Below, in pieces: positions 1-64,000 of a stretch of 64,000 bases of DNA. The translations under genes and the position numbers were made by a program. The notes beneath the pieces are model-generated. The model worked only from the letters and a program-made list of their open reading frames with translations. It did not search any database and had not been told where the DNA came from. Within the stretch, counting starts at the first letter, position 1. Each line of letters begins with the position of its first letter. The DNA comes from Acidaminococcus sp. (GTDB lineage: Bacteria > Bacillota > Negativicutes > Acidaminococcales > Acidaminococcaceae), in assembly GCA_022482815.1 (NCBI GenBank), contig JAKVOM010000001.1:2872946-2936945 (forward strand), written 5' to 3'.

Positions 1-1753
1 CTGCCACACCGGCAGCCCCTCCGGCATGATCGTGATGACCGTGACTTAAGAGCAGTACGTCGACATGGGAAAATCCCAGTCCCCGCAGTACCGGAACAAG
101 GATTCTCTCACCGGTATCGAAACGTCCCGGCAGACCGCCCGTATCAATCAATATGGTCTCTCGTTCCGGCGTTACGACAAGGGCACAGTCCCCCTGCCCC
201 ACATCCAGGAAATAAACGGTAAAAGGCTGCGGACGAAAATGAGGCCAGAGAAAAGCTGCGGCAAGCCCAAGAAGAGCCGCTGCAAGAATGCGCTGCCGGT
301 ACTTCCTGTCAGTAAAAGGTCCGAAATACGGATAGAAAAATAAAAAAAGCAGGATGCCATAACAGGGCAGCGCCCAAAAAGCCGGCTGGCCCGTTATCCA
401 GAGGCCTCCGGGAATGGCGGCCAGTTTTTCCGCGCCCCACATGGCAGCGCCGGAAAGCTGTGCCACGAGAGCAAGTACAATCTGTCCTGCAGCAGTACTC
501 ACCAAAGAAATAACCGTGCCAAGCATTGTTCCGACAAGACAAAGACCCAGAAGCGGCGTAATGAGGAGATTAGCCAGAAGAGACGTCAGGGACAGCAGGT
601 GAAAATTCCGAATCAATATGGGCATTGTCAGCACCTGGGCCGAGAGCGTTACAGAAAAAGCAGCAGCCAGTTTCTCCGGCATGAAGCGACAAAGCCGTCC
701 GGCGATTGGCTTCCGACAAAGCATGAGCCCGGCAGCCGCCCCAAAGGAAAGCTGCATCCCGAGGTCAAGAATCCAGTAAGGGTTCACCGTAAGAAGAACC
801 AGGCCCGCCAGTCCTAAAAAGGACGTACCCCCGGCACGGCGGCGTAGCACCTGTCCCCAGGCCGCACCGCAGCCCAGCATGGCTGCGCGGCATACGGGTG
901 CCCGCAGTCCGCAGATGACGGCATAAGCAATCAGTCCGGCGCAGACAAGAACAGCCATAAGAGGTTTCGGCATTCTACCAACCTTAAAAAGGAAAAAGAA
1001 AATACCGAGAAGGAGCGCCACGTGGCTCCCGGATACGGAAAGCATATGGGACAGTCCGCACTCGGAAAAAATTCGTACTGTCTGGGGCGGCATTCCCTGC
1101 TGCCCGCCAAAGAGCATGCCTTCCAGAATTGCTCTGTCTGTTTCCGGTACAGCCTTTCGCAGTGGTTTGCGGCAAGCCATCCCCCAGTCATGAATGCGTT
1201 CCCACAGCGTAAGCTTTGAAGGTATTTTTTTCGCCAGCCATCCCTCCGTCCGGATCATACCGCCGATGCCTGCGGAGGCCGCCTTTGCCTCGGGAGGAGG
1301 CATACCCGGATTATAAAAACCGGAAGGTTCCAGCAAGGTTCCCTGCACCTGCACTTTACCGTAAGGTATGCTCCAGGCTGCTGCCTTAAGCAGATTGACA
1401 CGAATTTTGCCATGCGATGTGTCAAGCAAAAACGCGGCATACCGCGTATCGGAATCGTACATGTAACTGCCCGGTACAATACGCCCGGTGACCGTGATTT
1501 TCTTCCCGAAATAGGGTCTCATTTGCCGAGGGGCACTTTCACGCAGCCGGGGAACAATACCTCCCAAAAAGAAAAAGCTAAGGCAAAAACAGGCAATAAG
1601 CATTTTTCTGTCCTTCCGGACGTAAAAGCAGAAGCAAAGAGCAGCCGCTGCCAAAGTAAGAAGCAATATCCAATAAATAAGACCAATACGCAGATAAATC
1701 CCTGCAAAAATACCCAAGGCATAAAAGAGACCGGCTCCAAAAAGCGGCGTCAT
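1..1753 (-). CDS. comEC: ComEC/Rec2 competence DNA channel, partial (3' end beyond the window)
   Basis: The inner-membrane channel that takes single-stranded DNA into the cytoplasm during natural transformation. One open frame of 584 codons runs off the left edge without a stop. In order it shows two N-terminal hydrophobic helices, a DUF4131/OB-like region, and the ComEC competence core with the stretch GLSHMLSVSGSHVALL at about residues 220-235. Many membrane segments follow, then the start of a metallo-beta-lactamase domain (YFLDVGQGDCALVV, ILIDTGG, and the metal motif SHGHHDHAGG near residue 575). The ATG at 1753 lies one base after the comEA stop, so the two genes are translationally coupled. 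I see no frameshift in the visible part. The family is usually 700-800 aa, so about a quarter is missing only because of the window edge. Confidence 0.95.
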   Translation of the reverse strand, partial: MTPLFGAGLFYALGIFAGIYLRIGLIYWILLLTLAAAALCFCFYVRKDRKMLIACFCLSFFFLGGIVPRLRESAPRQMRPYFGKKITVTGRIVPGSYMYDSDTRYAAFLLDTSHGKIRVNLLKAAAWSIPYGKVQVQGTLLEPSGFYNPGMPPPEAKAASAGIGGMIRTEGWLAKKIPSKLTLWERIHDWGMACRKPLRKAVPETDRAILEGMLFGGQQGMPPQTVRIFSECGLSHMLSVSGSHVALLLGIFFFLFKVGRMPKPLMAVLVCAGLIAYAVICGLRAPVCRAAMLGCGAAWGQVLRRRAGGTSFLGLAGLVLLTVNPYWILDLGMQLSFGAAAGLMLCRKPIAGRLCRFMPEKLAAAFSVTLSAQVLTMPILIRNFHLLSLTSLLANLLITPLLGLCLVGTMLGTVISLVSTAAGQIVLALVAQLSGAAMWGAEKLAAIPGGLWITGQPAFWALPCYGILLFLFFYPYFGPFTDRKYRQRILAAALLGLAAAFLWPHFRPQPFTVYFLDVGQGDCALVVTPERETILIDTGGLPGRFDTGERILVPVLRGLGFSHVDVLLLSHGHHDHAGGAAGVA

Positions 1754-1754
1754 G

Positions 1755-2405
1755 TCACACTCCGGCACGGCCGCGAAAACGGCTCAGCGTAGCAGGACCG
1801 ATGCCCTTTACTTCCAGCAGATCATCCAGACTTTGGAATGTACGCTGCTGACGAGCCTCCACGATTCTGCGGGCCAGGGCCGGTCCGACACCGGGCAGCC
1901 GAGTCAGTTCTGTTTCATCCGCCGTGTTGACATTGATGATACCCTGCTGCGCAGTCTCCTGTACCGCAGTTTCCCGGGCAGGCATTTCACCCGATGTGTC
2001 AGCAGGACTTACTGCGGCAGTCCGGCTGCTTCGTGTGTTTTTCGTTTTGTTGCGTTTTGAAGCTTTGACAAACGGAACATTGACATGGCTTCCGTCTTTG
2101 CACTTGCGAGCCAGGTTGACCCGGTTCCTGTCAGCGTCTTCCGTAAAACCGCCTGCCTTCTGGATAGCATAGGAAAAACGTTCTCCCGGCGGAATATAGT
2201 AGATACCCGGTGCCGCTACGGCTCCGCTCACATAGACACATAATCCGGCGTTTTCTTTTGTTTTCTTCGGTGACAGAGCCGCATCCACGGTCTTAAGGGT
2301 ACCCTCTTCTGTCGGTGTCGGCTGTGAAATCCAAAAACTGACACCAACACAGAAAATCGTGATAATCGCAGCGGCAATCCATTTTTTCTTTTCCCATAAA
2401 TTCAT
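1755..2405 (-). CDS. comEA: ComEA competence DNA-binding protein
   Basis: A membrane-anchored receptor that binds incoming double-stranded DNA and hands it to ComEC. At 216 aa it has an N-terminal membrane anchor (about residues 8-25), an SLBB domain (about 52-115, with VYVSGAVAAPGIYYIPPG), a basic and Ser/Thr linker, and a C-terminal double helix-hairpin-helix (about 152-216: NVNTADETELTRLPGVGPALARR split over two hairpins, then VKGIGPATLSRFRGR). The start at 2405 follows an AGGAGG site. It lies 1 nt upstream of comEC and just downstream of the leuS terminator. No pilus genes are in the window, so competence itself cannot be judged. Confidence 0.95.
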   Translation of the reverse strand: MNLWEKKKWIAAAIITIFCVGVSFWISQPTPTEEGTLKTVDAALSPKKTKENAGLCVYVSGAVAAPGIYYIPPGERFSYAIQKAGGFTEDADRNRVNLARKCKDGSHVNVPFVKASKRNKTKNTRSSRTAAVSPADTSGEMPARETAVQETAQQGIINVNTADETELTRLPGVGPALARRIVEARQQRTFQSLDDLLEVKGIGPATLSRFRGRAGV

Positions 2406-2424
2406 AAGGAACCTCCTGACTGAT

Positions 2425-2475
2425 AATATAAAAAGGCAGATTCCCTCCTACGTTCTGCAGGAGAAAATCTGCCTT
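2425..2475 (-). terminator. Intrinsic terminator of leuS
   Basis: On the minus strand AAGGCAGATT pairs with AATCTGCCTT around an inner CTCCT/AGGAG stem, followed by TTTTTATATT. It sits between leuS and comEA, so it should separate the two transcripts. Confidence 0.8.
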
Positions 2476-2552
2476 ACAGAAGCAGCACGCTGCTTCCATA
2501 GCATCAAATTGTAGTGAAATTGGGGTGTGATGAGAAAAGTGTTTCTATGAAA

Positions 2553-5054
2553 TTATTTTTTGACCACGACGTTGACCAGGCGGCCCGGAACAGCAATGAC
2601 CTTGACGACCTTGCCGTCGCCGATGGCGGCCTTTACAGCTTCCTGTTCAAGAGCAAGTTTACCGAGTTCATCCTTGGACAGTTCCGTGGAAACCATCATG
2701 CGGACTTTTGCCTTACCGTTGACCTGTACCAGGACTTCGGCTTCTGCCACCTTGACAGCTTCCGGATCGTACGTCGGCCACGGTTCATGATGGATACTCT
2801 TCGTCATATCCGAATCAATGACACCATGCCAGAGTTCTTCCGTGATGTGCGGCACAAACGGAGCCATCACGAGGAGGAGCTTGGAAATCGTTTCGTAAAT
2901 CAGGCCGTCGTTGATGTTATCCTTGTCCTTTTCGCTGTACAGATACAGGGCATTGACAAGTTCCATCATCGTGCTGATAGCCGTGTTGAAGTTGAAGCGC
3001 TTATCGATGTCTTCGGTAATCTTCTTGACACTGCTGTGCAGGACATGGCGGAGCTCCTTACCTTGTTCATCCAGCGTGGCCGGATCATAGGACGTAACTT
3101 TCTTTGCCAGGACATCCTGGAAGTGATAAACGATACGCCATACACGGCCGAGGAAGCGGAAGGAACCTTCGACGCCCTGGTCGCTCCATTCCAGTTCACG
3201 TTCTACAGGAGCTGCGAACATAATGAAGAGACGAGCCGTATCAGCGCCATATTTGCCGATAATTTCTTCCGGGGAAACAACGTTGCCGATGGATTTACTC
3301 ATCTTGGCACCGTCTTTGATGACCATGCCCTGGGTCAGGAGGTTCGTGAACGGTTCATCTACCTTCACGAGGCCGGCATCACGCAGGACCTTGATGAAGA
3401 AACGGGAATACAGCAGGTGAAGGATAGCGTGTTCGATACCACCGATATACTGATCGACCGGCATCCACTGATCAGCGGCTTCATGGCTGAACGGAGCCTT
3501 GTCATTGTGGGGATCCGTATAACGCAGGTAGTACCAGGAAGAGCAGATGAACGTATCCATCGTGTCGAGTTCACGCGTAGCGTCGGCACCGCACTTCGGG
3601 CACTTGCAGTGAACGAAGCTTTCGCTCGTAGCCAGCGGGGAGCTGGCACCGGCCGTAAACTTCACGTCCGTCGGCAGCATAACAGGCAGATCCTTTTCCG
3701 GTACGAGGACTTCGCCGCAGTGCGGGCAGTAAATGACAGGAATCGGAGCGCCCCAGTAACGCTGACGACTGATAAGCCAGTCGCGCAGACGGTAGTTGAC
3801 GCGGCGTTTGCCCAGGCCCTTTTCTTCCATGTAGTCCATAATGGCTTTCATGGCCTTATGCATTTCCATGCCGGTGAACTGAGCGGAGTTAACGAGGACG
3901 CCGTCCTTTTCCGTGTAAGCGTCGGTCATCTCTTCCAGTTTCAGCTGTTTGTCCTTCGGCTGCAGGGTCAGGATTTTCTTGATGCCGTACTTGGTAGCAA
4001 ACATCCAGTCACGATGGTCGCCGCTCGGTACGCCCATGACGGCGCCGGTACCATAATCGTACAGGACGTAGTTGGTAATCCAGATCTGAACCTTATCACC
4101 GGTCAGCGGATGGATGCAGTCTACACCGGTATACATACCGAGTTTTTCGGATTCGGTAGACGTTCTTTCAATATCGGAGGTATTCCGAACTTTGTCGCAG
4201 AAAGCTTCCAGTTCTGCTTTTTTCGGGTTATCCTTCAGGAGCTTAGCCACCAGCGGATGTTCCGGAGGAATCACGACGAAGGTGACGCCATAAATGGTAT
4301 CGGGACGAGTCGTATAGACAGCGAGCTTTTCACCAAGGGAAGGAATATCAAAGCTGAATTCCAGACCTTCGCTGCGGCCGATCCAGTTGCGCTGCATCGT
4401 CTTGACGCGTTCCGGCCAGCCTTTCAGCAGATCCAGGTCTTTCAGCAGTTCGTCAGCGTAATCCGTGATCTTAAAGAACCACTGAGAAAGGTTCTTTTTC
4501 TCTACGACGGAATCGCAGCGCCAGCACTTACCATCGATAACCTGTTCGTTGGCAAGTACCGTGTTGCACTTCGGGCACCAGTTGACGGCGGCCTCTTTCT
4601 TAACGGCAAGGCCGCGCTTGTACATCAATTCGAAGAACCACTGGGTCCATTTATAATAGTCAGGCATGCAGGTTTTGACTTCGCGGTCCCAGTCGTAGGA
4701 CAGCCCCATCCGTTTCTGCTGCTTTTCCATGTTGGCAATGTTGTCCAGGGTCCATTTAGCAGGAGGAATGTTATGTTTAATTGCTGCGTTTTCTGCAGGC
4801 ATACCGAAGGAATCGAACCCCATTGGATGCAGTACGTTGTAGCCCTTCATCGTGCGGAAACGAGCAACGACATCACCGATGGAATAGTTCCGTACATGGC
4901 CCATATGCAGGTTGCCGGACGGATACGGGAACATTTCCAGTACGTAGTACTTCGGTCTCGGATCGTCATTGCTGACTTTGTAGGTTTTATGGTCTTCCCA
5001 GTACTTTTGCCACCGCGCTTCAATCTCATGCGGTTCATACTTCTCTTTAATCAT
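2553..5054 (-). CDS. leuS: Leucyl-tRNA synthetase
   Basis: Charges tRNA-Leu with leucine in the cytoplasm. At 833 aa it is full length for bacterial LeuRS. It shows the HIGH signature ([16 protein letters not shown], residues about 42-57), two CxxC zinc-type pairs (WCPKC/CWRC near 158-180 and YCPHC/CKCPKC near 437-490), the CP1 editing domain in between ([12 protein letters not shown]), the KMSKS loop ([12 protein letters not shown], near 590), and an anticodon-binding C-terminus. A long open frame on the opposite strand is a codon-usage shadow. The leader (5055-5204) is too short for a T-box but holds a strong hairpin. Confidence 0.98.
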
Positions 5055-5073
5055 TCATAACCCTCCTATAAGA

Positions 5074-5109
5074 AATCACGCCTCAATGCTTGCAATCATT
5101 GGCGTGATT
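5074..5109 (-). other. Hairpin in the leuS 5' leader
   Basis: AATCACGCC and GGCGTGATT pair, with an inner CAATG/CATTG stem and a short loop. It lies about 20 nt upstream of the leuS start codon. It has no U-run on the minus strand, so it does not look like a terminator. Function unknown. Confidence 0.5.
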
Positions 5110-5204
5110 CAGTAACATAATAAGGAAATACTGGCAAGAATGCCGTATGAGATTTATTATATAGTTGACTACTAATAAAGTCAACGCAGGAAGGGGACAC
5201 TATC

Positions 5205-5909
5205 ATGGCAATCTACGCAATTGGAGACCTGCACCTGTCGGGCGCTGTTCCCTCCAAACCTATGGATGTTTTTGGTCCTCAGTGGCTCAATCACCGGCAG
5301 AAAATTGCCGACGGCTGGCGCGAAGTTGTTTCCGAATCCGATACCGTAATCTTGTGCGGAGACATCTCCTGGTCCATGACCCTGGAAGACGCCATTGAAA
5401 AGGACTTCAATTTTCTGGCAGAGCTGCCGGGGCAAAAAGTCGTATTAAAAGGCAATCATGACTACTGGTGGTCTTCTGCTGCCAAACTGAAAGCGGCCAT
5501 GCCGGAAGGCTTTCATTTTTTGCATAATTCCTGTTACCTTACGGGCGATACGGCTATCTGCGGGACGCGGGGCTGGAACCTCCCATCGCTTCCCAATTTC
5601 GGGGAGCATGATAAACTCATCTATAACCGGGAAGTCCAGCGGCTGGAACGTTCCCTCCTGGAAGCCGAAAAAGCAGGCTGCAGCCATAAAATTGCAGCAC
5701 TGCACTATCCGCCCCTCTTCCATGCGGACGAGGTGACAGGTTTTACCGAACTGTGCCGGACGCACCATGTCGACATCTGCGTCTACGGTCACGTTCACGG
5801 CGACGCGGCTCATTTCCTGAATCTTTTCCAGGGAGTCCGGGACGGCACGCAGTACCGTCTCATCGCCTCCGACTACATCGATTTCAAACCGGTCAAACTC
5901 ATGGATTGA
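5205..5909 (+). CDS. Calcineurin-like metallophosphoesterase
   Basis: A 234-aa cytoplasmic phosphohydrolase of the calcineurin fold. All five metal-binding blocks are visible: GDLHL (residues 7-11), GDISW (about 52), GNHDYWW (about 83), the histidine in ALHYPP (about 167), and GHVHG (about 198). The set resembles the predicted phosphohydrolases of COG1768; the substrate is unknown. The ATG at 5205 follows GGAAGGGG. A 7-bp inverted repeat (GTTGACT/AGTCAAC, 5164-5185) lies directly in front of the ribosome-binding site. lgt starts 18 bp downstream, so the two are probably co-transcribed. Confidence 0.9.
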   Translation: MAIYAIGDLHLSGAVPSKPMDVFGPQWLNHRQKIADGWREVVSESDTVILCGDISWSMTLEDAIEKDFNFLAELPGQKVVLKGNHDYWWSSAAKLKAAMPEGFHFLHNSCYLTGDTAICGTRGWNLPSLPNFGEHDKLIYNREVQRLERSLLEAEKAGCSHKIAALHYPPLFHADEVTGFTELCRTHHVDICVYGHVHGDAAHFLNLFQGVRDGTQYRLIASDYIDFKPVKLMD

Positions 5910-5927
5910 TCGGGGAAAGGAGCTTCC

Positions 5928-6752
5928 GTGCATCAATATTTATTTTTTATCGGAAATTTTCCTATCCGCATGTATGGTCTCATGCTTTGCACCGCTATTT
6001 TTCTGGCCACTGCCGTCGCCTATTTTCTCGTCTGGAAAGACGGACGCGGCTGGGAAAAGTACGTGCCAGACCTTGGAATCTACGGCGGTTTTGCCGGTCT
6101 CGTCGGAGCCCGGCTGTGGGATGTTTTTTTCTTTGACTGGGAATATTACAGCCATCACTTGCTTGAAATTCCTTTCGTATGGCAGGGCGGCATGGCTGTT
6201 CAGGGCGGCATCCTCGGCGGCATTCTTGCCGGTATCGTATACTGCCATCGGCATCACATCGATTGGGTTCATTTTCTCGATGTTGTTACCCCGGCGCTTT
6301 TCATCGGACAGTCTATCGGCCGCATGGCCAACCTTCTGAACGGGGATGCTTTTGGAGCACCAACGGGCGGAGATTTCGGTATTCTCTATCCCGAAGGAAC
6401 CCTGGCCCGCGCCACCTACGGATCAGCCCCCTTGTGGCCTGCTGAAGTCTGGGAAGGGCAGATTGACATTATCCTTTTCGCCCTGCTGCTGTTCTTCCAG
6501 ACTACGCACTACAAAAAAGGACAGTGCTGCTTCCTGTATGTCATGATGTATTCCGTGCTGCGCTTCTTTTTGGAATTTCTCCGCGGCGACTATACCGAAC
6601 CCTTCCTCTTCGGACTTAAATCCGCTCAGGCCACGAGCCTCATCTTCTTCGTTATCGCCCTCTGCGGCTTCGTATATTGCGGACTAAGGAAACAAGAAGA
6701 TAAGAAAGTGCAAAGCGGGCAAAACAACAAAGCTGAGAAAAAGAAAAAGTAA
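5928..6752 (+). CDS. lgt: Prolipoprotein diacylglyceryl transferase
   Basis: Transfers diacylglycerol from phosphatidylglycerol to the lipobox cysteine of prolipoproteins, in the cytoplasmic membrane. The 274-aa protein has about seven membrane segments. It shows the Lgt blocks YGLMLC, GGMAVQGGILGGI (about residues 87-99) and the signature GRMANLLNGDAFG (about 131-143), with FLEFLRGD near the end and a Lys-rich tail. The start is GTG at 5928, placed correctly behind AAAGGAG. At least one client lipoprotein, the cyclophilin at 17.0 kb, is in the window. Confidence 0.96.
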   Translation: MHQYLFFIGNFPIRMYGLMLCTAIFLATAVAYFLVWKDGRGWEKYVPDLGIYGGFAGLVGARLWDVFFFDWEYYSHHLLEIPFVWQGGMAVQGGILGGILAGIVYCHRHHIDWVHFLDVVTPALFIGQSIGRMANLLNGDAFGAPTGGDFGILYPEGTLARATYGSAPLWPAEVWEGQIDIILFALLLFFQTTHYKKGQCCFLYVMMYSVLRFFLEFLRGDYTEPFLFGLKSAQATSLIFFVIALCGFVYCGLRKQEDKKVQSGQNNKAEKKKK

Positions 6753-6760
6753 TAGACTAA

Positions 6761-6804
6761 AAAAGACTGTGAAACAACGATTTCAATTGTTTCACAGTCT
6801 TTTT
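6761..6804. terminator. Bidirectional terminator between lgt and the NhaC gene
   Basis: AAAAGACTGTGAAACAA pairs with TTGTTTCACAGTCTTTTT, with A- and T-runs on both sides. It serves the two convergent genes. It is a member of the dispersed terminator family built on CTGTGAAA/TTTCACAG. Confidence 0.9.
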
Positions 6805-6811
6805 CATATGT

Positions 6812-8131
6812 TCAGTTTGAACGATTTACGCTCTCTGCGTGCTTCTTCCCCCACAAGGAAGTCAAGATACACCAAACCGGCAGCAGGTAGAGATACGATG
6901 CGTAAAGGATGCTGCTGTTCGGGGCTTCGATGAAGGCGAGCGGTGCGGCACAGGCAATGGACCAGGGGATCAGGCCGGAAATGACAACTACAGTATCTTC
7001 GAGAGTGAGTGCCAGTTTTTCCTTACTGATCGGCATGTGCTCGCAGAGGCTCTTCGTCATCATGATGGCGAGGGTCTGGTTGCAGGCAATCATGGAACTG
7101 ATAATGCCGGCACCACAGATACCGACAGCGGGCGTAAATTTCTGACCGATATTTTCAAAAACGCCCTGCAGATTCCGCAGGAGGCCTGTCTTATCAAAGA
7201 TGCCCGAGTAGCAGGCCCCGGTCATGACGATAGCACCGGTCCGGAACATGGAAACAAGTCCGCCGCCTGCCAGCATGCTGCGCAGCTCGGGCTGCGTCGT
7301 CTGAAAGCCGAAAATCATCGTATGAACAATTTCCGCGGCCCCCATTTTTTGGAAAACGGCGGCGCATATGATACTGAGAACTATGCTGACGGAAAGGGTT
7401 TTCTTCACCGGTACGCGGAAGAGGGCAAGAATCAGGATACCTGCGGCCGGAACCAGCATAGGCCAGGATACGTCAAAATAACTGGCGAATAACTTCTGCA
7501 CCGACAGGGACGAAGTGTCCCCTTCCCCTCCCGAAGCGATGAAGAAATAGATGACACAGCAAGCGAGCACTGGCACTGCCGCACTTTTTATCATCCGTTT
7601 GATATTATCGTAGAGGTTAGTGCCCGTAATTTCGGCCGTAAGCAGTGCGCTCGTTGATACGGGAGAGCAGCGGTCACCGAAATAAATTCCCGAAAGGACG
7701 GCTCCGCCTGTAATGGCCGGGCTGACGCCCATTGTCTTGGCAATGGTCATACAGATAAGGCCCATTGTAGCGGCCGTTCCGAAAGAGGTTCCCATCAGAA
7801 ACGACAGCAGGCAGTTGAGCAGGAACGTCAGGAAGATAATCAGTGATGGACGAATCAGGCTGGCAGCATAATAGACAATAGCCGGAATCGTTCCGCCGGC
7901 CCGCCATAGTCCGGTCAGAAATCCGATCAGGCAGAAGGTCAGCAGAATGTTTTTCGCCGTCATCACGCCGTCGCGCCACATTCCCAGCGTCTCTTTGACC
8001 GTAAATCCCCGTTTCAGGGAATAGGCACTGAAAATCATGAGACCGATGAGAAGGGCCAGAAGCAGCGGCCAGCCATTGAGTAAGAAAATCAGCAGTACAG
8101 CTGCAAATAATAATAAAACAATGTTTTCCAT
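6812..8131 (-). CDS. NhaC-type Na+/H+ antiporter family protein
   Basis: A 439-aa membrane protein with about 11-12 hydrophobic segments. Features typical of NhaC and related carboxylate/amine antiporters are FLMGTSFGTAATMG (about residues 112-125) and SGIYFGDRCSPVSTSALLTA (about 148-167), the conserved core with charged residues in a membrane helix. It probably exchanges Na+ and H+ or an organic ion; the substrate cannot be read from sequence. It lies 14 bp downstream of a frameshifted LysR gene on the same strand, an arrangement suggesting that the regulator once controlled it. Confidence 0.85.
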   Translation of the reverse strand: MENIVLLLFAAVLLIFLLNGWPLLLALLIGLMIFSAYSLKRGFTVKETLGMWRDGVMTAKNILLTFCLIGFLTGLWRAGGTIPAIVYYAASLIRPSLIIFLTFLLNCLLSFLMGTSFGTAATMGLICMTIAKTMGVSPAITGGAVLSGIYFGDRCSPVSTSALLTAEITGTNLYDNIKRMIKSAAVPVLACCVIYFFIASGGEGDTSSLSVQKLFASYFDVSWPMLVPAAGILILALFRVPVKKTLSVSIVLSIICAAVFQKMGAAEIVHTMIFGFQTTQPELRSMLAGGGLVSMFRTGAIVMTGACYSGIFDKTGLLRNLQGVFENIGQKFTPAVGICGAGIISSMIACNQTLAIMMTKSLCEHMPISKEKLALTLEDTVVVISGLIPWSIACAAPLAFIEAPNSSILYASYLYLLPVWCILTSLWGKKHAESVNRSN

Positions 8132-8145
8132 AATCTTCTACTTCC

Positions 8146-9086
8146 TCATTGGTGAACGGATTCGTAAGTCGTCTGAGCAGTTTTAATAAAATCGCGCAGC
8201 ATTTTCCACCGGCTCCGCTCCCGGAGACTGGCAAAGCGAATCTTATATTTCGCGCCTTCGGCAAAATGGACCTGCACCATATGCTCCATTTGCTCTTTTG
8301 TAAAAACAGCTTCAGCAAGGTTAGCCGGGGTAATGCAGGCACCGGCACCGCGCAGGCACAATTCCAGGAGCGTCTCGATATTGGAAGATTCTACCCGGAT
8401 TTCGGGAGACATGCCGTTCATGCGAAAGAGCCTGCGGGCAAACCGGCCGGAGATATCTCCTTCCGGGTTCAGGAGCAGCGGACAGCCGTCAAAAAGAGCA
8501 AACTCATGATTATCTTTTAAATGTATACATCGAGAATCAAAGTACCGGGACGGAAACTGCGCTGCATAAAGGTCAGGCTGCATCAGGAGAATGAGTTCTT
8601 CCGTATAGAAATCTGTAAGCACCAGAGGATCTCCGGTATCTTCCGCAAAATTAGCAATAGCCAGATCGACTTCTCCCGTATGGACAAGTTCCGATGCCAC
8701 TTCGTTATCCGTTTCCCGAATCACGATAGAAATATGGGGCCGGCTTTTTTGATAGGCAGCAATATATCCGGCAAAATGGCACGTCCCCGCGTGGAAGCGA
8801 TGCCGATGGTCAGGCGTCCTCTCCGCTCCTGCTGGATTTCCAGCATGGTCTGGCGCAAATCTGTATCATCGCGATGTATACGCCGGGCATGTTCCAGAAA
8901 GACTTCTCCGGCGTAGGTCAGTTCCAGCGGAACATGACGGACGAAAAGACGGCATCCCAATTCTTTTTCCACGCCGGCAATATGCCCCGAAAGCGTTTGC
9001 TGCGTAATGTTCAGTTTCTCCGCAGCCCGGCTGAAACTGCGTTCATGCTCGAGCATCAGAAAGTATTCTATGGATGTGAAGTTCAT
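8146..9086 (-). pseudogene. LysR-type regulator broken by a frameshift
   Basis: The N-terminal 121 codons (9086-8721) give a clear winged helix (FSRAAEKLNITQQTLSGHIA) and the start of the effector domain, ending in a premature stop. The +1 frame continues with the rest of the LysR substrate domain (8724-8146, VIRETDNEVASELVHTGEVDLAIANF onward, in pieces). The reading shifts between about 8730 and 8755, around CTGCCTATC followed by six A residues. One missing base there restores a protein of about 310 aa. It may be a true mutation, a slippage-prone A-tract or a sequencing error. A good ribosome-binding site (GAGGAGAACC) precedes the ATG at 9086. Confidence 0.8.
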
Positions 9087-9249
9087 GGTTCTCCTCGCTG
9101 CAAAAGCGCTGTTACAGGATTTTTAAGTATTATTTCAGGATAAAGTCATTCTTTTCTGTAAGTGTACGATACCATAATTAAAATACAAAGTAAAACAGTA
9201 ATTTTGTGTAATTTTTACAATAGTTTCCCGATATATAGGCTAAAAAAAA

Positions 9250-9402
9250 AAATAAAAAGGCGCTTTTGGCCTATGACATATAGCCTCGTCTGCACTATAA
9301 CCTAAATTTCAGGTTTTATTTTTATAAGTTCGTAGAAAAATGCCTTTGCAATTTTTCTTCCACAGGCGACCCGCGGCCAGCACACCAACCTGCGACCTGC
9401 GT
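9250..9402 (+). repeat. Dispersed ~200-bp repeat, copy 1
   Basis: Shares ordered blocks with three other copies: AAAAAGGCGCTTTTGGC, TAGCCTCGTCTGCA, ACCTAAATTTCAGGT, TTTTTATAAGTTCGTAGAAA, an ATTTTTC hairpin, then CCGCGGCCAGC. It stops at the terminator at 9403. The block between TAGCCTCGTCTGCA and ACCTAAATTT is shorter than in the other copies. It occupies the gap between the broken lysR and the Nudix gene (9087-9452), in which I see no gene. Confidence 0.85.
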
Positions 9403-9451
9403 AAAAAGGGGCTGTGAAATATGCGTATACATTATTTCACAGCCCCTTTTT
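9403..9451 (-). terminator. Terminator of the Nudix operon
   Basis: AAAAAGGGGCTGTGAAAT pairs with ATTTCACAGCCCCTTTTT, immediately after the Nudix stop codon. It is a canonical member of the dispersed terminator family. Confidence 0.9.
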
Positions 9452-9452
9452 C

Positions 9453-9950
9453 TTATAAAAACTTTTCAATATGACGATAATGCAGGAAATCGCCGGCTGC
9501 TCCGAGACGCTTTAATTCCTCACCGGAAGCAAGCTTATAGGAGGCAACTTCATCGGCCTGCACATGAACGTCAGCCGCTTCAAAAGGAACTTTGAATTCA
9601 TAGATGTCGACAAAATAATTATTCTGTTCCTCCGGCGAATCGTTCCGGTAAGTATGGATCAACTTACCCTGAGATGCCGTAAGCATCAGTCCCGTCTCTT
9701 CCCTCACTTCGCGCAGCACGGCTTCCTGCGAGCTTTCTCCGGCCCGCACGCCGCCTCCCGGGATTTCCCATTTACCGGCGGCCCATTCCTTGTCAAGCTG
9801 ACGCTGCGTAATAAGCACCCGGCCCTGCAGGTCCTTCACAAGAGCCAGCACGGTCAGATGGTAATCGCCCGGTTTCATATGCCAGTCATTGCGGACCATG
9901 GTACGACCCGTTTTCTGTTTATTCACATCGTAAATATCCCAAAGTTCCAT
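9453..9950 (-). CDS. Nudix hydrolase
   Basis: A 165-aa protein taken from the ATG at 9950; the longer open frame upstream is out of context. The Nudix box is intact, from GGGVRAGESSQEAVLREVREETGL split as G(5x)E(7x)REUxEExGU at about residues 66-88. The N-terminus (LWDIYDVNKQKTG) resembles the IPP isomerase-like/YfcD group of Nudix enzymes that hydrolyse nucleoside-diphosphate-linked compounds. The substrate is unknown. The start overlaps the stop of the ADP-ribosylglycohydrolase gene by one base (TGATG), so the pair is coupled and may act together in nucleotide or ADP-ribose clean-up. Confidence 0.88.
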   Translation of the reverse strand: MELWDIYDVNKQKTGRTMVRNDWHMKPGDYHLTVLALVKDLQGRVLITQRQLDKEWAAGKWEIPGGGVRAGESSQEAVLREVREETGLMLTASQGKLIHTYRNDSPEEQNNYFVDIYEFKVPFEAADVHVQADEVASYKLASGEELKRLGAAGDFLHYRHIEKFL

Positions 9951-10756
9951 CAATTGCCTCCTGCGGTATTTTCCTTGTACAGTGCCAGCGCTTCCCGCAT
10001 TTCCGGGGTAAAAAGAAGTTCCGCCCATGCCAGGATCCGTTCCGGAATACCGAAGAAAGGTTCTGCAATACTTCCTGCCATAGCGGCCAGGGTATCACTG
10101 TCCCCGCCCAGCGAAACGGCGTTTCTGACCGCTTCTTCATAGTCTTTTGCGGAGAGGAAACACAGCAGCGCATCCGGCACAGTGCCATCACAGGTTGCAT
10201 CCTTCGGTTCCTTGTTTCTCGCCGCTTCCAGGCTTTCCGGCAGTTTGTAAAACCGCTTCATGTAGTCCTCGAGTTCGGCTTTTGTAGCTTTCTGCCGTGC
10301 CAGGAAAATCGATCCGGCCACGCATTCCGCCGCTTTTTCAGAACTCGGATGATTATGGGAAACGCTCGCCGAAATAAGGGCCAGCTTCTTTGTTTCCTCC
10401 ATGTTCCGCCCGTACCATGCCGCCGGTGACACCCGCATAGGAGCACCGTTGCCGAAGCTACCGTAAGGACCGGCGTCATCACTTAAAAGCCACTTTTTAA
10501 AAATATGACCGAAACCGGCATGGATATGGCGGCGCCCGATTGTACGCATTTCCCTGCAGAGTATCGGCGCCAGCACTTCCTGTGTTTCCGGCATGCCGGC
10601 CTTCCTTGCTTTACCGAAAGCCAGAGCCACGGCAGCGGTCATAAAAGAATCATCCGTCGCATGGGAAGCAGGCACATGAAGAGGGAATACAGTCGACTTC
10701 ATGCCCGACCATTCGTAGGCCGATCCGATAATATCTCCGACAAAAGCACCTTTCAT
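9950..10756 (-). CDS. ADP-ribosylglycohydrolase family protein
   Basis: A predicted (ADP-ribosyl) hydrolase of the DraG/ARH fold, 268 aa from the ATG at 10756, which follows AGGAGG. The Mg-binding blocks are visible: GDIIGSAYEW (residues 6-15), TDDSFMTAAVALAFG (about 35-49), GNGAPMRVSP (about 103) and GGDSDTLAAMAGSIAEPFFG (in two parts, about 214-233). It could remove ADP-ribose from proteins or small molecules; no partner ADP-ribosyltransferase is in the window. It is coupled to the Nudix gene, which fits ADP-ribose turnover (inference). Confidence 0.88.
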   Translation of the reverse strand: MKGAFVGDIIGSAYEWSGMKSTVFPLHVPASHATDDSFMTAAVALAFGKARKAGMPETQEVLAPILCREMRTIGRRHIHAGFGHIFKKWLLSDDAGPYGSFGNGAPMRVSPAAWYGRNMEETKKLALISASVSHNHPSSEKAAECVAGSIFLARQKATKAELEDYMKRFYKLPESLEAARNKEPKDATCDGTVPDALLCFLSAKDYEEAVRNAVSLGGDSDTLAAMAGSIAEPFFGIPERILAWAELLFTPEMREALALYKENTAGGN

Positions 10757-10793
10757 CACGTATGCCTCCTCACACCTGTTAAAAACAACTTTA

Positions 10794-11552
10794 TTACCTG
10801 CCAAATTCAAGCAGGACCGGACAATGATCACTGCCCATGACGTCAGAGCAGATTGTCACGTCACGAATCATGTCCCGGCCGTTTTCAGACACCAGAAAAT
10901 AGTCAATCCGCCATCCGGCGTTCCGGGAGCGGGCCTTGAACATATAGGACCACCACGTGTAAGCCCCTGTCTTATCCGGATACAACATTCTGAAAGCGTC
11001 AATGAACCCATGTTTCAAAAACTGCTGGAATTTAGCTCTTTCCTCATCAGAAAAACCGGCATTGCCGCGGTTGGAATCCGGATTTTTAAGGTCGATGGGC
11101 TGCGCAGCCACATTGAGGTCGCCACAGACGACGACCGGCTTTTTTTCAGCAAGTCGTGCTGCATAATCTTGAAAAACATCTTCCCACTTCATACGGTAAT
11201 CCAAACGTGCCAGCTCTTTCTGCGAATTCGGGGTATACACCGTGATCAAGATAAATTCCGGGTACTCTGCCGTAATGACGCGTCCTTCTTTATCATGCTC
11301 AGGCATTCCCAGACCGTAAGTCACGTCAAGAGGCTCCTCCTTGGAAAAAAGAGCTGTCCCGGAATAACCCTTACGCTCCGCACTGTTCCAGTATTCATGA
11401 TAACCCGGGAACTCAAAATTGGCCTGCTCACGCTGCATTTTAGTTTCCTGAATGCAGAAAATATCTGCGTCAGCCTGCTTCATAAAATCGGCAAAACCCT
11501 TATTCATGCAGGCACGCAGTCCATTGACGTTCCAGGTAATAATTTTTTTCAT
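10794..11552 (-). CDS. xth: Exodeoxyribonuclease III (AP endonuclease)
   Basis: Cleaves DNA 5' of abasic sites and removes 3' blocks in base-excision repair. The 252-aa protein has all ExoIII/EEP motifs: WNVNGLRA (7-14), IQETKM (34-39), ERKGYSGTALFSK, GDLNVAAQPIDL (about 145), RIDYFLVS (about 217) and GSDHCPV (about 241) with the catalytic Asp-His pair. Ribosome-binding site GAAGGAGCTC precedes the ATG at 11552. It lies in a minus-strand run between a membrane protein and the ADP-ribosylglycohydrolase gene. Confidence 0.96.
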   Translation of the reverse strand: MKKIITWNVNGLRACMNKGFADFMKQADADIFCIQETKMQREQANFEFPGYHEYWNSAERKGYSGTALFSKEEPLDVTYGLGMPEHDKEGRVITAEYPEFILITVYTPNSQKELARLDYRMKWEDVFQDYAARLAEKKPVVVCGDLNVAAQPIDLKNPDSNRGNAGFSDEERAKFQQFLKHGFIDAFRMLYPDKTGAYTWWSYMFKARSRNAGWRIDYFLVSENGRDMIRDVTICSDVMGSDHCPVLLEFGR

Positions 11553-11565
11553 GATGAGCTCCTTC

Positions 11566-12258
11566 TCAATTTGATAGTAAAGGAAATACCTTATAACATA
11601 CGATGAGGAAGAAAACGACGATGGGCAGATACACCGGATCCGGCCAAACCCAAAGGTAGGCCAGCAGTGTCACAGCAAAAGCCGCAAAAAACGTCCCAAG
11701 GCCTGCCATAAATATTTTGCGGTTTCTGTGGGAAATTCCCCAGGCCGCCGACCGTATACCGGCTGCCATCCAGATAAGCTGAAGTCCGAAAGGAGCTCCC
11801 AGCGGGCCATAATCAATATCCATCACGGCCCAGTAATATCCGCCCAAAAGAAGCCAGGGAAAAAGCAGCCAGAAAAGGCAGGCAGCTTTTTTCAGGCACT
11901 TCACACCGCGTTCATGCAGCCACAGACATTCCAGAGCGGCAACAATCAGGTAAAAAGCAGCAAAAAGCCCTTTATTTTCCGTCTTAAGCGGCCAGAACCA
12001 GATAAAAAGCAGTGGAAAATGAAGCCACAGAGCCACAAGAAAACTAAAAGGAAACCTGTAAAACAGTTCTGTCTTTCCTTTAAATAAGGGAACAAATCCC
12101 AGGCCCAGCCAGACAAGCCCTAAGATGCGAAACAAGGTATAGTAGTCATAACGAGGGCCGAATAGCCCGTACAGCACCATGATCCAGCCGGCTCCCAAAA
12201 GACAGGCCGCAGCCTGGAACAAACGGGAAGAGGCAATACGAGAGCTCATTTCCTTCAT
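11566..12258 (-). CDS. Multi-pass membrane protein, unknown function
   Basis: 230 aa with about seven to eight hydrophobic segments spread over the whole length and many Trp and Tyr residues near segment ends. No recognisable catalytic motif and no signal peptide. The N-terminus overlaps the end of recO by four bases (ATGA), so it is translationally coupled to recO and the CorC-like gene. I do not recognise the family. Confidence 0.75.
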   Translation of the reverse strand: MKEMSSRIASSRLFQAAACLLGAGWIMVLYGLFGPRYDYYTLFRILGLVWLGLGFVPLFKGKTELFYRFPFSFLVALWLHFPLLFIWFWPLKTENKGLFAAFYLIVAALECLWLHERGVKCLKKAACLFWLLFPWLLLGGYYWAVMDIDYGPLGAPFGLQLIWMAAGIRSAAWGISHRNRKIFMAGLGTFFAAFAVTLLAYLWVWPDPVYLPIVVFFLIVCYKVFPLLSN

Positions 12259-12998
12259 GCTTTCACACTTTCAAGCTGTGCCAGAAAATTAAGGCTCTTC
12301 AGCGGCCGGTCCGTCTGATACATCAAAAAGCGATAAAGTATCTTTTCAACCTGCATCAAATCCCCGCCGCGTACCACAAAATGATCCGGCTCATTAAAAT
12401 CAAGATGCAGCAGCTTCTCCATCAGATTCCTCTGACTGACTGAGAGAGTCAGCTCATCACCCATAGCACAGTCCTTACAAAGAAATCCGCCCTGGACAAG
12501 ACTGAAATACCCGTCTTCCGCTGCAGGTTTACCGCAGGTCGTGCAGGAATCCAAATAGGGTTCAAAACCGCAGAGCGTCAATAATTTCAAAATGGTGCTG
12601 TCAGTCACAATGCGTTTATTCCGCTCCAGCAGCAGTTTGTATGCACTGCTTAGAAGGTCAAAGACGCCTTCCTGAGGCTGATCATCCTCCAGGAGCTGAA
12701 TAGCCACTTCGCTGATGATAGCTCCGTAGGCCATGGCTTCCACATCCATCGCCTTCGGCATTTCCACAAACTCACAGGATTTGAGCGTCGCCACGCGCCG
12801 CCCCCGGGCCAGCGTCAGCCGCACATGAGCAAAAGGCTGCACCAACCTTCCGCTGACACTTTTGGGATAAGCAGCTCCGTAAGCAATGAAAGGCACTTTT
12901 CCGTGGTCACGACAAAAGCAGACTGCATACTTATCTGCAGTCTGCCAATTGCGTACTTCCAAAATCATTGCTTCGTCCTGAATTGATTCAGTGTTCAT
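12255..12998 (-). CDS. recO: DNA repair protein RecO
   Basis: Works with RecR and RecF to load RecA on SSB-coated DNA. The 247-aa protein has the N-terminal OB fold (residues about 1-85, ILEVRNWQTADKYAVCFCRDHGK), a helical domain with YGAIISEVAIQLLEDDQPQ, and the zinc finger (CTTCGKPA, then FLCKDC, about 157-180). It overlaps the CorC-like gene by 11 bases and the downstream membrane-protein gene by 4. recO near era is a common Firmicute arrangement. Confidence 0.95.
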   Translation of the reverse strand: MNTESIQDEAMILEVRNWQTADKYAVCFCRDHGKVPFIAYGAAYPKSVSGRLVQPFAHVRLTLARGRRVATLKSCEFVEMPKAMDVEAMAYGAIISEVAIQLLEDDQPQEGVFDLLSSAYKLLLERNKRIVTDSTILKLLTLCGFEPYLDSCTTCGKPAAEDGYFSLVQGGFLCKDCAMGDELTLSVSQRNLMEKLLHLDFNEPDHFVVRGGDLMQVEKILYRFLMYQTDRPLKSLNFLAQLESVKA

Positions 12999-13872
12999 CG
13001 CCTTTCGCAGCCCCTCTGTCTTTTTTCAGGGGAATGACCCGAACCTTCAGCACTCTGAATCCGGAGCAGTCCAGTACTTCAAAACGATATCCTCGTTCAT
13101 CCACACTGTCTCCTACTTCCGGCTGACGGCCGATCAGTCCGAAAACGTAGCCGCCAATCGTATCTTCTTCAGGATCGTCAAACTGGATGCCCATCGTTTC
13201 CGACACTTCATCAAGCAGCACCAGACCATCAAAAATATACGAACCGTCCGGCATTTTGTTGATTTCAGGCATTTCCGAATCATGCTCGTCCTGGATATCC
13301 CCGACAATTTCCTCAAGCAGGTCTTCCATCGTCACAAGTCCGGCCGTACCGCCGTACTCATCGGCTACAGCTGCCATCTGCACATGTTTGTGCTGCATCA
13401 GCTGCAGAATTTTGACAATGGACATACTCTCCGGTACGACGTCGATTTCCCGCATAATCGTGCGTAAATCCGCCTTGGGATTTTTCACATCAAAATTCAT
13501 CAGTTCGCGAATATGGATCATGCCCAGAATATGGTCACGGTCTTCTTCACAAAGAGGATACCGTGTATGTCCCGAATCATGAACGACCTTGAGGTTTTCC
13601 TCCAGCGGATCATCCACAAAAAGGCACACCATGTCCTGACGAGGCACCATCACTTCCCGGGCAACCCGGTCGGCAAAGTCAAAGACGTTGTCAATCAGCC
13701 GACTTTCCACCGGATCGATGCCGCCGCCCTTTTCACTGTCGCTGACCATTTTCCGGATATCATCCTCGGAATGGCTGACATCAGAAGAATGAGGTTCTGC
13801 TCCAATGAAATGATAAAGGCCCCGGCCCAGGTGCCAAAATAAATAAGCAAACGGATATATGATTGGCTTCAA
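12988..13872 (-). CDS. CBS-domain protein of the HlyC/CorC family, without DUF21 domain
   Basis: Contains the CBS pair (about residues 68-190: REVMVPRQDMVCLFVDD, then HTRYPLCEEDRDHILGMIH and VAAVADEYGGTAGLVTMEDLLEEIVGDI in parts) and a C-terminal CorC/HlyC transporter-associated domain (about 205-285). The first 25 residues (KPIIYPFAYLFWHLG) look like the last piece of a DUF21 membrane domain, but an in-frame TGA lies 13 codons upstream of the TTG taken here as start. Either the domain was lost, or this is a short CorC-type form (E. coli CorC is about 290 aa). The start is uncertain: AAGGAGAG lies at 13913-13920, too far for the TTG. Likely role in Mg/Co efflux or membrane-linked ion handling. 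Confidence 0.75.
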   Translation of the reverse strand: MKPIIYPFAYLFWHLGRGLYHFIGAEPHSSDVSHSEDDIRKMVSDSEKGGGIDPVESRLIDNVFDFADRVAREVMVPRQDMVCLFVDDPLEENLKVVHDSGHTRYPLCEEDRDHILGMIHIRELMNFDVKNPKADLRTIMREIDVVPESMSIVKILQLMQHKHVQMAAVADEYGGTAGLVTMEDLLEEIVGDIQDEHDSEMPEINKMPDGSYIFDGLVLLDEVSETMGIQFDDPEEDTIGGYVFGLIGRQPEVGDSVDERGYRFEVLDCSGFRVLKVRVIPLKKDRGAAKGDEH

Positions 13873-13971
13873 TAAGCGGCCAATCGCAGGTCCCGCGTCG
13901 ATAAGTCATCTCTCCTTATAGTTAACAAGTTTCAAGATTTTATAAAATCAAATATGTATAAATCGATAATC

Positions 13972-14001
13972 ATTATACACTACTCAAGTGGTAAGGGTCA
14001 A
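13972..14001 (-). promoter_or_regulatory. Sigma-70-type promoter of the corC-recO operon
   Basis: On the minus strand TTGACC and TATAAT are 18 bases apart, about 95-130 bp upstream of the CorC-like gene. Confidence 0.75.
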
Positions 14002-14055
14002 CTGAGAGAAACGCTCACAGTGACCGCCTCGTATTGCCGCCTGCGGCACTGCGGC

Positions 14056-14970
14056 TTACTTTTCCGCAAGGCCGAGCTGTTTTAAGTCGGATTCCTTCTC
14101 CCGCCATTTCGGGCGGACTTTGACCCAGAGTTCCAGGTAGACATGGCTGCCTACGAGGTCTTCTATATCTTTCCGGGCTTCGGAGCTGATTTGTTTCAGC
14201 ATACTGCCCTTGCGCCCGATGAGGATTGCCTTCTGGGAATCGCGTTCCACAAAGATATCACCCCGCACATAGACGGTTCCGTTGTCGCGCGTCTTCATTT
14301 CGTTGACCTGAACGGCCACCGCGTGCGGCACTTCGTCGCGCGTCAGATGAAGAATTTTTTCCCGGATGATTTCCGCAGCCATGACGCGTTCGGTCTGGTC
14401 GGTGTACATGTCTTCCGGATAGAAATCGGGTCCTTCGGGAAGCGCGCCGATAATGGCGTTCATGAGTTCCGAAAAATCCTTGTCCTCCAGTGCGGACAGG
14501 GGAAAAACATCCCGGAACGGATATGCCTTGCGGAAAGCATCAATTTTGGGCAGCAGCACCGTTTCGTCAGGAATCTGGTCTACTTTATTAAGGATCAGGA
14601 AAACCGGCACCTTCACATTCTGCAGGCGCTCAATGATGTACTTTTCAGCCTTCATGGATTTTTCCGTGATATCGACCAGATACAGGACGGCATCCACATC
14701 CTTCAGAGAATCTTCCGCCGCCTTGACCATATGCTCACCGAGCTTATCCATCGGCTTATGAAGTCCCGGCGTATCGAGGAAGATAATCTGTGCTTCCGGC
14801 ACCGACACAATAGATAAAATCCGGGTCCGCGTTGTCTGGGGGCGGTCGGAAATAATAGCGACCTTTTCCCCGACAAGCTTATTGATCAGCGTCGACTTGC
14901 CCGCATTCGGACGGCCGACGACGGCTACGAATCCGGAGCGATGCTGCGTTTTTGTTGCTTCATTCGTCAT
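14056..14970 (-). CDS. era: GTPase Era
   Basis: An essential GTPase that binds 16S rRNA and helps 30S assembly. 304 aa. G1 GRPNAGKST (residues 19-27), G3 DTPG (about 66), G4 NKVD (about 127), G5 SALED (about 157), and a C-terminal KH domain with VERDSQKAILIGRKGSMLK. It begins 6 bp after the cdd stop. It is the last gene of the phoH-ybeY-cdd-era run, an order common in Firmicutes. Confidence 0.97.
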   Translation of the reverse strand: MTNEATKTQHRSGFVAVVGRPNAGKSTLINKLVGEKVAIISDRPQTTRTRILSIVSVPEAQIIFLDTPGLHKPMDKLGEHMVKAAEDSLKDVDAVLYLVDITEKSMKAEKYIIERLQNVKVPVFLILNKVDQIPDETVLLPKIDAFRKAYPFRDVFPLSALEDKDFSELMNAIIGALPEGPDFYPEDMYTDQTERVMAAEIIREKILHLTRDEVPHAVAVQVNEMKTRDNGTVYVRGDIFVERDSQKAILIGRKGSMLKQISSEARKDIEDLVGSHVYLELWVKVRPKWREKESDLKQLGLAEK

Positions 14971-14976
14971 TATGAT

Positions 14977-15360
14977 TTATTTTTCCTCCAAATCAAACGC
15001 ATAAGGAAGCAGAGCTTCCAGCGTCACCTTTTTTTCTTCACCTTTCAGGTTGGTCAGGGAAATCTCGGGAATCCGGAATTCTGCCATGACCTGCCGGCAG
15101 GCCCCGCACGGGGAAACCGGCTGCGGTGTATCCGCAGTTACGCAGAGGCACGTAAATTCGCGTACACCTTCCTTGACCGCCGCAAAAATCGCGTTGCGCT
15201 CCGCACAGACGGTGAGCCCGTAAGAACTGTTCTCAATATTGCATCCCGTAAAAATTCTCCCGTCTTTGGCACGCACGGCCGCTCCCACGGCAAAATGGGA
15301 ATAAGGGGAATAAGAATGTTCCCGAGCCTTGACGGCGGCTTCAAATAATTCCCGATCCAT
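14977..15360 (-). CDS. cdd: Cytidine deaminase
   Basis: Deaminates (deoxy)cytidine to (deoxy)uridine in pyrimidine salvage. 127 aa from the ATG at 15360. Shows SPYSHFAVGAAV (substrate loop), the catalytic zinc motif CAERNAIF (about residues 51-58) and PCGACRQVMAEF (about 83-94). The ATG lies one base from the ybeY stop, so it is coupled to ybeY. The longer open frame upstream lies inside ybeY and is not used. Confidence 0.95.
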   Translation of the reverse strand: MDRELFEAAVKAREHSYSPYSHFAVGAAVRAKDGRIFTGCNIENSSYGLTVCAERNAIFAAVKEGVREFTCLCVTADTPQPVSPCGACRQVMAEFRIPEISLTNLKGEEKKVTLEALLPYAFDLEEK

Positions 15361-15361
15361 G

Positions 15362-15841
15362 TCAGCCTCCAAACTTTTCCTCAGCAAGGTCCAGCTCGCG
15401 CATAATAGCTTCTTCGTGAGCCCGCATGACCTTTTTATCTTCCGGTTCCATATGGTCATAGCCCAAAAGATGCAGGATGCCGTGAACAGCAAGATAAGTC
15501 ATTTCCCGCGTCAGGCCATGGCCAAATTCTTCACCCTGTTCCACGGCCTTCGGAGCGGAAATGATGATACCTCCCAAAAGATGCTCTGCCGTGTCATCTT
15601 CCTCTTCCGGTTCCTCTCCTTCGTCAAGGGCGAAGGAAAGCACATCGGTCGGGCGGTCAATGCCGCGGTAGGTTTTATTCAGTTCATGAATCTCGTCATT
15701 ATCCACGATAGTAATATCCACTTCGGTCCGGTCAGACACATGTTCCAGGCGGGCAGCCGCATTCATGGCTTCCGTCAGGATGGTTTCCAGTTTCTCCGGA
15801 ATCTTAACTACGTCTTGATTGTTTGCCAGCGTTACGATCAT
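15362..15841 (-). CDS. ybeY: Endoribonuclease YbeY (rRNA maturation factor)
   Basis: A zinc-dependent RNase needed for 16S rRNA 3' end maturation and ribosome quality control. 159 aa from the ATG at 15841. The family motif is present as YRGIDRPTDVLSFAL (about residues 56-70) and HGILHLLGYDH (about 118-128, three zinc histidines). There is an acidic insert (EGEEPEEEDD) between them. The gene starts inside the 3' end of phoH (38-bp overlap). Confidence 0.95.
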   Translation of the reverse strand: MIVTLANNQDVVKIPEKLETILTEAMNAAARLEHVSDRTEVDITIVDNDEIHELNKTYRGIDRPTDVLSFALDEGEEPEEEDDTAEHLLGGIIISAPKAVEQGEEFGHGLTREMTYLAVHGILHLLGYDHMEPEDKKVMRAHEEAIMRELDLAEEKFGG

Positions 15842-16862
15842 GGCGCTCGTCCCTCCGTTCTTTCCGTTCCTTCCGTTCTTTCCGATCTTTTCTTTCTCTG
15901 GTGCGCTCGTCATCATATTTCTGGTACGCTTTGATGATAGCTGCCACAATTTCATGACGGATGACATCTTTTTCGGTGAAATAGACAATCCCGATACCGG
16001 GGATATTCTGCAGGACTTCTGCCGCATTCGTGAGACCGGACTGTTTTCCGGCCGGCAGGTCAACCTGGGTATCGTCCCCTGTGACAACGAGCTTGGAGCC
16101 GAAGCCAAACCGGGTCAGCGCCATCCGCATCTGTTCCGGCGTCGTATTCTGCGCTTCATCCAGAATAATGAACGCGTCGTTTAAGGTACGGCCGCGCATA
16201 TAAGCAAGCGGAGCCACCTCGATGGTTCCCCGTGTCAGATACTTCTGGAAGGATTCCATGCCCAGCATTTCATACAGCGCATCGTACAGAGGACGCAGGT
16301 AAGGGTCGACTTTTTCCTGCAGGTCGCCGGGCAGGAAGCCCAGCTTTTCACCCGCTTCCACGGCCGGCCGCGTCAGGATGATGCGCTCCACTTCGCGGTT
16401 TTTCAAAGCTTTGACAGCCATGGCTACAGCCAGGTACGTTTTACCCGTACCGGCAGGGCCCACAGCGATAGTAATATGATTTGCCGCGATTGTCCGCAGG
16501 TAATTCAGCTGCCCCAGTGTTTTCGCCTTAACCTGCTTGCCGCGGTACGTTGTGAGTACCGTATCGGTGTACAGCCGGTGCAGTGCTTCTTCCTGTCCGC
16601 TTTGCATCAGCTGCAGGCTGTATTTTACATCGTGCGCTGTAATGGGAAGGCCCTGACGGTAAAGATAAAGAAGCTCGCCGACTTCTCTTTCTATCAGTTC
16701 CGCGTCTTTTTCCGTTCCCTTGATGATCAGCTCATTGCCGCGAGCAATAATCTGACAGGGCATTTCCTGCATAATTTTGAGAAATTCATCATTGTGACCA
16801 AGTACCGCGACCATTTCCCGCGAATCCTGGAAAGTCACACGTTTTTCAATCGTATCCGGCAA
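15804..16862 (-). CDS. PhoH family ATPase (PhoL type)
   Basis: A P-loop ATPase of the RNA-linked PhoH/PhoL group. 352 aa from the TTG at 16862, which lies 7 bases behind AGGAGG; no better start is seen. N-terminal KH-like region, then Walker A GPAGTGKT (about residues 134-141), LTRPAVEAGEKLGFLPGDL, Walker B AFIILDEAQN (about 224-233) and VTGDDTQVDLP. The C-terminal 35 residues are a charged repeat-like tail (RKERKERKERRDER), encoded by about 10-nt direct repeats that overlap the ybeY start. It heads the phoH-ybeY-cdd-era operon. Confidence 0.92.
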   Translation of the reverse strand: MPDTIEKRVTFQDSREMVAVLGHNDEFLKIMQEMPCQIIARGNELIIKGTEKDAELIEREVGELLYLYRQGLPITAHDVKYSLQLMQSGQEEALHRLYTDTVLTTYRGKQVKAKTLGQLNYLRTIAANHITIAVGPAGTGKTYLAVAMAVKALKNREVERIILTRPAVEAGEKLGFLPGDLQEKVDPYLRPLYDALYEMLGMESFQKYLTRGTIEVAPLAYMRGRTLNDAFIILDEAQNTTPEQMRMALTRFGFGSKLVVTGDDTQVDLPAGKQSGLTNAAEVLQNIPGIGIVYFTEKDVIRHEIVAAIIKAYQKYDDERTRERKDRKERKERKERRDERHDRNAGKQSRRS

Positions 16863-16922
16863 ACCTACCCCTCCTGTAATTAATAATATTTCAGCTTTCC
16901 AAAAAAGTCCGTTTATAGGAAG

Positions 16923-16946
16923 CACGGAGCACTAGGCGGCTCCGTG
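16923..16946 (-). terminator. Hairpin, possible terminator of the cyclophilin gene
   Basis: CACGGAGC pairs with GCTCCGTG. The T-run on the minus strand is weak (CTTCC), so termination is uncertain; on the plus strand ACTTTTCCC follows. Confidence 0.45.
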
Positions 16947-17001
16947 ACTTTTCCCTCAGCATGTAATTTAGATGACACCGCAAAAATACTGCTTTACTGC
17001 G

Positions 17002-17577
17002 TTATTTTCCGCGGACAATGGTGATTTTCTTGATTGTCACCGGTGTCAGCGGTTTATCCTGGCTGTCCGTTTTGACCTTGCCGATTTTCTGAACGACGTC
17101 AAGGCCCTTGACGACGCGGCCAAAAACAGCATGATGCCCATCCAGCCAGGGCGTTGCGGCAAGTGTAATGAAGAACTGACTGCCGCCCGTATTAGGACCG
17201 GCATTAGCCATCGAAAGAATACCAGGACCATCGTGTTTCAGGGACGGGGAAAATTCATCTTTAATCGTATAGCCCGGACCGCCCGTACCATTGCCGTTAG
17301 GGTCGCCGCCCTGAATCATGAATCCGTCAATGACGCGGTGAAAAATCAATCCATCGTAGAATCCGGACTCAGCCAATTTTACAAAGTTGGCGCAGGTATT
17401 GGGAGCCTGTTCGACGGCAAGGCGCACGTCAAAATTTCCCATGGAAGTTTCAAATTGAGCCGTTACCGGCCCTTTCAGCGCTTCTGCCTTGGCAGATGCC
17501 TGTTTATTACTGTTACCGCACGCAGTGACCATCACCGCACAGACGAGCAGCAAAACACTTGCTAACTTTTTCAGCAT
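17002..17577 (-). CDS. Cyclophilin-type peptidyl-prolyl isomerase, lipoprotein
   Basis: Catalyses cis-trans isomerisation of X-Pro bonds, here probably on the outer face of the membrane. 191 aa. Lipoprotein signal peptide (residues 1-20, lipobox VTAC), then a cyclophilin domain with [15 protein letters not shown] (about 80-94), [21 protein letters not shown] in two parts (about 118-140) and W/H in [14 protein letters not shown]. Start at 17577 after AAGGAGG. A TATAAT-like box lies about 25 bp upstream. It is a likely substrate of Lgt at 5.9 kb. Confidence 0.94.
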
Positions 17578-17768
17578 GCCTATTCCTCCTTATACGCTCA
17601 CTATTATACATTTTCCCCGAAAAAAAGAAAATAGCACGAAGAAATGGCGGGCTGTAACTACCGAAACGCAGGAGAAAATTTTCAGATTGCCAGAATACCT
17701 AACTGATCCTGCATCGCAGATTTCTCTGTTTTTACATGTAGCCTGCTCCCTATTTCTTTTTATGCCTC

Positions 17769-17797
17769 TTGACATTATTTTTACTTTCGAGTAAGAT
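17769..17797 (+). promoter_or_regulatory. Promoter of tRNA-Val
   Basis: TTGACA and TAAGAT separated by 17 bases, ending 12 bp before the mature tRNA. Confidence 0.8.
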
Positions 17798-17809
17798 ATA
17801 AGAGCTGTC

Positions 17810-17886
17810 GGAACTATAGCTCAGATGGTTAGAGTACCACGTTGACATCGTGGGGGTCACTGGTTCGAGTCCAGTTAGTTCCACCA
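17810..17886 (+). tRNA. tRNA-Val (anticodon GAC)
   Basis: 77 nt with encoded CCA. The acceptor stem GGAACTA pairs with TAGTTCC. The anticodon stem CCACG/CGTGG encloses TTGACAT, giving anticodon GAC (valine). The T-arm holds GGTTCGAGTCC. It stands alone between its own promoter and terminator. Confidence 0.95.
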
Positions 17887-17897
17887 TTTTAAAACTT

Positions 17898-17926
17898 ACG
17901 GCTGCGGATTGCAGCCGTTTTTTATT
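17898..17926 (+). terminator. Terminator of tRNA-Val
   Basis: ACGGCTGC pairs with GCAGCCGT over a GGATT loop, followed by TTTTTATTTTG. Confidence 0.9.
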
Positions 17927-17963
17927 TTGTTTTTCATACGGGAAAATCAATCTACAAAGCAGC

Positions 17964-17992
17964 TTGACACTCCCCGAGTCCCCTGCTATAAT
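17964..17992 (+). promoter_or_regulatory. Consensus promoter of the ZTP-riboswitch transcript
   Basis: Perfect TTGACA and perfect TATAAT separated by 17 bases, just upstream of the riboswitch. Confidence 0.9.
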
Positions 17993-18014
17993 CCGAAGTA
18001 CACAATTGAAAACT

Positions 18015-18095
18015 GCAGTACAGGACTGACGGATAAGTGGAAATGACCACGTGCCTTGTACTGTGAAGGAATGCCGGCCGTCTGGGCAGAGAGGA
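18015..18095 (+). ncRNA. ZTP (pfl-type) riboswitch aptamer
   Basis: The order of parts matches the ZTP riboswitch. P1 is CAGTACA (18016-18022) with TGTACTG (18057-18063). The junction GGACTGACGGATAA is followed by P2 GTGG/CCAC (18037-18050). After a linker comes GCCGGCCGTCTGGGCA (18073-18088), which matches the conserved 3' part CCGCCTGGGC. The family pseudoknot is kept by a paired change: GACGG (18028-18032) with CCGTC (18078-18082). The class senses ZTP/ZMP, a sign of 10-formyl-folate shortage, and usually turns genes on. The recognition is by eye. Confidence 0.8.
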
Positions 18096-18120
18096 ACTTG
18101 CCCGGAGGGTCTTTTCTATT

Positions 18121-18178
18121 CCCTGGGCAGCCCGATCTGCAGCTTTTTTGCTGCAGTCTGTCCAGGGCCTTTTTGTTT
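18121..18178 (+). terminator. Riboswitch expression-platform terminator
   Basis: CCCTGGGCAG pairs with CTGTCCAGGG around an inner CTGCAGC/GCTGCAG stem, followed by CCTTTTTGTTT. It lies between the aptamer and the transporter start, so it should control read-through. Confidence 0.85.
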
Positions 18179-18227
18179 CCTCTCCTTTTCTGGGGGACCG
18201 CCTGGGTCCCGGAAAGGAAGATAAGGT

Positions 18228-19433
18228 ATGAGAAATCGTTGGCTTATCGCTCTGGCTGCCGTAGGCATCCACATCTCCATCGGCAGTGTCTATGCATTCA
18301 GTGTGCTGGTAAAGCCTATCATGGAAGCACTGGGAGCCAGCATGGCGGACGTGACCTGGACATTTTCCCTGGCCATCCTGTTTCTGGGTACATCGGCCGG
18401 GCTTCTTGGCAGGACCGTTGAAAAAATGGGCCCCCGTAATTCCGGTACGCTCGCTGCCTGCCTCTTTGGAGCCGGCATGATTGGTACTTCCTACGCAGTC
18501 ACGGTAAAGAGCCTGCCTCTGCTCTACCTCTTTTACGGAGTCATCGGCGGCATGGGCCTTGGCACAGGCTATATCACCCCGGTTTCTACCCTCGTCAAAT
18601 ATTTCCCGAAGCATCGCGGTTTTGCAACCGGCCTTGCCATTATGGGATTCGGTTTTGCCGCCCTTATTGCCGCACCTGTCATGCAGTATTTATATTCCCG
18701 GTACGGACTGGCGGCTACTTTCCGGGATCTTGGCATTGTCTATTTTGCAGTCATGCTCGCCTGCTCCCTGTATCTGAAACCTCCGACAGTACAAACTGCT
18801 GAGGGCACCCAGGCAGCACCTGCAGTTTCCGGATTTACGGCGGCCCAGGCCATGCGTACCTGGCAGTTTGCCTCTCTTTGGTGGGTCTTTTTCATCAATA
18901 TCACCTGCGGTATCGGTCTTCTCGCCGTACTGAGCCCCATGGCGCAGCAGGTCATCGGCATGTCGGCCGTTGAGGCCGCCTCCTTTGTCGGAATCATCGG
19001 CATCATGAACGGCGGGGGCCGCATCCTCTGGTCTACGATTTCTGACCGGATTGGCCGTCCGATTACGTATGTTCTCTTCTTTGCGCTTGAAATTGCCGCC
19101 TTTGCCCTGCTGGCCGGAACGACAGCAGAAGGCATGTTTAAGTTCCTCGTACTGCTCATCATCAGCTGCTACGGCGGTGGATTTTCCTGCATGCCGGCCT
19201 ATTTGAGCGATCTTTTCGGAACAAAGCAATTAAGCGCCATCCACGGCCGCGTCCTGACGGCCTGGGGGATTGCCGGTGTTGTCGGTCCGACGCTTGTCTC
19301 CTGGTTCTATAAGTCGACCGGAACTTATTCGTCCGTTCTTATTTTCTTTGCTGGCTGTTTCATTCCTAACCTGCTGATTGCTCTCTATTTAAGGAAGAAA
19401 GGTCATCAGCTTCCGCAGATTGCTGCTGATTAA
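18228..19433 (+). CDS. OFA-family major facilitator transporter (oxalate/formate antiporter type)
   Basis: 401 aa, 12 membrane segments. The N-terminus RNRWLIALAAVGIHISIGSVYAFSV (in parts) and GGMGLGTGYITPVSTLVKYFPKHRGFATG (in parts, about residues 108-137) are typical of the OFA family, whose known members exchange carboxylates such as oxalate and formate. Control by a ZTP riboswitch links it to one-carbon or purine metabolism, so formate import or exchange is a reasonable inference. ATG at 18228 behind GGAAAGGAAG. A strong terminator follows. Confidence 0.85.
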   Translation: MRNRWLIALAAVGIHISIGSVYAFSVLVKPIMEALGASMADVTWTFSLAILFLGTSAGLLGRTVEKMGPRNSGTLAACLFGAGMIGTSYAVTVKSLPLLYLFYGVIGGMGLGTGYITPVSTLVKYFPKHRGFATGLAIMGFGFAALIAAPVMQYLYSRYGLAATFRDLGIVYFAVMLACSLYLKPPTVQTAEGTQAAPAVSGFTAAQAMRTWQFASLWWVFFINITCGIGLLAVLSPMAQQVIGMSAVEAASFVGIIGIMNGGGRILWSTISDRIGRPITYVLFFALEIAAFALLAGTTAEGMFKFLVLLIISCYGGGFSCMPAYLSDLFGTKQLSAIHGRVLTAWGIAGVVGPTLVSWFYKSTGTYSSVLIFFAGCFIPNLLIALYLRKKGHQLPQIAAD

Positions 19434-19460
19434 GCATACACTCTCTTATATCCTCCATAC

Positions 19461-19505
19461 AGAGAACGGGGTACTGCCGCCACGCAGTACTCCGTTTTCT
19501 CTTTA
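19461..19505 (+). terminator. Terminator of the OFA transporter
   Basis: AGAGAACGGGGTACTGC pairs with GCAGTACTCCGTTTTCTCT, ending in a T-rich run. Confidence 0.85.
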
Positions 19506-19524
19506 GTGGCAAATGGAGATGAAG

Positions 19525-19643
19525 TTAGAACAGAAAGGCACTTTTGGCTTTTGGAATATGGCATTTAGCTTCGTCTTCAGCAGTGTAGTAAGACTTTTAA
19601 GCAAAATAAAAGCCTAAAATTTAGCAGATAACCTAAATATTTA
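19525..19643 (+). repeat. Dispersed ~200-bp repeat, copy 2, left part (split by the ISL3 element)
   Basis: Carries AAAGGCACTTTTGGCTTTTGG, TTCAGCAGTGTAGTAAG and CTAAAATTTAGCAGATAACC as in copies 3 and 4. It is cut at AATATTTA (19636-19643) by the insertion sequence and resumes at 21103. Confidence 0.85.
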
Positions 19644-21102
19644 GGTTCTTCACGGTTTTTTCGGGAGTATACCCCTTACGGTCGGAATTGAGAGGTAGCG
19701 AATTAACGTGAAAAAGTACTCATCATCTCTGTATCCGTACGCTCTTCTTTTGGCCACTTTAATCTTGTTGTTGAAGCCTTCAAGCTTCCCTGTGTTTATC
19801 GGGTACAGGGCATGGTTCACCAGACCGTCTATCCTTGGCAGCTTAATCTTAGCAAACCTAACCAGGGCCGGAATCCCGCTGCCTAGTGCAGCTTTAAACC
19901 AGCGCTTCCATCCTGCAAGAGCCTTGTCATAGTCCCTTAATTCATAGAGGGCTACCATCTCTTCCTTCATGGAATAACATATTGCCAGATCCTCGTGCTC
20001 TGCAAAGATGGCCTGCAACGCTTCTTTGCTCTTAGGATTCAGCCTATCTTCATTGGTGAGTAACGGCCAGCGGACTTTCTTCAATGTGCGGTAGTTCTTC
20101 TTTTCCTCGGATATCCGCTCTTTCAAAGCCGGCTTGTCTTCAGCACTTGCGTCTTTTAATGCTTCTTGCATGTCGTTGGCTTTATCCCTATGCATTCTGG
20201 CCTCATCAAGTCTTACTACACCTAATACTTCCTTCCCGAATTGAGCCTGCATGTGGTAACGATCATACACGACCTTAGCTTGCGGCAGATGTTCTTGTAC
20301 CAGCTTGTTGTAGGAAGCGTTCATATCCATGGCGACTGCCTTGACCTCTGTCAGCTTTGTCTGATCATATTCCTTGAAGAAATGCTCGAAGTCAGCTATC
20401 GCCCGACCTCTGCCAACCCAGAGAATATAACCTGTCGCTAAATCCATGACGCAAGTGGCATAGGTGTGTCCCTTATGGATAGCAAACTCATCGATGGCCA
20501 GGAAACGGGGCTTGTAAGAGGTCAGCTCCAATTCCATTTCATATTTATCGAGAGATTCGTCCATGAGCTGTTTGTGGACATAGCGAACCGTGCTCCAGTG
20601 AATTCCTGACATCTTGGCAATTGCATTGGCAGGGATTCCATTACGAAGCAGCGTCTCAATCCAGAGAGAAGCTCTCATGGTAATGCGAGTTCCTGGATAT
20701 TTAAAGGGAATAGGCTCAGTGATGGTTGCATGGCAGCAGGAGCAACGGAAGCGATGCCCTTCAAAGCGGATCATCCTGGTATGCTCAGGATACGCAGGAA
20801 AACTTTTCAAGTAGGTGGAAAATGGCTCGTAAGAATACATTTTCTGACCACATTTAGGACAACGGAAGTCGGTATATTTCTTTTCACTGCAAATAACAAT
20901 CTCCTGGCTGTCATCAAAAGGGTCTTCCGGCATGAAGACATTGTAAAAGACATCTTGACATTCTGCATTATTTTGAATAGTGTAATTAGTAAAGGACATT
21001 TTCTCCTCCCAAGGTATGGTTTCGACGATTATATTTTGGAGGAGTTAATGTCCTTTTTCAATAGTCAAATGTCTTTTAGTCCACAAATTTCCGTGAAGAA
21101 CC
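19644..21102 (-). mobile_element. ISL3-family insertion sequence (1459 bp) with 8-bp target duplication
   Basis: Ends are GGTTCTTCACGG on the left and CCGTGAAGAACC on the right, a perfect inverted repeat. The flanks are AATATTTA at 19636-19643 and again at 21103-21110, an 8-bp duplication as expected for ISL3. It contains one intact transposase gene and nothing else. Confidence 0.95.
19650..20999 (-). CDS. ISL3-family transposase
   Basis: 449 aa, intact. N-terminal zinc-binding cysteines (CPKCGQKM about residue 51; CSCCHA about 88), a helix-turn-helix (NAIAKMSGIHWSTVRYVHKQL), then the DDE domain: D in LAIDEFAIHKG (about 173), D in AVAMDMNASY (about 226), and E in NTGKLEGFNNKIKVAKRRAYGY (in parts, about 412). 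The stop lies 6 bp from the left end of the element. It should be functional if expressed. Confidence 0.93.
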   Translation of the reverse strand: MSFTNYTIQNNAECQDVFYNVFMPEDPFDDSQEIVICSEKKYTDFRCPKCGQKMYSYEPFSTYLKSFPAYPEHTRMIRFEGHRFRCSCCHATITEPIPFKYPGTRITMRASLWIETLLRNGIPANAIAKMSGIHWSTVRYVHKQLMDESLDKYEMELELTSYKPRFLAIDEFAIHKGHTYATCVMDLATGYILWVGRGRAIADFEHFFKEYDQTKLTEVKAVAMDMNASYNKLVQEHLPQAKVVYDRYHMQAQFGKEVLGVVRLDEARMHRDKANDMQEALKDASAEDKPALKERISEEKKNYRTLKKVRWPLLTNEDRLNPKSKEALQAIFAEHEDLAICYSMKEEMVALYELRDYDKALAGWKRWFKAALGSGIPALVRFAKIKLPRIDGLVNHALYPINTGKLEGFNNKIKVAKRRAYGYRDDEYFFTLIRYLSIPTVRGILPKKP

Positions 21103-21199
21103 AATATTTAGACTTTATTTTTATAAGTTCGTAGAAAAATGCCCTGGCAATTTTTCTTCCACGGGCGACCCGCGGCCAGCGACCGGCGACCAGCGTAAA
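21103..21199 (+). repeat. Dispersed ~200-bp repeat, copy 2, right part
   Basis: Continues the copy cut at 19643: TTTATTTTTATAAGTTCGTA, GAAAAATG and ATTTTTCTTCC hairpin arms, CCGCGGCCAGC, then GCGTAAAA, where the IS1182 element begins. Confidence 0.85.
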
Positions 21200-21302
21200 A
21201 GGGGCTGTCGCATTTTGCGACGGCCCCTTTTGTATCAAAAACAAGGTAAAAGCAAGGCGCGGCCTCATTGAATGAGACCGCGCCTTGGTGTAGAATTTAA
21301 AT

Positions 21303-22931
21303 ATGCCAAAAAACAAACCTACACAAAAGGATTATACAAAAATTGGCAGTTCTTATCAACTTTTTCTTCCTCTAAATTTTGAAGTACAAATCCCTAATGA
21401 CGATCCTGTTCGCTTGGTGCGTGCCATGGTAGAAGGGATGGATGTAAAGGCATTGTATGACACGTATTCTCATGTCGAGAATAAATTAACGTCACCAATT
21501 CAGCTGCTGGAGATCGTCATTTATGCATGTATGGAAGGAATTCGTGGTTCGCGTAAGATAGAGCAATCCTGTAAAAGAGACACTCATTTCATGTTCCTCT
21601 TAGATGGGAAAAAAGCTCCGGATAATGCAACCATTGCAAGATTTTGTTCCCTCCATCTAAAACCATGTATCAAGGAGCTCATGATTCAGATGGATAAATG
21701 GCTGCTGGCTCGCGGTTTCATCACGCTGGATAGCCTGTTCATCGATGGGACAAAAATTGAATCTGTGGCAAACAAATACAAATTTGTTTGGAAAAACAGA
21801 GTCTTAGGCAGCCAGAACAAACTCATAGAGAAACTGGAGCAACTGGTTCCCGAAATCGAGGAACGTTTCGGAATCAAGGTCTGTTACGGAAACACTTTCC
21901 ACATCCGTCATTTAAAGAAGCTCCTAAAAAAACTGCTTGTCATAAAGCGGGCTGAAGGGATCGAGTTTGTTCACGGATGTGGGAAAAGAAAGACCATTCT
22001 ACAGAAGTACTATGAGATTTTAGCTAACTATCTCAAACGGCTTAAGGTGTATACGAAGCAGCTTCACATCTGTGGGGAACGGAACAGCTTTGCCAAAACA
22101 GACCCGGATGCTACCTTTATGAGGATGAAAGAAGACGCCATGCTTAATGGCGCCTTAAAGCCGGGATACAATGTCCAATATGCCAACAATTCCGGTTTTA
22201 CCTTGTTTGCAGATGTGAGTGCACATCCAACAGATATGCGGACACTCATTCCTTTTCTTGAAGGATTTGAAGCCCACTTCGGTCAGAAATTTGCAAACAT
22301 TGTAGCCGATGCAGGCTATGAAAGCGAAGAGAACTTGGTCTGGCTGAAGAAGAATCAGTATACTTCATATATCAAGCCTAACAATTATGAAAGAAGCAAG
22401 AGGAAAAAGTATAAGAACGACATCGGCAAAGCAGAAAACATGACATATTTGCCTGATCAAGACATGTATATCTGTAAAGGTAGGAGACTGCTGAAAGTCA
22501 GTAAAGTAACCCAGGTAAAGAACCGGTCAGGATATGTGTCAGAGAAAACATATTACGAATGTAAGGACTGCAGCGGTTGTCCCTACAAGGAACAGTGCAT
22601 CCATGGGAACAATTGCAGGACACCCATGGAGAAAAGAAACAAGAAATTAGTGGTCTCGAAGAATTTTGCTGCATTGAGGGCAGAATCCCTGAAGAACATT
22701 ACTTCCGAATATGGTAAGGAACTGAGGATGAACCGCAGTATACAGGCAGAAGGAGCCTTTGCGGATCTCAAGGATTCATTAAACGTCAGAAGACTAGAAA
22801 CCCGAGGCAAAGGAAATGCCCTGGTAACAGTGGGAATATGTGCCATGGCACGGAATGTCCTGAAGGTCCATCACAAAGTTCAAGACGGCAAAGAGGATTT
22901 GCACTTATATCCGCTGAAAAAAGAGGCCTAA
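21303..22931 (+). CDS. IS1182-family transposase
   Basis: 542 aa, intact. N-terminal DUF772 domain (SPIQLLEIVIYACMEGIRGSRKIEQSC in parts, about residues 63-90; PDNATIARF about 107), DDE domain with FIDGTKIESVANKYKFVWK (D about 144), VADAGYESEENLVWL (D about 339), a four-cysteine cluster (CKDCSGCPYKEQC, about 418-430), and RSIQAEGAFADLKDSLNVRR with the catalytic E (about 481). It begins after the palindrome at 21256-21290 and ends before its own terminator. Confidence 0.93.
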   Translation: MPKNKPTQKDYTKIGSSYQLFLPLNFEVQIPNDDPVRLVRAMVEGMDVKALYDTYSHVENKLTSPIQLLEIVIYACMEGIRGSRKIEQSCKRDTHFMFLLDGKKAPDNATIARFCSLHLKPCIKELMIQMDKWLLARGFITLDSLFIDGTKIESVANKYKFVWKNRVLGSQNKLIEKLEQLVPEIEERFGIKVCYGNTFHIRHLKKLLKKLLVIKRAEGIEFVHGCGKRKTILQKYYEILANYLKRLKVYTKQLHICGERNSFAKTDPDATFMRMKEDAMLNGALKPGYNVQYANNSGFTLFADVSAHPTDMRTLIPFLEGFEAHFGQKFANIVADAGYESEENLVWLKKNQYTSYIKPNNYERSKRKKYKNDIGKAENMTYLPDQDMYICKGRRLLKVSKVTQVKNRSGYVSEKTYYECKDCSGCPYKEQCIHGNNCRTPMEKRNKKLVVSKNFAALRAESLKNITSEYGKELRMNRSIQAEGAFADLKDSLNVRRLETRGKGNALVTVGICAMARNVLKVHHKVQDGKEDLHLYPLKKEA

Positions 22932-22940
22932 AAGATACAA

Positions 22941-22998
22941 AAAGAGCGCACGAAAAAAAGCAACTTAGAGTTGCTTAATTTCGTGCGCCCTTTTTTCA
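22941..22998 (+). terminator. Terminator of the IS1182 transposase
   Basis: GCGCACGAAA pairs with TTTCGTGCGC around an inner AGCAACT/AGTTGCT stem, followed by CCTTTTTTC. Confidence 0.85.
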
Positions 22999-23098
22999 TC
23001 TCAAAACATATTCAACTAAAAAGTAAGGCAATTTGGGGTCTTTAGCAAGTTATTTCAGGGATTAAAAATCGGTCACTTGCGACAGCCCCTCGTTTTAT

Positions 23099-23488
23099 TC
23101 ACAACTTCAGTTCCTTTTCCAATGCTTCCGCAACTTCAAAAATCAGCCCATCGCAGTGAACTTTTTTAGGAATTCCCCGGGCATGAGACTTGGTAAGCAG
23201 TGCGGCACACTGCGTCGACTCATGACGGCTGCGAAACTCCTGCAGGAACCTGCCGGCTTCAAGGCCCGATGCGCCCCCTGCGCCGAGGATCATCAAAGCG
23301 GCACTTACAGCTCCGCACACCGAACCGTGACTCATTCCACCGCCATAAAAGACGCTCATTTTGGCCGCCTGTGCTTCCGATACACCCAGCACATCATGAA
23401 ATCCCATCATCAATACTTGTGCACAATTATATTCATGCGGATCCGAGGGATCCCGCAATGCTTTAATATGATCAATTCTTGCTGACAT
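23099..23488 (-). CDS. C_GCAxxG_C_C family protein (putative redox-active)
   Basis: 129 aa. The family motif is seen as NCAQVLMMGFHDVLG (Cys about 22) and GGGMSHGSVCGAVSAALM (about 50-67), with a further Cys and His near 95-100 and 116. Family members are small proteins thought to act in redox or metal chemistry; the function is not established. The ATG at 23488 follows AGGGGGG. Its downstream end abuts the right end of the IS1182 element (stop 8 bp away), so its native terminator may have been displaced. Confidence 0.85.
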   Translation of the reverse strand: MSARIDHIKALRDPSDPHEYNCAQVLMMGFHDVLGVSEAQAAKMSVFYGGGMSHGSVCGAVSAALMILGAGGASGLEAGRFLQEFRSRHESTQCAALLTKSHARGIPKKVHCDGLIFEVAEALEKELKL

Positions 23489-23675
23489 TTTATACCCCCC
23501 TAAGGTTTATATGATTCTCTATTGTAGTCAATTTTTCCGAATTTGCAAGAACGAACTTTTTAGATACTGCCCTTATTGAACACTTCGGATAATTTTGCAG
23601 TCCGGCTGCCCGAAAAGACCACTTATTTTTTCCCTTCAGGCAGCCTTTTGCTTTCTGCGTTCCGTGTCATCATGC

Positions 23676-23681
23676 TATAAT
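23676..23681 (+). promoter_or_regulatory. Extended -10 promoter of the LarA-like gene
   Basis: TGCTATAAT, an extended -10, 31 bp before the start codon. No good -35 hexamer at standard spacing. Confidence 0.6.
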
Positions 23682-23712
23682 GGAGAAAAACAAGAAAAGG
23701 GGCCTTCCTTAT

Positions 23713-25017
23713 ATGGTTACGTTTAAAGAGATCACACTTCCTTACGGGAAGACGACACAGTCGATTTCCCTTCCGGAATCGCATATCGCGCAGGTCATCG
23801 AACCGATTACGGTGCCGGCTGTTGATGTAAAAACCGCCTTCAGGGAAGCAATGGAGCATCCGATTGGTTCCAAAAAGCTTTCCGAAATCGTGAAACCTGG
23901 TGACAAGGTGTGCCTCGTTACCGCCGATATTACGCGTGCCTGGAGCGGTTCGGGCCGCTTTATGATTGAAATCGTAAATGCCCTTAATGAGGCCGGCATC
24001 CCTGACGAAGATATGTACATTGTATTTGCCCAGGGCACCCATCGTGCTCATACGGACGAAGAAAATGAGACTGTAGTCGGCAAGGAAGTAGCCCGCCGCA
24101 TCAAGATGTATCAGCATGACTGCCATGATGATCAGAATCTGACCTATGTCGGAACAACCAGTTTCGGGACACCGGTCTATCTCAACAAAAAAGTAGTCGA
24201 AGCCGATAAAACCATCATTATCAATGGACTGGCACCGCATCTGTTTGCAGGTTTCGGCGGCGGCCGCAAAATGATTCTTCCCGGCGTTGCCGGCTGGGAC
24301 ACAATCCAGAAGAATCACTGCCATGCACTTTCCCAGGTTCATGGTGAAGGTATCAATCCTGCCACAGCGCACCGTGCCCTGAAGGGCAATCCGGTCAACG
24401 AAGATATGGTAGAAGGCATGGAAATGTGCCGTCCTGATTTTTTGATTCATTCCCTCATCAACGGAGACGGGGAAATCTGCGGTTTTGTAGCCGGCGACCC
24501 CTATGAGGCCTGGCTGGAAGGCACCAGGAGAGTCCTGCAGAATACCGAAGTCGCTGTCAAGCAAAAAACAGACGTAACCATCGTAAGTGCCGGCGGCTAT
24601 CCCAAGGACTTGTCCTTCTATCAAGGTGTCAAGTGTTTTGAACCGGCTGCCGATGTAACGAAAGACCACGGCATCATCATCGCCCTTGTTGACTCTCCCG
24701 ATATCAAAGAACCAAAAATTTTCTGGGACAGTTTCCGTTTCCAGACGCTGCCCGACATGGAACAAGGACTGCGTGACTGTTTCACAATTCCGTTCTTTAT
24801 CGCCTTTTATGTCTTTACCCTGGCCCACAATTATACGATGTATCTTGTCACGCGCAAAGAGAATTTCGAAGCCGTCAAAAAGACTCATATCATTCCGTGT
24901 GAGACCCTTACAGAAGCTTGGGACAGAGCTTCGGAAGAACTTGCCCGGTTAGGAAATAAAAACTATACGATTAATCTGATGCATCATGGTGGGGCTGTTA
25001 TCCCGAAGTTGGAATGA
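23713..25017 (+). CDS. LarA-family nickel-dependent 2-hydroxyacid racemase/epimerase
   Basis: 434 aa from the ATG at 23713. Resembles LarA (DUF2088). It shows SKKLSEIVKPGDKVCLVTADITR (in parts), GTHRAHTDEE with the catalytic His, a second His in MYQHDCHDD, and HLFAGFGGGRKMILPGVAGWD in parts, with the Lys that binds the pincer cofactor and the neighbouring His. The family interconverts D and L forms of lactate or other 2-hydroxyacids using a nickel-pincer nucleotide. No larB, larC or larE genes are nearby, so the cofactor genes must be elsewhere. The structured element at 25040 follows directly. Confidence 0.85.
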   Translation: MVTFKEITLPYGKTTQSISLPESHIAQVIEPITVPAVDVKTAFREAMEHPIGSKKLSEIVKPGDKVCLVTADITRAWSGSGRFMIEIVNALNEAGIPDEDMYIVFAQGTHRAHTDEENETVVGKEVARRIKMYQHDCHDDQNLTYVGTTSFGTPVYLNKKVVEADKTIIINGLAPHLFAGFGGGRKMILPGVAGWDTIQKNHCHALSQVHGEGINPATAHRALKGNPVNEDMVEGMEMCRPDFLIHSLINGDGEICGFVAGDPYEAWLEGTRRVLQNTEVAVKQKTDVTIVSAGGYPKDLSFYQGVKCFEPAADVTKDHGIIIALVDSPDIKEPKIFWDSFRFQTLPDMEQGLRDCFTIPFFIAFYVFTLAHNYTMYLVTRKENFEAVKKTHIIPCETLTEAWDRASEELARLGNKNYTINLMHHGGAVIPKLE

Positions 25018-25039
25018 AACCAGCTAGTGCATTTTAAAG

Positions 25040-25438
25040 GCACCTCAGACAATCTGGTGCTCGGCTGGCCTCGCACGCATCTTGTCTGAGAGCTTTTTCT
25101 AAGGAAACTTTTTCTGTCCAGCGCAGTAGGGAGTCACTGATTCACTCGCGACTTCATCTACATACGTCTGTACCAGCTACGCTGTGTCGACAATTCCTCG
25201 AGATACGCCCGGTAACCCTCCGGATTGTCTTCTTGCGTAGCTGGCGCATCCGCACGTATCTGAAGCCGTTCATTGAATCAGTGATTCCCATGGGCGCATC
25301 TACTTTGTCAGGCGGACTTAGGAACCACTCGATATACTATTTTTGTATTATCTCGGGTTCCTAAGCCCGCCTTCCTTGTATCTGCGTCCATCTTCTGTGC
25401 CGTCCACAAAAAGAAAATGAAAAAACAGGTGTGAGATA
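25040..25438 (+). repeat. Multi-stem structured repeat, long copy (candidate RNA)
   Basis: Shares about 238 nt with 43876-44113 and has an extra arm of about 160 nt. In order: GCACC/GGTGC; CTCAGACAA with TTGTCTGAG plus a T-run; AACTTTTT/AAAAAG with GCGCA/TGTGC; the extra arm (TCACTGATTCA/TGAATCAGTGA, 25133-25286); ATGGGCGCA/TGCGTCCAT; and the long hairpin GGCGGACTTAGGAACC/GGTTCCTAAGCCCGCC. Several stem pairs differ from the other copy by compensatory changes. The rest of the 25018-25691 gap holds a terminator and no gene I can see. Confidence 0.8.
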
Positions 25439-25579
25439 AAGTAAAGGAATAAAAACGGTACTTTTTTCATGATGGGTACCTTATGACCCAATCTGGTCTT
25501 TCGCGCATTTGCAGCTATCTTTCAAAAGTGTCTACCAAAAACTAAAAATAAAAGTGGTTTAATGTTGAAATACAAAAAC

Positions 25580-25625
25580 GGAACTGTGAAAAAATACACT
25601 ACGTACTTTCTTCACAGTTCCTATC
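25580..25625. terminator. Terminator near the 3' end of the MATE gene
   Basis: GGAACTGTGAAAAAA pairs with TTTCTTCACAGTTCC; a variant of the dispersed terminator family. It lies 67 bp from the MATE stop codon, so it may serve that gene on the minus strand. Confidence 0.65.
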
Positions 25626-25691
25626 TTTTCTTGGAAAAACAAAAAAGCTATTTTCGGCGATAGATAACTATCTTTTTATGTTGTTCCTGCC

Positions 25692-27041
25692 TTATTTAAA
25701 GTTTTTCTCCGCATTGCGAATGGAGTACATCACCATGGGCAGGACAAAGGCCGTGGCCGCAAACCATGCCACCTGGTCGGCCCACGTAATGGCGTCGTAC
25801 CCGAAAGAGCCCACAAAAAAGACAGAGACTATAGTGCGGGCAATCATTTCCAGAACACCGCTCATCATGGCCTTCCGGGCATTGCCCAGCCCCTGGATGC
25901 TCATGCGGCATACATTGAGGATGCCAAGTACCCAGAGGCAGTAACCCATACGGCGCAGATAAAGGGCAGCCAGATCAAGTTCAACGGTATTTTCCGCATC
26001 CAAAAAGAGCAGGCACAGCTCCCTCCCGCCGAGCACCATGGCAAAAAGGCCAAAGACGGCTCCGTAGAGAACACTTACAAGAGTCCCTTTGAAGATGCCC
26101 TCTCGGATCCGGTCCGTGCGGCGCGCGCCAAAATTCTGGGCAACAAAGGTTGATACGGCTGTAGCGAAGGCATCAAAAGGCGACAAAAGGAACTGCTTGA
26201 GCTTTGTCCCGGCCGTAAAAGCCGAGACATACTCCGTTCCCAGGGAATTGTTGGCACTCTGCATAACCATGGAGCCGATGGCCGTAATGGAGTACTGGAG
26301 TCCCATAGGGATACCGATTCCCATCATGCTGCGTCCTTCCCGGGCTCCATAGTGCCGCTCGGCGGGTTCTACATGAAGTACCTCGTAGCGGTGAGTCACG
26401 GAATAAAGACAGAGGAAGGCAGACAAAGCCTGCGAAAGAACCGTAGCAATAGCCGCCCCGGCAACGTCCCAGTGAAAAGACATGATAAAAAGACAGTCGA
26501 GGACAATGTTGAGGACAGAGGCCACGGCAAGATACAGGAACGGGGTGCGGGAGTCCCCGATAGCACGCATGAGGCCTGCCAGGTAGTTATACATGATAGT
26601 AAAAGGGATCTCGCAAAAAATGATAATAAGGTAAATCCAGGCATCATGAAAGATTTCGTCCGGCACTTGCAGGATTCTTAGAATGTGACTGCAGAGGATT
26701 GTCGTAAGGAGTGTGATTGTAAGCGCAAAAACAGCGGACAGGATACCGCCCGAATATTCATAGCGGTGCATCCCGGCGTAGTCATGGGCCCCAAAACGCT
26801 GCCCTACAGGGATAGTAAAACCCAGGCTGATACCGATACAAAAGCCCATGACGAGAAACTGAATGCTCGTTGACGAACCAACGGCCGCCAGTGCCCTGGC
26901 TCCAAGCGTACGGCCCACAATTGCCGTATCAACAAGGTTATAAGTTTGTTGGAACAGATTACCCAAAAGCAGTGGAACACTGAACTTCATAATCTGAGGG
27001 AGAATACTCCCTGTTGTCATATCCTTGACACCTGCTGCCAC
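25692..27041 (-). CDS. MATE-family efflux transporter
   Basis: 449 aa, 12 membrane segments. N-terminal PLLLGNLFQQTYNLVDTAIVGR (in parts, residues 24-45) and LAAVGSSTSIQFLVMGFCIGISLG (in parts) are typical of the NorM/DinF superfamily of Na+- or H+-coupled drug exporters. The two halves are related, as expected: IPMGLQYSITAIGSMVMQSANNSLG begins the second half. Substrate unknown. ATG at 27041. Confidence 0.9.
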   Translation of the reverse strand: MAAGVKDMTTGSILPQIMKFSVPLLLGNLFQQTYNLVDTAIVGRTLGARALAAVGSSTSIQFLVMGFCIGISLGFTIPVGQRFGAHDYAGMHRYEYSGGILSAVFALTITLLTTILCSHILRILQVPDEIFHDAWIYLIIIFCEIPFTIMYNYLAGLMRAIGDSRTPFLYLAVASVLNIVLDCLFIMSFHWDVAGAAIATVLSQALSAFLCLYSVTHRYEVLHVEPAERHYGAREGRSMMGIGIPMGLQYSITAIGSMVMQSANNSLGTEYVSAFTAGTKLKQFLLSPFDAFATAVSTFVAQNFGARRTDRIREGIFKGTLVSVLYGAVFGLFAMVLGGRELCLLFLDAENTVELDLAALYLRRMGYCLWVLGILNVCRMSIQGLGNARKAMMSGVLEMIARTIVSVFFVGSFGYDAITWADQVAWFAATAFVLPMVMYSIRNAEKNFK

Positions 27042-27109
27042 AGCTTATCCCCTCATTTCTCTTATATATTGATAAAAATAAGACCTCTATACCATTTTTA
27101 TAAAGGCCA

Positions 27110-27161
27110 TCAAAAAAAGAACAGAGGCCGTGAAGAAACGTGCTGTCAGCTCTCCACGGCC
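27110..27161 (-). terminator. Terminator downstream of the 62-aa protein gene
   Basis: On the minus strand GGCCGTGGAGAG pairs with CTTCACGGCC, then CTGTTCTTTTTTTG. Confidence 0.75.
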
Positions 27162-27167
27162 CACTCG

Positions 27168-27356
27168 TTATTCGTAATGCTTCAAAATATTCCGGACGCG
27201 TTCCTTTTTACTTTTAGGAACCTTTTCTTCAAAATTCCTAAAGTTGTTTTCTCTATGATCAGTGGAATAATCGGCATAGTCCACATCATAATCCCGCTCG
27301 TAGCTGCGGTTATAATCCCCATGTCCGTCATCCAGATAATAAAATGGCTGCAGCAT
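27168..27356 (-). CDS. Small acidic, tyrosine-rich protein, unknown
   Basis: 62 aa from the ATG at 27356, which sits 6 bases behind GAGGGAG; earlier in-frame starts lack a ribosome-binding site. The middle is rich in Asp and Tyr (DYNRSYERDYDVDYADYSTD) and the C-terminus is basic (KVPKSKKERVRNILKHYE). No membrane segment and no known domain. It has its own terminator, which supports expression. Confidence 0.55.
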   Translation of the reverse strand: MLQPFYYLDDGHGDYNRSYERDYDVDYADYSTDHRENNFRNFEEKVPKSKKERVRNILKHYE

Positions 27357-27608
27357 ATGCTCTCTCCCTCTTTCCATTTTTGCTGACATTGTCTGACGTA
27401 TTATACCACAAGAACAGGAAAAGCGCTCAAGCAATTATCATTTATTTCTTTATTTGCCGTACAAAATCATAAAACGATAAAAAGACAGACAATTATATGT
27501 TCCTTCTAAATAATTTATTGCAAAAAACCTAATTTTCAGATAAATTTCTAGTAATTTACAGCAAAACAGTGTAAAATAAGAAGATAAAATGGAAAAGGAG
27601 TGGTTCCT

Positions 27609-28469
27609 TTGAAAATTGTAACCATGCTGTATGACGGTCAGCAACAAGTAGGGGTATTATCTGAAGATGGGCAATATGTGATTCCTGCCAATAAATACGC
27701 GAGCGTAACTGATTTAATGGCCCGCACAAATTTTGATGAACTACTTGCCATCACGCGGATGGGACTCGCCGCGGTTCCTCTTTCGAAAGTAAAGCTGCTG
27801 GCACCGATTCCCGAACCAGCTAATGATATTATCTGCCTGGGAATTAACTATCGTTCCCACGATGAAGAGCTGCCCAAAGACTACAGCGAAGAAAAAATTG
27901 TAAAACGGAATGTACCGGTATATTTTTCCAAGCGCGCCAGCCACTGCACCGAGCCGGAAGGTCTGATTGACGGGCATTTTGAAGTCGTTAAAAAACTGGA
28001 TTACGAGTGTGAACTGGCGGTCATCATCGGAAAAACTGCAAAAAATGTAGCTCCCGAAGATGCCCAGGATTATATTTTCGGTTATACGATTATCAATGAT
28101 GTGACCGCACGTGATGTTCAGGTTGCCCACAAGCAGTGGTATTTTGGAAAGAGCCTCGACTCTTTTGCTCCCATGGGTCCCTGGATCGTCACGGCAGAAG
28201 AGTTCCCCTTCCCTCCTGAACTGGAACTCATCACCCGTGTCAACGGCGAAGAACGCCAGCACAGCAACACGAAAAACCTGGTGCACAGCATTCCTTATAT
28301 CATTAGTGAATTGTCGCACGGCATGACGCTGAAATGCGGCACGATTATTGCAACGGGCACCCCGGCAGGCACCGGTGTGGGCATGAATCCGCCTCAGTAC
28401 CTGAAGAGCGGTGACGTGATTGAATGCGAAATCGAAGGCATCGGCGTATTAAGGAATACGGTGAAATAA
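27609..28469 (+). CDS. Fumarylacetoacetate hydrolase-family protein
   Basis: 286 aa from the TTG at 27609, 8 bases behind AAAAGGAG; the GTG at 27600 overlaps that site. N-terminal small domain, then the FAH fold: CLGINYRSHDEE, PVYFSKRASHCTEP (about 100-113), DYECELAVIIGK (metal Glu residues about 130), FGYTIINDVTARDVQ and GKSLDSFAPMGPWIVT, and TGTPAGTGVGM. Relatives include acylpyruvate hydrolases, oxaloacetate decarboxylases and 2-hydroxyhepta-2,4-diene-1,7-dioate isomerases. The exact reaction is unknown. It may belong with nearby hydroxy/keto-acid genes. Confidence 0.88.
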   Translation: MKIVTMLYDGQQQVGVLSEDGQYVIPANKYASVTDLMARTNFDELLAITRMGLAAVPLSKVKLLAPIPEPANDIICLGINYRSHDEELPKDYSEEKIVKRNVPVYFSKRASHCTEPEGLIDGHFEVVKKLDYECELAVIIGKTAKNVAPEDAQDYIFGYTIINDVTARDVQVAHKQWYFGKSLDSFAPMGPWIVTAEEFPFPPELELITRVNGEERQHSNTKNLVHSIPYIISELSHGMTLKCGTIIATGTPAGTGVGMNPPQYLKSGDVIECEIEGIGVLRNTVK

Positions 28470-28502
28470 TCAACAAAATAAATAGTTAATTAAAGATCTG
28501 CA

Positions 28503-28548
28503 AAAGGGGCTGTACAATGATGCACACGCATTATTGCACAGCCCTTTT
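28503..28548 (+). terminator. Terminator of the FAH-family gene
   Basis: AAAAGGGGCTGTACAATG pairs with CATTATTGCACAGCCCTTTT. Member of the dispersed family. Confidence 0.88.
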
Positions 28549-28587
28549 ACTTTCTTTTTAAACTTTTCTTCCAATATATAGACAAAA

Positions 28588-28640
28588 CTAAAGACCCGGA
28601 AAGAGCTGTGAGTTATCACAGCCTTTCCGGGCCTTCTGCG
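28588..28640 (-). terminator. Terminator of the split dehydrogenase gene
   Basis: CCCGGAAAGAGCTGTG pairs with CACAGCCTTTCCGGG; on the minus strand TCTTTAGTTTTG follows. It lies about 50 bp past the dehydrogenase stop. Confidence 0.75.
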
Positions 28641-29025
28641 TTGCTTTACTTCCTAAAATGTGCCATCCAAGCCGGCACAACAAGGATACTGTTTATTTTT
28701 TCCAGATTGCCTCTGCCTTTTTGATATTGGCACGAATCGTAGCGCAGCATTTCTTGAATTCAGCCATTTCATCTTCCGGCAGGTTGTATTCCATGACCTG
28801 TTCAACACCGTCGGCCCCTACCACAGCCGGGCAGCCGGCGAAGATACCCTTTTCACCATATTCGCCGTCCAGCGGGCAGCTCGTAGCCATAATGCGTTTT
28901 TCATCATGGAGAACAGTGTTAGCCAGCGTAACCGCCGTAGCGCAGATACCATATTCAGTGCAGCCCTTGCCTACGTATGTTACCCAGCCGGCCTTGATGG
29001 TCTTTTCCTTGATTTCATCCTTATT

Positions 29026-29033
29026 AAATACAA
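29026..29033. repeat. 8-bp target-site duplication, left copy
   Basis: AAATACAA, repeated at 30759-30766 directly outside the other transposon end. IS1595-family elements make 8-bp duplications. Confidence 0.93.
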
Positions 29034-29114
29034 GGCTATGTCACAACAAACAGTTGATAAATAGCCATTTTTATAGGGGAGTATCAGAACTCCCCTACAA
29101 ACTGTTATTTGCAG

Positions 29115-29609
29115 TTATCTATACTCATTTGGAATTTCGATATGAAGTGTCTCACACAATAACTTCACATCATGTGCATCATTTTCATCAAACTCGTATC
29201 CCAGATGGAACATTACTTGACTATATGGTTCAATACAGGAAACCTCTATTTCCTCAATTCTTCCTTTACCCGAAAAAGTTTCTACCGGAAAACAATCCCC
29301 ATCATAAAGAATTTCACCTTCGTCCGTATATTCAAAACAATGCAAATCAATAATTCTGTTTTTCAAATCTTCCCATACAGTATGGTTCAATGTTGTATAT
29401 TCCATCTTAATCTCATAAAAGCCATTAGCTTTCATTATTTCTATAAAGTTCTGATAATCGTTCTTTTCTACAAAAATGTCAATATCATTATGGGCTCTTG
29501 ACTGATATCCAAGAAGAGCATCTACACCCCAGCCACCATCAAGAAAGACTTTAATCTCCGCATCTATTGCAAATTGAAGAATCTGTTTTACATCTGTTAT
29601 ATTGACCAT
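29115..29609 (-). CDS. lnu(C): Lincosamide nucleotidyltransferase Lnu(C)
   Basis: Adds a nucleotide to lincomycin or clindamycin and inactivates them. 164 aa from the ATG at 29609, the known Lnu(C) length, behind GGAGATGATAAG; an open extension upstream overlaps the transposase gene and is unlikely to be used. Nucleotidyltransferase motif FLDGGWGVDALLG (about residues 22-34) with NDIDIFV (about 41-47) supplies the catalytic Asp residues, and VMFHLGYEFDENDAHDVKLL lies near the end. The frame is intact, so clindamycin/lincomycin resistance is predicted. It reads in the same direction as the interrupted host gene. Confidence 0.93.
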   Translation of the reverse strand: MVNITDVKQILQFAIDAEIKVFLDGGWGVDALLGYQSRAHNDIDIFVEKNDYQNFIEIMKANGFYEIKMEYTTLNHTVWEDLKNRIIDLHCFEYTDEGEILYDGDCFPVETFSGKGRIEEIEVSCIEPYSQVMFHLGYEFDENDAHDVKLLCETLHIEIPNEYR

Positions 29610-29632
29610 CTTATCATCTCCACAAATTCTAA

Positions 29633-30676
29633 TTAGGCGACCAGAGGAACTGCTGGTCTGTTTGATAAATCTCTGCATTTAGCAGTTTTCAATGTTGCCA
29701 AAACAAAAGTTAAGAAGATGTTCCTTTTCTCCATGTCGCTTTCTTTGGCGTAATTTACAAGGTTATTCCACACAAGATAGTTGTTCAGATACTTGGTAGA
29801 AACACCGTTAAAGCCACGCATAAACCTCTTTAGCTGGCTATGGTAGCTATTGATATGTTGGATATTATAAATGCCTTTCTTGGCTTTGCCAGTCTTTAAC
29901 TGCACAAGGTCAATGCCATTGGCATTTGTAAATCTCACATAGGAGTTCATCTTGTCCGTAACAAGAGTGGAATTGGTCTTAATCCTACCATCATAAATAT
30001 GATGTAAATCTCTTGTAGAAACTCTACCAGTATTCGTAATCTTGGAGATAGACAAGCCATTCCTATTAACCGCACAAGGAACACATACCTTTTCTTGGGA
30101 CAAGCCTCTGATATGTGTAGAATGACCACGCTTATGAGCCTTGCGTGGCATAGCAAATGTCTTACTCTTGCTATGATTGCCCTTGTACGAGATGGCGAAA
30201 AAAGTTTCGTCAGCCTCAATAATGCCGTCAAGGGTAACATCGTCTGCCATATTCTGAAGTGCATCCAAAATCTTGTGTCTCCAAAGGAATGCGGTGTTTC
30301 TGTGAATCCCACAAGCAACAGCAGTCTTACGAATGGATAAGCCATTCATCATACAATCAATGTACTGCTCCCACACGGACAAGTCTTTTCTTGTACCAGA
30401 CACAATGGAGTTCGTAGCAATCACGAAGGACTTGCCACAATCCTTACATACATATCGCTGTGTGCCATCTTTACGATGACCATTGCGAACCACATGGATA
30501 CAGCCACAAAGAGGGCATACACGACCATTTGCAAAGCGTTCCTTTGCTACGAAATCTTCAATATTCAAAGACTTTACAAAGGCAGGACTTAAAAGCATTG
30601 TTTTAAGGCTTTCCTGCTCTGCGACAGTCAACTTACCGATAATATCTAATGCGTCTTTGATAGTAGGCATATCCAA
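29633..30676 (-). CDS. IS1595-family transposase (ISSag10-like)
   Basis: 347 aa, intact. N-terminal zinc ribbon (CPLCGCIHVVRNGHRKDG, then YVCKDCGKSF, residues about 54-84), a helix-turn-helix (LSIRKTAVACGIHRNTAFLWRHK in parts), and an ISXO2-like DDE nuclease: IIEADETFFAIS (D about 154), VTDKMNSYVRF (D about 243), and HINSYHSQLKRFMRGFNGVSTKYL in parts, where Asn/His replaces the usual third Glu, as in IS1595 transposases of this group. The stop lies 24 bp before lnu(C). Confidence 0.93.
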   Translation of the reverse strand: MDMPTIKDALDIIGKLTVAEQESLKTMLLSPAFVKSLNIEDFVAKERFANGRVCPLCGCIHVVRNGHRKDGTQRYVCKDCGKSFVIATNSIVSGTRKDLSVWEQYIDCMMNGLSIRKTAVACGIHRNTAFLWRHKILDALQNMADDVTLDGIIEADETFFAISYKGNHSKSKTFAMPRKAHKRGHSTHIRGLSQEKVCVPCAVNRNGLSISKITNTGRVSTRDLHHIYDGRIKTNSTLVTDKMNSYVRFTNANGIDLVQLKTGKAKKGIYNIQHINSYHSQLKRFMRGFNGVSTKYLNNYLVWNNLVNYAKESDMEKRNIFLTFVLATLKTAKCRDLSNRPAVPLVA

Positions 30677-30758
30677 TTACCTCCTTCGGTGGTACTGTTT
30701 CTTACTATTATTATACGCTATTTCTCGTCAAAAATCAACCATTTGTTGTGACAGAGCC

Positions 30759-30766
30759 AAATACAA
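30759..30766. repeat. 8-bp target-site duplication, right copy
   Basis: AAATACAA; see 29026-29033. Confidence 0.93.
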
Positions 30767-31436
30767 AACGGGGATCCCCTTCCAGTTCGCTCAGCGGTTT
30801 TCCGCCAAATTTAATGATGGACCAGGGAACCATCTGGGCATTGCCGTGTTCACCCATCATGTACGCTGTAATAGACTTATGGTCCAGACCGGTTTGCTGA
30901 GCAATAGCGCTGACCAGACGGGAAGAATCAAGGCCCGTACCGGTACCAAAAACATGCCCCTTCGGCAGTCCGCTCAGTTTATAAATCAGGTCAGTTACAA
31001 CATCACAGGGATTCGTGATATTGATAAAGATGCCTTTGAAACCGCCGGCCATCACCTTAGGAATGAAATCAGCCACCTGGGCTACAGTGAAGTTCATTTC
31101 CGTGTCGCGGTTATGGGTGACAAGCAGTTCAATTTTGCCGATGGCGTTAATAATCACATCGCAGTCAGCCAGTTCTTCATATTTAGCAATCACATAATTG
31201 ACGCGGTGAGGCATGAACATGACAGCATCCATCAGATCCTGCCGTTCACTGATCAACTTCTGTTCGTTGGTATCGCACAGTTTTACGACATCGGCCACAC
31301 CTGTCATACCCAGTGTATACGCCACATGAGCACCCACATGTCCAATACCGATTACCCCTACAATTCTCTTTTTCGTCATTTCAAAGCATCTCCTCTGCGA
31401 AAATAAAAATTGATTCTCCATCGAGCCATAATAAAG

Positions 31437-31722
31437 AAACGCTTTGCCTCAGCCAAGAGACAAAGCGTTTACACTCTGCGGTACCACTCTTTTTGCCGCC
31501 TGCGCGGCCCCTCCTCAGACATCAGAAGCTACAGGCAGCTTTTTAATGCCTGGCAGAATAACGGCTGCCACCCGTTCCCGACTATTCCTCTTTTCCCCGG
31601 GACGGCTCCTGGGCCAGATTCATGATGCGCTTCCTTCCTGCCTCGCACCGGCCGGCAGGTCTCTGTCCATTCCACGGCATCACTACTATTCCCACTCAAT
31701 GCCATTTAAGTTTATGAATTTA
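31437..31722 (-). ncRNA. T-box leader of the hydroxyacid dehydrogenase gene, with terminator
   Basis: On the minus strand the T-box AGAGTGGTACCGCAGAGT (31490-31473) is followed by a terminator, AAACGCTTTG with CAAAGCGTTT and CTTTATT (31470-31430). Upstream is Stem I: AGTAGT and GATGC (31681-31677) pairing with GCATC (31628-31624), an AG-bulge (GGACAGAGA), and a GCCGGTGCGAGGC head. The specifier strand reads ATGAATCTGG. CUG (leucine; 31617-31615) fits the gene's branched-chain keto-acid role, but UCU (serine) is the reading if GAA directly precedes the specifier. Uncharged tRNA should raise transcription into the dehydrogenase and now also the transposon. Confidence 0.88.
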
Positions 31723-31728
31723 ACTGTT

Positions 31729-31757
31729 ACTATACTATTGTTCCGCCCTTCTGTCAA
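31729..31757 (-). promoter_or_regulatory. Promoter of the T-box transcript
   Basis: Minus strand TTGACA and TATAGT with 17 bases between. The expected start near 31722 gives a leader of about 340 nt. Confidence 0.85.
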
Positions 31758-32024
31758 CACCAGTCCACCAAATTTCCTACTATTTTTTATTTATATAACA
31801 CTTTATCATTTACAATATGGGGATATCAAACGAAACTGCTCATTTCGCCGTAATTTTGTCACAAAAAGTCCTTAAATAGTAACAATTCACTAATGACAGA
31901 TAGCAAAATAACGTACAAAGATTTAGCTAAGTCTATTGTAAGTGTACATATCTGATAATTTTCTCGCTATGCGGAGTATAAAATAACACTTTTAATGATT
32001 TTTAAAAAATTATTTAAAAAACTG

Positions 32025-32053
32025 TTGACAATTTTGTATACAAGTGATAGATT
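32025..32053 (+). promoter_or_regulatory. Promoter of cstA
   Basis: TTGACA and TAGATT with 17 bases between, about 90 bp upstream of the start codon. A leader hairpin CTGCCGG/CCGGCAG (32095-32116) lies just before the ribosome-binding site. The remaining 31760-32020 is AT-rich and I see no gene in it. Confidence 0.75.
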
Positions 32054-32140
32054 ATGTCACTGTCAAACGCATCCGTAAAGACTTAACAGTTTAGCTGCCG
32101 GGTTGTAGGCCGGCAGTATTGTTTGAAAGGAGTGGACTAC

Positions 32141-33820
32141 ATGAACGGATTAACTCTTGTTTGTATTGCTATCATCGTTTTTGCGTGTGGTTATCTGTTC
32201 TACGGCCGCTGGCTCGTTAAGACATGGGGAATTGATCCGGATGCGAAGACCCCTGCTTATCGATTCGAGGATGGCCGCGATTTTGCCCCCGCATCTCGTT
32301 TTACGGTTTTTGCCCACCAGTTTTCTTCTATTACCGGTGCAGGCCCTGTAACCGGTCCTATCATTGCCTGCATGTTTGGCTGGCTGCCTGCTTTCCTGTG
32401 GCTGCTGGTCGGCGGCATTTTCTTCGGTGCTGTACAGGACTTTACGGCTCTGTATGCATCTGTGAAGAATGACGGCAAGTCCATGGGTAAAATTATTGAA
32501 CAATATGTCGGCCATACGGGCTGCAAGATGTTCCTGATTTTTGCCTGGCTGTTCTCCCTGCTGGTTATCGCTGCTTTCTCCGATATCATGGCAAGCACGT
32601 TCAACGGTTTTTCCAAGACCGGTGCAGAACTTGGTCCTAACGCGGCAGCCGGTTCTATTTCTACGCTTTATGTTTTCGTCGCTATGATCTTCGGGGTCAT
32701 TACCCGCCGTTTCCACATTACCGGCGCAAAGGAAATTGTTCTTGCTATCATCTGCATGGTTGCTATGATTGCCGGCGGTATTGCGCATCCTATCTTTGCT
32801 ACGCGTACTTCCTGGCTGTATGCAACTTACGCTTACTGCTTTATCGCTTCCGTACTTCCCATGTGGCTCCTCATTCAGCCGCGTGACTATCTGAGTGTAT
32901 TCCTGCTGCTCGGCATGATCTTTGCCGGTGTCGTTGGAATCATTGTCGGCAACCCGACCCTGAACATGCCTGCTTTCAAGGGCTTCGTCGTCGGCAACAA
33001 GCCGCTGTTCCCGATTCTGTTTGTAACGATTGCCTGCGGTGCCGTTTCCGGTTTCCACAGCCTCGTTTCTTCCGGAACTTCTTCCAAGACCATTTCCAAC
33101 GAAAAGGATATGCTTCCTGTTGGTTACGGCTCCATGCTGATTGAATCCGTCCTGGGTGTTGTTTCCCTCGTAATTGCCTGCTCTGTAGCCGTCAACGGAT
33201 CTCTGCCGAAAGCTACTCCGTTCGCCATCTTCGGTTCTGCTATCGGTCAATACTTCTCCATCTTTGGTATTTCTCCGTATGTCAGCAACTGCATCGTAAC
33301 GATGTGCATTTCCGCACTGGCCATGACCACGATCGATGCCGTAACGCGTATCGGCCGTATGGTGATGCAGGAATTCCTGTCCGAATATGACAATTCGGTT
33401 TCCCGCTTCCTGAGCAACACTTATGTAGCCACGATTGTAACCCTGATTCCGAGCTATCTGCTCTGCCTCGGCGGTTACCTGAACATCTGGCCGCTCTTCG
33501 GTGCAGCCAACCAGCTGCTCTCTTCCCTGGTACTCATCGGCCTTGCCGTATTCCTGCGTACCACCGGTCGTAAGAGCTGGATGCTGTACATCCCGATGTG
33601 CTTTATGTTCGTCGTCACCATGAGCGCTCTGTGCATGTCCGTCTATGGAATCTATACCAAGGTTCTGGCCGGCAAGTTCGTCATGATGGTAGATGGCCTG
33701 CAGCTCGTCGTAGCCATTGCCCTGATGGCACTGGCCCTGATGGTTGTCAAGCACTGCGGCAAAGAACTTGTTGCTGCCGGTGACAACGACAAGGATGCCA
33801 ATGTGCAGTCTCAAAATTAA
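32141..33820 (+). CDS. cstA: CstA-family peptide/pyruvate transporter
   Basis: 559 aa from the ATG at 32141, behind GAAAGGAG. About 15-16 membrane segments. CstA signatures: GYLFYGRWL and WGIDPDAKTPAYRFEDGRDF (in parts, about residues 17-46), HQFSSITGAGPVTGPIIA (about 57-74), VQDFTALYASVKNDGKS, and SGFHSLVSSGTSSKTISNE (about 300-318). The family takes up peptides or pyruvate; BtsT and CstA are known pyruvate/H+ symporters. An ordinary full-length copy with a carbon-starvation role by homology; exact substrate unknown. Confidence 0.92.
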   Translation: MNGLTLVCIAIIVFACGYLFYGRWLVKTWGIDPDAKTPAYRFEDGRDFAPASRFTVFAHQFSSITGAGPVTGPIIACMFGWLPAFLWLLVGGIFFGAVQDFTALYASVKNDGKSMGKIIEQYVGHTGCKMFLIFAWLFSLLVIAAFSDIMASTFNGFSKTGAELGPNAAAGSISTLYVFVAMIFGVITRRFHITGAKEIVLAIICMVAMIAGGIAHPIFATRTSWLYATYAYCFIASVLPMWLLIQPRDYLSVFLLLGMIFAGVVGIIVGNPTLNMPAFKGFVVGNKPLFPILFVTIACGAVSGFHSLVSSGTSSKTISNEKDMLPVGYGSMLIESVLGVVSLVIACSVAVNGSLPKATPFAIFGSAIGQYFSIFGISPYVSNCIVTMCISALAMTTIDAVTRIGRMVMQEFLSEYDNSVSRFLSNTYVATIVTLIPSYLLCLGGYLNIWPLFGAANQLLSSLVLIGLAVFLRTTGRKSWMLYIPMCFMFVVTMSALCMSVYGIYTKVLAGKFVMMVDGLQLVVAIALMALALMVVKHCGKELVAAGDNDKDANVQSQN

Positions 33821-33828
33821 TTGATCAT

Positions 33829-33876
33829 TAAAAAAGCTGTGAAGCAATGCCAAGCCATTGTTTCACAGCTTTTTTG
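33829..33876 (+). terminator. Terminator of cstA
   Basis: AAAAAAGCTGTGAAGCAATG pairs with CATTGTTTCACAGCTTTTTT. Dispersed family member. From here to 34122 there is only a fragment resembling the 200-bp repeat (AAAAAGGCGCTTTTGGCC on the minus strand, near 34045-34065). Confidence 0.9.
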
Positions 33877-34122
33877 CATTCCGTCGTCCGTCTTAATTAA
33901 ACTAAACCGTCAGGTTTGACATTCTTCTATAACCTTCTTCCACGTAGTCGAAAGAAGGAAAACTACTTTGCAGGGAATGAGCAGCCACATTTTTATTCTG
34001 TTGACGGCTCTACCTTGCTTCCAAGGCCTGTCTAAAAGCCAGATGCTAAAGGCCAAAAGCGCCTTTTTCATCCCGCCTGCAGGTCACCGAATAAATTTCT
34101 TCTCACTGTCCAAAAATTTTCT

Positions 34123-34151
34123 TTGGAAAACTTCCAGTTTTCGGCTATAAT
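34123..34151 (+). promoter_or_regulatory. Promoter of the DEDDh exonuclease gene
   Basis: TTGGAA and TATAAT with 17 bases between; a small leader hairpin CCGGCA/TGCCGG follows before the ribosome-binding site. Confidence 0.8.
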
Positions 34152-34207
34152 AAAGAATCCGGCAGCTTCCACTTGCCGGAAATCCACACATCTGAAAGGA
34201 GACAGCT

Positions 34208-34828
34208 ATGGAACCTTATTCTGCCTCTTTATTTGATATGCCGGAACCTCAAAACACGCAGGAACACCGGCGTAAAAAAGGCAAGGGAACGATGCACCTC
34301 CCCTTGTCCTATATTGTCATCGATATTGAAACTACGGGGCTTAATCCTCGCCGTGACGCCATCATCGAGATCGGAGGTCTCGCAGTACGTAACGGGACTA
34401 TTTTTGACCGCTTTCAAAGTTTCGTGCGTCCGGAGCCTTTTAAAAAGCTGACTCCCTTCATCACAAACCTTACGGGAATCCGCGACGAAGACGTGGCAAG
34501 AGCGCCAAAATTTGCTGATATTCTCCCCTCCCTCTGCAATTTCATCGGTGGTTATACTATTGTAGGGCACAACATCAATTTTGATATTGACTTCCTGTAT
34601 GACCGCATCTACAAGCTTACGGGAGAACACCTCAATAATCCCTGGATTGATACGCGGAAACTGGCCAAGACCCTGCTTCCCGGACTGCCCCATTACGGTC
34701 TGGAATTTCTCTGCCAGTATTTCGGCATTGAAGGCAATCATCACCGCGCCGTTGATGACTGCGAGCTGACGGAACGGGTGCTGGAAAAACTTTACGCGAT
34801 TAAAGAACAGAAGGGTCGGCAAGGCTAA
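34208..34828 (+). CDS. DEDDh 3'-5' exonuclease (DNA polymerase III epsilon-like)
   Basis: 206 aa. Exo motifs: Exo I YIVIDIETTGLNP (about residues 35-47), Exo II VGHNINFDIDFL (about 119-130), Exo III HHRAVDDCELT (about 178-188), with the catalytic D, E, D, H, D all present. This is a stand-alone PolC/epsilon-type nuclease that probably trims or proofreads DNA ends, or acts on RNA; the partner is unknown. Start at the ATG 34208 behind GAAAGGAG. Confidence 0.9.
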   Translation: MEPYSASLFDMPEPQNTQEHRRKKGKGTMHLPLSYIVIDIETTGLNPRRDAIIEIGGLAVRNGTIFDRFQSFVRPEPFKKLTPFITNLTGIRDEDVARAPKFADILPSLCNFIGGYTIVGHNINFDIDFLYDRIYKLTGEHLNNPWIDTRKLAKTLLPGLPHYGLEFLCQYFGIEGNHHRAVDDCELTERVLEKLYAIKEQKGRQG

Positions 34829-34962
34829 GATGTCTTTACCAAAGTGGCTGGTGGATAGTGGACAGTGGTTAGTACACCCGAATAGACTTCTACCTTGGCT
34901 GAATCTTAAGAAATTGAGCAGATAACAGTTAGTTTTTTATGGTACGCTGCAAATCGCAAAAA

Positions 34963-35008
34963 AAGAGCTATGAAGGAATGATGATTTGTTCCTTCATAGC
35001 TCCTTTTG
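34963..35008 (-). terminator. Terminator of pcrA-ligA
   Basis: AAAGAGCTATGAAGGAA pairs with TTCCTTCATAGCTCCTTTT; on the minus strand it ends in CTCTTTTTTTGCG. Confidence 0.85.
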
Positions 35009-35015
35009 ATTTTAT

Positions 35016-37055
<2,040 letters not shown>

Positions 37056-39317
37056 TTATGCTTTCTGCAAAACTTTATATTTCGTAAGAATCGTTTTGAT
37101 GCCCGCGCCCGGGAAGGCCACTTTGACAACCTGTCCGTCGGGATCCGGTTTGGCGGAGATGATGGTTCCTACGCCCCACGCCTTGTGCCGCACTTTATCG
37201 CCCGGCACAAAATCTGTCGGCGCGTCGCCTTCCGGTACGAATCCACCGCGTTTGGGCGGCGGATTTCCTAAAATCCCACCGCTGCGTCTTTGGACAATGT
37301 TGCGCAGTCCCGACTGGAACCGGTCACGGTGAACGCTTTCTCCGCCTCCCCAACGGCTCTGACCCTCATAGGAGCTGTGCGTCGTCGGCACGGCATTTTC
37401 GATAAGGTTCCGCGGAATTTCCTGAAGGAAACGGGACGGCGGATACATGACGGTCCGTCCGTACACCATGCGGCTGCGGCAGCTTGTCAGGAAAAGGCGC
37501 TTTTTGGCCCGCGTAATTCCGACGTAGCAAAGACGCCGCTCTTCTTCCAGTTTTTCGTCATCGTCCAGCGAGCGCTGGCTCGGGAACAGACCTTCTTCCA
37601 TGCCTGCCATAAAGACGACCGGAAATTCCAGTCCCTTAGCTGAGTGCAATGTCATGAGCGTAACGCTGTCCTGGCTCAGTTTGGCATCATCAATATCCGA
37701 AACCAGGGCGACATGATTCAGGAAGTCTTCCAATGTCTTACTGGTTTCATCGCTGTCATCATTCACAAATTCATCGGCAATCCGCATGAGTTCCTGAAGG
37801 TTTTCGATTCTTCCTTTGGACTGCTCCGAATTTTCCGTTTCCAGTGCCTCCAGATACCCCGTCTTCTTAAGCACTTCATCCATCAATTCCTTTACGGAAA
37901 GAACGTCTTTTTTGGCCCGGAGCTCGTCCATCATCTGACTGAAAGCGGTAATTTTCCCGTAAGCTCGTCCCAGGACAGGCTGCACGGCAGGATTCGCCAC
38001 GATTTCACCGAGCGTCAGCGGCGTCTGGCTCAAAAAGCCTTTGAGCTTCACGACGGAAGCCGCGCCGATACCCCGCTTCGGTTCGTTAATAATGCGTTCC
38101 ATGGCCTGGATATCGTGTCCGTTGACCAGAACGCGCAGATAAGACAAGGTATCCTTGATTTCCTTACGGTCGTAGAATTTAAGACTCCCGACCATGATAT
38201 AAGGCACGCCGTTTTTGATCAGCGTCTCTTCAAACATACGGGACTGCGCGTTGGTCCGGTACAGCACGGCCATATCGCCGTATTTGAACCCTTCGCCGCG
38301 CAGGCTACGGATATTATGGACGACAAAATCTGCCTCGTTGCGGTCGTTGAAGGCCTGAAAATAGACGATGGGTTTCCCGTTGCCGTTATCCGTCCAGAGA
38401 TTCTTCGGGCGGCGGGCCGAATTGTGTTTAATGACTTCGTTTGCCGCGTCCAGAATGACCTGCGTAGAGCGATAATTCTGTTCCAATTTGAAGATTCTGG
38501 CGTTCGGATAGTCCTTTTCAAAATCAAGGATATTGCTGATATCAGCGCCGCGCCAGCCATAAATACTCTGATCAATATCGCCGACAGCACAGAGATTATT
38601 TTCCGGTGCGCTCAGAAGCTTGGCGAGCATGTACTGGACGTGGTTCGTGTCCTGATATTCGTCAATCATGACATAATGGAACCGCTGCTGGTACTTCTCC
38701 CGGACTTCCTTGTCGCGCTGCAGCAGGTTGACCGTAAGCAAAAGCAGATCATCAAAGTCCACCGCGTTGCTGGCGACGAGACGTTTTGTATATTCCTGAT
38801 ATACTTCGGCAACCTTCTTCTGATGAAAATCATCGGCCAGCCGTTCGAACTGGTTGGCGTCAATGCGGGCATTCTTGGCATTTGAAATAGTCGACATCAG
38901 ACTGTTGATGGGATAAAATTTCTCATCCAGGTTGAGTGCTTTCAAGGATTCTTTCAGCACATTCTTGCAGTCCGTCGTATCATAAATGGAAAATCCACTG
39001 GAGTAAGGGCTGAGGTGCTTGACTTCCCTGCGCAGCACCTGGTTGCAGAAACCGTGAAAAGTATACAGCCATACATCCTTCGCAGCCGGCCCGACAAGCG
39101 CATCGACGCGCTGCCGCATTTCCTTTGCCGCCTTATTCGTAAAGGTAATCGCGAGAATATTGTAGGGAGCGACGCCATGCTGTAGCAGATAAGCGATTCG
39201 CGTCGTCAGTACCTTGGTCTTGCCGCTGCCGGCTCCGGCCAAAATTAAAAGAGGCCCGGCTATTTGTTTCACAGCCTTCGCCTGTTGTTCGTTCAAAGAA
39301 GCTAATAAATCTTCCAT
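37056..39317 (-). CDS. pcrA: UvrD/PcrA-type superfamily 1 DNA helicase
   Basis: A 3'-5' helicase for repair and removal of RecA or transcription complexes. 753 aa. Motif I LAGAGSGKT (about residues 27-35), Ia ITFTNKAAKEMRQRV, II VMIDEYQDTNHVQY, III AVGDIDQSIYGWRGAD (about 243-258), IV EQNYRST, V VTLMTLHSAKGLEFPVVF, VI EERRLCYVGITRAKKRLFLT (in the last third). The C-terminus has a SH3-like GDKVRHKAWGVGTI segment typical of PcrA. Co-transcribed with ligA. Confidence 0.96.
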   Translation of the reverse strand: MEDLLASLNEQQAKAVKQIAGPLLILAGAGSGKTKVLTTRIAYLLQHGVAPYNILAITFTNKAAKEMRQRVDALVGPAAKDVWLYTFHGFCNQVLRREVKHLSPYSSGFSIYDTTDCKNVLKESLKALNLDEKFYPINSLMSTISNAKNARIDANQFERLADDFHQKKVAEVYQEYTKRLVASNAVDFDDLLLLTVNLLQRDKEVREKYQQRFHYVMIDEYQDTNHVQYMLAKLLSAPENNLCAVGDIDQSIYGWRGADISNILDFEKDYPNARIFKLEQNYRSTQVILDAANEVIKHNSARRPKNLWTDNGNGKPIVYFQAFNDRNEADFVVHNIRSLRGEGFKYGDMAVLYRTNAQSRMFEETLIKNGVPYIMVGSLKFYDRKEIKDTLSYLRVLVNGHDIQAMERIINEPKRGIGAASVVKLKGFLSQTPLTLGEIVANPAVQPVLGRAYGKITAFSQMMDELRAKKDVLSVKELMDEVLKKTGYLEALETENSEQSKGRIENLQELMRIADEFVNDDSDETSKTLEDFLNHVALVSDIDDAKLSQDSVTLMTLHSAKGLEFPVVFMAGMEEGLFPSQRSLDDDEKLEEERRLCYVGITRAKKRLFLTSCRSRMVYGRTVMYPPSRFLQEIPRNLIENAVPTTHSSYEGQSRWGGGESVHRDRFQSGLRNIVQRRSGGILGNPPPKRGGFVPEGDAPTDFVPGDKVRHKAWGVGTIISAKPDPDGQVVKVAFPGAGIKTILTKYKVLQKA

Positions 39318-39486
39318 TTTTTCCTCGATTCTTCTATTTTGTCCCTAACATTCTAACAGATTCACTCAATTTTTGCTATAATGGAAGAATCCGTTAAGAA
39401 TAGTCAAGAGGATAGTGGGTAATGGATAGGACACGCCCGCTGCTTATGACTGTTTTTTCCGTAATTTTTTTGTCAGAGGTTATAAG

Positions 39487-40278
39487 ATGTCCGGAAAAGC
39501 ATATGTTCCTGCCGATTTTTTGAATAAAATGTGGCGGGCTATCATCGAATTCAATATGATTGAAGAGGGCGACCGGATTTTAATCGGTCTTTCCGGCGGC
39601 AAGGACAGCATGTTCCTGACTGCGGCCCTCGCCGAAATCCAGAGGCACAGTCCGCGTCATTTTGAGCTCATGTGTTACACCATGGACGGCATGTTTGCCC
39701 CGGATTTTCCCAAAAAGGAACTGGAAGCCTTCTGCAGCCAGTTTCATCTGAAGCATTATTCCGAACAGGTCAATGTGGAAGAAGTCTGGGGACACCGCGG
39801 CAACACACCGTGTTTCTCCTGTGCCTATTTCCGCCGCGCCGCCATGAACCGCAAAGCAAAAGAGCTGCACTGCAATAAAGTAGCCCTGGCTCACCATAAT
39901 GACGATGCCGTAGAAACGCTCATGCTGAATCTGTTCCAGTCCGGTCAGAACAAAACATTTCTGCCGGTTACGTACCTCACCAAAACAGGGATTACGGTCA
40001 TCCGTCCGCTTCTTTTTTACAGAGAATCCGAAATTATCGCGAACGGGAAAGCAATCGGATTGAAACCGCTCAAGAATCCCTGTCCCTACGACGGCCATAC
40101 GGAACGTCAGGACATGAAGGAGCTGGCCGTCGAATTGGAAAAGAAGATTCCGCATTTTTACGATCACATGGCTTCGGCCCTCCGCCATTCCGATGAGGAA
40201 GAACTGTGGCCGGCACGCCTCAGCCAGAAAGAAATGCTCGCCAGATTCCGTACGTTCTGGAACAAGCAAAAACGCTGA
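39487..40278 (+). CDS. TtcA-family tRNA thiolation-type ATPase
   Basis: 263 aa PP-loop enzyme. SGGKDSMFL (about residues 35-43) is the ATP pyrophosphatase motif; CFSCAYFRRAAMNRKAKE (about 109-126) carries the CxxC pair, and ALAHHNDDAVETLMLNLF follows. The TtcA/TtuA group thiolates cytidine or uridine in tRNA, often with an iron-sulphur cluster. A third Cys (NPCPYDGH, near 197) could complete the cluster site. The exact target base is unknown. An extended -10 (TGCTATAAT, about 39374-39383) serves as promoter. Confidence 0.85.
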   Translation: MSGKAYVPADFLNKMWRAIIEFNMIEEGDRILIGLSGGKDSMFLTAALAEIQRHSPRHFELMCYTMDGMFAPDFPKKELEAFCSQFHLKHYSEQVNVEEVWGHRGNTPCFSCAYFRRAAMNRKAKELHCNKVALAHHNDDAVETLMLNLFQSGQNKTFLPVTYLTKTGITVIRPLLFYRESEIIANGKAIGLKPLKNPCPYDGHTERQDMKELAVELEKKIPHFYDHMASALRHSDEEELWPARLSQKEMLARFRTFWNKQKR

Positions 40279-40357
40279 AAGCGTTAATATAGATGTGTTA
40301 CCCCCAGTTGAAACACGAAGATGCTGACGTGTTTCCCAGAAGAAAGGAAGATCATCC

Positions 40358-41743
40358 ATGGAAGAAATGTTAGACCGTGTTTTCCATCTAAAGGAAAACC
40401 ACACTTCCGCACGAACGGAAATCGTTGCCGGAATTACTACCTTCATGACGATGGCTTACATTCTCATCGTCAACCCGTCCATTCTGAGTGCCACCGGTAT
40501 GGACAAAGGAGCCCTGCTCACGACGACAGCGCTCGCTTCTGCCCTGGGCACTCTCTTCATGGCCATCTTTGCCAATTATCCCTTTGCACTGGCGCCCGGC
40601 ATGGGGCTTAATGCCTACTTTGCCTACACCGTAGTACTGCAGATGGGCTACTCCTGGCAAATGGCACTGGCTGCTGTCTTTGTCGAAGGTGTTGTCTTCA
40701 TCCTGCTGTCCTTGACCAACATTCGCGAAGCTATCTTCAATGCAATTCCGCTGACGCTTAAAAAAGCGATTTCCGTCGGCATTGGTTTGTTTATTGCTTT
40801 CATCGGTCTGTTAAATGCAAAGATTGTCGTCGCGAACCCCGCCACCAAAGTTTCCCTGTTTTCCTTTACAAAATCCATGGCTGACGGTTCCTTCCACAGT
40901 GTCGGCATCACCGTCGTCATCGCCCTTATCGGCATCCTTTTTACGGCCTATCTCATGATTAAAAATGTCCGCGGCAATATTCTTTTTGGTATTCTCGGTA
41001 CCTGGGTCCTCGGCATGATCTGCCAGGCCACCGGCTTGTATGTACCAAATCCGAAGCTGGGCGCTTTCAGCGTATTTCCCGATTTTTCCGGCGGGGCTGC
41101 TGCTTTTGTTCCTTTGAATCCCATGCCGGTCTGGGGACAGCTCGATTTTACCCGCGTCTTCTCCCTTGATTTCTTTGCCGTTATCTTTGCTTTCCTCTTT
41201 GTCGATCTGTTTGATACCCTGGGTACGCTCATCGGCGTAGCTTCCAAGAGCAACATGCTTGACAAAGACGGCCGTCTGCCGCATATCAAGGGCGCCCTGA
41301 TGGCTGACTCCTGTGCTACGTGCGCCGGTGCTCTCATGGGAACCAGTACGGTTACAACCTTCGTGGAAAGCGCCGCCGGTGTAGCTGAAGGCGGCCGCAC
41401 GGGACTGACTGCAGTCACTGTATCAGTGCTCTTCGTACTTTCCCTGTTCCTCTCCCCGTTCTTTATGGCTATCCCGTCCTTTGCAACGGCTCCGGCTCTG
41501 ATTGTTGTCGGCTTCCTGATGTTCTCTTCCATCACAAAAATTGATATGACGGATCTGTCCGAAGCCATTCCTGCCTACATCGCTATTATTGCGATGCCGT
41601 TCTGCTACAGTATTTCCGAAGGTATTTCCTTTGGTGTCATTTCCTACACGATCTTGAACCTCCTGACAGGGCATGGATATAAGATCAGTCCGCTGATGTA
41701 TGTTTTGACGCTGCTTTTTATTGGCAAGTACATTATGTTGTAA
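40358..41743 (+). CDS. AzgA-type NCS2 purine permease
   Basis: 461 aa, about 13-14 membrane segments. Characteristic stretches: GITTFMTMAYILIVNPSIL (about residues 26-44), FANYPFALAPGMGLNAYFAY (about 68-87), DLFDTLGTLIGVASKSNM and FVESAAGVAEGGRTGLTAV (about 329-347). This places it with hypoxanthine/guanine/adenine transporters of the PbuG/AdeP/AdeQ group. I see no purine riboswitch in the 79-bp leader, only a short hairpin (GAAACACG/CGTGTTTC). RBS GAAAGGAAG. Confidence 0.92.
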   Translation: MEEMLDRVFHLKENHTSARTEIVAGITTFMTMAYILIVNPSILSATGMDKGALLTTTALASALGTLFMAIFANYPFALAPGMGLNAYFAYTVVLQMGYSWQMALAAVFVEGVVFILLSLTNIREAIFNAIPLTLKKAISVGIGLFIAFIGLLNAKIVVANPATKVSLFSFTKSMADGSFHSVGITVVIALIGILFTAYLMIKNVRGNILFGILGTWVLGMICQATGLYVPNPKLGAFSVFPDFSGGAAAFVPLNPMPVWGQLDFTRVFSLDFFAVIFAFLFVDLFDTLGTLIGVASKSNMLDKDGRLPHIKGALMADSCATCAGALMGTSTVTTFVESAAGVAEGGRTGLTAVTVSVLFVLSLFLSPFFMAIPSFATAPALIVVGFLMFSSITKIDMTDLSEAIPAYIAIIAMPFCYSISEGISFGVISYTILNLLTGHGYKISPLMYVLTLLFIGKYIML

Positions 41744-41764
41744 AAAGCACCTGCAGTTACAAGT

Positions 41765-41811
41765 AAAGGGGCTGTGAAATAATGAAATCATTTTTCACAG
41801 CCCCTTTTTCA
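41765..41811 (+). terminator. Terminator of the purine permease
   Basis: AAAGGGGCTGTGAAATAATG pairs with CATTTTTCACAGCCCCTTTTT. Dispersed family member. Confidence 0.9.
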
Positions 41812-41814
41812 CGC

Positions 41815-42012
41815 TTTCCGCAGCCCGCCGTCCGTATCTCGCCCGTGGAAGAAAAATGACAAAACATTTTTCTACGAACTTATAAAAATAAGACCTGAAA
41901 TTTAGGTTATCTGCTAAATTTTAGGTCTTTATTCCTTTATTTGAATCAAAAGCTTTACCACACTGCTGCAAACAAGGCTATATGCCATAGGCCAAAAGCC
42001 AAAGGCGCCTTT
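41815..42012 (-). repeat. Dispersed ~200-bp repeat, copy 3 (inverted)
   Basis: On the minus strand: AAAGGCGCCTTTGGCTTTTG, CATATAGCCTTGTTTGCAGC, AGTGTGGTAAAGCTTTTGAT, CTAAAATTTAGCAGATAACC, TAAATTTCAGGTC, TTTTTATAAGTTCGTAGAAA, then the ATTTTTC hairpin, ending next to the terminator at 41765-41811. The most complete copy in the window. Confidence 0.88.
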
Positions 42013-42023
42013 CATTTCCAAAA

Positions 42024-42082
42024 AAATCTGGTCCAATAGACGCCCGAAACTCGAGGGCTCTATTGGACCAGATGCTTTTTTT
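42024..42082 (-). terminator. Terminator of the YeiH transporter gene
   Basis: ATCTGGTCCAATAGA pairs with TCTATTGGACCAGAT with A- and T-runs on either side; a strong hairpin unrelated to the dispersed family. Confidence 0.88.
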
Positions 42083-42108
42083 AAGCCGACAATCATGCGT
42101 GCTGCATA

Positions 42109-43128
42109 CTACCACAATCCCATCACATGCTGCATAAACAGACTCATGACTGTAATGCCCAGCCAGCAGCAAGCTCCCAGGAAAATAGGCTTGCCGCCTT
42201 TTTTGATGAGCGTCACAAGGTTTGTATTGAGACCGATAGCAGCCATAGCGAGGACAATGAAAAATTTGCTCAGCGTTTTGAGCGGTGCAAAGAACGAGGC
42301 AGGCACTCCCATGCCGGAACAAACCGTCGTAATGATGGAAGCGATAACAAAGTAAAGAATAAACATCGGGAATACACTCTTTACGGAGACGCCTTCAGAA
42401 CCCGTCTGCGCCTTGCGGGAACGATACCAGGCAAGAATGACTGTAATCGGGATAATTGCGAGCGTACGAGTCAATTTCACCGTCACAGCCTTATCAAGCG
42501 TCTGTGTGCCCAGGTTCCACATGCTGTCCCAGGTTGCTGCCGTCGCCGTCACTGAAGAAGTATCATTGACTGCCGTTCCGGCAAAAATTCCGAATCCTTC
42601 CCCGGAGAGCGTATCCATGCCGAGCGCTGTCCCCAGCATGGGAAAGAAAATGGCGGCCAGTACATTGAAGAAGAAAATGGTGGACATGGCCTGTGCGACT
42701 TCCTCATCGTTGGCATGGATGACGGGTGCGGTAGCTGCAATAGCAGAACCACCGCAGATGGAAGAACCGACGCCGATCAGGATGGCTTTATTGGAATCCA
42801 CATCCATGGCCTTCTGAAGCACATAGGCAATAATCAGCGAAGTTGAAATTGTGCAGACAATAATGGGAAGAGACTGCCGGCCGGTTGCCAGGACAATGCC
42901 GAGATTCAGGCCAACCCCCAGCAGCACGACTGCCGTCTGCAGGATATATTTTGACGTAAAAGAAATACCGGCACCGACGCGCTCCCTATTTTTAATCAGA
43001 GGAGCTGCGATCATGCCAAAGATGATGGCAATAATAGGACCGCCGATAATAGGAAAAAGCTTTCCGAGCAGCCAGGCTGGAACAGCGATCACAAGACAGA
43101 GAAGAATACCGGGGAATTTAGCGTTCAC
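42109..43128 (-). CDS. YeiH-family putative sulfate exporter (UPF0324)
   Basis: 339 aa, about 10-11 membrane segments. Typical blocks: [44 protein letters not shown] (about residues 117-135), and [19 protein letters not shown] (about 183-201). The family is annotated as putative sulfate or sulfonate exporters on limited evidence. Two palindromes at 43188-43233 lie in its upstream region. Confidence 0.88.
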
Positions 43129-43187
43129 GAAAAAGCACCTTCCTTACGAGATAAAATCTTTGCTTATTGTAGCCCATTTTTCTAATA

Positions 43188-43233
43188 AATAAAAACAATG
43201 TTTTATTATCATTACATAAGATAGTCTTATGTA
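43188..43233. promoter_or_regulatory. Two operator-like palindromes upstream of the YeiH gene
   Basis: AATAAAA and TTTTATT around ACAATG (43188-43207), and a perfect 9-bp palindrome TACATAAGA-TAG-TCTTATGTA (43213-43233). They lie 60-105 bp before the start codon. The second resembles a LysR-type T-N11-A site. The regulator is unknown. Confidence 0.55.
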
Positions 43234-43342
43234 TTTATTTTGTGAATCACCCGGCAGCACAATAGTACTGGTACCTCCCCAGGAAGCAGTGATATAATAT
43301 GAAAAATAAACTATGAAACTATCCGTGAGGGTGAATGAATAT

Positions 43343-43870
43343 ATGAATTACTATGAACTTTTAGAGGTATCGGAAACGGCTTCTCCGGAAGTTATCCGGG
43401 CCGCTTACCGGGCTCTGGCCAAAAAATATCATCCCGATGTCTATAAAGGTGCCGACCGGCAGCAGATGATGTCAACCGTAAACGCTGCCTATGGCGTGCT
43501 TTCCGATCCGGTAAAACGTGCGGAATATGACCGGAGGCTTGCCCGTGAAAAAGGTCCCGGTATGAGGGAAAATTTCCGGAGCCATCCGGAGCGCCAGGGA
43601 TCCACTTCCATTTTCGGGAAAATCTTTCACGGCATTACGAATGCCGTGGAAAATGGTATGAAGGAAAAGCAGAATGCCTATCTTAAGGGACTTACAATGG
43701 AACCTCTGACACTGGTACAAAGCTACATGGCTTCAAAAGGGTTCACACGTCTCGGATGCCGAAAAGCTATGCTGGATAAAGGTCTGCTTTTTGTAAATGA
43801 TGAAGGCGACTGGCATGCGACTAAGGAGTGCCGGAGGTATGTGGAAATGATTGTCAAAGGACAGGTATAA
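43343..43870 (+). CDS. J-domain protein (DnaJ-like co-chaperone)
   Basis: 175 aa from the ATG at 43343, behind GAGGGTGA; an earlier ATG at 43313 lacks a site. N-terminal J domain (residues 1-66, YYELLEVSETASPEVIRAAYRAL in parts) with the HPD motif in KKYHPDVYKG. The rest, about 100 residues, has no Gly/Phe or zinc-finger region, so this is a class C J protein that probably recruits DnaK to an unknown client. The second structured-repeat copy follows directly. Confidence 0.82.
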   Translation: MNYYELLEVSETASPEVIRAAYRALAKKYHPDVYKGADRQQMMSTVNAAYGVLSDPVKRAEYDRRLAREKGPGMRENFRSHPERQGSTSIFGKIFHGITNAVENGMKEKQNAYLKGLTMEPLTLVQSYMASKGFTRLGCRKAMLDKGLLFVNDEGDWHATKECRRYVEMIVKGQV

Positions 43871-43875
43871 GAAAA

Positions 43876-44113
43876 GCACCTCAGATAATCTGGTGCTCGG
43901 CTGGCCTCGCACGCATCTTATCTGAGAGCTTTTTTAGGGAAACTTTTTCCGTCCGGCGCAAAAATATGGGTGCATCTGCTGTGTCAGGCTGACTTAGGAA
44001 CCACTCGATATACTATTTTTGTATTATCTCGAGTTCCTAAGTCAGCCTTCCTTGCATCTACACCCATCTTTTGTGCCGTCCATAAAAAGAGAATGAAAAA
44101 ACAGGTGTGAGAT
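43876..44113 (+). repeat. Multi-stem structured repeat, short copy (candidate RNA)
   Basis: Aligns with 25040-25438 but lacks the extra arm. Stems: GCACC/GGTGC; CTCAGATAA/TTATCTGAG then TTTTTT; CTTTTT/AAAAAG plus GCGCA/TGTGC; ATGGGTG/CACCCAT; AGGCTGACTTAGGAAC/GTTCCTAAGTCAGCCT. It begins 6 bp after the J-domain gene stop, on the same strand. The rest of the gap to 44266 holds a small hairpin (GCCGCC/GGCGGC) and a terminator. Confidence 0.8.
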
Positions 44114-44212
44114 GGAGTTAGGCTGTGAGAAGGGTACCTTTTACGACTATCTTGCATCAGCGCCGTCAGAAACAAATAGCCGCCAAAGGCGGCCGATGGA
44201 TAGCGGAAAGTG

Positions 44213-44262
44213 AAAAAGGGACTGTGAAATAACGCACACGCATTATTTCACAGTCCCTTAAT
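44213..44262 (-). terminator. Terminator of the DUF2939-like gene
   Basis: AAAAAGGGACTGTGAAATAA pairs with TTATTTCACAGTCCCTTAATTT. Dispersed family member. Confidence 0.85.
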
Positions 44263-44266
44263 TTCG

Positions 44267-45646
44267 TTACATAAACTTCGTCAGAAAATCAAAGATTTTT
44301 CCGAGACGAACGAGTTCGTTTTGATATTTATTGATTTGTTCCTGCAAAGCAGCATCTGCCTGACCGCTGTCAACAGCTTTGGACAGTTCATCCAGTTTGG
44401 CCATAATTTCATCCTGATGTTCTACCAGAAGGCCTGCCAGTTTGCCGAAAACAGGATGGTTCAGAATTTTTTGCAGTGCCTGCTGCTGTTCTTCCAGCGA
44501 AGGTGTTCCGCCATTTGCGGAAGGTTTCTGCTCTTGCTGACCGCCCTGCTTCCCGTTTTGGGTTTCTCCCTGAGACTTGGACGAATCTTCTTCAAGGATT
44601 TTTTCCTTGATAATTTCATAGATAGGCCCTACCGGTGTTTTCTTCATATCCTCAAAAGTCTGCTGGGCTTTGTCAATAATCGGATCACCGGTCTTTTTCT
44701 TGTCCTTTACAGTGCGCTGGAGAATCTTCGTGTAATACCACTTGAGATTCATGATTTCAACGAGCTGCCAGTCACCCTTGGGGTTCTTTTTCATGCGGAG
44801 GACCAAAGTGTCTGTCCCGACGTCCGGATTATCCAGACGAATATTGACGAGGGCTTCATCCCCATGTTCCTTGTCAGAAGAAACATCTTTTAGTGTCAGG
44901 CTGCCCCAGTCAACGTGCAGGGCCTTATCCGGGTTGGTCTTCTTATAGGAATCGGTCCAGTCTCCCGTCATGACGCCATTCATGATGACCTGCTCCATGT
45001 GCTTGGTATATTCAGGTTTGTCTTCTTCTGTATAGGCATCGGTCACACCACTGTCCCATTCTGCTTCACGAACGGCACTGAATCCCTTGGAGAGCACATC
45101 AGGCATGGCGACATGTTCCTGGAAAGTCACAGCATCATGTTGATTAATAGATTTTTGGATGAGCTTGACCGCATAGGAAGGGGTCTTTGTATAGTAAAGG
45201 AAATACCAGCCGAGTATGGCACCGATAATGACAGCCAGGACAGCCAGCTTAGTCATCCGTTTTCTTTTCTTTTTACGGCGCTCTGCTTCTGCCTTTTCTT
45301 TAGCCTCGGCTTCCTTTTGTGCCTTGATGCGTGCCATAGCGGCAGCCTGGGCCTGCGCTTCCGGGCTCATTCCGTTAGGATTCGGCTGGCCATAGCCATG
45401 ATACCCATTTGTTCCATAACCGGGCAGACCGGGATTGTTGCCACCATTGGGATATCCGCCGGGGTCTTGCTGCCTGCCATATTCATTATGGGCATTTCCG
45501 CCGCCATTTTGGCGGGCCCCTGAATATTGTCCATAGGGCTGACCGCCGTTATAATTCTGTCCCTGACTTCCGGCAGGATGCTGCTGACGCGGTACTTCGT
45601 CGCCATGCATTCCGTACGGATAGCCGGGGGATTGCTGATTATCCAT
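44267..45646 (-). CDS. Single-pass membrane protein with Gly/Asn/Tyr-rich N-terminus and DUF2939-like domain
   Basis: 459 aa. Residues 1-95 are low-complexity, rich in Gly, Asn, Tyr, Pro and Gln. Residues about 98-132 are Ala/Lys/Glu-rich and strongly basic at the end (RRKKKRKRMTK). One membrane helix follows (about 134-153). The outer part begins YTKTPSYAVKLIQKSINQHD, which resembles the start of DUF2939 domains. A Gln/Gly/Asn-rich linker (about 362-385) separates a C-terminal helical segment. No enzyme motif. Topology suggests a cytoplasmic disordered tail and an extracytoplasmic domain. Confidence 0.7.
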   Translation of the reverse strand: MDNQQSPGYPYGMHGDEVPRQQHPAGSQGQNYNGGQPYGQYSGARQNGGGNAHNEYGRQQDPGGYPNGGNNPGLPGYGTNGYHGYGQPNPNGMSPEAQAQAAAMARIKAQKEAEAKEKAEAERRKKKRKRMTKLAVLAVIIGAILGWYFLYYTKTPSYAVKLIQKSINQHDAVTFQEHVAMPDVLSKGFSAVREAEWDSGVTDAYTEEDKPEYTKHMEQVIMNGVMTGDWTDSYKKTNPDKALHVDWGSLTLKDVSSDKEHGDEALVNIRLDNPDVGTDTLVLRMKKNPKGDWQLVEIMNLKWYYTKILQRTVKDKKKTGDPIIDKAQQTFEDMKKTPVGPIYEIIKEKILEEDSSKSQGETQNGKQGGQQEQKPSANGGTPSLEEQQQALQKILNHPVFGKLAGLLVEHQDEIMAKLDELSKAVDSGQADAALQEQINKYQNELVRLGKIFDFLTKFM

Positions 45647-45794
45647 AAATCAATCTCCTATCTCTTTATTACTTAGCGCTTAAAAGATTCGCCGCGTCCT
45701 ATTATAGCAAACCTGAAACGTGAGAGAACGACAAAAGTGTGAAAAAGGCGTTCAATTCCATAATAATTCTTAAAATGAAAGAACACAGTAAAAC

Positions 45795-45828
45795 AAAAGG
45801 CCGCCGCAAACCGCGGCAGCCTTTTGGA
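45795..45828 (-). terminator. Terminator of the RraA-like gene
   Basis: AAAAGGCCGCCGC pairs with GCGGCAGCCTTTT; on the minus strand TTTTGTTTTAC follows. Confidence 0.85.
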
Positions 45829-45854
45829 CAAAACAGTATTAAATTCCGGACGTC

Positions 45855-46568
45855 TCAGTTATCACTGCGGAAGGGCTTTGCTATGTCGACCATTTCACAG
45901 CCGATGGCTTTCAGTTTATCTTCCACCCAGTCCTGATTGCAGGTACCGGTTTCTTCCAGCTCCTTCAGATTCTTCCGGTCACGGGTCGTAATCTTGACAG
46001 ACTGCGCCAGTACTTCCTCGGCATTGGCAGGATTGATGAACACGATACCGTCGGAATCGGCAACAACAATATCACCGGGGCAGACAATCTGTCCGCCGAC
46101 GACAATCGGTACATTGACTTCGCCCGGGCCGTTAAAATACGGACCGTTCGGGCTGATAGCACGAACAAAGACAGGGAAGTTTTCCATTTCGGAAAGCACA
46201 GCGGAATCGCGGGTAGCCCCATCGATAATAAGTCCCTTTGCACCGCGGGCGCGGCAGTATTTAGCCGTGACTTCACCGGCAACAGCACGGTCTTCAAAAC
46301 CACCGGCGTCGATGACGACAACGTCACCCCGTTTTATATACTGGATTGCCGCACGGAACATCAGGTTATCCCCGTGAGGCAGACGAATCGTGAAAGCCGT
46401 TCCTACCATGGAACGGTTGTATTTACGCATGGGCTGAATGCGGTGATCGACAGCCCCGAATTTACTCATCGTATCATCAAGGTCAGAAACAGCCAGATCA
46501 TAGAAACGTCTGACAAGTTCTTTTGGCGGACGCTCGAAATCCTTAATAATTCTGCAGCCAATATTCAT
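45855..46568 (-). CDS. RraA/HMG-aldolase family protein
   Basis: 237 aa. The family fold includes RraA (RNase E regulator) and class II 4-hydroxy-4-methyl-2-oxoglutarate (HMG) or 4-carboxy-4-hydroxy-2-oxoadipate aldolases. The metal and substrate region is GDNLMFRAAI, VVIDAGGFEDRAVAGEV and GAKGLIIDGATRDSAVL (about residues 119-135), with the conserved R-D pair. The length fits HMG aldolases better than RraA (about 160 aa). A role in pyruvate-yielding aldol cleavage or oxaloacetate decarboxylation is plausible; the neighbours give no clue. Confidence 0.8.
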   Translation of the reverse strand: MNIGCRIIKDFERPPKELVRRFYDLAVSDLDDTMSKFGAVDHRIQPMRKYNRSMVGTAFTIRLPHGDNLMFRAAIQYIKRGDVVVIDAGGFEDRAVAGEVTAKYCRARGAKGLIIDGATRDSAVLSEMENFPVFVRAISPNGPYFNGPGEVNVPIVVGGQIVCPGDIVVADSDGIVFINPANAEEVLAQSVKITTRDRKNLKELEETGTCNQDWVEDKLKAIGCEMVDIAKPFRSDN

Positions 46569-46723
46569 TTCTATTCCTCCTTATACATGGTTCCATTATA
46601 GGCACGATTTTTACCGGATGTAAAATTCGAATTTAATTAAGAACCCTATAAGAAAAGAGGAAAGAACCCTCTTGCTTTAGATGCAAGGTCATGAACAACA
46701 GGTCAGGCATCACGAAAAACCAC

Positions 46724-47086
46724 TCAGCTTATTTTCCTTCCCAAGAGCCAGCCGATCATGACCCCAACCGCACAAAGTCCTACGCTCAATACCACATAGA
46801 GCGCTCCCATGCCGCTTTTTCCATGACGGAACAGATTCATCGTCTCCAGGGAAAAAGTGGAGAAAGTAGTGAATCCTCCGCACACACCGGTCTTCCAAAA
46901 AAGCATACCCCGCGCCGATACGCCGCGGCTTTCGGCAAGACCTGTCAAGAAGCCGATCAGTACAGCACCCAGGAAATTTGTAATGAGCGTGAGTACCGGA
47001 AAATCACCGCCAAATGGCAGCAGAGTGATAGCGTAACGAGCAGCCGCCCCCACAGCGCCGCCGCAGCCCACCATCAGAAAATCCAT
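46724..47086 (-). CDS. crcB: Fluoride channel FluC (CrcB)
   Basis: Exports fluoride as a dual-topology dimer. 120 aa, four membrane helices. Motifs: GGAVGAAARY (residues 9-18), TNFLGAVLIG (about 36-45, with the conserved Asn), and GVCGGFTTFSTFSLE (about 67-81, Phe-box and Na site). A single gene, so a homodimer is expected. It lies 14 bp behind a LysR gene on the same strand. I see no fluoride riboswitch. Confidence 0.93.
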   Translation of the reverse strand: MDFLMVGCGGAVGAAARYAITLLPFGGDFPVLTLITNFLGAVLIGFLTGLAESRGVSARGMLFWKTGVCGGFTTFSTFSLETMNLFRHGKSGMGALYVVLSVGLCAVGVMIGWLLGRKIS

Positions 47087-47100
47087 CTTTGACCCCTTCC

Positions 47101-47994
47101 TTATTCTTTCTTTGCTTCTACCTCCGCCAAATGGCGCCGCACTGCATCCGTAAAACGTCCCAATGTCGGAGAAAGGTACAAGTTTTTCTTCCAGACAAGA
47201 AAAGCTCCGTTGCTGATTTCCGGTTTCATCGGTATCATGACCATATTGTCCGGTACATAACTGAAATCAAGGCCCAGCGCTAAACCGAGACCTTTTTCCA
47301 CCAGCACACACTTATTAAAGAGGGAAAGATTCATAAATGCAGCCGGTTTCAATTGGTCGGCATACGGTCCGAACCAGTGCTCCAATTGGTTATTGACGCT
47401 GCGGCGTCCCGAAAGGATCAAATCTTCATGGATTAAATCTTCCGGCGTGACGAATTCTTTCTTCGCCAACGGGTGCGTCTTGAGCATCAGTACGGTCCAC
47501 TTATCGGCTTCCGGCATCCGGATAAACTGGAACCGGCTGATATCGACCGGTTCGATGAGCACGCCGAAATCAAGCAGCCCCTTGTCCATTCGTGCGATGA
47601 CATCATCGGCATTACCCGTATAAATCGTAAAATAAACTTCGGGGTACATACTACGGAATTGTTCCATCACTTCCGTCAAAAACTCAAGATTCCGCGTTTC
47701 GCCGCAGCCGATGGATATTTCCCCGGAAATAATAGCATCTTTCTGCAGCATTTCTTCTTTTGTCCGTTCCGCCAGATCCACCAGATCCTGAGCCCGAAGC
47801 TTGAGCCGCATTCCGGCTTCTGTCAGCACAATCCGGTGCTTAGCCCGCTGAAAGAGCTGCACTTTGAGTTCTACTTCCAGCTGCTGAATCTGCCTCGACA
47901 GCGTCGGCTGTGTTATGTGCAGGATCTGTGCAGCCCGTGTAATATTTTCTTCTTTTGCTATCGTCAGAAAATAACGCAGTACGCGAAGTTCCAT
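47101..47994 (-). CDS. LysR-type transcriptional regulator
   Basis: 297 aa, full length. Winged helix (residues 1-60: LRVLRYFLTIAKEENITRAAQILHITQPTLSRQIQQLE in parts), linker helix, and a two-lobe effector domain (about 90-290). It is followed by crcB after 14 bp, so the two may be co-transcribed; control of fluoride efflux by this protein is not implied. Effector unknown. An AT-rich promoter region lies upstream. Confidence 0.92.
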   Translation of the reverse strand: MELRVLRYFLTIAKEENITRAAQILHITQPTLSRQIQQLEVELKVQLFQRAKHRIVLTEAGMRLKLRAQDLVDLAERTKEEMLQKDAIISGEISIGCGETRNLEFLTEVMEQFRSMYPEVYFTIYTGNADDVIARMDKGLLDFGVLIEPVDISRFQFIRMPEADKWTVLMLKTHPLAKKEFVTPEDLIHEDLILSGRRSVNNQLEHWFGPYADQLKPAAFMNLSLFNKCVLVEKGLGLALGLDFSYVPDNMVMIPMKPEISNGAFLVWKKNLYLSPTLGRFTDAVRRHLAEVEAKKE

Positions 47995-48298
47995 GGTTGC
48001 TCCTTTCCAGCCTATCGCCTCTATGCGGCCGCACGGCTGTCTACCATTACTTGAGTTTCATTTTATCATAATAGAGAAGCAAAAATGATAAAATGCGTAT
48101 TTTTTCACAATTAAGACCAGTACATAAGAGTGATTAGTGGCCAGTGGCTAGTACAATTGTGCAAACTACCACCTTGGCAAAGCTTGAGATAGATTACAAA
48201 TGACAACTACTTTTTTCATTGTAAGCTGCCTGTCTATTTGCTTCCTATGGAAAGATTGGCAACTTACGGCCTGTGACAAGCGAATGCCGGAACTCCGG

Positions 48299-48505
48299 TT
48301 ACTTAAAAATCTTAAAAAGGTCAGACAGACCAAATGTGGTCTTGTGATACACTTTATTATATAGTGCTTTTTTAGGGTGAAGAATGCCCATGCCCTTCTT
48401 TCCGTAACCGGGAATGACGGCTCTCTTAATGGAACGTTTCAGCCGTCCCGTTGTCCGGGCACTGATTGATCTTTTGAGACTGGGCGTACGAAAACCAAAT
48501 TTCAT
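48299..48505 (-). CDS. Small basic protein, unknown function
   Basis: 68 aa from the ATG at 48505, 5 bases behind AAAGGTGA. Very basic: KFGFRTPSLKRSISARTTGR at the start, then IPGYGKKGMGILHPKKALYNKVYHKTTFG. I recall similar short proteins in phage and chromosomal contexts of Firmicutes, without a known role. No Cys and no membrane helix. The flanks 47995-48298 and 48515-48723 show no other gene. Confidence 0.6.
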   Translation of the reverse strand: MKFGFRTPSLKRSISARTTGRLKRSIKRAVIPGYGKKGMGILHPKKALYNKVYHKTTFGLSDLFKIFK

Positions 48506-48729
48506 GATAATCACCTTTGGAAAAAAATTGTATACTCACCAGTATCATACAACTTTGGCGTGAACTTGACGAATTTATCAACAGGCGTGCAAAATTATTC
48601 TTAGTTTGCAGCCAGGCAAATTTTCTTTTTTACACTACTGTTTTACTTTAAAATAGTGTCAGACAGTTGACAATCGAGAATTCTCTTTTTATCATGATGA
48701 CATAATAGTCCAGAGAAGGTGAAATGGTT

Positions 48730-50073
48730 ATGCACTGGAAGTCTCACCAAGAACGACTTCAAAAACTAAGACGTCTCATTCGCCGCCTGCAGCTGCGTAT
48801 TGCAACAGATCCCCGGCGCTTTCTGATTTATTCCGTACTGCGTTTTCTCGTCATCGTGACGATGGTTATCTCCTTCTTCCTGGGACAATATGAGAACGTG
48901 GCGCTCTGCCTTCTCGCTCTTATTTTGTTCATCATTCCAGCCTTTGCCGAAGAAAACTTTAAGATTGAGATTCCTGTTCTGTTTGAGTCTACAATCTATA
49001 TTTTCATCTATGCGGCAGCTATTCTCGGAGAGATTCAGCGCTTTTACGTACTGATTCCCGGCTGGGACACGATGCTGCACACCATGAACGGATTCCTTTG
49101 TGCCGCTGTCGGTTTTTCCCTCATTGATCTGCTTAACAAAAATAGTTCCAAGATTCATCTTTCTCCCACCTATGTAGTGGTTGCTGCTTTTTGTTTTTCA
49201 ATGACAGTCGGTGTTCTTTGGGAATTCTGCGAATTCTTCGTCGATATACTCTTTTACGCGGATATGCAGAATGATACCATTGTCCAAACAATCGGCACGC
49301 TGGCCGTCAACACTGACAGTGCCCAGAAAGCAACGGTAATTCCCGACATCGTACGTACCGTCATCTATACGAAAAGCGGAAGCACCTACGTCATAAATGG
49401 TGGGTACCTTGATATCGGGATTATCGACACGATGAAAGATCTCTTTGTGAATATGATTGGAGCCATTGCTTTTTCCGTCATCGGTTATAACTACATTGTC
49501 CGCCATCCGGAAAATAGTCTGGCCCCTCAGCTTGAAATTCGTCCGGAAACGCCGGAAGAAGCAAAGCTCATGGAAATCCACGTAGATACGCTGGAAAAAC
49601 TTTCCAAAGAGAAAAAGCACGTAGACCTTTCCGTCATCCGCAAAGAAGTGCTCAAACGTTTTGCCCGCCGCTGGCCGCGTACGGCCCGGCGTCTCGAAGT
49701 GATTCTGGATCATCAGCAAGCCGAAAGCGGTGTAGCCGTTACAGCGTGGGCTGCCTTTCTCTTTGCGGCAGCGAGCTTCATCCTGCTTTATCCCTTCGGC
49801 AGCATCTTTATGAACGTTTTTCTGGTGGCCGTCATTTTTGGTATGATGGCAAGTCTCCTGATTTTCCTTTTCGGACCCGAGACTGTGCAGCGGCGTCAGG
49901 GTCTGTGGCTTTGGACTTATCTTTCCGTGGCAGCCTGCCTGTTATCCGTATATAAATGGCTGTCGAAACCGGTTATCTCCTATGCCGATATTAAATTATG
50001 CATCGTATCGATTCTGATTGATTTGGGTCTCCCGCTGCTGCTATGGCACCAGGTAAAAAAGAACATGAAGTAA
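48730..50073 (+). CDS. DUF2238/YjdF-like membrane protein
   Basis: 447 aa from the ATG at 48730 (7 bases behind AAGGTGA); the ATG at 48724 is too close to the site. Five to six N-terminal membrane segments contain GWDTMLHTMNGFLCAAVGFSL (in parts, about residues 111-131) and GVLWEFCEFFVD (about 159-170), which match the WD..H and WE.xE pattern of the DUF2238/YjdF group. A cytoplasmic stretch (about 260-335) and three to four more segments follow. Function unknown. Confidence 0.75.
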   Translation: MHWKSHQERLQKLRRLIRRLQLRIATDPRRFLIYSVLRFLVIVTMVISFFLGQYENVALCLLALILFIIPAFAEENFKIEIPVLFESTIYIFIYAAAILGEIQRFYVLIPGWDTMLHTMNGFLCAAVGFSLIDLLNKNSSKIHLSPTYVVVAAFCFSMTVGVLWEFCEFFVDILFYADMQNDTIVQTIGTLAVNTDSAQKATVIPDIVRTVIYTKSGSTYVINGGYLDIGIIDTMKDLFVNMIGAIAFSVIGYNYIVRHPENSLAPQLEIRPETPEEAKLMEIHVDTLEKLSKEKKHVDLSVIRKEVLKRFARRWPRTARRLEVILDHQQAESGVAVTAWAAFLFAAASFILLYPFGSIFMNVFLVAVIFGMMASLLIFLFGPETVQRRQGLWLWTYLSVAACLLSVYKWLSKPVISYADIKLCIVSILIDLGLPLLLWHQVKKNMK

Positions 50074-50077
50074 ATTC

Positions 50078-50128
50078 AAAAGGGCTGTGAAACAATAACC
50101 ACTCATGTTTCACAGCCCCTTTTTTATT
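50078..50128. terminator. Bidirectional terminator
   Basis: AAAAGGGCTGTGAAACA pairs with TGTTTCACAGCCCCTTTTTT, between convergent genes. Dispersed family member. Confidence 0.9.
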
Positions 50129-50171
50129 CCGTTCGAAGGCCGTACTACCCTGCCGAAAATCGGGACAAAAA

Positions 50172-50603
50172 CTATAGTTTAAAATCAATGACAGCGGATA
50201 CGCCGACACCTTCCACACGGTTGACGTCAGAGATGGCAAGCCTGTCAATCGGAATCAGCCCTTTGATACGCGCTATATCACTAAATCCAAACTCGAGCTG
50301 TCCTACCGCTTTTACCTTATCGACTTGTGACTGAGGCCCTACCACCTGTACAGCTCCGATATAGCTCCCGCTGCCAAGGCTCAGGATAGGCACTACCTTA
50401 GTCGCATATTCAGTATCTACTTCCTTCTGGGAAAAGATTTTGTTAATGAACGTATTGATTTCATCCCCATAACGGGTCACCAGATAAGAGATGCCGCCCA
50501 ATTTCAATATCGATCCGATATCAAAAGCCTGTGCTGTCATCATCCCGCCGCCAAAACCAAAAAGAGAGGCGGCCAGTATACCGGCAATAAACTGTTTTTT
50601 CAC
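50172..50603 (-). CDS. Exported protein of unknown function
   Basis: 143 aa with a clear signal peptide (residues 1-26, MKKQFIAGILAASLFGFGGG then TAQA-F as cleavage site). The mature part, about 117 aa, is largely beta-strand by appearance, with VVPILSLGSGSYIGAVQVVGP and a C-terminal VGVSAVIDFKL. No Cys. I do not recognise the family. RBS GAAAGGAGC. Confidence 0.7.
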   Translation of the reverse strand: MKKQFIAGILAASLFGFGGGMMTAQAFDIGSILKLGGISYLVTRYGDEINTFINKIFSQKEVDTEYATKVVPILSLGSGSYIGAVQVVGPQSQVDKVKAVGQLEFGFSDIARIKGLIPIDRLAISDVNRVEGVGVSAVIDFKL

Positions 50604-50781
50604 GGCTGACGCTCCTTTCTAAAAATCCTTCATGATTCTATTCTACCGAAAAATCATGACTAAACCGTGACGAAAGAGAAATAAGTTTAGGACTGGTGAC
50701 TTTTGGGGTAAGAGTTACATAAGTTTTGAAAAAGCGGCCACTCTGCAGCAGCTTGTGAATAACAGATTACTGATATAACTT

Positions 50782-50828
50782 AAAAGGGGCTGTAAAGCAA
50801 TGATTACGCATTGTTTCACAGCTCCTTC
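50782..50828 (-). terminator. Terminator of the LysR gene at 50.8 kb
   Basis: AAAAGGGGCTGTAAAGCAATG pairs with CATTGTTTCACAGCTCCTT. Dispersed family member. Confidence 0.85.
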
Positions 50829-50834
50829 ATTACA

Positions 50835-51725
50835 TTACTTCATATTCTTCAAATCGCCAATCTCGACACAAATGGCGCGATACCGGTCTCCATAGATACT
50901 GCCCTTTTCCCAGATAAAGGTGAAGTCATGCAGCACAGAAAAATCCTGCAGCTGAATCCGTTTCAATTTTCCTTCGCTGATCAGGCTGGCTGCAGCGGCT
51001 TCATACAAGAAGGAAACTCCCACATCCTCTTCCAGAAGCTGAAGGATGGCATGCATCCCCCCTACTTCAATCACGCTGGAAAAGTCGGAAATTTTGCATC
51101 CCATCATAGCCAGGTGATTTTCCAGGACGCGGCGCGTGCCGCTCCCCGGTTCCCGCACAATGAGTCTTTCCTTAAAAAGATCAGCCATAAAATGCGGTTC
51201 TTTTTGGAATTGGTGAGCTGCAGAACAAACAGGAACAAAGGATACGGTCTGATACCTCATAGAATCAAATTCCATAGGGTCGAAGTATCCTTCCACCAGA
51301 GCAAACTGGATTTTTCCCTCCTTGATTTCCTGCACAAGCTCTTCCGTGTTGGCAATGCGCATCGTAATAGAAGCGTCAGGATGCTTGCGGATAAACCGTG
51401 CGAGCGGAGAGGCAATGACATATTCCCCGATTGTCTTTGTCACTCCGAATTCGATTTTGAGTTTTTCCGGATGATCCTGCATCCGACGCCATAATTCTGC
51501 TTCGTCATTCATCATAGCGGTTCCCGCTTTACGAAGCAGCTCTCCTTTGGGAGTCAAGTGAAGTTTTCTTCCCTTGTAAGTAAATAATTTAACTTTGTAA
51601 TAATCTTCCAGATAATGGATATGCTGGGAAACGGCAGGCTGCGTAATATGCAGTTTATGGGCCGCCGCCGTGAAATTCATGGTCGTGCATACCGTTAGAA
51701 ACGTCTGCATCCGTGTATCCAACAT
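50835..51725 (-). CDS. LysR-type transcriptional regulator
   Basis: 296 aa from the ATG at 51725, behind AGGAGGACACACC. Winged helix (MQTFLTVCTTMNFTAAAHKL, then HITQPAVSQHIHYLE), effector domain with VREPGSGTRRVLENHLA, a phrase common in CysB/CbbR-like members. Stands alone. The 51744-52155 region behind it is very AT-rich with no gene visible; it includes the palindrome ATTGAAAAAATTCAA. Confidence 0.9.
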   Translation of the reverse strand: MLDTRMQTFLTVCTTMNFTAAAHKLHITQPAVSQHIHYLEDYYKVKLFTYKGRKLHLTPKGELLRKAGTAMMNDEAELWRRMQDHPEKLKIEFGVTKTIGEYVIASPLARFIRKHPDASITMRIANTEELVQEIKEGKIQFALVEGYFDPMEFDSMRYQTVSFVPVCSAAHQFQKEPHFMADLFKERLIVREPGSGTRRVLENHLAMMGCKISDFSSVIEVGGMHAILQLLEEDVGVSFLYEAAAASLISEGKLKRIQLQDFSVLHDFTFIWEKGSIYGDRYRAICVEIGDLKNMK

Positions 51726-52155
51726 GGTGTGTCCTCCTGTCATCTTTGAACTTCTAACAATCCCGAGCCTCCTTCATGCCCCCTTAGCCCTGATTATTTC
51801 TGATAACATCGTTCTGTGATTGAAAAAATTCAAAAATTATCAAAGATTTTGCAGAACTTTCGGGCTTATTATAACACAAATCAGTTAATTTGTTATTAAA
51901 TTTTAATAATTATATATATATTCAGCTTATTTTTATCCAAGGATTTATATTTTTGGTTTAAATATAACACTTTTACTGCAATAAGCTAAAGCGGTTAACA
52001 AATATAATTTTACAAATTGTATATTTTATTACAAAGAAAGTATGCTTAGTCCGCAATACCCTGATATTGTATTGTTTTGTCAACCATATATTGACTACCA
52101 GTTAATATAAATGAGCAAAAGTATGAAGGAACAAGTTCTCCCCCTTCGCATTTTT

Positions 52156-52677
52156 CTATGCTTTAAATAAAATACCTGCGGCTTCCAAATTGTCCCGAAT
52201 CTCATCCAGCGCATCCATACTGGGTGCTTCCACCGTATGGTAATGGACCCCGTCTGCCATGTTCATAAGAGAAGCTTCCGGATGTGCCGCAATTTTTTTC
52301 ATGAACTGACGGACATCACGCCGGCTCGACAGGTTCAGTTTACCTTCAAGTACCCCGTAAACAGGATGTTCCACAATTACATTGCGCACCTTGGCACCGG
52401 CATCCACAAAAATATTAAGTTCCGTTTCCATTTGCTCAAACGTATGGTGCACCTTAAAACGACGTACGCGGCGTTCGTCTTCCGCTTTGATAAGATAACC
52501 CCGCGGTGTAGAAAGAATAGGCTCGTCCGAAGCGCGAAGCAGAGCGATATCCTGCACAATGACCTGGCGGCTCACGTGCAGCCGCCTCGCTAATTCAGAG
52601 CCCGAAATCGGCTTCTTGGTTTCCTTCAGTTTTTCCTTTATTTTCTCACGTCTTTTTGACCCTTCGCTGCCGTTCAT
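52156..52677 (-). CDS. niaR: NiaR-type niacin-responsive repressor (HTH + 3H domain)
   Basis: 173 aa. N-terminal HTH_11 (residues about 8-60, ISGSELARRLHVSRQVIVQDI) and a 3H domain (about 75-170) with its conserved histidines: HHTFEQ, VEHPVYGVLEG, HPEASLM and GVHYHTVEA. NiaR represses NAD synthesis and niacin uptake genes when nicotinic acid is present, binding a metal through the 3H domain. No NAD gene is nearby. A candidate operator is at 52848. Confidence 0.9.
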   Translation of the reverse strand: MNGSEGSKRREKIKEKLKETKKPISGSELARRLHVSRQVIVQDIALLRASDEPILSTPRGYLIKAEDERRVRRFKVHHTFEQMETELNIFVDAGAKVRNVIVEHPVYGVLEGKLNLSSRRDVRQFMKKIAAHPEASLMNMADGVHYHTVEAPSMDALDEIRDNLEAAGILFKA

Positions 52678-52845
52678 ACTTACTGCCCCCTTCTCCAGCT
52701 TAAAACCAAAACGGATAAATCATGGTTCAATTTAAGATCCGGTTCCCATTGTTTCCCGCTAATTTCCTTCACTTCTGCATGATTTATATCATCTCAATGC
52801 CGTATGGTAGATCGACGTTCTTTCGTTTGTCATATCATATGTCAA

Positions 52846-52866
52846 TTTAGGTGTCTTGTCAATTAG
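52846..52866. promoter_or_regulatory. Candidate NiaR operator
   Basis: TTAGGTGTCTTGTCAATTA holds an imperfect inverted repeat around TGTCTTGTCA, close to the TGTCnnGACA core known for NiaR sites. It lies between niaR and aspA, about 170 bp from niaR and about 280 bp from aspA. Judged by eye only. Confidence 0.45.
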
Positions 52867-53144
52867 AAATTACTGCCCTAAATACGGAATCATTTAACTA
52901 CTGTTAAAACAGCCCGTACCTTTATATCCGAATGTGACTCATAGGAAAGGTTAAAGAATCAGCTGCTAATTTCCGAACTTTATTATACAATTATTATATT
53001 TTTGCGCTTTTTATTGTATTATTTACGTAAGATTTTTCTATTTATATTGAAATTGTTCGTATTTTGTAGTAAATTAGTACCATATTTTAATTCCATACAC
53101 AAAATTGCTGAGGCAATTACAGAGAGCAAAGGGAGGTTACCAAA

Positions 53145-54560
53145 GTGCGTACAGAACATGATTTTTTGGGGGAAATGCAAGTTCCTGATGAATGCTACTA
53201 TGGTGTACAGACCATGCGGGCCATGGAGAATTTCCAAATTACCGGGCTCAAGGTAGACCCTGATTTTATCAAGGCCATGGCTGTTGTAAAGAAGGCTGCC
53301 GCCTTGACAAATATGGCCACCCATCGCCTGCCTCATGAAATCGGCGATTATCTTGTCGCCGCAGCCGATGAGATTCTGGAAGGGAAAATGCTCGACCAGT
53401 TTCCGCTTGATCCCATCCAGGGCGGCGCCGGTACTTCCCTTAACATGAATATGAACGAGGTACTCTGCAACAGAGCGCTCGAAATGAAAGGCCTCCCCAA
53501 AGGCCGCTATGACCTGATTTCTCCGAATAACCACGCCAATATGGCGCAGTCTACCAACGATTCCTTCCCGACAAGCATCAAAGTGTGCGTCTTCACCAAA
53601 GCCGAAATTTTGACAAAAGCATTGGAGCAAATGGCCGATGAATTTGCTGCCAAAGGCAAAGAATTTAAAGACGTCATCAAGATGGGACGTACCCACCTGC
53701 AGGACGCGGTTCCCATTACCCTGGGCGAGGAAATGGATGCTTATGCCTCCATCGTCCGGCGCTGTATAGCGCGTATCGACCGTTCTCTCGATGCCATTCG
53801 TGCCATTAACATGGGCGGGACGGCTGTCGGGACGGGACTCAACTCCGAAGTGGAATACATCGCTGAATTTCCGGAGATTCTGACAAAGCTCGTCGGCCAT
53901 CGTTTCGAAACTTCCAGCAATCTCGTTGATGCCACAAACAGTACCGATTCCTATGCCGAAATTTCCGGTGCGCTCAAAGTATCGGCCCTTTCCCTCATCA
54001 AGATTGCCAACGATATCCGTCTCATGGCTTCGGGCCCTCGCTGCGGGCTCAATGAAATCACCCTGCCGGCGCGGCAGCCCGGTTCTTCCATCATGCCGGG
54101 CAAGGTAAACCCGGTCATTGCAGAGGTGCTGGACCAGACGTGCTATCACGTCATTGGCAACGATCTTGCTATTACTCTCGCTGTGGAAAACGGTCAGCTC
54201 GAACTTAACGTTATGGAACCGGTCGTCGCTTTTAATCTGTTCAATTCCTTCCGCTATCTCACGAACGCCGTCAACACCTTTACGGATAAACTTCTGAAAG
54301 GGCTGAAGGCTAACCGTGAGCAGTGCCAGAGCTGGGTTGATAACAGCGTGGGCATCATTACAGCGCTGCTTCCTCACATTGGGTACGAAAAATGCTCTGC
54401 CATTGCAAGAGAAGCTTACGTAACGCATACGCCGGTGCGGACGATTTTGGAAAGAGAAAACATTCTCAGTAAGGAGCGTCTCGATGAGATTCTTTCCCCG
54501 CTCGAGATGACACAGCCGGGCATTGCCGGCGTTCCCAGTTCCCACATGAGGAAAAAGTAA
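53145..54560 (+). CDS. aspA: Aspartate ammonia-lyase
   Basis: Cleaves L-aspartate to fumarate and ammonia. 471 aa, start GTG at 53145 behind GGGAGG. Fumarase/aspartase fold with TEHDFLGEMQVPDECYYGVQT (in parts), LISPNNHANMAQSTNDSFPTS (about residues 125-145), TAVGTGLN, and the signature GSSIMPGKVNPV (about 312-323, flexible catalytic loop). The N-terminus and the loop neighbours favour aspartase over class II fumarase. The 467-bp upstream region holds the NiaR-like site and AT-rich DNA but no gene. Confidence 0.92.
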   Translation: MRTEHDFLGEMQVPDECYYGVQTMRAMENFQITGLKVDPDFIKAMAVVKKAAALTNMATHRLPHEIGDYLVAAADEILEGKMLDQFPLDPIQGGAGTSLNMNMNEVLCNRALEMKGLPKGRYDLISPNNHANMAQSTNDSFPTSIKVCVFTKAEILTKALEQMADEFAAKGKEFKDVIKMGRTHLQDAVPITLGEEMDAYASIVRRCIARIDRSLDAIRAINMGGTAVGTGLNSEVEYIAEFPEILTKLVGHRFETSSNLVDATNSTDSYAEISGALKVSALSLIKIANDIRLMASGPRCGLNEITLPARQPGSSIMPGKVNPVIAEVLDQTCYHVIGNDLAITLAVENGQLELNVMEPVVAFNLFNSFRYLTNAVNTFTDKLLKGLKANREQCQSWVDNSVGIITALLPHIGYEKCSAIAREAYVTHTPVRTILERENILSKERLDEILSPLEMTQPGIAGVPSSHMRKK

Positions 54561-54659
54561 ATACAACAGGACATTCATAAATAAGAAGAATCCACTCCTG
54601 CAGATTATAAAGTGAGACCCTGAATTATATATTTTTTGAAATTCAAAAAGAGGCTGCAA

Positions 54660-54857
54660 AAAAATAATAAGGTGCTTTTGGCTTTTAGTCTTATCTTCAG
54701 CAGTGTGATAAGGCTTTTGATGCAAACAAAAAAATAAAACCTGAAATTTAGCTGATACCCTAAATTTCAGGTTTTGTTTTTATAAGTTCGACGAAAAATG
54801 CCTTGTCATTTTTCGTCCATTGGCGGAATACGGGCTGCGGACAGCGGACGGCGAAAC
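54660..54857 (+). repeat. Dispersed ~200-bp repeat, copy 4
   Basis: Blocks as in the other copies: AAGGTGCTTTTGGCTTTTAG, TTCAGCAGTGTGATAAGG, CTGAAATTTAGCTGATACCC, TAAATTTCAGGTTTTG, TTTTTATAAGTTCG, ATTTTTCGTCC, ending at the terminator at 54858. It fills the gap between aspA and the nitroreductase gene. Confidence 0.85.
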
Positions 54858-54906
54858 TAAAAAGACCGCGAAACAATGATACCTCATTGCTTCACGGTCC
54901 TTTTGA
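54858..54906 (-). terminator. Terminator next to repeat copy 4
   Basis: AAAAAGACCGCGAAACAATG pairs with CATTGCTTCACGGTCCTTTT; here GACCGCGAA replaces GGCTGTGAA and the partner arm changes with it (TTCACGGTC). Confidence 0.85.
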
Positions 54907-54980
54907 CATTTTTTGTCACTAATTTTAAGTCCAGTTTAAGGATTTGTTAAGTGCTTACCCTACTATATAGGAAAGGCGGA

Positions 54981-55496
54981 TTACAAATACTTAACCAGTT
55001 CTTCCATCGGTCTTCTTTGTTCGTGCAGATGGGAAGCGTGAACGCCTTCTTCCGGATAACCCATAGGCATCAGAAGTACAGGCATTTCGTTACGCGGGAT
55101 GTCAAATACTTCGGCCGTCTTGGTCGGTGGGAAATGAGCCACCCAGCAGGAACCGATTCCCAGTTCCCAGGCTTCCAGCATCATATGAGTAGCAACGATA
55201 GCGCAGTCCACCTCGCCCATAAGGAATCCCTTTTCCATATCGTTGACCCACTGTTCATCGCGGCAGCGCGTAACCATGAGTACGGTCGGAGCATTAAAAG
55301 CACACGGTGTAAGGGCACGAATCTTCTCGATGGCGTCTTTACTTTGCAGCACATAGACGCGGTACGGCTGAAAGTTATGAGCGGTCGGTGCAATCCGGCC
55401 GGCTTCCAGAATCTGATCCAGCTTTTCCTTTTCAATTTGTTTGCCGCTGAATTTCCGTACAGAATAGCGGGCTTTGGCAAGTTCCATAAAAGACAT
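54981..55496 (-). CDS. Nitroreductase-family flavoprotein
   Basis: 171 aa from the ATG at 55496, 8 bases behind GGGAGGG. FMN-binding family: ARYSVRKFSGKQIEKEKLDQILEAG (in parts, residues 7-31) with the Arg pair, APTAHNFQPYRVYVL (about 36-50), GSCWVAHFP and a C-terminal GYPEEG. Probably an NAD(P)H-dependent reductase of quinones or nitro compounds; substrate unknown. 25 bp downstream of map. Confidence 0.88.
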   Translation of the reverse strand: MSFMELAKARYSVRKFSGKQIEKEKLDQILEAGRIAPTAHNFQPYRVYVLQSKDAIEKIRALTPCAFNAPTVLMVTRCRDEQWVNDMEKGFLMGEVDCAIVATHMMLEAWELGIGSCWVAHFPPTKTAEVFDIPRNEMPVLLMPMGYPEEGVHASHLHEQRRPMEELVKYL

Positions 55497-55521
55497 GATT
55501 AACAACCCTCCCAATTAAGTA

Positions 55522-56340
55522 TCAGTGAGACAAAATTTCCGGTTCTCCTTCCGTGATGAGGAGCGTGTATTCCCACTGTGCTGACGCTTTTCCATCGACG
55601 GTACGTACCGTCCAGTTATCCACGGAATCAATATACAGGTCCGGATGACCCTGGTTAATCATCGGTTCAATCGTAATCACCATGCCCGGTACAAGCAGCA
55701 TGCCGGTGCCCCTCTTCCCTACATGGGAAACGAAAGGATCCTCATGCATGGAAAGACCTACACCGTGACCGCCGAATTCACGCACGACAGAATAGCCGTG
55801 CTTATGAGCAAAAGCTTGAATGGAAGCGCCGATATCACCGATGGTATTCACCCATCCTTTGGCAGAAAGCGTCCCGCGGCGCAGACATTCCTTCGTAATG
55901 CCGACAAGGTTTTTCCGTTCGGCCGACACATTCCCGATCATAAACATACGGGACGCGTCGCCGACATAGCCCTTATAAATAGTGGTAGCATCGACATTAA
56001 CAATATCCCCGCTCTTTAATACGTCGTCAGGGCTCGGGATGCCGTGGCAAATAACGTCATTGATGGATGTGCAGACGCTTTTCGGGAATCCCTCATAGTT
56101 CAGGCAGGCCGGCGTACCATTGTGGCTCACCGTGTAATCATATACAATCTTATCGATTTCATCCGTAGTCATACCGACTTTGATTTCTTTTTCAACGGCA
56201 TCGAGCACTTCCGTATTGAGCTTCCCTGCCTCGCGGATTCCGGCAATTTGTTCCGGAGTCTTGATCATGTCCATGCGAGGTACTTCATAGCCCTTTGCCG
56301 CATATTCCAAAAGTTTTCTTTTGATTTCTCCTCTATCCAA
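55522..56340 (-). CDS. map: Methionine aminopeptidase, type I
   Basis: Removes N-terminal Met from new proteins. 272 aa from the TTG at 56340, 7 bases behind AAAGGAG; the open frame upstream includes the ribosome-binding site itself. Short N-terminal extension, then the pita-bread fold: NGTPACLNYEGFPKSVCTSIN (in parts), the metal ligands in DIVNVDATTIYKGYVGDASRMF (in parts), GHGVGLSMHEDPFV (about residues 194-207), MVITIEPM and WEYTLLIT. A C-terminal GEPEILSH is usual. Confidence 0.94.
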   Translation of the reverse strand: MDRGEIKRKLLEYAAKGYEVPRMDMIKTPEQIAGIREAGKLNTEVLDAVEKEIKVGMTTDEIDKIVYDYTVSHNGTPACLNYEGFPKSVCTSINDVICHGIPSPDDVLKSGDIVNVDATTIYKGYVGDASRMFMIGNVSAERKNLVGITKECLRRGTLSAKGWVNTIGDIGASIQAFAHKHGYSVVREFGGHGVGLSMHEDPFVSHVGKRGTGMLLVPGMVITIEPMINQGHPDLYIDSVDNWTVRTVDGKASAQWEYTLLITEGEPEILSH

Positions 56341-56593
56341 ATTAAAAGCTCCTTTCTCTATTCTCAACAGGCTGAAAATACGGTATAATAATCAAGTTTA
56401 GTGCCGGAATGAACTTCTCCGAGCATCAAGCTGTATCATTATACCACATTTTGAACCATCCGCTGAGAAGGAATGGCAGCAAGCATTCCTTGCCCCTGCA
56501 GCGAAGGCTGCAAAAAGGCTGTGGCCGCCGATTTACTTCTTAAGTGTGCGAATTAGGTTATCAATTTTTTAGTCCCAAGAAAGGATGACAAGT

Positions 56594-57523
56594 ATGGAAC
56601 TAATCTTAAATATGATCCGTGGCTTCTGTATGGCCCTTGCCGACAGCGTTCCCGGTGTTTCGGGAGGCACGATTGCCTTTGTCCTCGGGTTCTACGATGA
56701 GTTCATCGGTTCCCTCTTTTTCCTGACCCACGGTAACTTCGAGCAAAAACGCGAAGCTGTTATTTTTCTGGCAAAGCTCGGTCTCGGCTGGATCATCGGG
56801 ATGGGTTCTTCCGTCATGGTTCTGGGCAGCCTTTTCACCGTCCATATCTATGAACTGAGTTCCCTTTTCCTGGGGCTTTCCATCTTCTCGCTTCCCCTTG
56901 TGGCCAAAGACGAAAAAGAAGCGCTGAAACGTCATAGCCGCATGATCTACATGATACTCGGCATTATCCTGGTTCTTATCATTTCGTACTTCAATCCGGT
57001 CGGCGGCAAAGGCGTGAGCGTAGAAGTAGCCCATCTGACACCAACGCTTGCTGCTTACATCTTTGTCTGCGCGATGATTGCCATCTGTGCCATGGTACTT
57101 CCCGGTATTTCCGGATCGACCATGCTGCTGATTTTTGGTCTCTACATGCCGATTATCAGTGCGGTTCGTGAGTTCATGCATTTCAATCTCTCCTACCTGC
57201 CGGTACTTGCCCTCTTTGGTCTCGGCGTCATAGCCGGTATCATCGGTATTATCAAGCTTGTGAAAAACGCGCTTGAGAACCACCGCTCGGCCATGGTTTA
57301 TTTCATTCTCGGGTTGATGATCGGTTCACTCTATGCCATCGTCGTCGGGCCGACAACACTGAAGGTCCCTCAGCCCGCTATGACCCTCGATACTTTCAGT
57401 CCGCTCTGCTTTATTCTGGGCGGCGTAGTTCTCTACGGCCTCGACTGGCTCCGCCGCTTCTCTGAGCGTAAGCTCCATCCGGAAGAATTCCGGGGGAGCG
57501 AAGAAGAAGACACTGCCAGATAA
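56594..57523 (+). CDS. DUF368 membrane protein (predicted C55-phosphate translocase)
   Basis: 309 aa from the ATG at 56594, behind AAAGGA. Eight to nine membrane segments. The family core is visible as GFCMALADSVPGVSGGTIAFVLGFYDEFI (in parts, about residues 9-37) and the repeated MVLPGISGSTMLLIFGLY (about 171-188). DUF368 proteins (PopT) have been reported to flip undecaprenyl phosphate back across the membrane for cell-wall recycling; assignment here is by family. Confidence 0.88.
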   Translation: MELILNMIRGFCMALADSVPGVSGGTIAFVLGFYDEFIGSLFFLTHGNFEQKREAVIFLAKLGLGWIIGMGSSVMVLGSLFTVHIYELSSLFLGLSIFSLPLVAKDEKEALKRHSRMIYMILGIILVLIISYFNPVGGKGVSVEVAHLTPTLAAYIFVCAMIAICAMVLPGISGSTMLLIFGLYMPIISAVREFMHFNLSYLPVLALFGLGVIAGIIGIIKLVKNALENHRSAMVYFILGLMIGSLYAIVVGPTTLKVPQPAMTLDTFSPLCFILGGVVLYGLDWLRRFSERKLHPEEFRGSEEEDTAR

Positions 57524-57551
57524 TATGATGAATACCAATGTCAATCCCTCA

Positions 57552-57596
57552 TAAAAATCAGGTACCGCAAAAAAATTGCGGTACCTGATTTTTTGT
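57552..57596 (+). terminator. Terminator of the DUF368 gene
   Basis: AAATCAGGTACCGCAA pairs with TTGCGGTACCTGATTTTTT over an A-rich loop. Confidence 0.93.
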
Positions 57597-57607
57597 GGCT
57601 AAAATTG

Positions 57608-57636
57608 TTGACATTTTGATTAGTCTGTGCTAACTT
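57608..57636 (+). promoter_or_regulatory. feo promoter with DtxR/IdeR-like operator
   Basis: TTGACA and TAACTT are 17 bases apart. An inverted repeat, TTAG-N6-CTAA (57620-57633), covers the end of the spacer and enters the -10. Iron-responsive DtxR-family sites share TTAG/CTAA ends, so iron repression of feo is likely (inference). Confidence 0.6.
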
Positions 57637-57689
57637 TATATTGCTATTGAGTATTAATGCTAATTACATAGAAAGGAAGTCTTTGACCT

Positions 57690-57902
57690 ATGCCATTATC
57701 ATTTGCCAAAGCAGGAGATGTATGCACGGTCATCCGGGTCGGCGGGGCAGCCAGGGTTCGTTCCCATCTGGAAAACCTCGGTGTGACCCTGGGTGCCGCC
57801 ATTACCGTAGTGCAAAATACAGCCTCCGGCCTTATCGTAAATATCCGGGATTCCCGTGTAGCCATCAGTACGGAGATGGCCTCTAAAATTTTTGTGAAGT
57901 AA
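57690..57902 (+). CDS. feoA: FeoA-domain protein 1
   Basis: 70 aa SH3-like FeoA protein, a small cytoplasmic partner of the FeoB ferrous iron channel. Blocks: LSFAKAGDVCTVIRVGG, RSHLENLGVTLGAAITVVQN and RVAISTEMASKIFV. First gene of the feo operon; RBS GAAAGGAAG. The next FeoA gene starts 14 bp downstream. Confidence 0.92.
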   Translation: MPLSFAKAGDVCTVIRVGGAARVRSHLENLGVTLGAAITVVQNTASGLIVNIRDSRVAISTEMASKIFVK

Positions 57903-57916
57903 AGGAGCGCTCTATT

Positions 57917-58144
57917 ATGCTGACACTAAAAGATGCCCAGACAGGACATGATTACGAAGTCGTAAAGCTTCACGGCGCTGGTGCCATGAAGCGTCATATT
58001 ATGGATATGGGCCTCACTAAAGGCATCCGCGTCCACATCCTGAGGGTTGCACCGCTCGGAGATCCCGTCGAAATGACCGTCCGTGGTTACGAGCTTTCCC
58101 TGCGCAAAGGCGATGCAGAAATTGTAGAAATTAAAGAAGTTTAA
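57917..58144 (+). CDS. feoA: FeoA-domain protein 2
   Basis: 75 aa, also FeoA: GAMKRHIMDMGLTKGIRVHIL, GDPVEMTVRGYELSLRKGDAEIVEI in parts. More typical of the canonical FeoA than the first copy. Two FeoA genes before one FeoB gene are a known arrangement in Firmicutes. Feeds into FeoB 50 bp downstream. Confidence 0.93.
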   Translation: MLTLKDAQTGHDYEVVKLHGAGAMKRHIMDMGLTKGIRVHILRVAPLGDPVEMTVRGYELSLRKGDAEIVEIKEV

Positions 58145-58194
58145 TTTTTGTATATTGGTTAGTTTTATATAATAAAATGAAAGGAAGGTTTGCC

Positions 58195-60354
58195 ATGCAA
58201 TTTAAGATTGCGCTTGCCGGTAACCCCAATACCGGTAAGACGACGCTATTCAATGCGCTGACCGGTTCCAACCAGTTCGTAGGTAACTGGCCCGGCGTTA
58301 CCGTAGAAAAAAAAGAAGGTACCTTGATTGGTCATCCTGATGTTTTGCTCCAGGATCTGCCAGGTATCTATTCCCTCTCCCCTTATACATTGGAAGAAGT
58401 CGTTTCTCGTACGTACCTCGTAAAGGAACGTCCCGATGCAATTTTGAACATCGTCGACGGAACCAACCTGGAGCGTAACCTTTACCTGACGACTCAGCTG
58501 ATGGAACTGGGCATTCCCGTCATCATGGCTGTCAACATGATGGACGTCGTCAAGGCAAACGGCGATATTATCCATACGGACGTCCTTTCCCAAAAAATGG
58601 GCTGCCCTGTCATGGAAATTTCCGCCCGCACCGGCAAGGGCATCAAAGAGCTGGCAGATTTTGCGGCCAGAACGGCCAAACATCAGCCCGTCACCGAACC
58701 TAAGCATGAATTCAGCGGTCCGGTGGAGCATGCCCTCGCCCACATCGAAGAAGCTATGCAGGGGCGTCTTCCGACCCACCAGGAACGCTGGTATGCCGTC
58801 AAATTGTTCGAACGGGACAGCGAAGTCCAAAAAGCCCTCAAACTTCCGCAGAACCTGCTTGCCCATATTGATGAAGACATCAAATCCGTTGAAAATGAAT
58901 TGGATGACGATGCCGAAAGTATCATCACGAATGAGCGTTACACCTTCGTTTCAAATCTGATTGCACAATGCTTTGTAAAAAAGGATCGGCACAGACTGAC
59001 CACCTCCGATAAAATCGACCGGATTGTCACGAACCGTTTCCTGGCACTGCCTATTTTTGCTGTAATCATGTTCCTCGTATATTACGTCAGTGTCACGACA
59101 ATCGGTACGGATGCTACGGACTGGGTCAATGATACGCTCTTTGGTGAAATCATCGTCCCGGGTGCCGGCGCTTTGATGGAATCCTGGGGTGTCGCCGATT
59201 GGCTGAAAGGCCTCGTCGTAGATGGTATCATTTCCGGTGTCGGTGCCGTCCTCGGCTTCGTACCGCAGATGGTTGTCCTCTTCATTTTCCTGGCCTTCCT
59301 CGAAGCCTGCGGCTATATGGCCCGCATTGCCTTCATTCTGGACCGTGCGTTCCGTAAGTTCGGTCTTTCCGGCAAATCCTTCATTCCGATGCTGATTGGT
59401 TCCGGCTGCGGCGTCCCCGGCATTATGGCTTCCCGTACGATTGAAAACCAGGCTGACCGCCGCATGACTATCATGACGACGACCATGATTCCGTGCAGCG
59501 CCAAGATGCCGATTATCGCGCTGATTGCCGGAGCCTATTTCCACGGTGAATGGTGGGTAGCGCCTTCCGCTTATTTTGTCGGCGTCGCTGCTATTATCGT
59601 TTCCGGTATCATCCTGAAGAAAACAAAGATGTTTGCCGGTGACCCCGCGCCTTTCATTATGGAACTTCCTGCTTACCACATGCCGACCGTCAGCAACGTT
59701 GCCCGCAGCGTCTGGGAACGTTCCTCCAGTTTCATCAAGAAAGCCGGTACGGTGATCCTGCTTTCCACGATTCTGGTCTGGTTCCTCTCCAGCTTCGGGT
59801 TTGGAGATGAAGGTTTCGGCATGGTCGAAGACCTGAATGACAGTGTCCTGTCCGCTATCGGGCAAAAGATTGCCTGGATCTTCACCCCGCTCGGCTGGGG
59901 CGACTGGAAAGCTGCTGTGGCTACGTTTACCGGTCTCATCGCCAAAGAGAACCTGGTGGGTACTTTTGGTATCCTCTACGGGCTGGCAGAAGTCTCCGAA
60001 GAAGGCGAAGAATTCTGGGGTACTTTTGCCCAGGAATTCAGCGTGATTTCCGCTTACTCCTTCCTTATCTTCAACCTGCTCTGCGCTCCGTGCGTGGCCG
60101 CTATGGGTGCTATCAAACGTGAAATGAACAGCACAAAATGGTGGCTCGGTGCCATCGGTTACCAGTGCGGTTTTGCGTACTGCATTGCCCTCTGCTTCTA
60201 TCAATTTGCTCAGTTCCTGACCACCGGCGTATTTAGCATCGGAACGGGTGCCGCCTGCATTATCACGGCCTTCCTTCTGTACCTGCTCTTCCGTCCGGCT
60301 CCCAAGTATGACAATACCGTTGTTAAACTCGATCCTTCTGCGATGAAGGAATAA
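58195..60354 (+). CDS. feoB: Ferrous iron transport protein B
   Basis: Fe(II) transporter in the cytoplasmic membrane. 719 aa from the ATG at 58195, 8 bases behind AAAGGAAGG. N-terminal G domain: GNPNTGKTTLFNAL (residues about 9-22), G3 DLPGIYSL, G4 NMMD, G5 SARTGKG, then a GDI-like helical domain (about 165-265) and about ten membrane segments with the two gate motifs, including MLIGSGCGVPGIMASRTI and FNLLCAPCVAAMGAIKREM with the conserved cysteines. Full length and intact. Confidence 0.97.
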   Translation: MQFKIALAGNPNTGKTTLFNALTGSNQFVGNWPGVTVEKKEGTLIGHPDVLLQDLPGIYSLSPYTLEEVVSRTYLVKERPDAILNIVDGTNLERNLYLTTQLMELGIPVIMAVNMMDVVKANGDIIHTDVLSQKMGCPVMEISARTGKGIKELADFAARTAKHQPVTEPKHEFSGPVEHALAHIEEAMQGRLPTHQERWYAVKLFERDSEVQKALKLPQNLLAHIDEDIKSVENELDDDAESIITNERYTFVSNLIAQCFVKKDRHRLTTSDKIDRIVTNRFLALPIFAVIMFLVYYVSVTTIGTDATDWVNDTLFGEIIVPGAGALMESWGVADWLKGLVVDGIISGVGAVLGFVPQMVVLFIFLAFLEACGYMARIAFILDRAFRKFGLSGKSFIPMLIGSGCGVPGIMASRTIENQADRRMTIMTTTMIPCSAKMPIIALIAGAYFHGEWWVAPSAYFVGVAAIIVSGIILKKTKMFAGDPAPFIMELPAYHMPTVSNVARSVWERSSSFIKKAGTVILLSTILVWFLSSFGFGDEGFGMVEDLNDSVLSAIGQKIAWIFTPLGWGDWKAAVATFTGLIAKENLVGTFGILYGLAEVSEEGEEFWGTFAQEFSVISAYSFLIFNLLCAPCVAAMGAIKREMNSTKWWLGAIGYQCGFAYCIALCFYQFAQFLTTGVFSIGTGAACIITAFLLYLLFRPAPKYDNTVVKLDPSAMKE

Positions 60355-60371
60355 CGAGAAGGAGGCCTGAA

Positions 60372-60536
60372 ATGGGAACACTGATTGTCGGACTGATCGT
60401 CCTTGCCGCTGTCGTCGCTGCCATTCGTAAAATAAGGAAAGACCGCAAAAATGGTATCGGTGCCTGCGGCGGCAATTGTGCAGGCTGTCAGGCCTGCCGA
60501 CAAGCTTTTAAGTCATCTGCTTTGAAGAAAAATTAA
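60372..60536 (+). CDS. FeoB-associated Cys-rich membrane peptide 1
   Basis: 54 aa, too short for usual gene finders. One N-terminal membrane helix (GTLIVGLIVLAAVVAAIRKI), a basic stretch, then a cysteine cluster ACGGNCAGCQACRQ. It starts 17 bp after feoB behind GAAGGAGG. This is the small Cys-rich protein family often found after feoB; its role (iron hand-over or redox) is not known. Confidence 0.9.
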   Translation: MGTLIVGLIVLAAVVAAIRKIRKDRKNGIGACGGNCAGCQACRQAFKSSALKKN

Positions 60537-60555
60537 AGTCCCACAAACTTACCTC

Positions 60556-60600
60556 TGCCCGCTGTGCAGCTCCCTTTGTGCAGCGGGTATTTTTCTTGAA
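60556..60600 (+). terminator. Terminator of the feo operon
   Basis: CCCGCTGTGC pairs with GTGCAGCGGG around a short loop, followed by TATTTTTC. Confidence 0.85.
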
Positions 60601-60756
60601 TAAGGGATATGATTTTTAACTGTAATGTCTTGCAATACAGTATGATTTATGCTATACTTCAGCCAGGATTGGGAGAAGATTCCGAATGCCCATTTTCCCT
60701 GATTTGACAATTTGTAGTATAATAGTAGGAAATAAGAACATAAGGAGATGATAACT

Positions 60757-60915
60757 ATGATGGGTACGTTACTTGTAGGCGGCATTGTCCTCCTTTTCAT
60801 CGTAGTTTCCGTATATGCGATTACGCATGGTGATAATAGTGTGCTGCACGGCTGCAACGGCAACTGTGCTTCCTGCGGGGCCTGCGCTGTTAAAAAGGAA
60901 CCCGAGAAAAAATAA
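60757..60915 (+). CDS. FeoB-associated Cys-rich membrane peptide 2
   Basis: 52 aa with the same plan as the peptide at 60372: MMGTLLVGGIVLLFIVVSVY, then ITHGDNSVLHGCNGNCASCG and ACAVKKEPEKK. RBS AAGGAG. It has a TATAAT box of its own (60717-60722) and its own terminator, so it can be expressed apart from feoB. Confidence 0.88.
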   Translation: MMGTLLVGGIVLLFIVVSVYAITHGDNSVLHGCNGNCASCGACAVKKEPEKK

Positions 60916-60930
60916 TCTTGCCTTGTTCAC

Positions 60931-60985
60931 ACGGCATTGCCCTTTCCGGATTATCCGGAGATGCGGCAATGTCGTTTTTTTGTGC
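60931..60985 (+). terminator. Terminator of the second Cys-rich peptide gene
   Basis: CGGCATTGCC pairs with GGCAATGTCG around an inner CCGG/CCGG stem, followed by TTTTTTT. Confidence 0.9.
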
Positions 60986-61297
60986 CATCTGATACTTTTA
61001 CCGTAAATTTTTCAGCCCGTCGTCAATTTTTTCGTGAAATTTTAGAAATTTGTGAGACTTTTCTTCCATTTCAAGGTAAAATATAAGTACGTGTATTGTC
61101 TTATTTTTAAGTCGATTTGTTTTGCTTATAATGCTTTACCGGGGCAATAGAATAATTGGACAAAATATAGCTGAGATGATGAGTATTTCTTCGCTGCCAT
61201 TCTGTGGGAACAGAGGGATTACACTTCACCTCCCTGCCATCCTCTTTTTCTTTTTCAAAAAAGACACAAATTGCTTTCAGATAATTATGGAAAGTTC

Positions 61298-61326
61298 TTG
61301 ACATCTGTAATTTATTGATTTACAAT
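61298..61326 (+). promoter_or_regulatory. Promoter of the acyl-CoA dehydrogenase fusion gene
   Basis: TTGACA and TACAAT with 17 bases between. A GATAATTATC palindrome (61340-61349), similar to part of a Fur/PerR box, lies just after the start site. The rest of 60986-61297 is AT-rich and shows no gene. Confidence 0.8.
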
Positions 61327-61398
61327 TGATTCAGCTAAAGATAATTATCAACAAATATTATTTATCTTTTTAATTCTCAGTCAGAGGAGGTCGGACAC

Positions 61399-63306
61399 AT
61401 GTTATTTTCCACTACGAAAGACCATGAAGAATTTCGCGCTACCATCCGCGGTTTTGCGGAAACCAAGGTAAAGCCCATCGCATTTGCGCTGGACAAAGGG
61501 AATGAATTCCCGCGTGAAATCGTAAAAGAGATGGGTGAAAACGGCTGGCTTGGGATTCCTTATCCGAAAGAATACGGCGGCGCAGGCCTGGACTATGTAA
61601 GTTATGCCATCGCTGTTGAAGAGCTGGCCCGTGTGGATGCCGGTACCGGCGTTATTCTGTCGGCTCACGTTTCCCTCGGATCCTATCCGATTTTTGCATT
61701 TGGTACGGAAGCTCAGAAGAAAAAGTACCTTGTACCCCTGGCTTCGGGCAAAAAACTCGGTGCTTTCGGCCTGACTGAACCGAACGCGGGCAGTGATGCC
61801 GGCGGTACGGAAACAACGGCCGTATTTGATGGTAAGAACTGGATCCTGAACGGCAATAAGATTTTCATCACCAACGGCGGCGAAGCTGATACCTATGTTG
61901 TCTTTGCAGTCACGGATCCGGAAGCAGGTACCCGAGGCATCAGCGCCTTCATTGTCGAAAAAGGCATGCCGGGATTCACTTTCGGCGACCACTACGACAA
62001 GATGGGTATTCGTTCTTCCGCCACGGCAGAACTGATTTTCAACAATGTTAAAGTACCGCAGGAAAACCTGCTGGGACGTCTTGGCCAGGGCTTCAAGATT
62101 GCTATGGCTACCCTCGACGGCGGCCGTATCGGTATCGCTGCACAGGCCCTCGGTATCGCCCAGGGTGCCTATGAAGCAGCCCTCAATTATTCCAAGGAAC
62201 GTATCCAGTTTGGTCAGCCGATTTGCGCTCAGCAAGGCGTTTCCTTCAAACTGGCTGATATGGCAACAAGAATCCGTGCAGCCCGCTTCCTCGTGTACAG
62301 CGCAGCTGAAATGAAGACGGAGCACATGGATTACGGCATGCAGTCCGCCATGGCTAAGATGTACGCTTCCGACGCAGCTGTTTCCATTACTAACGACGCC
62401 GTACAGATTTTCGGCGGCAACGGCTACCTCAAAGGTATGGACGTGGAACGTATGTACCGCGATGCCAAGATTACGACGATTTACGAAGGCACCAACGAAA
62501 TTCAGCGTGTCGTCATCGCTTCTCACATTACGGACAAGCTTTCTTCTCCGAAACATGCCGGCGGCTTTGCCAAGGAAAAGGCCATTACCGGTACGCGTAA
62601 GAAGATGATTTTCAAAGACGGTACTCCGGAAGAACAAGTGGCTTCCCTGGTAGAAGCCCTGAAGGGTGACGGTTATGACTTCACGGTCGGCATTCCTATC
62701 GATACGCCGATTGTCGACGCAGAGCGCGTAGTCAGTGCCGGTAAGGGTATCGGCGAAAAGGCCAACATGAAACTGATTGAAGACCTGGCTAAGCAGGCCG
62801 GTGCCGCTGTCGGTTCCTCCCGTCCTGTGGCTGAAACGCTGCAGTACGTACCGATTGACCGCTATGTCGGTATGTCCGGTCAGAAATTCCGCGGCAACCT
62901 GTACATCGCCTGCGGCATTTCCGGAGCTGTGCAGCACCTCAAGGGCATCAAGGATGCTACCACGATTGTAGCCATCAACACCAACGCCGGCGCTCCGATC
63001 TTCAAGAACTGCGACTACGGTATTGTCGGTGACGTCAAAGTCATCCTGCCGCTTCTCACCAAGGCACTGGATAACGGCGCACCGAAGAAACCGGCTCCTC
63101 CTATGGTCAAGATGAAGAGACCTCTCATCAAGAAAGAACTGCCGCCCGGCCTGTACGTATGCAACGGCTGCGGCTATGAGTATGATCCTGACAAGGGCGA
63201 TCCTGTTGCCGACGTAAAACCGGGAACGAAATTCGAAAACCTGCCGGAAGACTGGACTTGCCCTGAATGCGGCGAACCAAAGACAGGTTTCGTCAAAGAA
63301 TCCTGA
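61399..63306 (+). CDS. Acyl-CoA dehydrogenase fused to an EtfA FAD domain and a rubredoxin domain
   Basis: 635 aa in three parts. Residues 1-380 are a complete acyl-CoA dehydrogenase ([31 protein letters not shown], catalytic Glu in [10 protein letters not shown]). Residues about 420-565 match only the C-terminal FAD-binding domain of electron-transfer flavoprotein alpha ([52 protein letters not shown]). Residues about 580-635 are a rubredoxin ([11 protein letters not shown] and CPECGEP, four Cys). No EtfB domain or gene is seen. Electrons could pass flavin to flavin to iron on one chain, and then to the flavodiiron protein encoded next. Ribosome-binding site GGAGG. Confidence 0.92.
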
Positions 63307-63336
63307 TAAACTGACTGCGGTAACTTTGTGATGATA

Positions 63337-63361
63337 AGGGGAGAAACCTCTTCTCCCCTTC
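63337..63361 (+). other. Hairpin between the dehydrogenase and flavodiiron genes
   Basis: AAGGGGAGAA pairs with TTCTCCCCTT. No T-run follows, so it may limit rather than stop read-through, or stabilise an mRNA end. Confidence 0.5.
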
Positions 63362-63382
63362 TGCCCGAGAAGGAGAATCTAT

Positions 63383-64000
63383 ATGGAATGCGTAAGAAAA
63401 CTGACTAAAGATTTATATTGGGTAGGTGCTGATGACCGCCGTCTGGAACTGTTTGAAAATATTCACCCCATTCCCCGCGGTGTTTCCTACAACTCCTATC
63501 TGCTGCTGGACAAAAAGACTGTTCTTTTTGATACGGCTGACTGGTCCGTCTGCCGCCAATATCTGGAAAACGTGACTGCTGTCCTGAATGGCCGTCCCCT
63601 GGATTACCTGATTATCAACCACGTGGAGCCTGACCATGCAGCCAGCCTTGAAGAAGTGCTGATTCGTCACCCCGAAACAAAAGTCATCAGCAATGAAAAA
63701 GCTTTCACCCTGATGGCCCAATTCGGTTATGAAGTGACGGACCGTGCCATCGTCGTCAAAGAAGGCGATACGATGGACTTCGGCACCCATAAGATTGCCT
63801 TTGTAGCAGCTCCGATGGTGCACTGGCCGGAAGCTATGGTATCTTTTGATACAACAACGGGAACCCTCTTCTCCGCTGATGCTTTCGGTACTTTTGGTGC
63901 CCTGGGCGGCCGGATTTTTGCTGATGAAGTCAACTTTGAACGCGACTGGCTTGACGATGCCAGACGGTACTACACCAACATTGTTGGTAAGTACGGCCCT
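63383..64000 (+). CDS. Flavodiiron protein (FprA type), partial
   Basis: The first 206 codons; the rest lies beyond the window. Metallo-beta-lactamase-like diiron domain with NHVEPDHAAS (about residues 78-87, H-x-E-x-D-H ligands), further His in MVHWPEAM (about 147) and Asp in FSADAFGTFG (about 165). Such proteins reduce O2 to water or NO to N2O with electrons from rubredoxin. It starts 76 bp after a gene that carries a rubredoxin domain, so a functional link is likely. ATG at 63383 behind AAGGAG. Confidence 0.93.
   Translation, partial: MECVRKLTKDLYWVGADDRRLELFENIHPIPRGVSYNSYLLLDKKTVLFDTADWSVCRQYLENVTAVLNGRPLDYLIINHVEPDHAASLEEVLIRHPETKVISNEKAFTLMAQFGYEVTDRAIVVKEGDTMDFGTHKIAFVAAPMVHWPEAMVSFDTTTGTLFSADAFGTFGALGGRIFADEVNFERDWLDDARRYYTNIVGKYGP

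Follow-up and report, generated by a model that had tools for sequence, protein, structure and literature searches.

What are the two long, similarly folded repeats that lie just behind plus-strand genes in a 64,000-nt stretch of an Acidaminococcus sp. genome (hereafter the window), and why do the two arms of their stems change together? A sequence-only reading of the window had described them as an unrecognised multi-stem repeat, and had named a structured non-coding RNA, a complex 3' end and a folded mobile DNA as the options. The evidence favours the last of these, because dozens of copies are dispersed in the genome, the orthologous sites examined are empty, and copies nest and leave remnants. 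Our preferred interpretation, in which we have somewhat more belief than doubt, is that the repeat, here called element A, belongs, as its Acidaminococcus representative, to a family of non-autonomous, REP/MITE-like selfish folded elements that spans several phyla.

Both repeats were located where the earlier reading had placed them, and the three compensatory pairs quoted from them are all present in the sequence. Their closeness to a plus-strand stop codon was also confirmed, the gap being 22 nt for copy 1 and 5 nt for copy 2. Copy 2 is a 238-nt unit, and copy 1 (399 nt) consists of that unit plus a 161-nt module B placed between the P2 and P3 arms. Against shuffled sequences, the folding z-scores are -10.1 for copy 1 and -7.1 for copy 2. 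The parts are as follows:

25037..25438, written on the + strand, sense to the gene at 23680-25017, best-folding strand -: element A copy 1 (AAG GCACCT...AGGTGTG), with the internal module inside
25040..25093, +: P1 hairpin domain of copy 1, GCACCTCAGACAA...TTGTCTGAGAGC
25129..25289, +: nested module B in copy 1, about 161 nt, self-complementary, with ends GGGAGTCACTGATTCA/TGAATCAGTGATTCCC
25297..25311, +: conserved core of copy 1, 5' side, CATCTACTTTGTCAG
25310..25372, +: P4 hairpin of copy 1, arms 25310-25326 / 25356-25372
25371..25384, +: conserved core of copy 1, 3' side, CTTCCTTGTATCTG
25495..25523, +: 3' core remnant of another element (GGTCTTTCGCGCATTTGCAGCTATCTTTC), downstream of copy 1
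25577..25621, no strand assigned: terminator-like hairpin GGAACTGTGAA...TTCACAGTTCC beyond copy 1
43873..44113, +: element A copy 2, uninterrupted
43876..43929, +: P1 hairpin domain of copy 2 (CAGATAA/TTATCTG)
43973..43987, +: conserved core of copy 2, 5' side, CATCTGCTGTGTCAG
43986..44048, +: P4 hairpin of copy 2, arms 43986-44001 / 44033-44048
44047..44060, +: conserved core of copy 2, 3' side, CTTCCTTGCATCTA
44148..44175, +: remnant beyond copy 2, from the 3' end of an older element A of type II
44216..44259, no strand assigned: terminator-like hairpin AAGGGACTGTGAAATAA...TTATTTCACAGTCCCTT beyond copy 2

The two copies first described are both real, but their number was understated: the covariance model R1 gave 80 matches in the window's own genome, which is complete (3.06 Mb), more than 40 of them above 100 bits, and the family extends across phyla. 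BLAST of the same genome recovered 66 pieces of the element A family. From an alignment of the 27 full-length copies in this genome (A1), RNAalifold proposed 53 pairs, of which 38 show two-sided compensatory changes. With the structure fixed, 96.8% of the cells in these 53 pairs are paired, and 307 cells are changed on both sides, compared with 101.6 ± 8.8 in shuffles and 18-33 when partners were slid by 1-3 columns, although such cells are not independent events, since the copies are related and recombine as modules. A single swap is not sufficient to account for the covariation because several pairs show three or more pair types. Kept pairing, as originally proposed, is thus borne out by the compensated pairs and by both controls; covariation of this kind, even in excess of the controls, cannot alone separate an RNA from a single-stranded DNA. 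Overall, element A is a long imperfect rod in which the stems vary with compensation around a fixed core, whose consensus CATCTRC-TKTGTCAR ... YTTYCNYG-YATCTG is set between variable stems.

The covariance-model search of Negativicutes and Rfam that had been suggested as a check yielded many further copies and no Rfam match. Specifically, at both gathering and lenient thresholds, the two window copies and seven cross-phylum loci gave no credible match to an Rfam family on either strand, in agreement with the initial failure to assign a known RNA class. Skipping-rope RNA, an early lead, was dropped for want of an Rfam match, and literature searches with the core strings returned only unrelated papers.

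Within the genus, R1 detects the core in seven of nine genomes, G002-G007 being among the carriers and G001 and G008 the non-carriers, and within the family in 17 of 59. In other Acidaminococcus species, single cores lie right after guaA-like, aminotransferase-like and other genes, and some genes bear a core in several species. Clustered cores were also observed in the sister species G002, G004, G006 and G007 (loci L118-L121, L127 and L128), several of them after guaA-like, aminotransferase-like and ScdA/Ric-like genes. Copies within a species are often closer to each other than to their positional counterparts, as in concerted evolution, and this likeness suggests turnover or conversion among the Acidaminococcus copies. 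A BLAST search of 40 relatives found matches in the own genome alone because the stems diverge, and the exact P1 pattern, searched over the genome contigs, was not found outside the own genome either.

Beyond the family, the core pattern was found in named contigs of deltaproteobacterial, Nitrospirae, Bdellovibrio, Acidobacteria, Patescibacteria and Clostridia MAGs, where by our own arithmetic the number of matches expected by chance is well below one; MAG contamination may inflate this list of phyla, yet lineage-specific outer stems are seen in many assemblies. A second model, R2, matched 69 of 300 Negativicutes genomes at E<=1e-5, covering 36 of 97 genera, as well as 44 of 63 genomes from the class of G080 (a deltaproteobacterial group), with up to 67 matches in a single genome; its E-values are rough and it was trained on some of the matched sequences, so that the class samples are the fairer test. 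Sequences similar to the family are presumably common in deltaproteobacterial genomes, an assumption that served us as a lead. The ends of the element differ widely between lineages, and the internal core is invariant. Viral contigs lack the core pattern, and one Nitrospirae element searched against phages and plasmids gave no match. In the Clostridia MAG G089 (L252-L271), 67 copies show no strand preference, and past their hairpin a T-rich 3' tail (GACTTGRCTTTTTATACAGGCTG) is conserved. At L137 and L139, on contigs labelled as Acholeplasmataceae MAG, the form and spacing of the element are those of G015 (the window's family) and L134 (labelled Acidaminococcaceae); the Acholeplasmataceae label is probably wrong.

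The copies are often built into one another. Module B has copies of its own elsewhere, nested in other A elements or in a larger module C, and module C was also found in the apical loop of one A element. Six complete copies, including copy 2 of the window, have the 3' end of another A type 38-84 nt behind them, a P1 remnant precedes two copies, and a 3' core remnant trails copy 1 of the window. A lax regular expression for upstream P1 remnants was uninformative (566 of 2000 controls matched), and the remnant evidence therefore draws only on 3' remnants that are specific and on the two P1 remnants that are clear. The simplest reading of the nesting and remnants is the repeated insertion of new elements into old ones. 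That the family multiplies follows from empty orthologous sites among those tested in sister species, from elements that nest and from the remnants left by older copies. Module C itself is about 290 nt long (CGGAACTGAGCGCC...GGCCGAAGGCCGC), carries B, and occurs at G000:C1 406738, 1779106, 1831287, 1833746, 1837408 and 74894 (observed at L071, L089, L091, L092 and L087); in two places it adjoins what by eye is an IS110-like transposase gene.

The position of the window copies just after a plus-strand stop codon is supported throughout their own genome: a sense ORF (>=100 aa) ends close upstream in 37 of the 43 copies examined, nearly always within 30 nt, and stop-codon neighbours are sense-only in 36 cases and antisense-only in 0 (p = 3e-11). 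The genes concerned are unrelated to each other, being by eye smpB-, uvrA- and pyruvate-kinase-like. The same bias is strong in Nitrospirae/Delta MAGs (13 sense vs. 1 antisense), weaker in other Negativicutes (17 vs. 4) and absent from the Clostridia MAG (5 vs. 5). No element was found at the orthologous smpB 3' end in eight congeners, and in three species the ortholog of the gene before copy 1 is likewise not followed by one. In G004, one of the congeners, that ortholog has a terminator-like hairpin (CTGTGAA/TTCACAG) about 18 nt past its stop codon, and a similar hairpin lies about 560 nt past the stop codon in the own genome; therefore, copy 1 appears to have entered between the stop codon and the terminator. 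Many copies are followed by an intrinsic-terminator-like tail.

Such placement raises the possibility of a functional 3'-UTR element, that is, a sense-strand mRNA hairpin that serves to guard the 3' end, to stop transcription or to bind a protein, kept by selection and spread by gene conversion. Tight sense placement 2-30 nt past the stop codons of housekeeping genes, the terminator-like tails and the fact that several Acidaminococcus species carry elements behind guaA and other genes are all consistent with it, and the placement after guaA in particular could reflect function rather than selfishness. We nevertheless consider this explanation unlikely, since the tested orthologs in congeners lack the element, the Clostridia MAG shows no strand preference, and the sense strand neither folds as well as its complement nor has an excess of G.U over A.C pairs, as described below.

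The sequence-only reading was right that pairing is kept, but it folded the mRNA strand, whereas it is the antisense strand that folds best. The complementary strand is the more stable in all 27 own-genome copies (-107.0 vs. -88.3 kcal/mol) and in 74 of 80 copies elsewhere (-64.9 vs. -57.8 kcal/mol). Composition is ruled out as the cause because the gap persists when each strand is compared with its own dinucleotide shuffles, the z-scores of the antisense and sense strands being -10.25 and -6.69 in the own genome and -8.46 and -6.52 elsewhere. DNA energy parameters give the same direction with a smaller gap, copy 2 differing only by -52.0 vs. -49.2. In addition, on the sense strand the conserved CATCTRC/GYATCTG holds a 2x2 loop, UC/UC, that reads GA/AG on the complement. 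Tandem sheared G.A pairs are a stable motif. In the outer stems, read on the sense strand, 36 distinct events lead to A.C and 6 to G.U, i.e., the G.U/G.T wobbles fall on the antisense strand; this asymmetry is missing in P4 (22 G.U vs. 16 A.C) and in element A itself (12 vs. 17 pairs). The fold under selection is therefore probably that of the strand complementary to the adjacent gene.

A second alternative, which we regard as just as doubtful as a functional 3'-UTR element, is a structured non-coding RNA made from the antisense strand, whose 3' end would reach right up to the convergent gene's stop codon and which would have multiplied as a mobile sRNA gene or a retroelement. It would account for the strand that folds best, the RNA-typical tandem G.A pairs and purine-rich internal loops, the compensatory changes and the outer-stem wobble bias toward that strand. 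On the other side, no sigma-70-like promoter site was found for the antisense strand at either window copy, copy 2 is separated from the convergent gene by a terminator-like hairpin, and neither strand matches Rfam.

On the preferred interpretation of a selfish folded element, the antisense strand of element A would spread via a single-stranded intermediate, probably DNA and possibly RNA, which would fold into the rod, and a putative enzyme supplied in trans would recognise the rod by its invariant core. New copies would enter between stop codon and terminator and often into an existing element, so that hairpins become nested and copies turn over. Within the mRNA of its host gene, it would be a folded segment of the 3' UTR that is tolerated and perhaps used as a 3'-end barrier. 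Evidence against the selfish interpretation is that no transposase, recombinase or reverse transcriptase is linked to the family in the loci and assemblies examined, that no target-site duplication was established, that the Clostridia MAG is unbiased, that the wobble asymmetry is patchy and that copy 2 has only a small strand gap with DNA energies. More tentatively, and with less confidence than in selfishness as such, we suggest that the family may represent an unnamed cross-phylum class of mobile elements, marked by a folded complement strand, recognition by a tandem-G.A core rather than by the ends, delivery between stop codon and terminator, and self-insertion leading to larger nested rods.

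Among known systems, REP/BIME sequences are either GTAG-tagged with RAYT transposases or CGTC-tagged without them (PMC2817692, PMC3733652). A REP is defined as a 20-40 bp palindrome with an unpaired GTAG or CGTC tag at one end; in the GTAG type, two REP copies flank a RAYT gene, and CGTC-type REPs also occur without a transposase (PMC3733652). Like these sequences, the present elements are multicopy extragenic palindromes near gene ends, with compensated changes in their stems and a patchy distribution across phyla, and some REP families likewise have no known transposase. Unlike them, they are 90-400 nt long, have an invariant internal core rather than a terminal tag, were not found beside Y1 transposase genes and grow by nested modules. 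No common GTAG or CGTC tag was seen by eye at the ends of the aligned copies, the core motif is missing from 30 fetched Y1-transposase loci, and Y1 matches are absent from six carrier assemblies. An association with Y1/RAYT was thus rejected on the Y1 loci without the motif and the carriers without Y1, and a GTAG-tagged RAYT REP was excluded by the missing tag, the length and the motif-free Y1 loci. The own genome has six Y1 transposase genes (G000:C1 994410, 1227230, 241687, 1392001, 2720230 and 732568); the surroundings retrieved for five gave no element A match, and the nearest copy to the sixth (241687) is about 3 kb off.

Multicopy palindromic intergenic sequences, whose insertion was called non-random, have been described in Geobacter and Pelobacter genomes (PMC2700814, PMC2996986, PMC3543383). 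They resemble element A in being palindromic, intergenic and multicopy, and the portions of those papers available to us give no core, strand or stop-codon rule; the Geobacter sequences may overlap this family, in which case part of it has been described before. Bacterial MITEs are small and non-coding, with terminal inverted repeats and nested insertions (PMC10969869), and element A is alike in each of these respects, its outer stems forming terminal inverted repeats at both ends. It differs from MITEs in that conservation lies in the internal loop motif, not at the ends. Comparison of empty and occupied sites yielded no clean pair with flanks that could be aligned, and neither a target-site duplication nor a parent IS was established, so that element A is not shown to be a classical MITE. 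A plain MITE of a DDE-transposase IS, with a terminal inverted repeat (such as GTTCACGCT...AGCGTGAAC) recognised in double-stranded DNA and an incidental internal fold, would suit these repeats and the dispersed, nested copies, but is highly improbable given ends that vary between lineages around an invariant core, compensatory changes through all stems, and a target duplication and parent IS that were not identified.

The attC sites of integrons lie just after a stop codon in a fixed orientation, the folded strand is the complement of the gene, and their stems vary with pairing kept. Element A shares this oriented placement after stop codons, the folding of the complement strand and the variable stems with kept pairing. 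By contrast, it is dispersed beside core genes, whereas attC sites stand in cassette arrays, and attC core boxes were not recognised by eye at its ends.

Found in 69 of the 300 Negativicutes genomes sampled and in 44 of 63 from the deltaproteobacterial group, and absent from Rfam, the family would be one of the more widespread folded elements of bacteria that lack a classification. Its position behind stop codons and its strand preference raise the concrete question of which enzyme brings a folded strand to the 3' ends of genes, and whether the mRNA 3' ends of dozens of genes are altered by it at once. A covariance model would allow annotators to label stretches that are now left as anonymous intergenic DNA.

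A small GCCGCC-TTTGGCGGC hairpin recurs shortly past element A copies and remnants, for example at 44178-44194 in the window. The window also holds ordinary Rfam matches, namely a T-box leader (31453-31708, -), a ZTP riboswitch (18012-18094, +) and a tRNA (17810-17883, +).
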